Shown here: positions 1-36,313 of the stretch, piece by piece
How the letters are laid out: every line of letters starts with the position of its first letter
How positions within the stretch are numbered: the stretch's first letter is position 1
Assembly (NCBI GenBank): GCA_001940825.1
Contig: MSGT01000035.1
Coordinates: forward strand, 1 to 36,313
Length of the DNA stretch: 36,313 nt
DNA from: Sphaerochaeta sp. Phil3
GTDB taxonomy: Bacteria > Spirochaetota > Spirochaetia > Sphaerochaetales > Sphaerochaetaceae
Direction: 5' to 3'
The notes under the pieces: model-generated
The model's input: only the letters and a program-made list of their open reading frames with translations
What the model was told of the DNA's origin: nothing
Database searches by the model: none
Position numbers and translations under genes: made by a program

Positions 1-20
1 TTTTGTTACAGCCCCTTTTT
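1..20 (-). repeat. Insertion-sequence-like terminal repeat at left contig edge
   Basis: The first 20 bases are the exact reverse complement of 36291-36310, and 19 of them also match 327-345. Read outward, the repeat runs AAAAAGGGGCTGTAACAAAA, and GGGGCTGT is a common type of insertion-sequence end. The element would extend left, off the contig. No transposase is visible here, so the family cannot be named. Matching outward-facing copies at both contig ends suggest that assembly broke at a multicopy element. Confidence 0.65.
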
Positions 21-326
21 CTTTCTTTTCATTTCACAGAATTGAAACAAATTGAGATTATTAGCAGTTGGATTTCAACGAATTGAAACATACTCAAATA
101 TCATTTTTAAAGAAAAACCACTCCAGTTCTTATTTTGAGAAGGAGTGGCCTGATGATATTTAACAAACAATTATTTCACTTTTACCAATTGCGTTAACTC
201 TGGCGATGCTTTGATATCAAGAAGGAATTTCGCGCTTCAATGTACTACAACTAATACAGGAAAAAGCGATTAGTACGGATACCACTTTTTTACTTTACAT
301 ACTTTAACTATATAGATTGTTTACAT
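21..326. other. AT-rich gene-free segment between two IS-like ends
   Basis: No convincing gene is visible. The segment is AT-rich, like non-coding DNA, and unlike the GC-rich cassette that begins after it. It contains an 11-bp direct repeat (GAATTGAAACA at 39-49 and 80-90) and one minus-strand terminator-like hairpin (111-148). It is probably a leftover of resident DNA trapped between mobile-element ends. Confidence 0.5.
111..148 (-). terminator. Rho-independent terminator-like hairpin
   Basis: CCACTCC (118-124) pairs perfectly with GGAGTGG (142-148) around a 17-nt loop. On the minus strand the stem is followed by TTTTTCTTT. No minus-strand gene remains immediately upstream, so the gene it served may have been lost when the neighbouring DNA was inserted. 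Confidence 0.6.
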
Positions 327-360
327 AAAAGGGGCTGTAACAAAAGTCAGGTTTTCCTGA
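327..360 (+). repeat. Internal copy of the IS-like terminal repeat
   Basis: Bases 327-348 match 36292-36313 over 22 positions (AAAAGGGGCTGTAACAAAA then GTC). This end faces right, toward the GC-rich cassette. Just inside is a small perfect hairpin, TCAGG-TTTT-CCTGA (347-360), as often found near insertion-sequence tips. No transposase follows, so only the tip of the element seems to remain. It marks the left border of the imported region. Confidence 0.6.
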
Positions 361-478
361 TGGGAGGTTGCAGCCTCTCTTACCTCCGTTTTTTACCGCA
401 TCGACAACGACCGGAATTCCGTCGTCTCTTTCTGCAACACTGCACTCCTTTTGATTAGCGATTTTTTCTCTGCACCTC

Positions 479-507
479 TTGCAAACCAGAAAGAATCGCA
501 GTATAAT
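479..507 (+). promoter_or_regulatory. Sigma-70-type promoter of the tetR-like gene
   Basis: TTGCAA (479-484) and a perfect TATAAT (502-507) are separated by exactly 17 bases. Transcription would start around 514, inside the operator-like palindrome at 508-533, as expected for a self-repressing regulator. Confidence 0.75.
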
Positions 508-533
508 ATGACCGGAAGAACCAAACTGGTCAT
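508..533 (+). promoter_or_regulatory. Operator-like palindrome for the TetR-family regulator
   Basis: ATGACCGG (508-515) and CTGGTCAT (526-533) form a 7-of-8 inverted repeat with a 10-nt centre. It directly abuts the -10 box and covers the predicted start of transcription. TetR-family proteins usually bind such palindromes beside their own gene, so autorepression by the product of 552-1130 is the simplest reading. Confidence 0.65.
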
Positions 534-551
534 ATTTAAGGAGGCGCGGGC

Positions 552-1130
552 TTGGCTTTTACCGATTATGAGGCTGAGCAGCTCCGCAAGGCGTTGCTGA
601 AGGAAACGAGACATTGTGCTGTCACGCTGGGGATGAAGAAAACCTCCGTTGATCAGCTGACGAAGGCGGTCGGCATTGCGAAGGGCTCGTTCTATAAATT
701 CTATGAATCCAAGGAAATGCTTTTCTTAGCGGTTTTGGAGAACGTTCACTCCGAGCTTTACGGAGTGGCTGACCATGCACTGAGCGAAGCAAACGGCTTG
801 CCGCCATTCCAGCGTGCGGCAAAAGCAGTCCTTGCCGTCTGTCAGCAGTTGTCTGATACCGGCGACATGGTTTTCATTGAAAACGATGCAAAGCTGCTTT
901 TGCAGAGGCTCCCGGAGGATGTCAAAAACGTGCATTACCACGATGACGAGACGCACATCCGCCAGCTTTTGGAGAAATATGACCTTGCGCCAAAGCGCGG
1001 CATCTCTCTGGCGGCCGCCACGGTGCGGGGACTGATTCTCACCGTTTCCCACAGGACGCAGATCGGTGAATTGTATCCGCAGGTATTGGAAACACTGGTG
1101 TACGGTGCTTGCCGGGAGTTATTTGAATAA
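552..1130 (+). CDS. TetR/AcrR-family transcriptional regulator
   Basis: This is a 192-residue one-component repressor. The N-terminal TetR helix-turn-helix spans about residues 22-58: a conserved T-x-D-x-L-x-x-x-V-G turn, then GSFYKFYESKEML, the usual recognition helix and connector. The C-terminal part (residues 60-192) would be the ligand-binding, dimerising domain; its ligand is unknown. The start codon is TTG at 552, chosen because AAGGAGG lies at 538-544 and the HTH needs this N-terminus. A strong promoter and palindromic operator lie just upstream, and a terminator (1138-1159) follows, so the gene is its own transcription unit. It is the first gene of a GC-rich cassette of Firmicutes-like character and may control the downstream methyltransferase genes, but this is inference. 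Confidence 0.9.
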   Translation: MAFTDYEAEQLRKALLKETRHCAVTLGMKKTSVDQLTKAVGIAKGSFYKFYESKEMLFLAVLENVHSELYGVADHALSEANGLPPFQRAAKAVLAVCQQLSDTGDMVFIENDAKLLLQRLPEDVKNVHYHDDETHIRQLLEKYDLAPKRGISLAAATVRGLILTVSHRTQIGELYPQVLETLVYGACRELFE

Positions 1131-1137
1131 GCGGAAG

Positions 1138-1159
1138 GCCGCAGAAATGCGGCTTTTCT
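1138..1159 (+). terminator. Rho-independent terminator after the tetR-like gene
   Basis: GCCGCA (1138-1143) and TGCGGC (1148-1153) form a perfect 6-bp stem closed by a GAAA tetraloop and followed by TTTTCT. It lies 8 bases after the tetR-like stop codon and separates that gene from the methyltransferase operon. Confidence 0.8.
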
Positions 1160-1168
1160 AAGGCACAA

Positions 1169-1221
1169 CGGTTAGTGCCATCTAACCAAGCAGCTACGCG
1201 CATCGGTTAGCCGAATCTAAC
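1169..1221 (+). promoter_or_regulatory. Tandem GTTAG-N6-CTAAC dyads upstream of methyltransferase operon
   Basis: Two near-identical dyads, CGGTTAGTGCCATCTAAC (1169-1186) and CGGTTAGCCGAATCTAAC (1204-1221), lie 35 bp apart between the terminator and the first methyltransferase. Each is GTTAG, six bases, CTAAC. The half-sites recall TTAG/CTAA boxes of DtxR/MntR-type metal regulators, though the spacing differs from the classical iron box. A ZIP metal transporter lies downstream in the same operon, which makes a metal-responsive operator plausible. No matching regulator gene is in the window. Confidence 0.55.
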
Positions 1222-1240
1222 TCTGAGAGGAATGACAGAG

Positions 1241-1855
1241 ATGCTAAAACACAAGAATTTCTGGGACAGAAATGCCGGTCGGTACGACCGCTTCATGCTA
1301 AAGGATCGGGCGGCATACGAAGAGATGTATAAGCTGATCCGGCCGGTCGTGAAAGCCAAGACGGTGCTGGAGCTGGCAACCGGCACAGGGCTGATCGCAA
1401 AGCACATCGTGAACGCGGCTGCGCACATTGAGGCGACGGACGCCTCTGCGGAGATGATCGCCGAGGCAAAGCGGGATAACCGCTCAGAAAAGCTGCATTT
1501 TTCCGTGCAGGATATGTTCCGCCTGCCCTATGTGGAGGAGTCCTTCGACGTGGTGATCGTGTCCAACGCGCTGCACATCGTGCCGCAGCCGGAGAAAGCC
1601 CTGGTTGAAATTCAGCGGGTGCTGAAAGAGGACGGTGTGCTCATCGCGCCCACCTTTACCCACGCAGGAAACTCGTTTCTCGGCAAGGTCAGGGCATTTT
1701 TTATGAGGTGCGCGGGCTTTCCCCTCCACAGCAAGTGGACGAGTGCGGAATACCTGCGCTTTCTAAGTCAGAATGGCTGGACGGTGCGGAAAAGCGCTGT
1801 TCTGACGGCATCCTTCCCGCTGACCTATGCGGAATGTGTGAAATCGGAGGTGTGA
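1241..1855 (+). CDS. Class I SAM-dependent methyltransferase
   Basis: This is a 204-residue Rossmann-fold methyltransferase of the Methyltransf_11/UbiE-like type. S-adenosylmethionine motif I is VLELATGTG at about residues 42-50, followed by the acidic loop EATDAS and, later, FDVVIVSNALHIVPQPEKAL and a typical IQRVLKEDGVLIAPT post-motif strand. The substrate is unknown. I prefer ATG 1241 to ATG 1232, because GAGAGG (1225-1230) is 10 bases from the former and only one from the latter, and the family usually begins just before the FW-x-x-x-A-x-RYD segment. The gene follows two regulatory dyads and heads a tightly packed plus-strand operon; the next gene starts 4 bases after its stop. GC-rich codon use contrasts with the rest of the window and suggests transfer from a Firmicute. 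Confidence 0.85.
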   Translation: MLKHKNFWDRNAGRYDRFMLKDRAAYEEMYKLIRPVVKAKTVLELATGTGLIAKHIVNAAAHIEATDASAEMIAEAKRDNRSEKLHFSVQDMFRLPYVEESFDVVIVSNALHIVPQPEKALVEIQRVLKEDGVLIAPTFTHAGNSFLGKVRAFFMRCAGFPLHSKWTSAEYLRFLSQNGWTVRKSAVLTASFPLTYAECVKSEV

Positions 1856-1859
1856 TAAG

Positions 1860-2465
1860 ATGTCATTTTTTGAGAACACCAGAAAGCCTGTGGGGCTTGG
1901 CGGGAAAATCATGGTCGCCATGATGAACCTGGGACACAGTCCTGTGGCACGGTGGGGACTTCAATTTCTGAATGCTGCGCCGGACGCCAGGGTGCTGGAC
2001 TGCGGCTGCGGCGGCGGGGCGAACATGAAAAGGCTGTTGAAAAAATGCCCGCAGGGCGTCGTCAAGGGCATCGACTATTCGCCCGTCAGCGTAGAGAAAT
2101 CCAAAAAGGTCAACGAGGCCGCCATCGCAGATGGACGCTGCGCCGTCCTGCAAGGCAGCGTGGCAAATATGATGTTTGCTGATAACTGGTTCGATGCGGT
2201 GACGGCCTTTGAGACTGTCTATTTCTGGCCTGATCTGTCCCGATGCTTCCGGGAGGTTTACCGGGTGCTGAAGCCCGGCGGGACATTTCTTATCTGCAAC
2301 GAAAGCAATGGCGATACGGGCAAGGACGAGAAGTGGACGAAGATCATCGGCGGCATGACCATCTACAAGGATGCCGAACTGAAGACGTATCTGGAGCAGG
2401 CAGGCTTTCACGAAGTGCAGATACACAAAAAGAAGGACTGGCTGTGCGTCACGGCGCGGAAATGA
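1860..2465 (+). CDS. Class I SAM-dependent methyltransferase
   Basis: This 201-residue enzyme is a second, unrelated-in-detail methyltransferase. Motif I is VLDCGCGGG (residues 45-53), with the SAM-ribose acidic segment GIDYSP and a C-terminal substrate region containing ETVYFWPDLSRCFREVYRVL and KPGGTFLICNE. The fold resembles the SmtA/Methyltransf_11 group; the acceptor is unknown. The start ATG lies 4 bases after the previous stop, with GGAGGT overlapping the end of the upstream gene, so translation is probably coupled. A short stop-start gap of 13 bases to the next gene keeps it in the same operon. Confidence 0.85.
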   Translation: MSFFENTRKPVGLGGKIMVAMMNLGHSPVARWGLQFLNAAPDARVLDCGCGGGANMKRLLKKCPQGVVKGIDYSPVSVEKSKKVNEAAIADGRCAVLQGSVANMMFADNWFDAVTAFETVYFWPDLSRCFREVYRVLKPGGTFLICNESNGDTGKDEKWTKIIGGMTIYKDAELKTYLEQAGFHEVQIHKKKDWLCVTARK

Positions 2466-2478
2466 GGAGGGCTAAGGC

Positions 2479-3384
2479 ATGAGCATTTTTGCATCTATCC
2501 TGCGCACGGCTTATAAGCTCTCCGGCGCGAAAAAGGCGTTTGCCTTGCCGGAGGATGCGCTGCAAAAGGAAATCAAAAAGCAGAACCGGCACCGCGGCGT
2601 TTTTACGCCCACCGACCGTAAGGCGTATTATGAAACAATTACAGTGAACGGCTTACCCTGCCTGATCGTGCGAGAGCATCCGAAGCCATCCGAGCGAGCG
2701 ATTCTCTATTTCTTTGGCGGCGGCATGGTGATCGGTCCCGATAAGGGAGACCTGCCTGTGATGCGTAAGCTGTGCCGGGAGACAGGTTGTGATGTGTGGT
2801 TTCCGTTTTATCCGCTCTGCATGGAGCATTGTATCACCGAAACCTACGAGATGGTCTATGAATGCTACCGCAGAATGATCGACTTGTATGGCGGCGGGAA
2901 CGTCAGTACCTGCGGCTTTTCCTCCGGCGGTGCGCTGGCTCTGGGGATCGCGGCGCACAACAACGCGCAGCCTGAACCGCTGCCGCAGCCGAGGCACATC
3001 GTCGCCGTGTCTCCCGGCGAAGTACCGTGGAACGATGCGGAAAGGGCGCGAATGCAGGCACTCAATGAAAGGGACGTTTCCATCGACTATGCCTTTATGG
3101 TGACGGTGGAAAAATTCATGCGGCATGGCTGCGAGAATGTGCCGGACTATATGCTCTCCGGCTCCCGGGGAGATTTTACCGGCGTAGGCGATATCCACTT
3201 CTTCTATTCTGCCGACGAGGTGCTCTACGGTGCGCTGCCGGACTTTGGGGAAGCCTGCAAACGGGCAAATGTCCCCTACACGGTGTCCGCCCGCCCGAAG
3301 ATGGTGCATTGCTACTGTATGCTGCCGATCTTCAAGGAGGCAAAAGAGGACTTCGTAAAGATTGTGGATTTTTTGAAGAAATGA
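2479..3384 (+). CDS. Alpha/beta hydrolase, HSL-type esterase-like
   Basis: This is a 301-residue alpha/beta hydrolase of the hormone-sensitive-lipase/acetyl-esterase group. The oxyanion segment, normally HGGG, appears as FFGGG (residues 78-82). The nucleophile elbow is G-F-S-S-G-G (146-151), making Ser148 the likely catalytic serine. A late Asp lies in FYSADEVLYG and a His at about 277 (MVHCYC), completing a plausible triad. It would cleave an ester or related bond in an unknown small substrate; no signal peptide is seen, so it is cytoplasmic. GAGGAGG lies 8 bases before the ATG. Its place between methyltransferases suggests a shared small-molecule pathway. Confidence 0.8.
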   Translation: MSIFASILRTAYKLSGAKKAFALPEDALQKEIKKQNRHRGVFTPTDRKAYYETITVNGLPCLIVREHPKPSERAILYFFGGGMVIGPDKGDLPVMRKLCRETGCDVWFPFYPLCMEHCITETYEMVYECYRRMIDLYGGGNVSTCGFSSGGALALGIAAHNNAQPEPLPQPRHIVAVSPGEVPWNDAERARMQALNERDVSIDYAFMVTVEKFMRHGCENVPDYMLSGSRGDFTGVGDIHFFYSADEVLYGALPDFGEACKRANVPYTVSARPKMVHCYCMLPIFKEAKEDFVKIVDFLKK

Positions 3385-3428
3385 GACCGGAAACGGTCGT
3401 GTGTTGATTGAAACACGGAGGGAAAACT

Positions 3429-4111
3429 ATGGAACGAAAAGAGGCCATTCGCAGCGCATACCGACTGACAGGCGAAAGCAGCTTTTATGACGGCATGATC
3501 AACTGCTCCACCCTGAGCGGAAAAGCGGTGTGCCGTTTGGTGTGGGCAATGAACAAGGCGGAAAACGACGATTATCTGGAAAAGGCGCTGTCCGGTATTC
3601 CGGAGCATTTCTCGGGCAGACTGCTTGAGGTGCCGGTGGGAACAGGGATTCTGACCATGCCGGTTTATAAAACTATGCCCGAAGCGGATATTACCTGTCT
3701 GGATTACTCGGCGCATATGATGGGACAGGCGCAGGAAAAGGCAGAGCGCCTGCACCTGAAAAATGTAACCTCCGGCAGGGAGATGTGGGAGCACTCCCCT
3801 ATGCAGACGACACCTTCGACATTGTTTTGTCGCTGAACGGCTTTCACGCTTTCCCGGACAAGGAGGCAGCTTATCGGGAGATTTTCCGGGTCTTGAGACC
3901 CGGCGGAACATTCTGCGGCTGCTTTTATGTGAAGGATGAGCATAAGCGGACGGATTGGTTTGTCCGGCATGTTTATGAAAAGGCAGGGCTTTTCACACCG
4001 CCCTATGAGACGGTTTCCAGTCTGAAAGCACGGCTGGATGGAATGTATGCGGATGTGGACATGGGAAACCTGAAAAGCATGGCATGGTTTGTCTGCCGAA
4101 AAGCGGGTTAA
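3429..4111 (+). pseudogene. Class I methyltransferase interrupted by a frameshift
   Basis: The first part (from ATG 3429, GGAGGG at 3417-3422) reads a methyltransferase N-terminus with motif I as LLEVPVGTGILT and the acidic loop ITCLDYSAHMM. Near 3770 the frame slips: the expected RQGDVGALPYADDTFDIVL continues only in the next frame, which stays open to 4111 and carries SLNGFHAFPD and REIFRVLRPGGTFCG. Adding one base near 3770-3772 restores one protein of about 227 residues, so this is a single-base deletion or a sequencing error in a short C/T run. Programmed frameshifting seems unlikely because no slippery heptamer is present. If real, the C-terminal substrate region is lost. Confidence 0.8.
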
Positions 4112-4162
4112 ATCTTAGATGGTCTCATGCACGCAAGAAAGAACAAGGAGGGAGGCAATCAG

Positions 4163-4864
4163 ATGAAGGACAACGAGCTTCTATTCGACCGCAAAAGCCA
4201 TGTGCTGTATTCAAAGCCTTGCAAGAAAGAAATCCTGGCGAAAATCGCCCTGCACTATCCAGAAGCAGAGCGGGAGACAGTATGGGAAAAGGTGCAGCGG
4301 CAGTACGCGGTCTTTCTCTCCGACTGGCGCACGGATTTGGGCGGCAAAAAGAACTTCCACAACAGCGTAGGAGGCACCTACGACTGCATCGCCATTATGA
4401 GCTATTACACGGTCTGCAAAGCCGTCACATCCTTCTGCGAGATCGAGGAGATGGAGGAAAACCTGATCCTTCCGACCTTCCGCAGACTGCGGTTCGTGGA
4501 CTGCAACAAGCCGTTCTGGAGGAGGCTGATGTACAGAGCGTTTGTACGGGCGAAACGCAGCTGCGACAAATGGCACGATTACGAGATGTCGGTTGCGCCT
4601 TATGAAACCGACAAGCCTATTTATTATGAATTTACGGCGTGCCCGGCAGCGGAGTTTGCTATCCGACACGGTCTTACGGACATCATGCCCGCCCTGTGCA
4701 ATGTGGACTTCGCATCCATCGAGCTTCTCCACGCAAGGCTGGTGCGGACGACCACCTGCGTGGACGGCTGCCGATGCGACTATACCATCTGCGGCGACAA
4801 AGACCCTTACTTAAAGGAGCATCCCGAATACCGGGATGAGGCGGGATTCAGGAGAAACAAATAA
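4163..4864 (+). CDS. L-2-amino-thiazoline-4-carboxylic acid hydrolase-like protein
   Basis: This is a 233-residue protein resembling the ATC_hydrolase family (named for the enzyme that opens L-2-amino-thiazoline-4-carboxylate in L-cysteine formation). The family-like signature is at the C-terminus: a cysteine pair and CDYTICGDKDPY (about residues 199-216), followed by a charged tail. Most family members in Firmicutes have no tested activity, so the reaction is uncertain. The start ATG 4163 is preceded by AAGGAGGGAGG, a very strong ribosome site; an in-frame ATG 12 codons earlier lacks one. It lies within the methyltransferase operon, 51 bases after the frameshifted methyltransferase. Confidence 0.65.
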   Translation: MKDNELLFDRKSHVLYSKPCKKEILAKIALHYPEAERETVWEKVQRQYAVFLSDWRTDLGGKKNFHNSVGGTYDCIAIMSYYTVCKAVTSFCEIEEMEENLILPTFRRLRFVDCNKPFWRRLMYRAFVRAKRSCDKWHDYEMSVAPYETDKPIYYEFTACPAAEFAIRHGLTDIMPALCNVDFASIELLHARLVRTTTCVDGCRCDYTICGDKDPYLKEHPEYRDEAGFRRNK

Positions 4865-4891
4865 TACTGCAATGCAAAGGCGGTGAGACAA

Positions 4892-5668
4892 ATGGAAACC
4901 TTTCTTGGAATCATGATCCCCTTCTTGGGCACAGCACTGGGCTCGGCCTGCGTGTTCTTTATGAAAAGATCCCTTGGCGATCTGGTGCAGCGCGCCCTTG
5001 CGGGCTTTGCCGCCGGCGTGATGGTGGCAGCGTCCATCTGGAGCTTGCTGATCCCCGCCATCGAGCAATCGGAGGGCATGGGCAAGCTGTCCTTCCTCCC
5101 TGCCTTTATCGGCTTCTGGGTCGGCGTGCTGTTTTTGCTTTTGCTCGACCATCTGATTCCCCACCTTCATGTGGGAAGTGAACAGACCGAGGGTCCGAAA
5201 AGCAAGCTCGGGCGCACCACCATGATGGTGCTGGCTGTTACCTTACATAATATCCCGGAGGGAATGGCAGTCGGCGTGGTGTATGCAGGCTTTCTTTCGG
5301 GAAATACGCAGATTACTGCGGCAAGCGCACTGGCGCTGTCCCTCGGCATTGCCATTCAGAATTTTCCCGAGGGTGCGATCATCTCCATGCCGCTCCGGGC
5401 GGAGGGGGAACGCAAGGGCCGAGCGTTTCTCGGCGGCGTGCTTTCCGGCGTTGTCGAGCCTATCGGCGCGGTGCTGACGCTTCTCACGGCGCAGCTTGTG
5501 ATCCCGGCGCTGCCGTATTTTCTGAGCTTCGCGGCGGGCGCCATGCTCTATGTGGTGGTGGAGGAGCTTATCCCAGAGATGTCACAGGGAAAGCACTCCA
5601 ACATCGGCACGGTTTTCTTTGCCGTGGGCTTCAGCGTCATGATGACGCTGGATGTGGCGCTGGGGTAG
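4892..5668 (+). CDS. ZIP-family divalent metal transporter
   Basis: This is a 258-residue polytopic membrane protein with about eight hydrophobic segments. The metal-site motifs of ZIP transporters are intact: HNIPEG (residues 119-124, helix IV) and QNFPEG (156-161, helix V), plus a later conserved EEL-x-PE segment. ZIP proteins move zinc, iron or manganese into the cytoplasm down their gradient; the GufA/ZupT-like branch is the closest match by eye. A short cytoplasmic loop replaces the histidine-rich loop of animal members. ATG 4892 is used; a GTG three codons earlier is possible. The gene gives the cassette a link with metal uptake, consistent with the metal-box-like dyads at 1169-1221. 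Confidence 0.9.
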   Translation: METFLGIMIPFLGTALGSACVFFMKRSLGDLVQRALAGFAAGVMVAASIWSLLIPAIEQSEGMGKLSFLPAFIGFWVGVLFLLLLDHLIPHLHVGSEQTEGPKSKLGRTTMMVLAVTLHNIPEGMAVGVVYAGFLSGNTQITAASALALSLGIAIQNFPEGAIISMPLRAEGERKGRAFLGGVLSGVVEPIGAVLTLLTAQLVIPALPYFLSFAAGAMLYVVVEELIPEMSQGKHSNIGTVFFAVGFSVMMTLDVALG

Positions 5669-5684
5669 GATTGGAGGAAACAGG

Positions 5685-6176
5685 ATGATCATTCAAACGA
5701 TTTTGGAGGGTCTCGGGCTGGGGGTCCTGCTGGTTATCGTCTGTGCCGTGGGTATCCGCAAGGGCGCGGTGGGCATGGCGCATCTTTACAGCCCGGAGGT
5801 GCAGAAAAGGTGTGTAAAACTGGGACTTACAACACACGCGAAAATAAAGCGAAATGCTTTGATTTTCAAAGCCGTCTGCGTCCCCGGCTACATCGCCTAT
5901 GTGCTGGTCTGCGTCTATGCGGTAAACGGGGCAAGGGGTTTCGTTCAGGGTTTCTGGCAGCTGCTCGCCATCTTGTCCGTTATGAATCTCATGGATCGCT
6001 TGCTGATTGACGGCTATTGGGGGGGACATACGAACGCATGGGAAATCCCGGGAACGGAAGACCTGAAGCCCTATATCACGGCTTTGGACAAGGGCAAAAA
6101 GTGGCTGTTCGGCACCGTAGGCATGGCGGTCATTGCGGCGGTGCTGTCTGGAATCATGATGATATTTATTCACTAA
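5685..6176 (+). CDS. Small membrane protein of unknown function
   Basis: This is a 163-residue protein I cannot assign. It has a hydrophobic N-terminal segment (about residues 1-25), a basic stretch rich in lysine after it, hydrophobic segments near residues 58-78 and 85-100, and a last one at the C-terminus (about 140-160), so four membrane passes are likely. GGAGG lies 7 bases before ATG 5685. It follows the ZIP gene by 16 bases and ends 14 bases before the next gene, so it is co-transcribed. It may be an accessory to the transporter or the neighbouring hydrolase, but nothing in its sequence shows this. Confidence 0.7.
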   Translation: MIIQTILEGLGLGVLLVIVCAVGIRKGAVGMAHLYSPEVQKRCVKLGLTTHAKIKRNALIFKAVCVPGYIAYVLVCVYAVNGARGFVQGFWQLLAILSVMNLMDRLLIDGYWGGHTNAWEIPGTEDLKPYITALDKGKKWLFGTVGMAVIAAVLSGIMMIFIH

Positions 6177-6190
6177 GGAGAGACTGCACA

Positions 6191-6964
6191 ATGCTGTTTG
6201 AAACGTTTGGCGACAAAAAGAACCCCGCCGTGCTGTTCTTTCACGCTATGGGCGTGACAGGAGAGAGCAGCGAACCGATTGCGAAATATTTGCAGGATCG
6301 GTATTTCTGCATTCTGCCCACCTCCACTGTGTACTGCAAAGGGCAGAAATACGTCAGCAAGCTGGACGAAATACGGCAGGTGGAGGACTTTCTGCATCGA
6401 CAGGGCGTGGAGCGGCTGGCGATGGTGGTCACTTCTTCCATCGGTGCAGACCTTGCCATGGCGTTTCTGACGCAGACGAAGCTGCCCGTGGAGCACGCTT
6501 TCTTTGACGGCGGGCAGTTTGCGCAAATCGGAAAAGGTACGCGCCGCATGATGACACCGTTCCTGTATTTCGCTATCAGGAGCCTGTACTGGTCGAAGGG
6601 CGGCACACTGAAAAAGATTCTGTGGTGTGACGACGATTCCATAAAGCCGTATTTTATAGCCGCAGGGGAAAATCTGACCTATACAAATTTGCGGCGGCAT
6701 ATTCTGGACAGCCTGGAGGATAAGCCCTTGCCGTCCCTTCCCGAAGAACTGCAAAAGCATATCTATTTCGAGTTTGGCAGCATAGAAGATCATTTCAAAT
6801 ACCGTCAGGCAGTGATGGAAGCCTACCCCTGCGGCCATTATCCCGTGTTTGAGGGATACGAGCATATGCAATATCAGATACGCGATCCAAAGGGGTTCGC
6901 CGAAATGCTGGCACACATCGCCGAGCGTGACTGTATGCCGGAACTGCCATTTATCAGAAAGTGA
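6191..6964 (+). CDS. Alpha/beta hydrolase-like protein
   Basis: This is a 257-residue protein with an alpha/beta hydrolase layout: an early strand PAVLFFHAMG (oxyanion-hole region), then MVVTSSIGADLAM, in which T-S-S-I-G replaces the usual G-x-S-x-G and Ser83 would be the nucleophile. A late H (HMQYQIRDP region, near residue 227) could be the catalytic histidine. The loss of the first glycine makes activity uncertain. TAAGGAG lies 10 bases before ATG 6191; the reading frame is open further upstream, but that part overlaps the previous gene and lacks a ribosome site. The next gene begins within 10 bases. Confidence 0.7.
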   Translation: MLFETFGDKKNPAVLFFHAMGVTGESSEPIAKYLQDRYFCILPTSTVYCKGQKYVSKLDEIRQVEDFLHRQGVERLAMVVTSSIGADLAMAFLTQTKLPVEHAFFDGGQFAQIGKGTRRMMTPFLYFAIRSLYWSKGGTLKKILWCDDDSIKPYFIAAGENLTYTNLRRHILDSLEDKPLPSLPEELQKHIYFEFGSIEDHFKYRQAVMEAYPCGHYPVFEGYEHMQYQIRDPKGFAEMLAHIAERDCMPELPFIRK

Positions 6965-6973
6965 GTGATACCC

Positions 6974-7813
6974 ATGAAATACAAAATCGAGAAAAACACC
7001 GTACAGGAGACGCTGATCATTCCGCTGTATGCGCGGAAGGTCTGCTCAGAACTATACCCGAATCTTTACCGGGACGAAACAGCGGTTCGCCTGATTGACG
7101 AGATCGACTACGATTTTTCTGAGGCGGAGAAAAAATCCCGCAGCCTGATGCAGCGTTTCGGTTCACTGGAGGTGGCCATGCGGCAGAATGACCTTGCTTT
7201 TGAGGTGCGGGATTATCTGAAATCTCACCCCAATGCGGCGGTGGTCAATCTGGGCTGCGGGCTGGACAGCACTGGAAGAAGCTGCGACAACGGCAGCTGC
7301 AAGATATACAATCTGGATTTCCCCAATGTCATCTCCGTGCGTAACGAGCTTTTGCCCGCCGGGGAGCGTGAGGAAAATATCCCAGGCGATTTGAACAATA
7401 CCGAATGGTTTAGAAAAATTGACTCTTCAAACGGTGCGGTATTCTTTGCCTCCGGCGTGTTCTACTACTTTCTGACGAAACAGGTCAAAGCATTGGTGCA
7501 AAAAATGGCGGACGCCTTCCCCGGCGGTATGCTGGTGTTTGACGCTGCAAATCGGACGGCGGTGAAGATGATTGCAAAAACATGGCTCAAAAGCGCGAAA
7601 ATCAAGGATGTGGGCGCTTATTTTGCGGTTTCGGCCGCTCCCCAAGAGATCAGTGCGTGGGATAGCCGCTTGCAGGTCACAAGCCGTGGCTATATGCTGG
7701 GCTACAACGATCTCCGCGATCCATCCGTCAGCGGCTTTTTCCGTTTTCTCGCAAAGGTCGGCGACGGTATGATGAAAATGCAGATCGTGAAGATCGGATT
7801 TGGAGGCAAATAA
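6974..7813 (+). CDS. Leucine carboxyl methyltransferase-family (LCM) O-methyltransferase
   Basis: This is a 279-residue SAM-dependent methyltransferase of the LCM/PPM1 family (COG3315), often called polyketide O-methyltransferase in bacteria. The signature VNLGCGLDST (residues 91-100) and the following YNLDFPNV are typical, with FASGVFYYF further on as the family's YF motif region. It would methylate a carboxyl or hydroxyl group on an unknown small molecule. ATG 6974 is used; GTG 6965 directly after the previous stop is an alternative. The stop TAA shares one base with the ATG of the next gene (TAATG), so translation is coupled. It is the fourth methyltransferase of the cassette. Confidence 0.8.
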   Translation: MKYKIEKNTVQETLIIPLYARKVCSELYPNLYRDETAVRLIDEIDYDFSEAEKKSRSLMQRFGSLEVAMRQNDLAFEVRDYLKSHPNAAVVNLGCGLDSTGRSCDNGSCKIYNLDFPNVISVRNELLPAGEREENIPGDLNNTEWFRKIDSSNGAVFFASGVFYYFLTKQVKALVQKMADAFPGGMLVFDAANRTAVKMIAKTWLKSAKIKDVGAYFAVSAAPQEISAWDSRLQVTSRGYMLGYNDLRDPSVSGFFRFLAKVGDGMMKMQIVKIGFGGK

Positions 7814-8244
7814 TGAAAATTCTGGTATACGGCGCAGGTGTTTTAGGGTGCAATCTGGCAAGGAATCTGTTTCACGCCGGAAAGGACGTCACCCTGCTTG
7901 CCCGGGGAAAATGGGCGGCGGCACTGCCGGAGAAAAATGTCTTGTTTGCCTTTGCGCTCTCTGCCGGGCATCGGGAATATGACCTGGTCATTTCTATCGA
8001 CCTGAAAAAGATCACCATCGGGCAGCTGTCGGACGCAGCCTCCAATAAACAATTGATCGGGTAGATATTCTGCGGCATAAAATACAAGGTCGATTACGAG
8101 CCTAATATGGAGGATTATCTACTCTGCCATGCCGAGTTTGTGATGCCGGCGGCCTTCGCCTGCTATAAGACGGACGGCGACCTGAAAAAGCTTAGGAGAA
8201 ATACGGTGTATCTTGGACGGGTGATCGATGCCAATATTGAAGGC
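7813..8244 (+). pseudogene. Ketopantoate reductase (PanE/ApbA)-like gene, decayed
   Basis: The start reads ILVYGAGVLGCNLARNL, the NADP-binding glycine motif of the PanE/ApbA family. Three kinds of damage follow. After about 35 codons the sequence jumps from LLARGKW to AAALPEKNVLFAF, so roughly 80-90 residues of a normal ~300-residue protein seem to be missing. An in-frame TAG at 8062-8064 sits where a glutamine codon CAG is expected, because the same frame continues as IFCGIKYKVDYEPN and CYKTDGDLKKLRR. Finally, at about 8240 the frame runs into an unrelated transposase C-terminus. The gene starts by TAATG overlap with the LCM methyltransferase, so it was once part of this operon. Confidence 0.75.
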
Positions 8245-8490
8245 TTCGTCTCCCTTCTCATCCTGAGGCTGCTTGAAAGGAAGACCGGCTGCAGGATCCC
8301 CATCGGGACAATGGTGGAAAGCCTGAGGAAGGCGAATCTGGCCCTTCTGCCCAATGGAACCTACGTGAACACATATTGCGACAACGTCATTGCCGATATC
8401 GGAAAGGCCCTTGGTCTTTCACTGACACAGAAATTCTATTCGAAAGGTGACCTTGTCATCGAACGAGGAAAAACCGTAAAGAAATTCTGA
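8242..8490 (+). mobile_element. C-terminal remnant of an IS1634/COG5421-like transposase
   Basis: From about 8242 the frame reads IEGFVSLLILRLLERKTG, then LRKANLALLPNGTYVNTYCD and ends at 8490. The spacing of L-L-x-R-L-L-E-x-K, L-R-x-x-N and a late aromatic-K segment fits the C-terminal end of IS1634-type DDE transposases. Only about 80 residues remain and no upstream transposase part is present. It is fused in frame to the PanE-like fragment, probably by recombination within the shared sequence ATTGAAGGCT. Family assignment is by eye. Confidence 0.55.
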
Positions 8491-8916
8491 ACATCACACA
8501 ACGGAAAATTATTGATGACTCGTTGTAATTATCTGCACAGTAGATAGTTGCGACGTTTTTTTGTGTTTTAGCTGCGGAAGTCGGGTTATAGCGTTCTTTT
8601 TGCTGCTTGTCAATGCGAATTGCACACTCCTTTGCAAAAACATACATGTATACTAAAAACGGTTGAAAATCGTCGGAAGTGGTATACACTGGATCCTTGA
8701 AGGACATGCATTCGGCCATTCGGAGGAAGGACAACGATGCCGGAGGTCGCCCTTGGATGCAGCTTCAAGACCTGAATGCCAAAATGTACCGCAAACGCAT
8801 TTTCCCCAAAGGGATACAATCCGTTCACCTCCCCCCCCAACTTTCCGTGAAGAACCAATTTTTTTGGCTCAGTCCTGAATTATGTGGATTTAGCATTCCT
8901 AACAACCCAATGCATC
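8491..8916. other. Gene-free junction between imported cassette and resident DNA
   Basis: No convincing gene is visible on either strand; open frames here lack ribosome sites or recognisable protein features. The first part (8491-8660) is probably the non-coding tail of the transposase element, because it follows the transposase stop directly. Base composition falls from GC-rich to the lower level of the resident chromosome across this stretch. No clear terminal inverted repeat was found to mark the exact border. Confidence 0.5.
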
Positions 8917-10266
8917 TCAATCCAGTATCTCCCAATGACCATCATAGTCGCTACCAATACGCCTGATTTTTCCAGCGTCCTTCAAATCCTTGAGAGCTCT
9001 ATAGACAGTTTTTGGAGATTTTCCAACCTTCTCTGAGATCATATCACCAGTCATATATGGGTCTTTGCGCACCAAGTCATAGACAGCCTTTTGGCTTTTG
9101 GACATTTCCCTTGAACCGTCAGAAGAAAGAGGCCTCATGAAAGTAAAACGAAATCCGTTCTTCGTGTTTTCATATCCATAGGAAACACCAGCCCTACGAC
9201 ACTCCTCAAAGGTCCTTTCGAATCCTGTTCCAAAGGCCTCTATCGAAGCGGTTCTGAAAAGAACATCAACAATTTTTGGATTATGCACAATTGGTTGCTC
9301 CTGTCCAGAGGCAAACTCTTCAGGGGTGAAGCCAATAGGGAAAAGACCTGGACTATATATGCACACTCTGTTCTTATAGACATCGATTTCGAACGAAGTC
9401 CTTCCAATATAGCATCCATGTGCAAACGCATTCAGGACAATCTCCCTTATGGCCTTGGCAGGGATCTCAGGCTCCTCCTTTCTCGACAATCCACCAGTGA
9501 AACCAATCTTCCAGTCAATAGCTCCCATTATGTAGGAAACCGATTCTTCATAGACCTCAAAAACATTCCCATAGAAGTGGTTGAGTTTTATGAACGTATC
9601 CTTCGAGTCGGTTGCAAAGGTCGCCATCTTCACCAATATAGGCTTGTTCTTGGAAAAGAGTACATTCCCTGCATTGTTTAGATTCCCGGAACATTTGCAG
9701 AGCAGGCCAAACTTAGACAATGCAGATGATTTGTCAGAGTACATATATCCCAACCTTTTCGCTTCGTTTCCACATTTTATGACATATGAAAGAAGATTCT
9801 CGTCGACATCATCCAATGAACATCCTGAATCTTCATTCTCCCAGAAGGAATAGTTCTTTTCTCTTCCCCTAAAGAGTCTTTCAAGCTCAACATCGCTTAT
9901 CATACGATCTTCGTCTGCAAAACGCTCATAATACCGTCCAAATGCAGAATAAGGAGAGTTGTCTCCTGAAAACTGCACTTCTATAAATGAAAGACCATCA
10001 CTGGTCTTTCTCTCATTTATCTCGTACCAGCAAGAAGGTCTTATACTAGAAGCGATATCCCTGGAAAGAGACCTCAACGTATCCCTACCAACATCCATGC
10101 CACACACGTCACCTGAATCAAGTACTCCAAAGTAGAGAATTCCTCTATCGTGTTTATTTAATATGCTTGCAATCGAGATTATGCCAGAATCCTTCTCCGC
10201 CGTACTCTTCTTGAACTCAATCGTCTCTGTTTCCCTTCCAATGTTCATGCAAAACCTCTTGGACAT
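8917..10266 (-). CDS. AlbA_2-domain ATP-binding regulator with winged helix
   Basis: This is a 449-residue protein of the 'ATP-dependent DNA helicase/Schlafen AlbA_2' type. Residues 1-115 form the AlbA_2 (divergent AAA_4) domain: ETIEFKKS, then ILYFGVLDSGDVCGMDVG. The middle carries an HATPase_c_4 region (IREIVLNAFAHGCY, about residues 265-280, then GTGFERTFEECRRAG). The last 60 residues look like a winged helix (DLVRKDPYMTGDMISEKVG, TVYRALKDLK). Such proteins are usually taken as transcription regulators, often near mobile or defence genes. The start ATG 10266 has no ribosome-binding site and is embedded in an unusual palindrome (10256-10306), which suggests self-regulation. It is monocistronic and close to the border of the imported cassette. 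Confidence 0.8.
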   Translation of the reverse strand: MSKRFCMNIGRETETIEFKKSTAEKDSGIISIASILNKHDRGILYFGVLDSGDVCGMDVGRDTLRSLSRDIASSIRPSCWYEINERKTSDGLSFIEVQFSGDNSPYSAFGRYYERFADEDRMISDVELERLFRGREKNYSFWENEDSGCSLDDVDENLLSYVIKCGNEAKRLGYMYSDKSSALSKFGLLCKCSGNLNNAGNVLFSKNKPILVKMATFATDSKDTFIKLNHFYGNVFEVYEESVSYIMGAIDWKIGFTGGLSRKEEPEIPAKAIREIVLNAFAHGCYIGRTSFEIDVYKNRVCIYSPGLFPIGFTPEEFASGQEQPIVHNPKIVDVLFRTASIEAFGTGFERTFEECRRAGVSYGYENTKNGFRFTFMRPLSSDGSREMSKSQKAVYDLVRKDPYMTGDMISEKVGKSPKTVYRALKDLKDAGKIRRIGSDYDGHWEILD

Positions 10267-10306
10267 TTTTTAAAATATGTCTAAGACATATTATCATGTC
10301 CAAGAG
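10256..10306 (-). promoter_or_regulatory. Nested palindrome over the AlbA_2 gene start
   Basis: A perfect 19-bp palindrome, AATATGTCTAAGACATATT (10274-10292), lies inside an outer perfect 11-bp inverted repeat, CTCTTGGACAT (10256-10266) and ATGTCCAAGAG (10296-10306). The outer arm contains the first codons of the AlbA_2 gene (ATG TCC AAG AG). The core is 8 bases upstream of the start codon and would overlap any promoter. It is a strong operator candidate, most likely for the adjacent winged-helix protein. Confidence 0.7.
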
Positions 10307-10405
10307 CAAACTACAAGAGGTTGGAAATCCATCACAACCTACTTTCGAATAACCTTCTTAAGCACAACCGCAGGAATCACAACGCTACCACTAACTTTTA
10401 GAGTC

Positions 10406-11053
10406 CTAGATCTTGAAGCACTTTTGAAGCGATTTGTACTCACCCAATGCCAGAAGCGTTATATCATTGGACAAAACAGTGTCAGACGCAACGAAAACAT
10501 CGATTTTTCCAGATCGTCTGATACCAAGGATACTGATTCCAAACCTTTTGCGGATATCCACCTCTCCCACGCTTTTTCCTATCCAAGCTTCTGGCACTTC
10601 AACTTCGAAGATCGCATGCTGATCATCAATCTCCATGTAGTCGAAGATATGGTCGCCGGTATATCGGATCGCCGTCCATTTCGCCATTTGCTTTTCAGGA
10701 TAGACGACATAGTCAGCACCGTTGCGAAGCAGGAATTTTTCCTGCACATCACGCTCAGCACGTGACACCACACACTTTGCACCAAGCTCCTTGAGAAGGG
10801 ATGTCGTTTCCAAAGAGTTCTGAAAACTGCCGCTTATGGTGACTATACAGACATCAAAGTTTCCAATGCCCAAAGAACGAAGGAACTCCTCGTTCGTAAC
10901 GTCACCAATCTGTGCATTCGTGACAAGTGGCAGGACTTCATTGATACGTTCCTCGTTTGTATCTACCGCCATGACCTGATGCCCCAACTGAGAAAGCTGC
11001 ACAGCAATATGCCGTCCAAAACGACCTACCCCAATCAAAAGGATGTTTTTCAT
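10406..11053 (-). CDS. ktrA: Potassium uptake regulatory subunit KtrA/TrkA
   Basis: This is a 215-residue RCK-type cytoplasmic gating subunit for the KtrB potassium channel-transporter. Residues 1-130 are the Rossmann RCK-N domain with GVGRFG (8-13) and AVDTNEER, binding nucleotides; residues 135-215 are the RCK-C (TrkA_C) domain, a binding site for c-di-AMP in several Gram-positive homologues. ATG 11053 is preferred because GGAG lies 9 bases upstream and MKNILLIGVG is the usual N-terminus; an upstream GTG overlaps the ktrB stop. It is the second gene of a ktrB-ktrA operon on the minus strand. Confidence 0.92.
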   Translation of the reverse strand: MKNILLIGVGRFGRHIAVQLSQLGHQVMAVDTNEERINEVLPLVTNAQIGDVTNEEFLRSLGIGNFDVCIVTISGSFQNSLETTSLLKELGAKCVVSRAERDVQEKFLLRNGADYVVYPEKQMAKWTAIRYTGDHIFDYMEIDDQHAIFEVEVPEAWIGKSVGEVDIRKRFGISILGIRRSGKIDVFVASDTVLSNDITLLALGEYKSLQKCFKI

Positions 11054-11070
11054 GATGAATGCTCCTTTTT

Positions 11071-12408
11071 TCACCCAATAGTGATCTTCTCCTGCGGAAG
11101 CTTCGCATTGCCCACTTTCCTGCTGGAAAACGTTGCATAAACGAGCGTAAGACCACCCACTCTACCTAGATACATAAGTGCAATCAGCACTATTTGCGAA
11201 GGAATATGCAACTGCGGAGTTATACCAAGCGTAAGCCCAACCGTTCCAACCGCCGATGCCGTTTCATACAGGCACAATGACAGTGGAATATCCTCATACA
11301 TACTTATAAACACAGCTCCACCAAAGAACAATGCAAGATACATCGTCAAAATGGTTGCAGCGGTTTTGATAGCGTTGCAATCAACTCTACGGCCAAAGAA
11401 CTGCAAGCTGTCCCTTTGTCGAAACGTCGAAGCTACATTTGCAACCAAAACAGCAAGCGTCGTCGTTTTCATACCACCCGCCGTAGAACCTGGCGAGCCG
11501 CCAACCATCATCAGGAATATCAAGACAGCCTGCGATACACCGGTCATAGCGGAGAGCGTTACGGTATTGAAGCCGGCAGTCCTTGGCGTGACAGACTGGA
11601 AAAGAGAAGCAAGCAGCCGGTTCCCCATTGGAAGTGCGCAGAAATCCACGAAGAAGAAAAACAAAGCCGGAAGAACTATAAGGACCGCCGTAGTGACAAG
11701 AATAACTTTGCTTTGCATCCTGTAGCGGTGCAAATGCAGTTTGTTTTCGCAGATATCGTCCCATGTCAAAAAGCCAATGCCACCAGTCACAATCAATAGC
11801 ATAATCGTAATGTTTATCACAGGGCTTCCAGCATAGCCAACGAGGGACGGATACAGATTGCTTTCCGTTCCAAGGATATCAAAACCTGCGTTGCAAAAAG
11901 CGGATATAGAGTGGAAAACAGCCATCCAGATACCGCGCCATCCATAGTCACGGCAGAATACTGGAAGCATGGCTACAGCACCCAACAGCTCAATGAGGAA
12001 AGTCCCTCGCAGGATGAATCGCGTCAACCTGACGATTCCTCCAACCTTTGGAGCTGAGATTGCATCCTGCATGGTGCTGCGTTGCATAAGGGATATCCTT
12101 CGTCCGGACAACAGAGCAAACGATGCCGCTACGGTGACAACGCCAAGACCTCCAATCTGAATCAGAGTCAGAATGACAATCTGACCAAAGACAGACCAGT
12201 AGCTGCCGGTATCCTGCACGACAAGCCCCGTCACACACACGGCCGATGTCGCAGTAAACAGTGTTTCGTTGAAAGGCGTCACACGCCCGTCCGCCGCAGA
12301 GATAGGCAGCATCAATAGCAGAGCCCCCAATAGAATGACCCCTGCAAAACCCAATATGATAATTTGGAAAGTCGAAAGGCGATGCTTCCGACAATCCACC
12401 TCTTCCAT
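11071..12408 (-). CDS. ktrB: Potassium uptake membrane subunit KtrB/TrkH
   Basis: This is a 445-residue integral membrane protein of the SKT (TrkH/KtrB) superfamily: four M1-P-M2 repeats, each with a potassium filter loop. The filter glycines are visible in TATSAVCVTGL, ISAFCNAGFD, VTPRTAGFN and SAVGTVGLT. It imports K+ coupled to Na+ or H+ and is gated by the KtrA ring, encoded 17 bases downstream. The first residues are uncertain: ATG 12408 is chosen, with AAGGAG about 12 bases upstream; GTG 12411 and 12420 are alternatives. The leader (12421-12658) contains structured, terminator-like sequence. Confidence 0.93.
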   Translation of the reverse strand: MEEVDCRKHRLSTFQIIILGFAGVILLGALLLMLPISAADGRVTPFNETLFTATSAVCVTGLVVQDTGSYWSVFGQIVILTLIQIGGLGVVTVAASFALLSGRRISLMQRSTMQDAISAPKVGGIVRLTRFILRGTFLIELLGAVAMLPVFCRDYGWRGIWMAVFHSISAFCNAGFDILGTESNLYPSLVGYAGSPVINITIMLLIVTGGIGFLTWDDICENKLHLHRYRMQSKVILVTTAVLIVLPALFFFFVDFCALPMGNRLLASLFQSVTPRTAGFNTVTLSAMTGVSQAVLIFLMMVGGSPGSTAGGMKTTTLAVLVANVASTFRQRDSLQFFGRRVDCNAIKTAATILTMYLALFFGGAVFISMYEDIPLSLCLYETASAVGTVGLTLGITPQLHIPSQIVLIALMYLGRVGGLTLVYATFSSRKVGNAKLPQEKITIG

Positions 12409-12420
12409 CACTATTATCAC

Positions 12421-12658
12421 TCCTTCGTCTGTACCAGTCTCAATAGACTCCTAATACAGCTGCAACCCCATTTTGCCGTGGTTCGCTGTTTTTGTACAGC
12501 GTTTCTACAGTGTAAACTCGGTAAAGAAAAAGGCTACGCATTGAATGCCTACTCTTCATCTTCACAGAAAGCCCACGGTGCAGCTACAATACCATCACAT
12601 CCTAGACCGATGTCCCAGCACCCAGACAAAACGCTGAAAGCTTTGAAGGAGATTTATC
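12421..12658 (-). promoter_or_regulatory. Structured leader region upstream of ktrB
   Basis: This 238-bp intergenic region separates divergent genes. Read toward ktrB it has GGCATTCAATGCGTAGCC followed by TTTTTCTTT (12549 down to 12521), a terminator-like hairpin with no minus-strand gene before it, and then CGCTGT-N6-ACAGCG (12484-12501) and AACC...GGTT pairing. This layout would fit an attenuated leader. I could not fit it to the c-di-AMP riboswitch that controls ktr genes elsewhere, so the class is undetermined. Confidence 0.35.
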
Positions 12659-13093
12659 ATGAGCTATGAAATGGACTATGAAAAGGAAAGGCAGGAAGCC
12701 ATATTCGCAGGCAAATGCGCACTTGAAAGTCTAAGAGACGCCAGAAATGAAATCTCCAAAGCCAAGACCTGGGGAGTCATCGACATCCTTGGAGGAGGTT
12801 TCCTCTCAACCTTCATGAAGCACACGAAGGTAAGCAACGCCCGCTCGAGCGTAGAGAGGGCCAAGTACGACCTACAAAGGTTCAACAGCGAGCTTAGGGA
12901 CCTTCACCTGGATCTGAACCTGGACATTGGAGACTTCCTCACCTTCTTCGACTTCATGGACAGCTTCCTTGCCGATGTCCTTGTCCAAAGCAAGCTCAAC
13001 GATGCCGCAAACAGAATAGACCAAGCCATACAGCGCGTGGAAACCATCCTACGCAACATCCAAGGAAACCACATCAACTACGATGGGCGTTGA
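12659..13093 (+). CDS. Conserved helical protein of unknown function
   Basis: This is a 144-residue protein I cannot name. It is predicted to be mostly helical and soluble: an N-terminal helix rich in Ala, Glu and Arg, a glycine turn WGVIDILGGGFLSTFMKH (about residues 38-56), and long amphipathic helices with heptad-like leucines (FNSELRDLHLDLNLDIGDF). A central KH-x-K motif follows the glycine segment. GGAG lies 8 bases before ATG 12659. Its last codons (Asp-Gly-Arg-stop) are written by the first unit of the decamer array at 13082-13151, and it faces the RAYT-like gene tail-to-tail. Confidence 0.7.
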   Translation: MSYEMDYEKERQEAIFAGKCALESLRDARNEISKAKTWGVIDILGGGFLSTFMKHTKVSNARSSVERAKYDLQRFNSELRDLHLDLNLDIGDFLTFFDFMDSFLADVLVQSKLNDAANRIDQAIQRVETILRNIQGNHINYDGR

Positions 13094-13151
13094 TGGGCGC
13101 TGTGTGGCGCAGTATGGCGTTGTGGGGCTCAGTAGGACGCTATGGGACGCT
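13082..13151. repeat. Left decamer array (seven 10-bp units)
   Basis: Seven head-to-tail units of exactly 10 bp: GATGGGCGTT, GATGGGCGCT, GTGTGGCGCA, GTATGGCGTT, GTGGGGCTCA, GTAGGACGCT, ATGGGACGCT. The array covers the stop codons of both converging genes (13091-13093 and 13140-13142). Its order of unit types is mirrored by the array at 13933-13992 on the other side of the RAYT-like gene. The units contain GTAG/GTGG, reminiscent of the conserved tetranucleotide of REP sequences, but they are direct repeats rather than hairpins. Confidence 0.85.
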
Positions 13152-13826
13152 GAAGCCAAACACCTTTGAGTTCATTTCAGGTGTCCAGTCTCCGAACCTA
13201 TGCTGAGCTTCAACCCAAACCTCCTTCTTCGAATGTGTTTTGTAGAACTCGTATAGCTCTTTGAATGGAATCCCAAAAAGCGCTTCATAGATGTCCTTGT
13301 TGTACGGAGGCTGGAAATGACCGTTCTCAAACATCCAAAAAAAACTGTACGGAGCGTTTTTCCCTTCGTTCTCCCTCGAAGAGGCATTGTCTTCAACATA
13401 CTTTCCAAGGAAGAAGAGATGCAGCATCTCTCGTATGACCGTATATTGAGGACGCTCGCAGAACAGACGCAGCCCCTTTCTTTGAGGGTATCTGTGCGAC
13501 ACATAGCGTACAAGGCTCGAATTGAGAGCCCTGTACATGTCAGAGATGTTCCTCCAATTCTTGGAGTATAGAACATCATGCGTATGGGTTGGCATAACCA
13601 CGGAATACAGCACCGCTATCTCGTATCTAATGCACAACTCACACATCAAGTGATTCCTGTAACGAGCTATATCGTTGTTGAAAAGCGCCATTCCACCCCA
13701 AGCTTTCTGAGTCGTGTGGTAGAAACAACCTTCCTTGTCGATATTGTTGCGCTTCGAATCTCCAGCAGATCCATCAGAAAAGGCTATGGAATCCAGGAAA
13801 CCAATGATTTTGTCTACATCGTTCAT
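13140..13826 (-). CDS. RAYT-like (REP-associated Y1/HUH) transposase
   Basis: This is a 228-residue protein resembling TnpA_REP, a single-strand-specific HUH nuclease that acts on REP repeats. Key features: FYHTTQKAWGG-x-x-LF (about residues 36-50), like the family's opening strand; VVMPTHTHDVL with the HUH pair His81/His83 (the family consensus is MPNHVH); and the helix DMYRALNSSLVRYVSHRYP. In my alignment the usual catalytic tyrosine position is Leu105, with Tyr108 three residues later, so activity needs checking. The C-terminal 90 residues are a family-specific tail. ATG 13826 is chosen for AAAGGAG 9 bases upstream. The gene sits between two inverted decamer arrays, one of which encodes its last codons (Ser-Val-Pro-stop). 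Confidence 0.75.
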   Translation of the reverse strand: MNDVDKIIGFLDSIAFSDGSAGDSKRNNIDKEGCFYHTTQKAWGGMALFNNDIARYRNHLMCELCIRYEIAVLYSVVMPTHTHDVLYSKNWRNISDMYRALNSSLVRYVSHRYPQRKGLRLFCERPQYTVIREMLHLFFLGKYVEDNASSRENEGKNAPYSFFWMFENGHFQPPYNKDIYEALFGIPFKELYEFYKTHSKKEVWVEAQHRFGDWTPEMNSKVFGFSVP

Positions 13827-13932
13827 ATTCGTGACTCCTTTACTTAAGGAATCAAGAAAACAGTGCATTTCCATTCTCGCACCCCAAAACGCCCCTTCAT
13901 TTTGTTGCAATACTAACATTTAAAGCGATTGC

Positions 13933-13992
13933 ACAGCGTCCTACAGCGTCCTACAGCGTCCTACAACGCCATACTCCGCCCATCAACGCCCA
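13933..13992. repeat. Right decamer array (six units), inverted to the left array
   Basis: Three identical units ACAGCGTCCT (13933-13962) are followed by ACAACGCCAT, ACTCCGCCCAT and CAACGCCCA. Read on the minus strand the order is GATGGGCG, GTATGGCGTT, GTAGGACGCT x3, the same order as in the left array, so the two arrays form a large imperfect inverted repeat around the RAYT-like gene. The array lies just upstream of an extended -10-like TGTTAGTAT (13910-13918, minus), where it would cover the -35 region. Confidence 0.85.
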
Positions 13993-14102
13993 AGAATGCA
14001 ATTCGCAGGGATTTGAGCCGTATTCAGGGACACCAACGAGGGATAGTACTCTGTTGTACAGTCCGAGTGCAGTGGCGCAGAAGACGACTAAAATCCCAAG
14101 AA

Positions 14103-15632
14103 TCAAACATCGAAACCCATCTGCAAGCAGAACCCAAACCGTGGCATGAACATTGCAACCAAGGGGCTGTCCGGAGTGTAGGCCTCCAAGTGGCGGGCCA
14201 CCTCGTAAGGATTGTGTATGAACGTCACACCGGCATTAAAGCCAATCTGGAACGTAGTACGTGAACTTGACAGCAATCCTTGAGGCAGCAATGAAAAGCC
14301 AAATTCCAAATCCATGGCGAACGAACACAACCTGCCTGTTGAATATGAGTGGCGGTAATTGTGTACAAGAGAATCTGAAACCATAAGGGTTTCGTTCATG
14401 TTCACAAGGTTCACAGCCTCCCACCTCATGACACCTGCAGAGACACAGACATAAGGCGTCACAAATCCATGCGTCGCATAGCTTTCGAAACTGTACTTGG
14501 CACCAAGGAAAGCACCATCGTAGTTTCTCTGGAATCGGCCCAGCAAAGCAGGATCCCTGCCGGAGGAAGCGTTCTCTGCATACGAAGGATTGCCGGATAC
14601 ATAACGATTCCTTATGACAAACGAGAAATTAGAATGCCCAAGAGGCAACTCCAAACCAACATCGAAGAACGTGACTTCCATCAAAGAAAGCTTCCCCAAG
14701 GAAAGAACGATATCGCTCTCGTACCAACGGGAAGGTTCGAACAAGGACATGATGTCAACGACTACGGTTCCATAGCCACGGCGTGTATCAAGGTTGCTGC
14801 TGTATCCAAGCCTCAGGAAACCGGCGTTCACATTGTAGCCCAGAGAGAGTCCCTGCATGTACTCGTCGTAGAGGATCGCAGACCTCCAATCAGACCTGGT
14901 CTGGGTCCACACATAGCCCACTGCAAACGAAAGGAAGTCCCCTTCATCGCCGCAGCAAAGACCTCGGTTCCAGCCTTTGATGGACACAAAGACATCGGCC
15001 TGCTGTCTATGGTTGAAACCTATGTTGTTGGAAAAGGCTCCCTTCACGCCAAGAACCAGCCTCGTGCGCCATGACAGAGGGACTGCACCACCTATGGCTA
15101 TCGTGCCGCCAAGGGATGCATAAGGCTTGTTGGAATCGGTTTCGTATTCGAGGTGGACCTGCGCCATGCCAAGTATACGGTGGACGGTGTTCTGAAGGAC
15201 CACATAGTTCTGGCGACCTATCACGGAGACTCCAAAGTAAGGCTCCATGTCAACGAAGAACCAAGGATTTCCAACCAGTTCCAACGGAAACCCCAAAAGG
15301 ATCTCCGTCACATCGTAGCGCCCGGAAATACGATTGCCGTCGCCTTTAAGCGAAGGATCCGTCACGCTCCAACCTTCCTGCCAGCCCCGGTTGGTGATTC
15401 CAAGCATGTTTACAGCAAGCTTCCAGGCGGGAGCCTCCAAAGAGAAGTATTCGGCGAACGAAAGCTGGTCGTCGTAGTCGAACGACATACCGCCTGACCA
15501 CCTGTCGTTGCCGGCTCCAATCATAAAGCTCTGGGGAACCCATGCAGCAGGGCAGCCATAGTCTCCAAAGGAAACGGCGGACAATGAGAAACCAACGAAC
15601 AACATAGCAATGACGAATGCAGCTTTCTTCAT
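14103..15632 (-). CDS. Predicted outer-membrane beta-barrel protein
   Basis: This is a 509-residue secreted protein with a clear signal peptide: MKKAAFVIAMLFVGFSLSAVS, with cleavage likely near residue 22-24. The mature part alternates short aromatic-rich and polar strands with Gly turns (for example LVLGVKGAFSNNIGF and CVSAGVMRWEAV) and ends in an amphipathic strand (FGFCLQMGFDV), as in outer-membrane barrels. No lipobox is present. I recognise no specific family; the role could be a porin or adhesin. ATG 15632 has ATAGGAG 6 bases upstream; an ATG two codons earlier has no spacing. It is the last gene of a minus-strand run with manA. Confidence 0.6.
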   Translation of the reverse strand: MKKAAFVIAMLFVGFSLSAVSFGDYGCPAAWVPQSFMIGAGNDRWSGGMSFDYDDQLSFAEYFSLEAPAWKLAVNMLGITNRGWQEGWSVTDPSLKGDGNRISGRYDVTEILLGFPLELVGNPWFFVDMEPYFGVSVIGRQNYVVLQNTVHRILGMAQVHLEYETDSNKPYASLGGTIAIGGAVPLSWRTRLVLGVKGAFSNNIGFNHRQQADVFVSIKGWNRGLCCGDEGDFLSFAVGYVWTQTRSDWRSAILYDEYMQGLSLGYNVNAGFLRLGYSSNLDTRRGYGTVVVDIMSLFEPSRWYESDIVLSLGKLSLMEVTFFDVGLELPLGHSNFSFVIRNRYVSGNPSYAENASSGRDPALLGRFQRNYDGAFLGAKYSFESYATHGFVTPYVCVSAGVMRWEAVNLVNMNETLMVSDSLVHNYRHSYSTGRLCSFAMDLEFGFSLLPQGLLSSSRTTFQIGFNAGVTFIHNPYEVARHLEAYTPDSPLVAMFMPRFGFCLQMGFDV

Positions 15633-15638
15633 GGACAT

Positions 15639-15809
15639 CTCCTATTTCAACGACTCGGAGGAACTTGCAAAGCCCCTCTTCACACGAAAGTTAGGAAGGT
15701 GTTGCAACGAGAATCAAACAAAAAAGGAATGCTTTACCAAACCAAAGCCGCTACAACTTTTGAGAAGATATATGCCTGAGAAGATATATGAGGAACGATG
15801 CGACGAACG
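15639..15809. other. Intergenic region between manA and the outer-membrane gene
   Basis: No gene is seen. It contains a 13-bp tandem direct repeat, GAGAAGATATATG at 15762-15774 and 15778-15790, separated by 3 bases; this could be a small operator or part of the leader of the outer-membrane protein gene. Confidence 0.4.
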
Positions 15810-17006
15810 TCAGTTGGAGGCCATGAAGACGCAACCGTTTGAAGCATCGACCTCAAAGGTCTGGGCAGAAGCGCCCGCAATACAGCACTGTCCTTTCGAA
15901 AGCTCAAGGTCTCCAACAACGGCGGAACCTTCTGTGCACAGGAATAGCTTGACGCCGTCCCGTGAAACGGAGAACCTGCCACGATCCATCACAGTGAGGG
16001 CGAATCCGTCTGGTGTGGCGAAACGCAAGCCTTCAAGGGAACAGGTGCTCTTCATAGGAGAAGGAATGTACGGCTCATCGCTCATTATGCGTTCAAGTTC
16101 GTCAACATCCATGTGTTTGGACGTAAGCCCCGCCCTAAGGACGTTGTCCGAGTTGTTCATAAGCTCAACGCCGTTTCCAAAGACGTAAGCGTGGATGATG
16201 TCTGGCTTAAGATAAACGGCCTGCCCAGGCTCAAGCCTTGCTACATTGAGAAAAAGCGGAGCAAATATGCCAGGATCCGAGTACTTTGGATAGATTTCAT
16301 CGAAGACGAACCTTTGAAATTCATCCAAGAGATTCTTGTTGCCAACGACCTCCAAAGATGCCTGTCCAACCACAGAATGAGGAAGCCTGTACAATGTATG
16401 GAAGAAATCGGAAATACTTCCTACTTGGGAAAAATAAGTATTCCAAAGATTTGGAACAATCCGCACAAATCCATCCTTTATATCTTCAAAAGACCTGAAT
16501 CCGCACATGAATGTAACAGGTGTCAAAGCATAGAGCATCTCGGCCTTTGGGTTTGGGTCCTGATAGTTGAACACAACGCCAGACTTGACTGAGCCAGTTC
16601 CAGCACCTATCTCGCAAGCCTCGCCGGCCACTTTGGCATCAAAGCCCTTCCTTTCAGCTTCATAGCCTGCAGCGGCCTGCGCCTTGTCAGGATGACACTG
16701 AAGGCTCAATGCACCACCAATGGCAAGGATCTTCAATAGGAATGGAAACCTTGAGGAATCTCCAATTCCAAGGAAGGATGGATTTCCATCTATATAGTCA
16801 ACGAGGGACTGACCGCTGCAGCAGCATCCATTGCAGGCTCCACAGGCACAGTCAATGACAGAGCTACCGCTTTTGTGTGCACCAATCCAAAGCTCGGCCT
16901 TTGGTCCATCATGTGGAAGTCCAAGGAGATCGGCTATATAGAAATCGTTCCCCCACGCATAGTCCTTTACAACAGGCAGTATCTTTATGATTCCATCCAT
17001 ATTCAC
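15810..17006 (-). CDS. manA: Mannose-6-phosphate isomerase, class I
   Basis: This 398-residue cupin-fold zinc enzyme interconverts mannose 6-phosphate and fructose 6-phosphate, feeding mannose into glycolysis or GDP-mannose synthesis. Zinc-ligand motifs of type I enzymes are visible: LSLQCHPDK (Gln and His), the Glu of GNGVELMNNSDNVLRAGLT, and the His of KPDIIHAYV. The N-terminus (KDYAWGNDF) and the WIGAHKSG segment are also typical. GTG 17006 has GGAGG 4 bases upstream; ATG 17000 is an equal alternative. It lies 56 bases after yihY in the minus-strand run. Confidence 0.9.
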   Translation of the reverse strand: MNMDGIIKILPVVKDYAWGNDFYIADLLGLPHDGPKAELWIGAHKSGSSVIDCACGACNGCCCSGQSLVDYIDGNPSFLGIGDSSRFPFLLKILAIGGALSLQCHPDKAQAAAGYEAERKGFDAKVAGEACEIGAGTGSVKSGVVFNYQDPNPKAEMLYALTPVTFMCGFRSFEDIKDGFVRIVPNLWNTYFSQVGSISDFFHTLYRLPHSVVGQASLEVVGNKNLLDEFQRFVFDEIYPKYSDPGIFAPLFLNVARLEPGQAVYLKPDIIHAYVFGNGVELMNNSDNVLRAGLTSKHMDVDELERIMSDEPYIPSPMKSTCSLEGLRFATPDGFALTVMDRGRFSVSRDGVKLFLCTEGSAVVGDLELSKGQCCIAGASAQTFEVDASNGCVFMASN

Positions 17007-17062
17007 AAGCCTCCATCAACCACGTCCATTGTCGTTTGCACCGTTCAAAGCCTTCCGCCTCG

Positions 17063-17986
17063 TCAGGGTTTGGTTCTCCTATGTCCTGTTCTCCCAGTCC
17101 TTCGCAGTCCTGCCACATTCCCACGTGCAAGAAAATCCCGGTTGAGGACATCGGTCACGACAACGGATGTGAACACAATCCTCCATATCCAGGAAAGGAA
17201 CATGAAGAAGAACATGAGCGTAGCCAAAGAACCATACAGCACAGAAGCCTTCACTGAGAATTTGACGACCAGTTTGAACACGAACTCCAAAACAAGAAGA
17301 AGCACGAATCCAAAACCAGCTCCAATTGCAGCGGCATAAAAGTTCACATCGCAGTCAGGCACAAGGTACAACACTCCAAGCAAAGCGAAATAGATCATGG
17401 ATTTTGCCAAAAGGTCCTTTGCTATGACTTGAACGGAGCTCAGCTCCGGAAGGTCCTTCAAGAAGAGGAACCACGAACTGAATCTTGTGTAGATTCCAAC
17501 CACAACAGCAATTATCACCATGCTTACAATCATGAACGCCAAGTATTTGAGGAACCTTACGACAGGATTGTTCTTCACCTCGCTATGGAACAGACGGTTC
17601 ACCGTCACATTCAGCTTGTCAACCAAGAGCAGGAACGTCACAACGAAGGAAAGGGAGCTTATGAGATTGAGCCCCATGGCATTCTTCATGAAGCCATCGA
17701 AGTATCCGGCCAGAGAGATGCCTTCACTGTCACCAAACGTCTTCACAAAAAACTCATCCACGAACTGGATTACAGGTTCGACCACTCCAAGATAGTTGAG
17801 AAACGAATAGACCAAAGCCATGCACGGAACCAACGCCACAAGCGTGGCGTAGACCATTCCATTCGAGACCATTATGACGTTGTCGTTAGAAAACCGGCTC
17901 AAGCAGCTCTTCATTATGCCAACAAGACCGTTCAGGCCGGTCAGCCTAGACCTTTTGACGTCTCCAATCCTTTCATTGCTTCCCAT
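17063..17986 (-). CDS. YihY/BrkB-family inner membrane protein
   Basis: This is a 307-residue polytopic membrane protein of the YihY family, formerly misnamed ribonuclease BN. Six hydrophobic segments can be counted, beginning with GMVYATLVALVPCMALVYSFLNYLG and including VVTFLLLVDKLNVTVNRLF and the C-terminal FFFMFLSWIWRIVFTSVVV. The molecular role is not established. ATG 17986 is chosen to avoid overlapping the upstream lipase gene (stop 18003); no good ribosome site is visible, so translation may depend on coupling. The tail carries basic residues typical of the family. Confidence 0.8.
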   Translation of the reverse strand: MGSNERIGDVKRSRLTGLNGLVGIMKSCLSRFSNDNVIMVSNGMVYATLVALVPCMALVYSFLNYLGVVEPVIQFVDEFFVKTFGDSEGISLAGYFDGFMKNAMGLNLISSLSFVVTFLLLVDKLNVTVNRLFHSEVKNNPVVRFLKYLAFMIVSMVIIAVVVGIYTRFSSWFLFLKDLPELSSVQVIAKDLLAKSMIYFALLGVLYLVPDCDVNFYAAAIGAGFGFVLLLVLEFVFKLVVKFSVKASVLYGSLATLMFFFMFLSWIWRIVFTSVVVTDVLNRDFLARGNVAGLRRTGRTGHRRTKP

Positions 17987-18002
17987 ACAGAATGACAAGC
18001 AC

Positions 18003-18923
18003 CTACATATGGGATTCGAGCCAGCCACAAAGTATCTCATAGACCTCTTTGCGGTTCGTCTCGTTCAAGAGCTCATGGCGTGCATCCGGAATCAGCTTCA
18101 ACGTCACATCAACGATTCCTGCGTCGCTGTAGAGCTTGTATATCTTCTTCACACCTTTGCCGTAGTCCCCAACAGGATCCATATCTCCGCTTATGATAAG
18201 AAGAGGAAGATCCTTTGGTAGCGACTCCACATTCTCTCTACTGTTTGCAAATTCAACACCCGTAAGGAGATCGTAGAAGAATCCATTAGTACACATAAAG
18301 CCACATTTGTCATCGTTTATGTACTTTTCAACCTCTTTCTGATCCCTCGAAAGCCAATCGAAATCCGTAATGTTTGGCTCGAACGGCTTGTTGAAAGCAC
18401 CAAAGCTCAACCTGTTCAAAAGCGTACCGGGAGCCTTGGATCCGTTCTTCTTTATCTCATGTCTGGCAATCAGCTTGCCAATCTTTCCAACAAGCCCCTT
18501 GCTGTAGCCACTGCCCATGATGATGACACCGCTGTAGAAATCGGGATGTTTGACCATGACGGTCCTTGCAAGGAAGCTTCCCATGCTATGCCCCATGAGG
18601 AACGTGGTGGTCGCCCCATACTGTGACGTGACGAAATTGGCGAGCTCAAAAGCATCGTCTGCAATTCTCTCCCATCCATTGGTCTCAGCGAACCAACCCA
18701 ACTCATTCTCTGATGCTGTAGCTCCGTGGCCTCTATGGTCGTCTGCAAAGACGGCAATCCCTTTCTTATTGAGGTAGCGTGCAAACTTCTCGTAGCGGTC
18801 GCTGTACTCGGCCATGCCATGGAGAATCTGCAGAAAGGCTTTTGTTTCTATATTTGGAGAAGGCAACCAGAGGTTATATGCAAGTCTATGACCATCAGAG
18901 CAAATGAAGACATTGTCTGCCAT
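18003..18923 (-). CDS. Alpha/beta hydrolase, monoacylglycerol lipase/lysophospholipase type
   Basis: This 306-residue enzyme belongs to the Hydrolase_4 (PldB/monoglyceride lipase) group. The early oxyanion motif LQILHGMAEYSDRY and ADDHRGHG are diagnostic. The nucleophile elbow GHSMGS gives Ser113; the acid is in SGDMDPVGDYG (about residues 245-255); the catalytic His is at about 283 (DARHELLNE). It would cleave fatty-acid esters of monoacylglycerol or lysophospholipid in the cytoplasm. A likely promoter lies at 19004-19033. It is the first gene of the run leading to yihY, manA and the outer-membrane protein. Confidence 0.88.
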   Translation of the reverse strand: MADNVFICSDGHRLAYNLWLPSPNIETKAFLQILHGMAEYSDRYEKFARYLNKKGIAVFADDHRGHGATASENELGWFAETNGWERIADDAFELANFVTSQYGATTTFLMGHSMGSFLARTVMVKHPDFYSGVIIMGSGYSKGLVGKIGKLIARHEIKKNGSKAPGTLLNRLSFGAFNKPFEPNITDFDWLSRDQKEVEKYINDDKCGFMCTNGFFYDLLTGVEFANSRENVESLPKDLPLLIISGDMDPVGDYGKGVKKIYKLYSDAGIVDVTLKLIPDARHELLNETNRKEVYEILCGWLESHM

Positions 18924-19003
18924 ATATCCTCCCTCAACCTTTGAATCTTAAGGTATTAGAATTGTATTTGAGTGCAGGGAACATCCAAAGCCCCCTTGAT
19001 TCA

Positions 19004-19033
19004 ATACTAACATGATTGAAAAAAAATTGACAA
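19004..19033 (-). promoter_or_regulatory. Promoter of the lipase-yihY-manA run
   Basis: On the minus strand, TTGTCA (19028-19033) and TAGTAT (19004-19009) are 18 bases apart, and the -10 is preceded by TGT, an extended -10. The leader to ATG 18923 would be about 75 nt. Confidence 0.5.
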
Positions 19034-19111
19034 GAAGCATTTATGTATACAGTCAATAAATAGCATGAGTTTTTGGCAGCAAAGCATAGAGGTTCTTATC
19101 ATATGATTAGA

Positions 19112-19140
19112 TTCGCAGCAAGCCTTTAGGATGCTATCAT
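19112..19140 (+). promoter_or_regulatory. Promoter of yfcE-like gene, start at or near the ATG
   Basis: TTCGCA (19112-19117), a 17-base spacer and TATCAT (19135-19140) with an extended TGC before it. Transcription should begin around 19147, only 3-4 bases before ATG 19151, leaving no room for a ribosome-binding site. Confidence 0.5.
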
Positions 19141-19150
19141 TCCAAGCGCA

Positions 19151-19807
19151 ATGCAACCCATGGAACACAACGGCAGAGACACGATGAAAGACAACGGCAA
19201 AGACAGATTCCTCTTGGTCGCAAGCGACATCCACGATGAGGAATCAGCATTCGAAAAGCTGGCCCAGAAAGCCAACGACCCAAGATGCATCGCCTTCCTC
19301 TATGCAGGAGACCTCAACGTTGAAAACTATTTCATAAACCATGCGCTCAAATACCGCAGCTTCACATTCATTCCGGTACTTGGCAACTGCGACAACCCAT
19401 GGGTCTGGATAGACGCAGGGGTTCCTCAACCACCGCAATTCAGGACCCTATCATACACAAACCGCACTGGAGACCTACGCATATACATGTCGCATGGCCA
19501 CCTGTACCCCTATCCTTCAAGTGTAGGCCTTGGCGACGAAGACTTCGAAGTCTGCATCACAGGCCACACACACGTCAACTCCCTCAAGGCCGATACCCTT
19601 GAAACCTCACGCCATAGCAAAAAGCAGCTTGTGCTACTGAATCCAGGCTCTCCTTCGTGTCCACGAGGAGGAAGCCACCAATCGTATGCAATGATAACGA
19701 TTCCAAATGAAGGATCAGCCGTTGTCCAAATCAGAGACTTTGTCCGCGATGACCTGCTTTCTGAGATGGCAGTACCGCTCCATAAGGTCGAAGAAAGGAA
19801 CGATTGA
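19151..19807 (+). CDS. YfcE/MJ0936-type metallophosphodiesterase
   Basis: This is a 218-residue calcineurin-like phosphoesterase. The metal-site motifs are complete: D-x-H at Asp26/His28 (VASDIHD), GD at Asp54 (YAGDLN), GNCD at 79-81, H-x-H at 115-117 (SHGHLY) and GHTH at 138-141. Such enzymes use two metal ions (often Mn) to cleave phosphodiesters; the natural substrate of YfcE is unknown. The protein is slightly longer than YfcE at both ends. No ribosome site is seen at ATG 19151 or at the later ATG 19184; the promoter position suggests a leaderless mRNA starting near 19151. Its last 93 bases overlap the 3' end of the converging oxidoreductase gene. Confidence 0.85.
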   Translation: MQPMEHNGRDTMKDNGKDRFLLVASDIHDEESAFEKLAQKANDPRCIAFLYAGDLNVENYFINHALKYRSFTFIPVLGNCDNPWVWIDAGVPQPPQFRTLSYTNRTGDLRIYMSHGHLYPYPSSVGLGDEDFEVCITGHTHVNSLKADTLETSRHSKKQLVLLNPGSPSCPRGGSHQSYAMITIPNEGSAVVQIRDFVRDDLLSEMAVPLHKVEERND

Positions 19808-21616
19808 CCTGTCGTTGGCATTGCTGTCAGGGTCTATGCAGAAATGGGACGGTATGCGTCCAGCCACATTCTCCAACATATCGAATCCAAGAGCCCTGTT
19901 TACCTCGTAGAGGAGGATCCAACACGTATCACCAAGGGCAAGTACATCGTCAGCCACAACCGGACGTTTGATTGAGCTTGCAATGCAATCAGCCAAAATG
20001 GCTGGCTTCAAGTGCTTTATTACCGATTTAGGAAGTATTTTCAACATCCTAAGTGTAAATCTGTTCCACTTTGAGTTGTCAACCACTGTTGGTAGCAGCA
20101 AAGCAGGAAGGACGCCATAGCTTGCAAGTCCAAGGGACACCCTTTCGCTAAGCAGAGCCCAGCTGGCCTGATCCTGCACGCAAAGCCTTGAAACGATTTC
20201 GAACTGGTTTGGAAAGCCAAACCCCTGACAGTCGCTCAAAGCCTGAGCAGATGCACCCCTGTAATCCACAGGTCCGCATTCAAGGCCTCGTATGGTATAG
20301 GCGAAAGACTCATCGCCAAAAACCTTTCCAAGTGCAAGGGTTCCAAAGCTCAAAGGCTCCCCAACACCAATCCTCTTGGCAGTCATCTCTATGAGAGGGA
20401 GGACCTTTGAATTGTCCTTGAAGTCAAAATCTGTTCCAAGGATGTCGATAAGCCCCTCTTCCTGAGCCTGCTTCGACCAACCAAGGACGTTCCCCATTGA
20501 AATGGGGTCAAGCCCAAGGTCCAAGCACAATGCATGTCGTTCCATGATGGAGTCTATGTCAAAGCATCCGACATTCGATCCAAGCATGAGAAGAGATGCA
20601 TAGTCTGGTATCGCATACCCTTCGGAGCTCCAATGTCTGCACATGATTGGGCAGTTCATACAACCGCTGTGACCGTCTCCATAACGCCTTGCCACTTCAT
20701 CGCCACCTAGATGGAACAGCCTAGGGTCGGTCCTATACCTGAAATTGTCAACAGGCGCCCATCCATATCTGGATGCGGCTCCTATCAGATATGCAGAACC
20801 CTTTGCCTTCATCTCATGGCAATGCACACTTCTGTCGCAGGCCTTGTACAGTTTGGAGAACGCTTCGTCCTTGTCTGTATCGCCAAAACCAGTGTCCGAA
20901 TCACCTTCAGAATCTGAAACGGAGAATCCTGTAATGCTTATGGACTTTATATTCTTGAAGCCAAAGACAGCTCCAAGCCCACCACGACCAAGGGAGGATC
21001 CTTCGCATACGACTATGGAATATGGAACCTTCTGCTCTCCTGCGACACCAATGGACATTGCAGTGGTCATGGGGCCTGTTCCAACGAAATCCTCAACCTG
21101 ACTTACAGTGAAGCCAATGAAAGACTCGGATGTATTGTACGAAACCCCGGCTTCTCCAATGCTCACAATCGTTGGCCTACGAAGCCTTCCAACAACGACA
21201 AGGGCGGAGTAGCCAAGGGAGGCAAGCCTCATGCCAACGGAGTTCTCCACGACATTGAAACATAGAGCTCCGGTTACAGGAGACCTGAAGGCACAGCTTG
21301 TAAGTTCGCACCCCGGCATTCCAGAGCCGCTCAATGCTGATATCGTAAAGACCATCGGGTTGTCGACTTCGTATGATGATGGGTTGTCGATTTCAGGTCC
21401 AACGAAGCAAGCCCAAATACGGGCGGCCAAGGCAGGCCCTGACACGTACGATTCCAGGAATGCGGTTGGGACTTCCCATTCAAAGGACGATTCCTCGGAC
21501 AGGTTCAGTACAAGTGCCTTCGCATGAGGCTTGGATAGGAATTCCTCCCTTTTGGGTCCTTGTGAGTCTAGTATTTCAAGTCGTTGTCCAAGCGCGCTTG
21601 CGTTCACGAAAACCAT
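19715..21616 (-). CDS. Aldehyde:ferredoxin oxidoreductase-family protein
   Basis: This is a 633-residue member of the AOR family, tungsten/molybdenum bis-pterin enzymes that oxidise aldehydes to acids with ferredoxin. The cubane-cluster cysteines are present as CMNCPIMC (about residues 317-324) and a later C in LGDTCW (about 565). The N-terminal AOR_N domain includes GRGGLGAVFGFKNIKSI, the pterin-binding glycine loop. The C-terminal helical domain is present but divergent. ATG 21616 is directly after AAGGAGA; GTG 21607 would have a better spacing. No cofactor-synthesis genes are nearby. The gene's 3' end overlaps yfcE by 93 bp, tail to tail. Upstream lie two sets of short tandem repeats. Confidence 0.88.
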   Translation of the reverse strand: MVFVNASALGQRLEILDSQGPKREEFLSKPHAKALVLNLSEESSFEWEVPTAFLESYVSGPALAARIWACFVGPEIDNPSSYEVDNPMVFTISALSGSGMPGCELTSCAFRSPVTGALCFNVVENSVGMRLASLGYSALVVVGRLRRPTIVSIGEAGVSYNTSESFIGFTVSQVEDFVGTGPMTTAMSIGVAGEQKVPYSIVVCEGSSLGRGGLGAVFGFKNIKSISITGFSVSDSEGDSDTGFGDTDKDEAFSKLYKACDRSVHCHEMKAKGSAYLIGAASRYGWAPVDNFRYRTDPRLFHLGGDEVARRYGDGHSGCMNCPIMCRHWSSEGYAIPDYASLLMLGSNVGCFDIDSIMERHALCLDLGLDPISMGNVLGWSKQAQEEGLIDILGTDFDFKDNSKVLPLIEMTAKRIGVGEPLSFGTLALGKVFGDESFAYTIRGLECGPVDYRGASAQALSDCQGFGFPNQFEIVSRLCVQDQASWALLSERVSLGLASYGVLPALLLPTVVDNSKWNRFTLRMLKILPKSVIKHLKPAILADCIASSIKRPVVADDVLALGDTCWILLYEVNRALGFDMLENVAGRIPSHFCIDPDSNANDRSIVPFFDLMERYCHLRKQVIADKVSDLDNG

Positions 21617-21622
21617 TCTCCT

Positions 21623-21652
21623 TATACAGGTCTATACAGGATTATGCAGGCC
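21623..21652 (-). promoter_or_regulatory. Three 10-bp iterons before the AOR gene
   Basis: TATACAGG occurs at 21623-21630 and 21633-21640 and TATGCAGG at 21643-21650, with an exact 10-bp period. The set lies 7-36 bases upstream of the AOR start codon and overlaps its ribosome site and a -10-like CATAAT on the minus strand. One helical turn per unit suggests a protein that binds one face of the DNA, or simple repeat expansion. Confidence 0.45.
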
Positions 21653-21718
21653 AACTCACACGGGCCAGTCACAGGTACGATCCTAATGCACACCACAGAA
21701 TACCACTTATGGTTGAAG

Positions 21719-21766
21719 CTGGAAAGAACCACCACAAGGAAGAACCACCACTGGAAAGAACCGACT
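21719..21766. repeat. 16-bp tandem repeat, three units
   Basis: CTGGAAAGAACCACCA (21719-21734), CAAGGAAGAACCACCA (21735-21750) and CTGGAAAGAACCGACT (21751-21766) follow each other without gaps. They lie in the 190-bp gap between the nucleoside kinase stop and the AOR gene start. No gene or clear hairpin is seen here; an operator or simple microsatellite are both possible. Confidence 0.6.
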
Positions 21767-21806
21767 GCCTCCAAACATGTCACTATCATGTCTGGCGGCA
21801 GAGCCA

Positions 21807-23495
21807 TCACTCGTAGTCGCTTCCACCTATGAACTCCCTAAGCAGAGAGTCGCTTGGAACAAGGTCCGCAGGTATTGGATAGACGTTCTCAAGGAACGAA
21901 AGAAGCCTTCTTGCCTGAGTATACGCCTCGCCTGACGATGGTTTGACCCCTTTGAGGAGAGGCTGCACGAAAGGCGACAGCACTCCTATCTCGTAGTCCA
22001 AGGCACTGTTGAACATGACATCGGCGTTGTTCTGATTTGGGAAGATGTGTATGCGTTCCCCTCGCGCCACGCTTGGCCACATGAGAAGGGTTTCCTCTGC
22101 GCTGGTATCACGAGTCCTGTAGTCCCTAAGGACACGCCTTAGGATGCGGTCGTCCGTAGTGGAGACCCTGTTGCAGTCGTCCATGTTGAGCTGAGTAAGC
22201 GCCGATATATATATCTTGTATGCATACTTCTCTTCGACCTTGGACGTTATCCTTGGGTTGAGCCCATGAAGTCCCTCTATGACGAAAATGGTCTTGTCCG
22301 TAAGCCTTATTGGTTTGTTCTCATAGTACGTAGCGTTCTTTGGAAAGCTGAAATGTGGGAGGTCCACTTCCTTGCCTGCAAACAGGTCCTTCATATTGCG
22401 GTCGAACATATCGATGTCCAACGCCTCAAGTGCTTCAAGGTCAGGCTTTCCATCCTCATCAAGTGGCGCGAACTGGCGCTGCTTGTAGTAGTCGTCGAGC
22501 GAAATCCTTATAGGTGCATGGTCCATAAGTCGCAGCTGCTCGCACAGCCTTTTTGCAAACGTCGTCTTGCCCGACGACGAAGGACCTGCCACGAATACGG
22601 CCTTTTTGCCGCCGGCATCTATCTCGTCCGCAATCTGCGCAAGCTTACGCCTCTGCAGCGTCTCAGAAAGCCTCACATACTCCGCCACGGTGTTCTCGCT
22701 GCACCTCTCATTGAGCTCTCCCACGCACCCAACACCAAGGAAACGTCCCCAGCGCTTGTTCTCTTCATACACCTTGAACATCGTGGAATTGTCACGCATC
22801 TCCACGACGGATGTTATATTGCTCGCAACCGGATACCTAAGCAGCATACCGCAATTGCCATACTTCTTGAGCTCCCACACACTCAAGACCGATGTATTTG
22901 GGACTATGGGTTCGTATGCTATGTTGCAGTAGTTCTGGATTCTGTAGGCGTTCACGAACGGCTCGTTCTGGGACTCAAGCAGCTGGGAAGTAGCCTCATA
23001 GCCTTCCTTGTTGAAGTACTCCACCGCTTCCTGATTGGAAAGCGCCGTGTACTCTATTGGAATGCAGGAATCCACAAGGTAACGCATCTTGTCTGCAAGT
23101 ATGGAGATCTGCTCCTCCGTCGTGTTGTACTCATCGTCGAAGCTGAAATAGAATCCATCTCCCAGGGCATGTCCAATCACAAGATGCCTCTTTGGGAACA
23201 CCAACTTGGTGGCGCAGCATAGCAAGAGACAAATGCTATGTCTGTAGATTCTCCTTCCAAAGCTCTCGAAAGCCCTTATTGGCTTGACCTCGCAGGACAT
23301 TTGGATGTGGCTGCTTATAGGCCTGAGCTGCCCGTTCACTATTGCACCAACTGTTGGATTGTCGTTGTACTCAATCTTGGAATTGGAGAACCCTTGAGGC
23401 AGAAGCCCTGCCTTTACCAACACATCCTCAACCGATGTGTACACAGGCACAGTATATTCGTTTTCATTGACAGTTATTCTTATTTCTCTATTCAT
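21807..23495 (-). CDS. Nucleoside (uridine/cytidine) kinase with TGS-like N-terminal domain
   Basis: This is a 562-residue three-part protein. Residues 1-75 resemble a TGS/ubiquitin-like domain (IRITVNENEYTVPVYTSVEDVL). Residues 80-260 resemble the threonyl-tRNA-synthetase second additional domain (GHALGDGFYFSF, then DEYNTTEEQISILADKM). Residues about 295-500 are a uridine-kinase P-loop domain, Walker A GPSSSGKTTF (about 301-310), then RISLDDYYKQ and IFVIEGLHGLNP. This architecture is common in spirochaetes, Thermotoga and some Firmicutes; the kinase would salvage pyrimidine nucleosides. No ribosome site precedes ATG 23495, and the promoter places transcription start at about the ATG, so the mRNA is probably leaderless. 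Confidence 0.88.
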   Translation of the reverse strand: MNREIRITVNENEYTVPVYTSVEDVLVKAGLLPQGFSNSKIEYNDNPTVGAIVNGQLRPISSHIQMSCEVKPIRAFESFGRRIYRHSICLLLCCATKLVFPKRHLVIGHALGDGFYFSFDDEYNTTEEQISILADKMRYLVDSCIPIEYTALSNQEAVEYFNKEGYEATSQLLESQNEPFVNAYRIQNYCNIAYEPIVPNTSVLSVWELKKYGNCGMLLRYPVASNITSVVEMRDNSTMFKVYEENKRWGRFLGVGCVGELNERCSENTVAEYVRLSETLQRRKLAQIADEIDAGGKKAVFVAGPSSSGKTTFAKRLCEQLRLMDHAPIRISLDDYYKQRQFAPLDEDGKPDLEALEALDIDMFDRNMKDLFAGKEVDLPHFSFPKNATYYENKPIRLTDKTIFVIEGLHGLNPRITSKVEEKYAYKIYISALTQLNMDDCNRVSTTDDRILRRVLRDYRTRDTSAEETLLMWPSVARGERIHIFPNQNNADVMFNSALDYEIGVLSPFVQPLLKGVKPSSGEAYTQARRLLSFLENVYPIPADLVPSDSLLREFIGGSDYE

Positions 23496-23502
23496 AGAAT
23501 GA

Positions 23503-23530
23503 AATATACCATCATTTCACCAAAACGCAA
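23503..23530 (-). promoter_or_regulatory. Promoter of nucleoside kinase (leaderless layout)
   Basis: TTGCGT (23525-23530), 16 bases, TATATT (23503-23508); seven bases then separate the -10 box from ATG 23495. A TGAAAT-N8-ATTTCA dyad (23500-23519) overlaps the -10 region and may be an operator. There is no Shine-Dalgarno sequence. Confidence 0.55.
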
Positions 23531-23532
23531 GA

Positions 23533-23565
23533 AAAACCCTTCAGGGCTGTAGGCCGGAGGGTTTT
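23533..23565 (-). terminator. Terminator of the zinc-ribbon gene
   Basis: AAAACCCT (23533-23540) and AGGGTTTT (23558-23565) pair perfectly, with further G/C pairing inside. On the minus strand the stem runs into TTTTTCTTG. It lies 48 bases after the zinc-ribbon gene and just before the nucleoside kinase promoter. Confidence 0.8.
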
Positions 23566-23613
23566 GGGTAATGCAAGAACTTGGATTTGGAAAATGAATT
23601 CTCGATTATTATA

Positions 23614-24129
23614 TTAAGATTTGTTTTCCTTCAACGAAGGAGATTTGCTGCATTTGGACCCATGGGGCTGTTGGGGCTCTTGAAGACCGTTGAATTGCAA
23701 TTGAGTAGAGAGGTTTAGAGCGCATCTGATAGTACCTGTGTGAACCTTAACGTCCTGAAGAAAAGGAGAAGAATCACATCCTTCACATTCTTGTTCGTAG
23801 AAACATTCTCTATTAGAGAATAGCCAAGAGTTTTTAGCCTCATTTACACACGTTACGGCACAATAAACAAAAAAAGCGAGTAAGGCTAAAAAAAACAAAC
23901 AAGAGAAGAAGGTTCCAGATTTTTCCTTTTCGTCATAGTATTCTTCATTTTCATCATATTTGCGTTTGCAGTCTAAAGAACAACAACGATCACCTTCCCA
24001 TAAAGGAACAAATCTCTTGCCACAAACTATACAAAAGGAAGTACCTTCAAGGTCATCACTGCTCCAATCACTTTCCTTTTCTACCTTATACTCGTTTTCG
24101 CCAGTCTTTGTAACCTTGTAGTCCGACAT
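23614..24129 (-). CDS. Small zinc-ribbon, single-pass membrane protein (hypothetical)
   Basis: This is a 171-residue protein without a recognised family. It starts with a polar, acidic region, then a treble-clef-like cysteine pattern CIVCGKRF (Cys33, Cys36) and CCSLDC (Cys49/50, Cys54), likely binding one zinc. A hydrophobic segment (about residues 73-93) gives one membrane pass. The tail is cysteine- and serine-rich and ends with charged residues. GGAGG lies 5 bases before ATG 24129. The gene is AT-richer than its neighbours and sits beside the toxin-like locus, so it may be accessory DNA. The 3' end carries short G-rich near-repeats (ATGGGGCTGT, TGGGGCTCTT) that faintly recall the decamer arrays. 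Confidence 0.6.
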   Translation of the reverse strand: MSDYKVTKTGENEYKVEKESDWSSDDLEGTSFCIVCGKRFVPLWEGDRCCSLDCKRKYDENEEYYDEKEKSGTFFSCLFFLALLAFFVYCAVTCVNEAKNSWLFSNRECFYEQECEGCDSSPFLQDVKVHTGTIRCALNLSTQLQFNGLQEPQQPHGSKCSKSPSLKENKS

Positions 24130-24352
24130 ATAATCCTCCAAAATGAGTCTGGAGTAATCGTACCCCCCTGCATATTGTCAAGTGAAATTTCAAAAGGACA
24201 TGCAAGCTAAGAAACAAATGTTCTTCACCAAACCGGAAAAAACAGATTTATGAAGAAAGTTTTCTTCAGTTGAGTCGAAAACGAAAGAAAAAGAAGAAAG
24301 TCTTCCACCTTCCAGTACAAAAGAAGAACCCAAATATGCATTTTCGCAAAAC

Positions 24353-24381
24353 TTGACAGGTGGTGTTTCTTTTGCGATACT
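24353..24381 (+). promoter_or_regulatory. Promoter of the putative antisense RNA
   Basis: A perfect TTGACA (24353-24358), a 17-base spacer and GATACT (24376-24381). Transcription would begin near 24388 and run toward the terminator at 24440-24480. No plus-strand protein gene follows, so the product is probably a small RNA. Confidence 0.55.
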
Positions 24382-24387
24382 TCAAAT

Positions 24388-24480
24388 GGAAAGAGGCACC
24401 GCCTGTGGACGGAAACGACCTCAACCTTTTGTGAACGAAAACCGCTCAGCTGAGTTGACAGGACACTGGGCGGTTATTTT
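24388..24480 (+). ncRNA. Putative antisense RNA of a type I toxin-antitoxin locus
   Basis: The predicted RNA of about 93 nt begins after a TTGACA-N17-GATACT promoter and ends at a strong hairpin, AACCGCTCA (24440-24448) with TGGGCGGTT (24467-24475, one G-U pair), followed by ATTTTCT. It overlaps the 3' end and terminator of the tiny hydrophobic peptide gene on the other strand, so it could base-pair with that mRNA at its tail. This is the TxpA/RatA arrangement of Bacillus subtilis, in which the antisense RNA triggers destruction of the toxin mRNA. Ends are estimates. Confidence 0.5.
24438..24476 (-). terminator. Shared bidirectional terminator of toxin-like gene
   Basis: The same AACCGC...GCGGTT hairpin that ends the antisense RNA also works on the minus strand, where TGAGCGGTT is followed by TTCG. 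It overlaps the stop codon of the peptide gene (24474-24476). Confidence 0.6.
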
Positions 24481-24551
24481 CTACCATTGTAAGCCATTAT
24501 CAACAGGCTAAGGACTGTGAATACAATCATCAGCAATTCGAAATCGCTCAT
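24474..24551 (-). CDS. Putative holin-like toxin peptide (type I TA), 25 residues
   Basis: This tiny gene has a near-perfect ribosome site, AAGGAGGTG (24558-24566), six bases before ATG 24551. The peptide begins MSDFELLMIV, continues with an unbroken hydrophobic stretch (FTVLSLLIM) and ends AYNGRK, with a short basic tail. The acidic start, single membrane helix and lysine/arginine end match the 'putative holin-like toxin' (Hol_Tox) and TxpA/BsrG-type peptides of Firmicutes, which depolarise the membrane when over-produced. The gene sits alone between the nifU terminator and the zinc-ribbon gene, and a convergent RNA overlaps its 3' end. Family membership is by eye; the peptide is too short for secure similarity. 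Confidence 0.6.
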   Translation of the reverse strand: MSDFELLMIVFTVLSLLIMAYNGRK

Positions 24552-24629
24552 AGGCAGCACCTCCTTATCCATGCTTTCGAAGAATCGGGAGGCAAGCGTA
24601 ATGAGCATAATGCGCTTAGTGCACGAAAC

Positions 24630-24669
24630 AAAAAAGGACACAGACAGTACTACCTGTACGGCTGTGTCC
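24630..24669 (-). terminator. Terminator of the nifS-nifU unit
   Basis: GGACACAG (24636-24643) and CTGTGTCC (24662-24669) form a perfect 8-bp stem, with an inner GTAC/GTAC pairing. On the minus strand the stem is followed by TTTTTTGTTT. It lies about 150 bases after the nifU stop. Confidence 0.75.
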
Positions 24670-24814
24670 GAACTGACGACGTAATGCGCGTAAATTCCTA
24701 GAATGAACTCTCGCAGCTATTTTGGATCAACTACAAGGATGGAAACGAGGGGCAGTACTTCTCTGTACGGCTGTGTCCGAACTGACAACGTAATGCGCGT
24801 AAATTCCTAGAATG
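24645..24814. repeat. Direct repeat of about 61 bp, two copies
   Basis: Copies at 24645-24705 and 24753-24814 share a continuous core from CTGTACGGCTGTGTCCGAACTG through GCGCGTAAATTCCTAGAATG with a single G/A difference; the first bases differ by two substitutions and one indel. The first copy forms half of the nifU terminator. Both copies could encode short peptide tails ending Arg-Val-Asn-Ser-stop on the plus strand, but in shifted frames, so a decayed duplicated gene end is one reading. The 47 bases between the copies are unique. Confidence 0.75.
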
Positions 24815-24819
24815 GGTTT

Positions 24820-25428
24820 CTATTTGCCGTAGATGTGCTTGTACTCCTCAAACTGCAACGCCACCTTGCTCTTGCACTTGCCGCAGCCTGTGCCGTAGCC
24901 AGTGAGACGCTGGAGGTCTTCGAGGGTCTTGGCTTGGTCTGTTTTGACAAGCTCCTCTATCATCTGGTCGGTGACACCCTTGCACTCACAGATTATCTTG
25001 GCAACGTTCTTGCGGTATGGGTTGTCCATGCCGTTCTTTTCAAGATAGTCGTCTATTGCAGCACGCAGAGCCTTGTCTCCAAGGACGGAGCAATGGAACT
25101 TATGCTCCGGAAGACCGCCAAGGGCATCCGTTATCATGGAAGGGGTTATCTTGTAGGCCTCTTCAAGGGTCATGCCTTTGACAAGCTCGCTCATCATGGA
25201 AGTACTGGCGATTGCACTGGCACAGCCGTATGTAAGCCAACGGATGTCAGAGATTTTGCCGTCCTTGACCTGGATGCCAACGCGCATCTGGTCTCCGCAG
25301 GCAAGAGAGCCTACCTCACCAACACCCTGCGGCTCCCAGTTCTCTTCCTTCTTCCAAATGTTCCTAGGATTCATGAAATGATCCTTGACTGTATCGGTGT
25401 ATACCCACTGGGTCATGAAACTGTCCAT
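24820..25428 (-). CDS. nifU: NifU-like iron-sulfur scaffold (IscU domain plus BFD-like [2Fe-2S] domain)
   Basis: This is a 202-residue scaffold. Residues 1-130 are the IscU/NifU_N domain with the three cluster-assembly cysteines Cys44 (LACGDQM), Cys69 (YGCASAIA) and Cys113 (FHCSVLG). Residues 140-190 are a Fer2_BFD-like domain with Cys147/Cys149 (ICECKGVT) and Cys182/Cys185 (GTGCGKC), binding a permanent [2Fe-2S]. The C-terminal NifU (NFU) domain of classic NifU is missing. It builds clusters from sulfur delivered by NifS, encoded 86 bases upstream in the same direction. ATG 25428 is chosen because GAGG lies 5 bases upstream; open frame before it lacks the family start. Confidence 0.92.
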   Translation of the reverse strand: MDSFMTQWVYTDTVKDHFMNPRNIWKKEENWEPQGVGEVGSLACGDQMRVGIQVKDGKISDIRWLTYGCASAIASTSMMSELVKGMTLEEAYKITPSMITDALGGLPEHKFHCSVLGDKALRAAIDDYLEKNGMDNPYRKNVAKIICECKGVTDQMIEELVKTDQAKTLEDLQRLTGYGTGCGKCKSKVALQFEEYKHIYGK

Positions 25429-25514
25429 ATAAACCTCTTCTATATCCCTGAAATACCTATGGCATTGCAGAATTCTAAATCGAAAACACGAAGGAGCTGA
25501 AAGTCCTTCCAAAC

Positions 25515-26678
25515 CTAATGTGTCGAAATGGCCCTTAGCCTCTCGATGATTGGAGGAAGGACCTCAAGCACATAATCGACGTCCTCCATGGTGTTGTAGC
25601 GTCCAAACGAGAACCTTATGGAACCATGTGCAAGCTCCACGTCAAGGCCTCCGGCTAGAAGCACGTAGCTTGGTTCTAGGGAACCTGTGGCGCAGGCGCT
25701 TCCCGTGGAGACGGCTATGCCTCTCATGTCCAGCATGAGAAGTATGGACTCGCCCTCAACGTTCTCGAACGAAACGTCCAAAGTGCCGGGGAGGCAGTGC
25801 TCCTGACAGCCGTTGACGACGACGTTTGGAACGGAGGCCACAATGCCTTTCCTAAGCTTCTCACGCATGGCCCATAGCCTGTCGTGCTCCTCCTGAAGAC
25901 CTTCCTTTGCAAGCTTTGCAGCAATGCCAAGGCCATAGATCGCTGGAGTGTTGTACGTACCGGCTCTACGGCCATGCTCCTGTTCGCCTCCATGGACGAA
26001 CGGCTGGAATGGAACTCCTTTCTTTGCATAAAGGACTCCAACGCCCTTTGGACCATAGAACTTATGACCGCTGCATGAAAGGAAGTCCAGATTCCACTTG
26101 CGGCATGAGACCTCTATCTTGCCAATGGCCTGTGTGGCATCGGTATGGAACAAGGCTCCGCAGGCATGTGCGAGTTCGCTTATGAGCCCCACCTCCTGGA
26201 TCGAGCCGGTTTCGTTGTTGCCTGTCATGACGGACACAAGCACAACATCGTCGCCAAGAAGCTTCTTGAGCTCATCTATGCGTACACGACCTTCCCTGTC
26301 CACAGGAGCCATATCCACCGTGATGCCCTCAGACCTAAGATACTTGACTGTCTCCATGATCGAAGGATGCTCGATGGTCGTCGTTACAATCCTTCCACCA
26401 CCCCGCTTCTCTATGAGCGAACGAGCAATTTCAAAGACCGTATTGTTGGACTCGGAAGCACCGCTTGTAAACGTGATTTCGTCAGGATTGCAGTCTATGA
26501 GATCTGCAACGTTTCTTCTGGCCTCTTCGACAAGGGCACCAGCCCTTCTTCCAAAAGTATGCATGCTGGAAGCATTGCCATAGACACTGGCCTCGACGTC
26601 TGCAACGGCCTTCTGGACCTCTGGTGCAAGCTGCGTCGTGGCATTGTTGTCCAAGTAAACTATTCTGGTATCATCCAT
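25515..26678 (-). CDS. nifS: Cysteine desulfurase (NifS/IscS)
   Basis: This 387-residue PLP enzyme takes sulfur from L-cysteine as a persulfide and passes it to the NifU scaffold. Motifs: YLDNNATT at the N-terminus, the PLP lysine in SGHKFYGPKG (about residue 205), the His of FHTDATQAIGK, and the mobile-loop catalytic cysteine in GSACATGS (about residue 328), of the longer-loop group I type. The promoter TTGACG-N17-TATGTT ends just 6 bases before ATG 26678 and there is no good ribosome site, so the mRNA is probably leaderless. nifU follows after 86 bases. Confidence 0.94.
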   Translation of the reverse strand: MDDTRIVYLDNNATTQLAPEVQKAVADVEASVYGNASSMHTFGRRAGALVEEARRNVADLIDCNPDEITFTSGASESNNTVFEIARSLIEKRGGGRIVTTTIEHPSIMETVKYLRSEGITVDMAPVDREGRVRIDELKKLLGDDVVLVSVMTGNNETGSIQEVGLISELAHACGALFHTDATQAIGKIEVSCRKWNLDFLSCSGHKFYGPKGVGVLYAKKGVPFQPFVHGGEQEHGRRAGTYNTPAIYGLGIAAKLAKEGLQEEHDRLWAMREKLRKGIVASVPNVVVNGCQEHCLPGTLDVSFENVEGESILLMLDMRGIAVSTGSACATGSLEPSYVLLAGGLDVELAHGSIRFSFGRYNTMEDVDYVLEVLPPIIERLRAISTH

Positions 26679-26684
26679 ACTGCA

Positions 26685-26713
26685 AACATAGCCTTTGCAA
26701 AAACAATCGTCAA
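26685..26713 (-). promoter_or_regulatory. Promoter of nifS, start of transcription at the ATG
   Basis: TTGACG (26708-26713), a 17-base spacer and TATGTT (26685-26690). Six bases then separate the -10 box from ATG 26678, placing transcription start on the A of the start codon. Confidence 0.65.
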
Positions 26714-26792
26714 GATAGGAAGATGTCTCTAACCAGCCTGCAAAGGACTTTTTTCAGAGGTTTTTCCAATTCAACACCGACACGATATCACT

Positions 26793-27941
26793 CTAGACCG
26801 ATATCGTTGAGGCACCGCCTCCTGGCGCATACCTAAAGGCCCATGCCTTGAACCCAAAGATACGTTCATAGTCGTCCAATTTGGAGAGGTATGCGTCAAA
26901 CGAAGCGTCCTCCATGACCATTGCCACATAGCCGCCCGCACCATTGTAGACGATGCTGCTTCCGTAGCAGCCCGGGGTTTCAATCGAACGCTTGGAAAGC
27001 CAGTCCAACTCCGGACATGTAAGCTCGATCTTGTCTCTGAGCCCTTTTCCAAGCTTTGACAGAGCCTTTCCTATTTGGATGAAGTCCTTTTGTGCGAAAA
27101 GCCTTTCCAAAAGAAGGGCGGTATTGCTTTCCTCGAACACATAGCAGCATATCGTCCGAGTCTCTTCGTCCACTGGAAGCTGCCTATCCAAAAGGTCTTC
27201 TACAGGAAACCTTCTCAAAGAAACGCTGGCATGGAGATTGGCAAGACTTTCCATTGCGGACTTGACCAGGTTGTGTTTGAAGTACAGCTCTTCGCGCATG
27301 GCAAGGGGTGGTATGTTTCCATTTGCAAGGGCAATGGAGAAATCAGCATTCCTAAAAGGACTGTCCACATGCCTGAACAGCCCATCGTGCATATCAAAGA
27401 GAAGAAAGCTTCCCTCCTTTGCATGTAGCATGGTAAGTATGAAATGTCTATTGTAAAGCTCAGAGCAAAACCTGAAACAGGAGTTGAAACAGCAGGATGC
27501 CACCACAGAGACATCGGGCTCCAAACCCAAGAGCCTATAGAGGGCCATGCCAACGCCCACGCCTATGGCGGCGGAGAGAACTCTGCCATCGCAGCACAGA
27601 AGATTGCCGCTGAGCGTTATGTTGAGACCGGGGATCCCCATGTGCCTTTGCATTTCAAGGACCATGCCTTTGACATAGTTGGCCCAACGGTCCTCCTTGC
27701 GGTATTTGATGCCTGCAAGTCCAAATTTCTTGCGGTCGTTCGAGTATGAGTTGAAGATGCGGACGGTGGAATCGGATCGGGTAGAGACTTCGACGGAAAG
27801 GCTTCTGTCGTTCGTGGCGCACAGGGAGTATCCTTGGCAGTACATAGAGAACTCACCTGCAAAAGTAGTCACCCCCGGAACCATAGAGATTACATGAGGG
27901 GACTCGCCGTACTCGGACTTGTGCCTGTCTTCAGTAAACAC
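26793..27941 (-). CDS. Galactokinase-like GHMP protein, degenerate active site
   Basis: This 382-residue protein has the layout of galactokinase. The N-terminus carries a substrate-site remnant, PGVTTFAGEFSMYCQGY, in place of PGRVNLIGEHTDYNGG. The phosphate loop normally reading GLSSSA appears as DGRVLSAAIGVG, and the third GHMP motif as SSIVYNGAGGYVAMV. So the fold is likely kept while key sugar- and ATP-binding residues (R, H, D of motif 1; the GLSSSA serines) are changed. It may bind a different substrate or be a pseudokinase; I avoid calling it galK. The start is uncertain: GTG 27941 follows AAGGAAGGGAA, TTG 27962 is an alternative. Confidence 0.7.
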   Translation of the reverse strand: MFTEDRHKSEYGESPHVISMVPGVTTFAGEFSMYCQGYSLCATNDRSLSVEVSTRSDSTVRIFNSYSNDRKKFGLAGIKYRKEDRWANYVKGMVLEMQRHMGIPGLNITLSGNLLCCDGRVLSAAIGVGVGMALYRLLGLEPDVSVVASCCFNSCFRFCSELYNRHFILTMLHAKEGSFLLFDMHDGLFRHVDSPFRNADFSIALANGNIPPLAMREELYFKHNLVKSAMESLANLHASVSLRRFPVEDLLDRQLPVDEETRTICCYVFEESNTALLLERLFAQKDFIQIGKALSKLGKGLRDKIELTCPELDWLSKRSIETPGCYGSSIVYNGAGGYVAMVMEDASFDAYLSKLDDYERIFGFKAWAFRYAPGGGASTISV

Positions 27942-28040
27942 TTCCCTTCCTTGGCGGCGCAACGGCCACCAAGAACAATTCTAGAAGATGGATTTTGAGA
28001 ATGCAAACAAAAAATGAAAGCTTCGCAGGATTTGAACCAA

Positions 28041-28085
28041 AGAAAAAGCCACTCCAGCAGCATTGAAGCTAGCCAAAGTGGCTTT
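28041..28085 (-). terminator. Terminator after rpmE
   Basis: AAAGCCACT (28045-28053) and AGTGGCTTT (28077-28085) pair perfectly. On the minus strand, which carries rpmE, the stem continues into TTTTTCTTT. It closes the rpsT-to-rpmE cluster. Confidence 0.8.
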
Positions 28086-28134
28086 CGTCGAAACAGGGCC
28101 TCAGGAGCAATACCCAAAGACCATTTTAGTTTCG

Positions 28135-28344
28135 TTACTTGGATTCCTTAACACCATAGCGCTTGTTGAAGCGTTCGACACGTCCTGTCGAGTCAACGAG
28201 CTTCTGTGTGCCTGTAAAGAACGGGTGGCAAGCAGAGCAGATTTCAACCTGCAGATTCTTTGCCGTTGTCTTCGTCTTGATGACGTTTCCGCATGAGCAC
28301 TTGATTTCAGTGAGCTCATATTTTGGATGGATTCCCTTCTTCAT
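28135..28344 (-). CDS. rpmE: Ribosomal protein bL31
   Basis: This 69-residue large-subunit protein is of the zinc-binding (C+) type: Cys16, Cys18 (CSCGN), Cys36 and Cys39 ([13 protein letters not shown]). The N-terminus [10 protein letters not shown] is standard. GGAGG lies 7 bases before the ATG. It follows rho by 73 bases and is the last gene of the cluster, with a terminator 50 bases on. Because it keeps its zinc site, it could act as a zinc reserve under starvation, as in other bacteria. Confidence 0.96.
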
Positions 28345-28417
28345 AGTACGTCCTCCGTTGTGCCGTCCGCTGGTGTATGTGCAGCGGACAAATTGAGTTG
28401 TGCAAGCCGTCTCCGTT

Positions 28418-30523
28418 CTAGAAGGCAGGAACGGTTCCTGTATTCATCGAACGTAAGAACGCCTCATTGTTCTTCGTTTTGCGCATTTTGTCAATCAGGA
28501 ACTCAGTCATTTCAAGGTCCTCAAGACCATTGATGGCGTTTCTGAGTATCCAGATGCGTGCCGCCTCGTCCTTGTCCAAAAGGAGGTCCTCGCGGCGTGT
28601 TCCGCTCTTCTTTATGTTGATTGCAGGATAGAGCCTGCGGTCAGCCATTCTACGGTCGAGTACGATTTCGCTGTTGCCTGTTCCCTTGAACTCTTCGAAT
28701 ATGACCTCATCCATTCTTGAGCCGGTCTCGATGAGGGCCGATGCTATTATCGTAAGGGATCCGCCGTTCTCAATGTTCCTTGCAGCTCCAAAGAACCTCT
28801 TTGGCTTGTGGAGGGCGTTGGAATCCACACCACCGGAGAGGATCTTTCCGCTTGCAGGTACAGTCTGGTTGTAGGCGCGGGCAAGACGTGTTATGGAGTC
28901 GAGAAGTATCACTACATCCTGCTTGTGCTCGACAAGGCGTTTGGCCTTCTCTATGACCATCTCAGCAACCGTGACGTGCCTTGTTGCCTGCTCGTCGAAC
29001 GTGGAGGCGATGACCTCCCCCTTTACGTTCCTTCTCATGTCAGTGACCTCTTCAGGCCTTTCGTCTACAAGAAGCACCATGAGCTTAATCTCTGGATGGT
29101 TGGTCGTTATTGCATTGGCTATCTGCTGAAGGAGGACCGTCTTACCTGTCCTTGGAGGAGCTGTGATTAGGGCTCTCTGTCCCTTTCCAATTGGGCAGAA
29201 CAGGTTGATTATCCTCATGGATACATCGTTGTCCTTGCGCTCCGTCTCAAGGTTTATCCTCTGGTCAGGGTAAAGCGGTACGAGATTGTCGAAGCTCGTC
29301 CTCGTCTTGGCCACTATTGGAGCGTCTCCGTTCACGGTTGCTATACGAGCAAGGGCGAAGAACCTCTCGCTCTCCTTTGGATTGCGGATCTGACCCTCTA
29401 TGGTATCGCCTGTCTTGAGGTTCAGGAACTTGATGATTGCAGGCGAGACGTATACGTCTTCAGGCCCTGGAAGGTAGCTGTTCAGCGGAGATCTGAGGAA
29501 CCCGTAGCCATCGCTTAGAATCTCAAGGGTGCCAATGGTGTAGATGACGCCTTCCTTTTGGCTGAAGGTACGGATTATGTCTACGATTATCTCCTGCTTC
29601 TTGTATTCGGCATAGTCCTCTATGGAGTTTCCGGTCATTTGGGAGAGCCTTTCCTTGAGCTCCGCCATTGGAACCTGGGAGAGGTCGCTTACGAGCATTC
29701 TGTGGCTCAGGTGCTCCTGATACTCCGCACTTGGAATCGAAACGTCGTCCATTGTGAGGCCTTTCTTCTGGCCGTTGCGCTGGTCCTGCTTCTGGTTCTG
29801 GTATTTCTGGTTCTGATCGAAGCGCTTTCCCTTCTGGTTCTGGTTGCTGTTGCGCGGGTTCTGCTGGTTCTTGTTGAACTTCTGGCGCTGTTCGAACCTC
29901 TGTTCCTGTCTGTCATGCTCCTGCCTTGAATCGCCTGAAGCATCAGCGCCGTTTGAAGACTCCTCGTTGGAGTCCCTTGAAGGCTCTGCCTTCTTGTCTT
30001 CCATGGCACTCTCTTTGGAGTTGCCCTTGGCATTCGCACCTGCATCACTGGCATGGGATGCATCCTCATCGTTGGATTTGGCGCCGGCATTGGTCTCTTC
30101 ATTGGACTGGGACTGCTCCTGGGCAAGCGCCGCCTTTGCAGCCTCAGCAGCGGCCATGGCAAGCTTCTCGGCCTTGGACTTTCTGCCGCGCTTCTTCTTT
30201 GGAGGCTGCTCGGCAGCAGACTGCCCGTTGGCAGGCTGTGCGTTTGGAGATTGTTCGTTGGATTTCAGCTCAACGGAAACTCTCTCCGCAATATGCTCCA
30301 CTGCAGGCTTCTCTACAGCAACCTTCTCAACAGGCTGCGTTGCAACAGGATCTGCAAACAAATCGTAGGTCGCCTGTTCGACAGGCTTTGCCGTAGCGAT
30401 CTCTTCAGCTTTTGGAGCCACTTTTGGCTCCCTCTTCACAACAGGTTTTCTCTTAAGGATGACCTTCTTCACAGGGCGAACCGCCTGAGAGGTTTCCATC
30501 AAATCGTTGTTTTCATTGTCCAT
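28418..30523 (-). CDS. rho: Transcription termination factor Rho with long N-terminal extension
   Basis: This 701-residue protein is about 280 residues longer than E. coli Rho (419). The core begins near residue 286 (ELKERLSQM), with the RNA-binding cold-shock domain [16 protein letters not shown] (about 326-341), Walker [13 protein letters not shown] (about 454-465) and [15 protein letters not shown], then the R-loop region. The extension is low-complexity, with Lys/Arg-rich [12 protein letters not shown], Ala-rich, then Asn/Gln/Lys-rich stretches; such extensions in other bacteria add RNA binding or phase separation. GGAG lies 10 bases before ATG 30523. Gene order cinA-rho-rpmE is as in Treponema. 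Confidence 0.96.
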
Positions 30524-30670
30524 GTACTAGATTCTCCAACGAAAGTCTCCAAACGCCCCACAGCTTTGGCCAAAAGACCTGCACACCTTCACGTCAAAGA
30601 CGAATCGTTTCAAAATTTTAAGAATAGATGGGATTTGCTTTCTAACGGACCCAACGGCCCAATCACAGGT

Positions 30671-32059
30671 TCAAATATATACCCAGGAGGAAGCCATGTC
30701 AACAACGGATCCTCCCTTTGCATACTCCAAGGCAAGAAGCATCATTGCAACTGCGAACTTTCTTCTCACGGAGTCCCTTGAATTGGCGGATACATTCACC
30801 CTTACGGCCTCAGTGTCCCTAATAGAAGACGAAAGGCCAATGTAGGCAGTGCCGACAGGTTTTCCGCCCTCTGCACCGCCAGGACCTGCAATGCCCGTGA
30901 TGGAAACAGCTATGCTGGAACCTGAAAGCCTTCTCATTCCGTCAGCCATCTGCTTGGCGCACTGCTCGCTCACAGGCCCCACCGCAGGGTCCTCCAACAT
31001 GGAGGCATCCACTCCAAGGATTCCAGCCTTGGCCGCATTGGCATACGTTGCAGCACCACCCCAGAACCAGGAAGAGCTTCCAGAGCGGTCAGTAAGGAGC
31101 TTTGACGCAAAGCCTGCCGTAGCGCTCTCTGCAGTGCTTATGGTAAGGCCGTTCTCCTCAAGATAGGATGAAAGGAGGTCAACGGCCTCGTGCTCGCCCT
31201 TTTCAAGCAGTCCACGTCCCATTACAGACGAGAGCTTTGCCTCGAACTCCTTGCGTGATTCTTCACAACCACCGTCCACATAAAGACTTATCTTGAACGG
31301 TTGAAAACGCGTCCCCCACGACACTCCATCAACGGCACAGGCCTCGCACAAATCCTCAAGCTTGGCCTCTGGCACCATGTACACAGAAAACTCGTCGCGC
31401 CTCAGATCCTCACAGCCCGATATCCTTGCCAAGAACGGTCTGACGTGATTGTAGAACATGTACTGCATCTCACTTGGAGGTCCCGGCATTGCAACGACAA
31501 GCACTTCATGGGAGACGGAAGGCTCTGAGACATCGGTCTTGGATCCGTCCGTGGGATTGGCCTTGACGGAGAACGTCCCCTTGAATCCAGGTGCGGTTCC
31601 CTTGGGGTTTGGGATTTCATCGAAGCCACGTGGGATGTAGGCCTGCCGTTCGTTGGCGCCCCAGATGCGGTCGCCAAGGCGGGCATAGACTTCGTTCCAG
31701 GCCGTTTCGTTGCGCTCGAGGGGAACGCCCGCAAGGTCTGCTATGGCTTGGCGCGTCATGTCGTCGCATGTTGGACCAAGGCCTCCTGTGACGATTATCA
31801 CGCCGCTGTCTGAAACCGCGTGTTCGAGTTCGTGGGAGATGGATCCGTCGTCAGGAACAATCGAGGCCCTGTGGATGCTGTAACCCAGTTTGGTAAGCTC
31901 GCCGGCAAGAAGGGGGATGTGTCTGTCCTGGATGATCCCGCAGGTGAGCTCGGTTCCTATTATGAATATGGAGACCGCCTTTGGATTGGTTCCACGAGCA
32001 TTCTCAGAAGAAGTTCCATACACCACCGCATTGGCGTTTTCACGACCGGTTTCAGGCAT
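30671..32059 (-). CDS. cinA: CinA-family protein: NMN deamidase/ADP-ribose pyrophosphatase-like
   Basis: This 462-residue protein has two parts. The N-terminal MoCF-like (COG1058) domain shows IGTELTCGIIQD, then VTGGLGPTCDDMTR. The C-terminal PncC (COG1546) domain shows STAESATAGF, ITGIAGPGG and GKPVGTAYIGL, and would convert nicotinamide mononucleotide to nicotinic acid mononucleotide in pyridine-nucleotide salvage. ATG 32059 overlaps the lnt stop by 8 bases and has GAAGGAAG before it, so translation is coupled to lnt. The linker region between domains is longer than usual, with Asp/Ser-rich sequence. Confidence 0.92.
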   Translation of the reverse strand: MPETGRENANAVVYGTSSENARGTNPKAVSIFIIGTELTCGIIQDRHIPLLAGELTKLGYSIHRASIVPDDGSISHELEHAVSDSGVIIVTGGLGPTCDDMTRQAIADLAGVPLERNETAWNEVYARLGDRIWGANERQAYIPRGFDEIPNPKGTAPGFKGTFSVKANPTDGSKTDVSEPSVSHEVLVVAMPGPPSEMQYMFYNHVRPFLARISGCEDLRRDEFSVYMVPEAKLEDLCEACAVDGVSWGTRFQPFKISLYVDGGCEESRKEFEAKLSSVMGRGLLEKGEHEAVDLLSSYLEENGLTISTAESATAGFASKLLTDRSGSSSWFWGGAATYANAAKAGILGVDASMLEDPAVGPVSEQCAKQMADGMRRLSGSSIAVSITGIAGPGGAEGGKPVGTAYIGLSSSIRDTEAVRVNVSANSRDSVRRKFAVAMMLLALEYAKGGSVVDMASSWVYI

Positions 32060-33830
32060 GTGACTTCCTTCTTCGCACTGCATCCACAATCATCAGGACG
32101 GCACCTGCAGCAAGCACGGCATACGAAACGTATGTGCATATCTGCGCAGACAAATCAACAGTCCTCGAGTAGAGGGTGTAGCCGTAGGTATCGCCGCTGT
32201 AGACAGGGACGTCCCATATCTTCCAACCCATCTTGAACGGCTCCATCTCGCCTTGGACCTTGCCGTCAGGGGTTATGAGACATGTGATTCCACTGTTGGT
32301 TCCACGTATGGTGGTGCGCCTGTTCTCAACGGATCTGAACACAGCCATTGCCATGTGCTGCCTTTCAGCGGCGACGGAACCGGACCATGAGTCGTTCGTC
32401 ATGTTGACTATTAGATCCGCACCGGCTGTGACGAAGTTTGCGCATATATAGCCAAAGACGTCCTCAAAGCATATAGGGGTCGAGAACGTTATACCATTGG
32501 AGGTCTCGAACACGACTGACTCCGTTCCCTTCTCCCACCAGTGGTAGTCGTTGGCCTTGAGCAGGTTGTACAGCCAAGGAAGCTGCTTCTCATAAGGGAA
32601 GTGCTCCGTGAACGGAACAAGGTGCTGTTTGCGGTAGGACTGTTTTATCTCCCCATCGTCGAAGAGTATGACGGAGTTGTAGTCAAGCTTGTTCCAGTCT
32701 CCGTTCTCATCGTAGGCCGGCTGGGATTCGTCCTTTATCACGCCTGAAGGGTTGCCTGTAAGAAGAGGAACTCCAAGATTGGTTCCAAACTCGACGAACT
32801 GGTCAACAAGGTCCTGGATCTCCCTAAGGTAATCGAAGGCCGCCCCTTCGTCGTCGCCTTCGTATGGGTGCTGGGTGTACCAGTCAACTGAAGGCACGAA
32901 CGCGGTCTCTGACCATATTATCATGTCAGGGTTCTGGATCATGGCCTCAAGGCTCATGCGCGAAAGGTTCAGGAAGTTGCGCTTGTACGTATCGTAGCCG
33001 CCCTTCCAGGAATCGGCGTTGTGCTGGACGGTGGCGACTCTGAAGGAGTTGTCCTCGTCCGCATTCTTCCAATACGAAAGGGTTGCGATTCCGTAGATTA
33101 TCTGAGCTACCAGAAGCACGGCGTATGCAATCACCACGACCTTGTTGTCCTTGAGGTGTTGGACAAGTCCCCGTGAATGCACCGTCTTGGTCCTGCTGAA
33201 ATGATCGCAACACCACGCTCCAAGGAATGCCTGTGGAAGCACCAGCATGAAGTTGAGACCCCATATTCCAAAGAGGTCCGCAATCTGTATGAGAACCTTG
33301 TATCTATAGAGTGCGTATGCAATTGTTCCATAGGGATATCCTGCAAACCAGCTTTGAGACACATACGAATAGGCGACCCATATTATGGCCTGGAAAAAAG
33401 GTATGAGCTTTGGTGCAGTATTTGAAAGCCTGTCGCCAAGGACCTTTGATGCCGCTGCATTGGAAAACCAGCTATCAGCAGCTTTGAGCGCAAGGAAGAG
33501 AAGAACCATCTCCACCGCCTTTATGAACGTGACAAGAAGGATGGCATAGGGATGGAACGTCGAGAGCCAATAGTTGAACACGGCATAGTAGACGAATCCA
33601 TAAAGGAAGCCATACAAAGCTGTCACCTTCCAGGAGGTGTTCCTTATGACGGCGAATACAGGAATGAGGGCGAAGAACGCCAGAAATCCGAATCCGTTGT
33701 TCGAAATGAAGCTTGGATGCGCCATCGAAAGAAGAAGCGCAGAGCCTAATAACAGAGCAACCTCAGAGCACACAGTCCCGAGGTTGCGTCTGCGTAGAAC
33801 CTTGTCGTTTACGCTTAGAATACTGGTCAT
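32052..33830 (-). CDS. lnt: Apolipoprotein N-acyltransferase
   Basis: This 592-residue inner-membrane enzyme adds the third fatty acid to the N-terminal cysteine of lipoproteins. About six N-terminal hydrophobic helices (residues 15-215) precede a nitrilase domain with the catalytic triad: Glu in IIWSETAFVP, Lys in YRKQHLVPF, and Cys in PICFEDVFGY. A C-terminal hydrophobic segment (about 560-580) follows. It is longer than E. coli Lnt (512) through loop insertions, common in spirochaetes. ATG 33830 has AAGGAAAT directly upstream; it begins 17 bases after the hup stop. Confidence 0.94.
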   Translation of the reverse strand: MTSILSVNDKVLRRRNLGTVCSEVALLLGSALLLSMAHPSFISNNGFGFLAFFALIPVFAVIRNTSWKVTALYGFLYGFVYYAVFNYWLSTFHPYAILLVTFIKAVEMVLLFLALKAADSWFSNAAASKVLGDRLSNTAPKLIPFFQAIIWVAYSYVSQSWFAGYPYGTIAYALYRYKVLIQIADLFGIWGLNFMLVLPQAFLGAWCCDHFSRTKTVHSRGLVQHLKDNKVVVIAYAVLLVAQIIYGIATLSYWKNADEDNSFRVATVQHNADSWKGGYDTYKRNFLNLSRMSLEAMIQNPDMIIWSETAFVPSVDWYTQHPYEGDDEGAAFDYLREIQDLVDQFVEFGTNLGVPLLTGNPSGVIKDESQPAYDENGDWNKLDYNSVILFDDGEIKQSYRKQHLVPFTEHFPYEKQLPWLYNLLKANDYHWWEKGTESVVFETSNGITFSTPICFEDVFGYICANFVTAGADLIVNMTNDSWSGSVAAERQHMAMAVFRSVENRRTTIRGTNSGITCLITPDGKVQGEMEPFKMGWKIWDVPVYSGDTYGYTLYSRTVDLSAQICTYVSYAVLAAGAVLMIVDAVRRRKSHA

Positions 33831-33847
33831 ATTTCCTTGTTGAGACT

Positions 33848-34156
33848 TCAGTCTTCCTGGCGGAGATCCCAAACGAGATCCTTGAGCTCCTTGCCAGGGC
33901 GGAACACTGCGACTCCGTGGGTGTCTACTGCAACGAGTTCACCGGTCTTTGGATTCCTTGCCTTCTCTCTGCCCTTGCGGGTTCTGACTTCAAATGTTCC
34001 AAAGCCTCTGAGCTCGATGATCTTCTCTTCCTTGAGTCCGTCCTTGACCTCCTCGAAGAATGCATCGACTATCTCATGGATGTCGTTCCTATTTGCACCC
34101 AACTTGTCGTGTAGATGTTCAATGATTACAGCCTTTGTAAGTTTTGTCTTTGCCAT
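33848..34156 (-). CDS. hup: HU-family DNA-binding protein
   Basis: This 102-residue nucleoid protein bends and compacts DNA as a dimer. The signature RGFGTFEVRTRKGREKARNP-x-T and the tip-of-arm proline are present, and GVAVFRPGKELK is the usual C-terminal strand. It is slightly longer than E. coli HU (90) through a short C-terminal tail LVWDLRQED. ATG 34156 is chosen for GGAGG six bases upstream; the frame is open further upstream without a ribosome site. It lies 20 bases after rpsT and 17 before lnt. Confidence 0.95.
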   Translation of the reverse strand: MAKTKLTKAVIIEHLHDKLGANRNDIHEIVDAFFEEVKDGLKEEKIIELRGFGTFEVRTRKGREKARNPKTGELVAVDTHGVAVFRPGKELKDLVWDLRQED

Positions 34157-34176
34157 AACATTCCTCCGTAGAAGGC

Positions 34177-34434
34177 TCAAGCCATCTTGTTGAATTTGTT
34201 GTTCATTCTGGACTTCTTTCTGTCAGCTGTGTTGTGGTGGATGATGCCCTTGTTTGCAGCAGTATCCATAAGCTTGAAACTGAGTCTCATGGCCTCTTCC
34301 GCTGCGGCCTTGTCGTTTGCTGCGACTGCGGCGTCGAACTTCTTGATAGCTGTGCGGAATGTGCTCTTTGTCTCGCGGTTTCTAAGCCTTCTCTCCTTAC
34401 TCTGACGATCTCTCTTAACTGCAGAACGATTCAC
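34177..34434 (-). CDS. rpsT: Ribosomal protein bS20
   Basis: This 85-residue helical small-subunit protein shows the usual basic start (NRSAVKRDRQSKERR) and the core FDAAVAANDKAAAEEA, with the C-terminal KGIIHHNTADRKKSR. The start codon is GTG 34434, five bases after GGAGG; an upstream TTG lies inside the ribosome site. It is the first gene of the rpsT-hup-lnt-cinA-rho-rpmE cluster. A hairpin immediately before the ribosome site could adjust initiation. Confidence 0.95.
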   Translation of the reverse strand: MNRSAVKRDRQSKERRLRNRETKSTFRTAIKKFDAAVAANDKAAAEEAMRLSFKLMDTAANKGIIHHNTADRKKSRMNNKFNKMA

Positions 34435-34448
34435 TGTAACCTCCAAAA

Positions 34449-34497
34449 TATCTTCATCAAGATAAAATACTTATAACATTATTGGCTGTCCACGCAA
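34449..34497 (-). promoter_or_regulatory. rpsT promoter and leader hairpin
   Basis: TTGCGT (34492-34497), a 16-base spacer and TATAAG (34470-34475) form the promoter. The leader then folds into TATCTT-CATC-AAGATA (34449-34464, as read on the plus strand), a perfect 6-bp stem ending five bases before GGAGG. S20 is feedback-regulated in other bacteria, so this hairpin is a candidate site for control. Confidence 0.55.
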
Positions 34498-34587
34498 AAG
34501 AACAGCGATACAAAACATATCACAGACAATAAAACTGGTCAATACAACACTTTAGAGGAATTTGCAAAACTACACCCTTTCTGCTCG

Positions 34588-34617
34588 TTGACACCTTCTC
34601 TTCCATGATGGTACCAT
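34588..34617 (+). promoter_or_regulatory. Promoter of the CsoR-family gene
   Basis: TTGACA (34588-34593) and TACCAT (34612-34617) are 18 bases apart. The -10 lies within a perfect 10-bp palindrome, ATGGTACCAT (34608-34617). Confidence 0.5.
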
Positions 34618-34624
34618 CCGTATA

Positions 34625-34642
34625 TATACCACCGGAGGTATA
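34625..34642 (+). promoter_or_regulatory. CsoR-like operator overlapping the ribosome site
   Basis: TATACCACC (34625-34633) and GGAGGTATA (34634-34642) form an 8-of-9 inverted repeat. This matches the TATACC...GGTATA pattern with a G/C-rich centre that CsoR/RcnR-type proteins bind. It covers the Shine-Dalgarno sequence GGAGG and ends three bases before ATG 34646, so binding would stop expression of the repressor gene itself. Confidence 0.7.
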
Positions 34643-34645
34643 AGC

Positions 34646-34924
34646 ATGAAGAAACAACAGTCAACAGAACAAAACCTTAAAAGCAGACTCCACAAAATCG
34701 TAGGCCAGCTCCAAGGCATAGATAAAATGCTCGACAAAGGAGCTTCCAGCGAAGAAATCCTCGTCCAGCTCAATGCAGCCCGGTCAGCCCTTCTCAGCTG
34801 TGGAAAGATAGTCCTCGAGGGTCAAATCAAGGACAGTCTTGCCAATGGACTCGAACCTGAAGATGCAAAGGCCATAGTTGAAAGGCTCACCACTTCAGTG
34901 GAACGCTTCTCAAGCATGATGTAG
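34646..34924 (+). CDS. CsoR/FrmR-family (DUF156) repressor with altered sensor residues
   Basis: This 92-residue, all-helical tetrameric repressor shows the family start LHKIVGQLQGIDKML and later LNAARSALL. The metal or aldehyde ligands are changed: the family Cys in C-x-D/E-I-L is Ser35 (SEEIL), the His of L-E-G-H is Gln60 (LEGQIKDS), and the further Cys is Ser64. A Cys52 is present at an unusual place. So the sensed signal probably differs from Cu, Ni/Co or formaldehyde. The operator over its own ribosome site suggests self-regulation. It stands alone, facing the PSP1 gene tail-to-tail (21-bp gap); no metal exporter is adjacent. Confidence 0.85.
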   Translation: MKKQQSTEQNLKSRLHKIVGQLQGIDKMLDKGASSEEILVQLNAARSALLSCGKIVLEGQIKDSLANGLEPEDAKAIVERLTTSVERFSSMM

Positions 34925-34945
34925 GGAATGAGGGACGCTCCACCG

Positions 34946-36100
34946 TCAGTTGGACAGAAGCTCTTCCTGAAAGTCTCTGTCCACCTCCCAATGCCCGGTA
35001 TCCGAGTTGAAGCGGACCTCCTCCCTTGGCACAAGGTAGGAGCGTCCTTCGCTGCCGGACACCGTTATCTTATGGGACAGTATGTTGACCTCCTGCACCC
35101 TGAAGAGCTCTCCTCCTATCTTGAGCCTTGAGCCCTCTGGTGGATACGCCTGCTTCTCCTCGCAGTAGAAGTCGTATTCGTAGCTAAGGCAACACAGCAG
35201 CCTTCCACAAGGCCCCGATATCTTCATGGAGTTGAGCGAAAGGTTCTGCTCCTTGGCCATCTTTATGGTAACGGGATTTAGCTTGTCTGAGACGCAGTGG
35301 CAGCAGAAGTCCCTTCCGCACACGGCAAGACCGCCAAGAACCCTTGACTCGTCTCGTACACCAATCTGTCTAAGCTCTATCCTCATTCTGAAAACGGCGA
35401 CAAGGTCCTTGACGAGCTCTCTGAAGTCAACTCTGTCATCTGCGGTGAAGAAGAAAAGTGCCTTTGGCTCTGAAAGCAGGAAGTGGGCGGTCACAAGCTT
35501 CATGTCAAGCTTGTGCTTCTCTATCTTCTCTCTACAGACCTTTATGGCATCCTGCTCGTCCTTCATGTTCTGTGCATATCTTTGGAGTTCTTCAGGAGTC
35601 GCCATGTGGGATATCCATGGAACGTCTCCATCCACCTCCACCATCTGAGGCTCTTCGTATGCCTGATCCCATACATTGGAATCATCTACGTCCTCCCTCT
35701 CTTCCACGAAGGACGTCTTGGTCTCGCTCACGATCTCGAACTTTGGAAGGGGCCCAAGCGAAAGCCTTCTGCCATTGGCTTCGAAGACCACTTCATCCTC
35801 AACGACATAGCCCGTCGCTGCAAGCGGCTGATCCTCTTCCACCCTTTCAGGATCTCTGGAAGGTGCGAAGTGGCACGCCCCTTTGCATTTGGCACAACCT
35901 GGCTTGTATTCCTTTCCTATGCTGGAGGCAGACCCAACAACGATTCCCATATCAAGGCCGTATCTCGTTGGAGACACGACATGGGTCCCTGGGTAATACA
36001 CGCTGTCGCTTGCACAGACCGTAAGGTCGTTGCTGCTAGGGGTCTTCACTAGATAGATATATGCTCTCTGAACCTGCTCTTCACCGGTGTTCTTCTTCAT
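34946..36100 (-). CDS. PSP1-domain protein (RicT/YaaT-like) with central insertion
   Basis: This 384-residue protein has the PSP1 C-terminal domain split by an insertion. The N-terminal part (residues 10-65, then PGCAKCKGAC) leads to an acidic insert (about residues 80-175) before the family helix ELQRYAQNMKDEQDA and EKIEKHKLDMKL. The core shows FFTADDRVDFRELVKDL, RIELRQIGVRDE and GGLAVCGRDFCCHC, with many cysteines; in B. subtilis the RicT homologue shares [4Fe-4S] clusters with RicA and RicF and helps RNase Y. AAGGAA lies before ATG 36100. It is monocistronic. Confidence 0.88.
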   Translation of the reverse strand: MKKNTGEEQVQRAYIYLVKTPSSNDLTVCASDSVYYPGTHVVSPTRYGLDMGIVVGSASSIGKEYKPGCAKCKGACHFAPSRDPERVEEDQPLAATGYVVEDEVVFEANGRRLSLGPLPKFEIVSETKTSFVEEREDVDDSNVWDQAYEEPQMVEVDGDVPWISHMATPEELQRYAQNMKDEQDAIKVCREKIEKHKLDMKLVTAHFLLSEPKALFFFTADDRVDFRELVKDLVAVFRMRIELRQIGVRDESRVLGGLAVCGRDFCCHCVSDKLNPVTIKMAKEQNLSLNSMKISGPCGRLLCCLSYEYDFYCEEKQAYPPEGSRLKIGGELFRVQEVNILSHKITVSGSEGRSYLVPREEVRFNSDTGHWEVDRDFQEELLSN

Positions 36101-36198
36101 TTCGTTTCCTTATGTGTACGCATGAGTCCTAGTCCACTAGGCCAATGGCACACCACTTCAATAGTACCTGCGAACGAGCCTCTAATCAAGCATTAACG

Positions 36199-36265
36199 AA
36201 TCCGTACGTAATCCGTGCGCCCCATGAGTCCCATGAGCCCCGTGCGTTCCATTCATCCCGTAATG
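36199..36265. repeat. Third, diverged decamer-like array
   Basis: Units of 9-11 bp follow one another: AATCCGTACGT, AATCCGTGCGC, CCCATGAGT, CCCATGAGC, CCCGTGCGTT, CCATTCATC. On the minus strand they read ATGGAACGC, ACGGGGCTC, ATGGGACTC, ATGGGGCGC, closely like units of the array at 13082-13151 (ATGGGCGCT, GTGGGGCTCA, ATGGGACGCT). There is no gene here. The relation is by eye and the period is less regular than in the arrays around the RAYT-like gene. Confidence 0.5.
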
Positions 36266-36290
36266 TCATAAACCGAGTTTTGAACAAAAG

Positions 36291-36313
36291 AAAAAGGGGC
36301 TGTAACAAAAGTC
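36291..36313 (+). repeat. Insertion-sequence-like terminal repeat at right contig edge
   Basis: The last 23 bases match the copy at 327-348 and the inverted copy at 1-20. The end faces right, so the element would continue beyond the contig. With the copy at base 1 this makes both contig ends fall in the same multicopy sequence. Confidence 0.65.

Follow-up and report, generated by a model that had tools for sequence, protein, structure and literature searches.

What does a RAYT-like transposase recognise when its gene lies between two mirrored runs of short direct repeats? Enzymes of the RAYT and IS200/IS605 types are taken to read hairpins folded from single-stranded DNA, and the window analysed here (a stretch of 36,313 nucleotides from Sphaerochaeta sp. 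Phil3) contains a gene of this kind, RAYT/TIRYT-like with a Y1 HUH domain, at positions 13140–13919 of the minus strand (259 amino acids; conserved domain from about residue 58). To its left are seven 10-bp units (13082–13151, plus strand), which we call family A and the inner end of which, GGACGCT, faces the gene; to its right are six units of the same family in inverted orientation (13933–13992, minus strand). This bracketing, with the 10-bp register kept, had been described in a first-pass annotation made from the sequence and is present as described. The annotation had also proposed that the left array writes the final codons of two converging genes, and this holds: the array contains the stop codon of a neighbouring gene for 144 amino acids (12659–13093, plus strand; no family match above the curated cut-off in profile searches) as well as the C terminus and stop codon of the transposase gene.

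The protein has the residues expected of a Y1 enzyme. In an alignment of 25 homologues, H68, H112, H114, Y174, N178 and F194 are invariant; these include both histidines of the HUH motif that had been noted in the sequence (H112-T113-H114, codons at 13578–13586, minus strand) and the tyrosine and asparagine of a Y-x3-N motif (Y174 to N178, 13386–13400, minus strand). A profile search of PDB sequences matched the IS200-type TnpA 2ec2 (E = 1e-5), with Y174 aligned on the tyrosine of its KYIE motif. Because of this alignment and the invariance of Y174, we assign the catalytic tyrosine to that residue and not to the surroundings of residue 105; the earlier claim that it is away from its usual place (Leu105, with Tyr108 nearby) was mistaken.

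Family models and predicted structure point the same way. On its own, the window protein hits the Pfam family Y1_Tnp with E = 5e-4, short of the Pfam cut-off, and 24 of the 25 relatives match this family. Its score against NCBIfam REP_Tyr_transpos (14.6 bits, E = 0.022) does not reach the curated cut-off of 80 bits; 16 of the 25 relatives match that model at E values of up to 0.01 (best, 6e-9), and by sequence comparison the clade appears to be a divergent branch relative to it. An AlphaFold2 model of the window protein (pLDDT 86, pTM 0.81) gave Foldseek probabilities of 1.00 to IS608, ISDra2 and 4er8. The best structural match was 4er8, the Escherichia coli RAYT bound to REP (Z 12.6, r.m.s.d. 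3.7, 149 residues), followed by the IS608 and ISDra2 TnpA proteins; the matches to Thg1 and AAV Rep are at the level of common arrangement only, and weak PDB matches to viral nsP2 protease were taken as chance. The C-terminal part of the model is helical, and the full-length query matched no helix–turn–helix family. The HUH motif, the downstream tyrosine and the modelled fold support membership of the RAYT superfamily, and the profile check proposed in the first-pass annotation identifies the protein as a Y1_Tnp/RAYT relative.

The arrays are not the palindromic hairpins of the GTAG-type REP/REPIN system, with one array (L027) perhaps excepted. Ten arrays fold like shuffled sequences or slightly better (z scores of +0.4 to −1.9) and L027 reaches −3.0. 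The REPs that accompany other RAYTs of spirochaetes served as controls and scored between −3.0 and −5.3; one of these REPs has a GTAG foot. The idea that facing arrays pair with each other as a general hairpin was dropped on inspection by eye, as the units of A and B look partly complementary and those of the pairs G/B and H/D do not.

Family A extends well beyond this locus. A search of the 2.36-Mb genome with a 24-nt decamer pattern (2 mismatches allowed) returned 55 matches, compared with 0 for the reversed control pattern, and about 16 loci with family A decamers are away from the gene. The pattern has no match in ten genus-mates and 26 further genomes of the family (36 in total), and few, at control level, in genomes of other families. 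The further decamer arrays for which a search had been proposed are therefore present, and the decamer is just one among numerous unit families, most of which have a period of 9 bp. The genome encodes five paralogues of the window protein (36–50% identical), each flanked on both sides by 9-bp direct-repeat arrays in inverted orientation, with a unit of its own (GGGCTTACT, TCTAGCCAT, TGTAGCATC, TGGGCGGAC and ATGGGACTC); including the window gene, six paralogues in one genome have six different words. The GTAG/GTGG core noted earlier is found in family A units and is not general, as most of the other unit families lack GTAG. With dispersed decamer arrays and a protein related to Y1_Tnp/RAYT, the evidence supports the suggestion that spirochaetes have a distinct REP-like system, one of wider extent than was claimed; RAYT relatives without palindromic REPs, the TIRYTs, were already known.

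Pattern scans of the genome indicate that other unit families are dispersed as well, with 97 matches for TCTAG (control, 1), 88 for TGTAGC (control, 0) and 162 for a looser GGG pattern (control, 51). In 349 kb around array matches, 59 arrays have a period of 9 and 31 a period of 10; periods of 5–8, 11 and 13 occur two or three times each and period 12 occurs 11 times, a few of these rows being runs of N. All of these counts are minima, as they come from pattern scans and the stretches around matches, and they are biased towards families for which patterns were written. Families G (TCAGGTACNN), H (TGGTGAGCG) and I (AATGGTYGC) form abundant arrays, and no cognate transposase was found for them in the assembly (96% complete, 72 contigs); their enzymes may have been lost or remain unassembled, or these families may be mobilised by another route. 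A possible role for G-quadruplexes was dropped, as GGG runs occur only in some families.

Unit types had been said to occur in the same outward order on both sides of the gene. At the window locus this is weak (78% identity in the best register and 76% when shifted by one unit), but it is clear at two paralogues: the L002 arrays are 93% identical in register and at most 78% one or more units off, and those of L005 are 87% identical in register and at most 61% off register, with a perfect core of 49 bp. At L002 and L005, the left and right arrays are in-register inverted copies of each other.

The arrangement recurs in related bacteria. Eight of ten genus-mates have homologues, as do two further genera of the family, and among 296 sampled genomes of the phylum there are hardly any others; the named relatives are metagenome-assembled genomes of Spirochaetales, with rumen, yak abomasum and horse faeces as stated sources. 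A contig profile search with the single window protein returned no match, and the relatives were found with the alignment as query; a phylum-wide search with the clade profile recovered the copies of this genome and three weak matches without arrays, and nothing more. In an automatic test (in which a few loci lie near contig ends), arrays of the same period flank both sides of 17 of 28 genes in the clade, compared with 0 of 30 RAYTs from elsewhere in the phylum's RAYT set. Alignment adds L002, L003, L033 and, weakly, L041 to the bracketed loci; about 20 of the 25 relatives, from a few Spirochaetales genera, have such arrays; L032, L037 and L045 have none.

Across the relatives, the unit sequence differs from gene to gene. 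Its length is mostly 9 bp, with 10 bp in three (the window gene, L042 and L047) and 8 bp in the divergent L036 and L286; mapping the 10-bp state on the tree requires three changes, and well-supported branches force at least two of them. Like family A, two dispersed families of other genomes are local, confined to one or two genomes. TTGCA arrays number 55 in genome G009, 14 in G010 and 0 in the window genome, and GTGAGCGTCA arrays number 52 in G034 and 0 in G017, G009 and the window genome. In G010, which has TTGCA arrays, no transposase with TTGCA arrays was found.

Several of these loci have features of their own. The nearly identical transposases L028 (G010) and L043 (G009) have C termini written by a 9-bp array (QTHQTHQTPQ..). 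Among the divergent relatives, 8-bp arrays occur at L286 (1750–2013) and L036/L270, and at L036 two inverted 8-bp arrays lie 12 bp apart and form a near-palindrome. At L254 (about 760–1370, on contig 68 of G009), two inverted TTGCA arrays surround an open frame of about 100 codons, the translation of which resembles an XRE-type regulator; judged by its sequence, this cassette may be a mobile unit with cargo.

Away from the transposases, the dispersed arrays at the loci examined are solo or form mosaics of mixed families, and the only same-family inverted pairs are those of the transposase loci and L254, which has another gene in between. One ordered mosaic, a TCTAG array followed by a TCAGG decamer array and an inverted GGGC array, occurs at about nine loci, and the linker between the inner tags of the TCAGG and GGGC arrays is 9–10 bp in a dozen. 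At two loci on contig C4 this linker is 74 bp and contains one family A decamer array (net, 64 bp; no visible target duplication). This fits the gain of a solo array; it may also be a single event copied with its surroundings, or a loss elsewhere. Mosaics of 200–700 bp are repeated as wholes at approximately 60–88% identity. By simple ORF calls, array clusters lie between convergent genes in 17 of 57 cases, compared with 8 of 88 for array-free gaps.

We consider it likely that the gene and its arrays form one TIRtron-like element, in which a Y1/HUH enzyme of the RAYT superfamily recognises ends that are inverted, non-palindromic arrays of 9-bp (here 10-bp) direct repeats. The enzyme would probably occupy the repeated units as a series of equivalent sites, much as a replication initiator does on iterons, with Y174 nicking and rejoining a single strand close to where the array ends. 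As every paralogue would read a different unit, each would spread a separate family of non-autonomous solo arrays; these would settle at intergenic and 3′-end positions and combine into BIME-like mosaics. The arrays, their inversion, the one unit per transposase, the genome-specific dispersal, the modelled fold and catalytic residues, the modular mosaics with fixed linkers and the array in an otherwise short linker are observed; we infer binding, single-strand nicking and transposition by the cognate enzyme, together with the strand and the cut site. It could well be, although we would stop short of calling it probable, that the clade gave up hairpin recognition and reads phased 8-, 9- or 10-bp arrays, the word being rewritten repeatedly as the enzyme changes, and dispersed arrays and cargo cassettes being mobilised in trans.

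The chief alternative is that the protein has been domesticated and that the array sites serve regulation. The arrays would then be autoregulatory or other host binding sites, for a domesticated transposase or for a different protein, rather than ends for transposition, and would have spread by recombination or gene conversion of intergenic mosaics. The predominance of solo and mixed-family arrays, the repetition of long mosaics as wholes and the abundance of families G, H and I without a transposase in the assembly all agree with such a history, but it does not readily account for inverted arrays on both flanks with a different unit for each transposase, for in-register inverted copies, for the modular extra array at C4 or for genome-specific families, and we regard it as unlikely. 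That mosaics exist without transposases would also suit transposase genes that merely inserted into pre-existing mosaic repeats as favoured landing sites. Such insertion predicts shared units and an array that is split rather than mirrored, whereas in many species both flanks carry the same family in mirror image with a unit private to the gene, which makes this explanation improbable.

Two more familiar kinds of repeat fare worse than the TIRtron-like reading. The GTAG/GTGG of family A units and the RAYT-like enzyme recall a conventional palindromic REP/REPIN system of the GTAG type, but most arrays fold like shuffled sequences, the REPs of other spirochaete RAYTs fold far better and GTAG is absent from most unit families; we consider such a system very improbable. 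Ordinary tandem repeats generated by slippage (VNTRs), or repeats kept by protein-coding selection, might explain a period of 9, which is a multiple of the codon, and the arrays that encode C termini, such as the QTH repeats of L028 and L043. This is hardly credible given that period 10 exists, that most arrays are intergenic, that units are diverged yet strictly phased with other periods rare in the same DNA, and that the families are dispersed and genome-specific with a set order.

The closest known kind of element is the TIRYT/TIRtron. In the portions of text available to us, Di Nocera et al. (2013; PMC3733652) describe RAYT-like genes between long terminal inverted repeats (TIRs), named TIRYTs and TIRtrons; some TIRs form dispersed families that are single, paired or clustered, one genome can have several TIRYTs with different TIRs, and a GGGGWSAS motif is common to some TIRs only and does not define the whole group. 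The available portions of Quentin et al. (2018; PMC6006769) place most TIRYTs in subclass 2.1, with a C-terminal helix–turn–helix domain. The window locus resembles these elements in having a RAYT-like Y1 gene flanked by long inverted repeats that bear no relation to GTAG REPs, and in the dispersal of the repeat as a family. It differs in that, on reading, GGGGWSAS is not in the window arrays, and those portions of text do not mention spirochaetes among the TIRYT hosts. We place the locus within the TIRtron kind as a variant, rather than as a separate kind, because 9- or 10-bp direct-repeat arrays are missing from the TIR descriptions in the same portions (PMC3733652, PMC6006769), which set it apart, yet the TIR sequences themselves may be iterated.

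With RAYT/TnpA-REP enzymes and their GTAG REPs, REPINs and BIMEs, the locus shares the 4er8 fold, the HUH motif and tyrosine, one repeat family per transposase, intergenic dispersal and mosaic clusters, but its ends are non-palindromic iterated arrays, and the dispersed copies are solo or of mixed families. IS200/IS605 TnpA proteins (IS608, ISDra2) share the Y1 HUH chemistry predicted from fold and residues and the lack of a clear target duplication; unlike them, this system has no subterminal hairpins and no multiple identical full-length copies, given how far its paralogues have diverged. HUH Rep proteins bind iterons or repeated motifs, as in plasmid Reps and in AAV Rep on GAGC repeats. The combination here of an HUH domain with neighbouring short, phased direct repeats recalls them in working principle only, as Reps are replication initiators and not RAYT kin in sequence. 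Literature searches on RAYTs with direct repeats, iterons with HUH transposases and Treponema tandem repeats returned nothing describing such arrays.

Mirror-image runs of 9- or 10-bp units in place of hairpins, together with their dispersed copies, suggest a new mode of DNA recognition for such transposases: the related enzymes here have hairpin-less ends on a strict 9- or 10-bp beat. They provide natural pairs of enzyme and site with which to study how the specificity of HUH transposases changes and how populations of REP-like elements originate. The arrays also explain many intergenic repeats of these gut spirochaetes.

The window contains further repeats. A mosaic of facing arrays at 23656–23749, B (9 bp) then G (10 bp) with a 9-bp linker, overlaps the 3′ end of an ORF (23614–24141) and writes its C-terminal codons; the product is small, cysteine-rich and probably a membrane protein. 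Near the right edge is a family F array (ATGGGACTC-type, 9 bp; 36212–36261, minus strand), with relatives in the arrays that flank the transposase at C64:11517. Immediately beside the right array of the transposase locus, with no gap of note, begins a dispersed non-array repeat of approximately 105 bp (ATTCGCAGG..ATTTGAGCCGTATTCA..; 13997–14103), with about ten further copies at 69–86% identity in the loci examined, several of them beside other mosaics; neither this repeat nor any other part of the window, nor L128 and L130, matched an Rfam family. Another dispersed repeat (24163–24834) is 83% identical over 450 bp to C46:40607–41044 and has an internal direct duplication of 62 bp (24645–24705 and 24753–24814). 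On contig C4, similar mosaics in opposite orientation (14597–14907 and 25018–25223) flank a 10-kb stretch of chromosome and may mark a composite element or the end points of an inversion.
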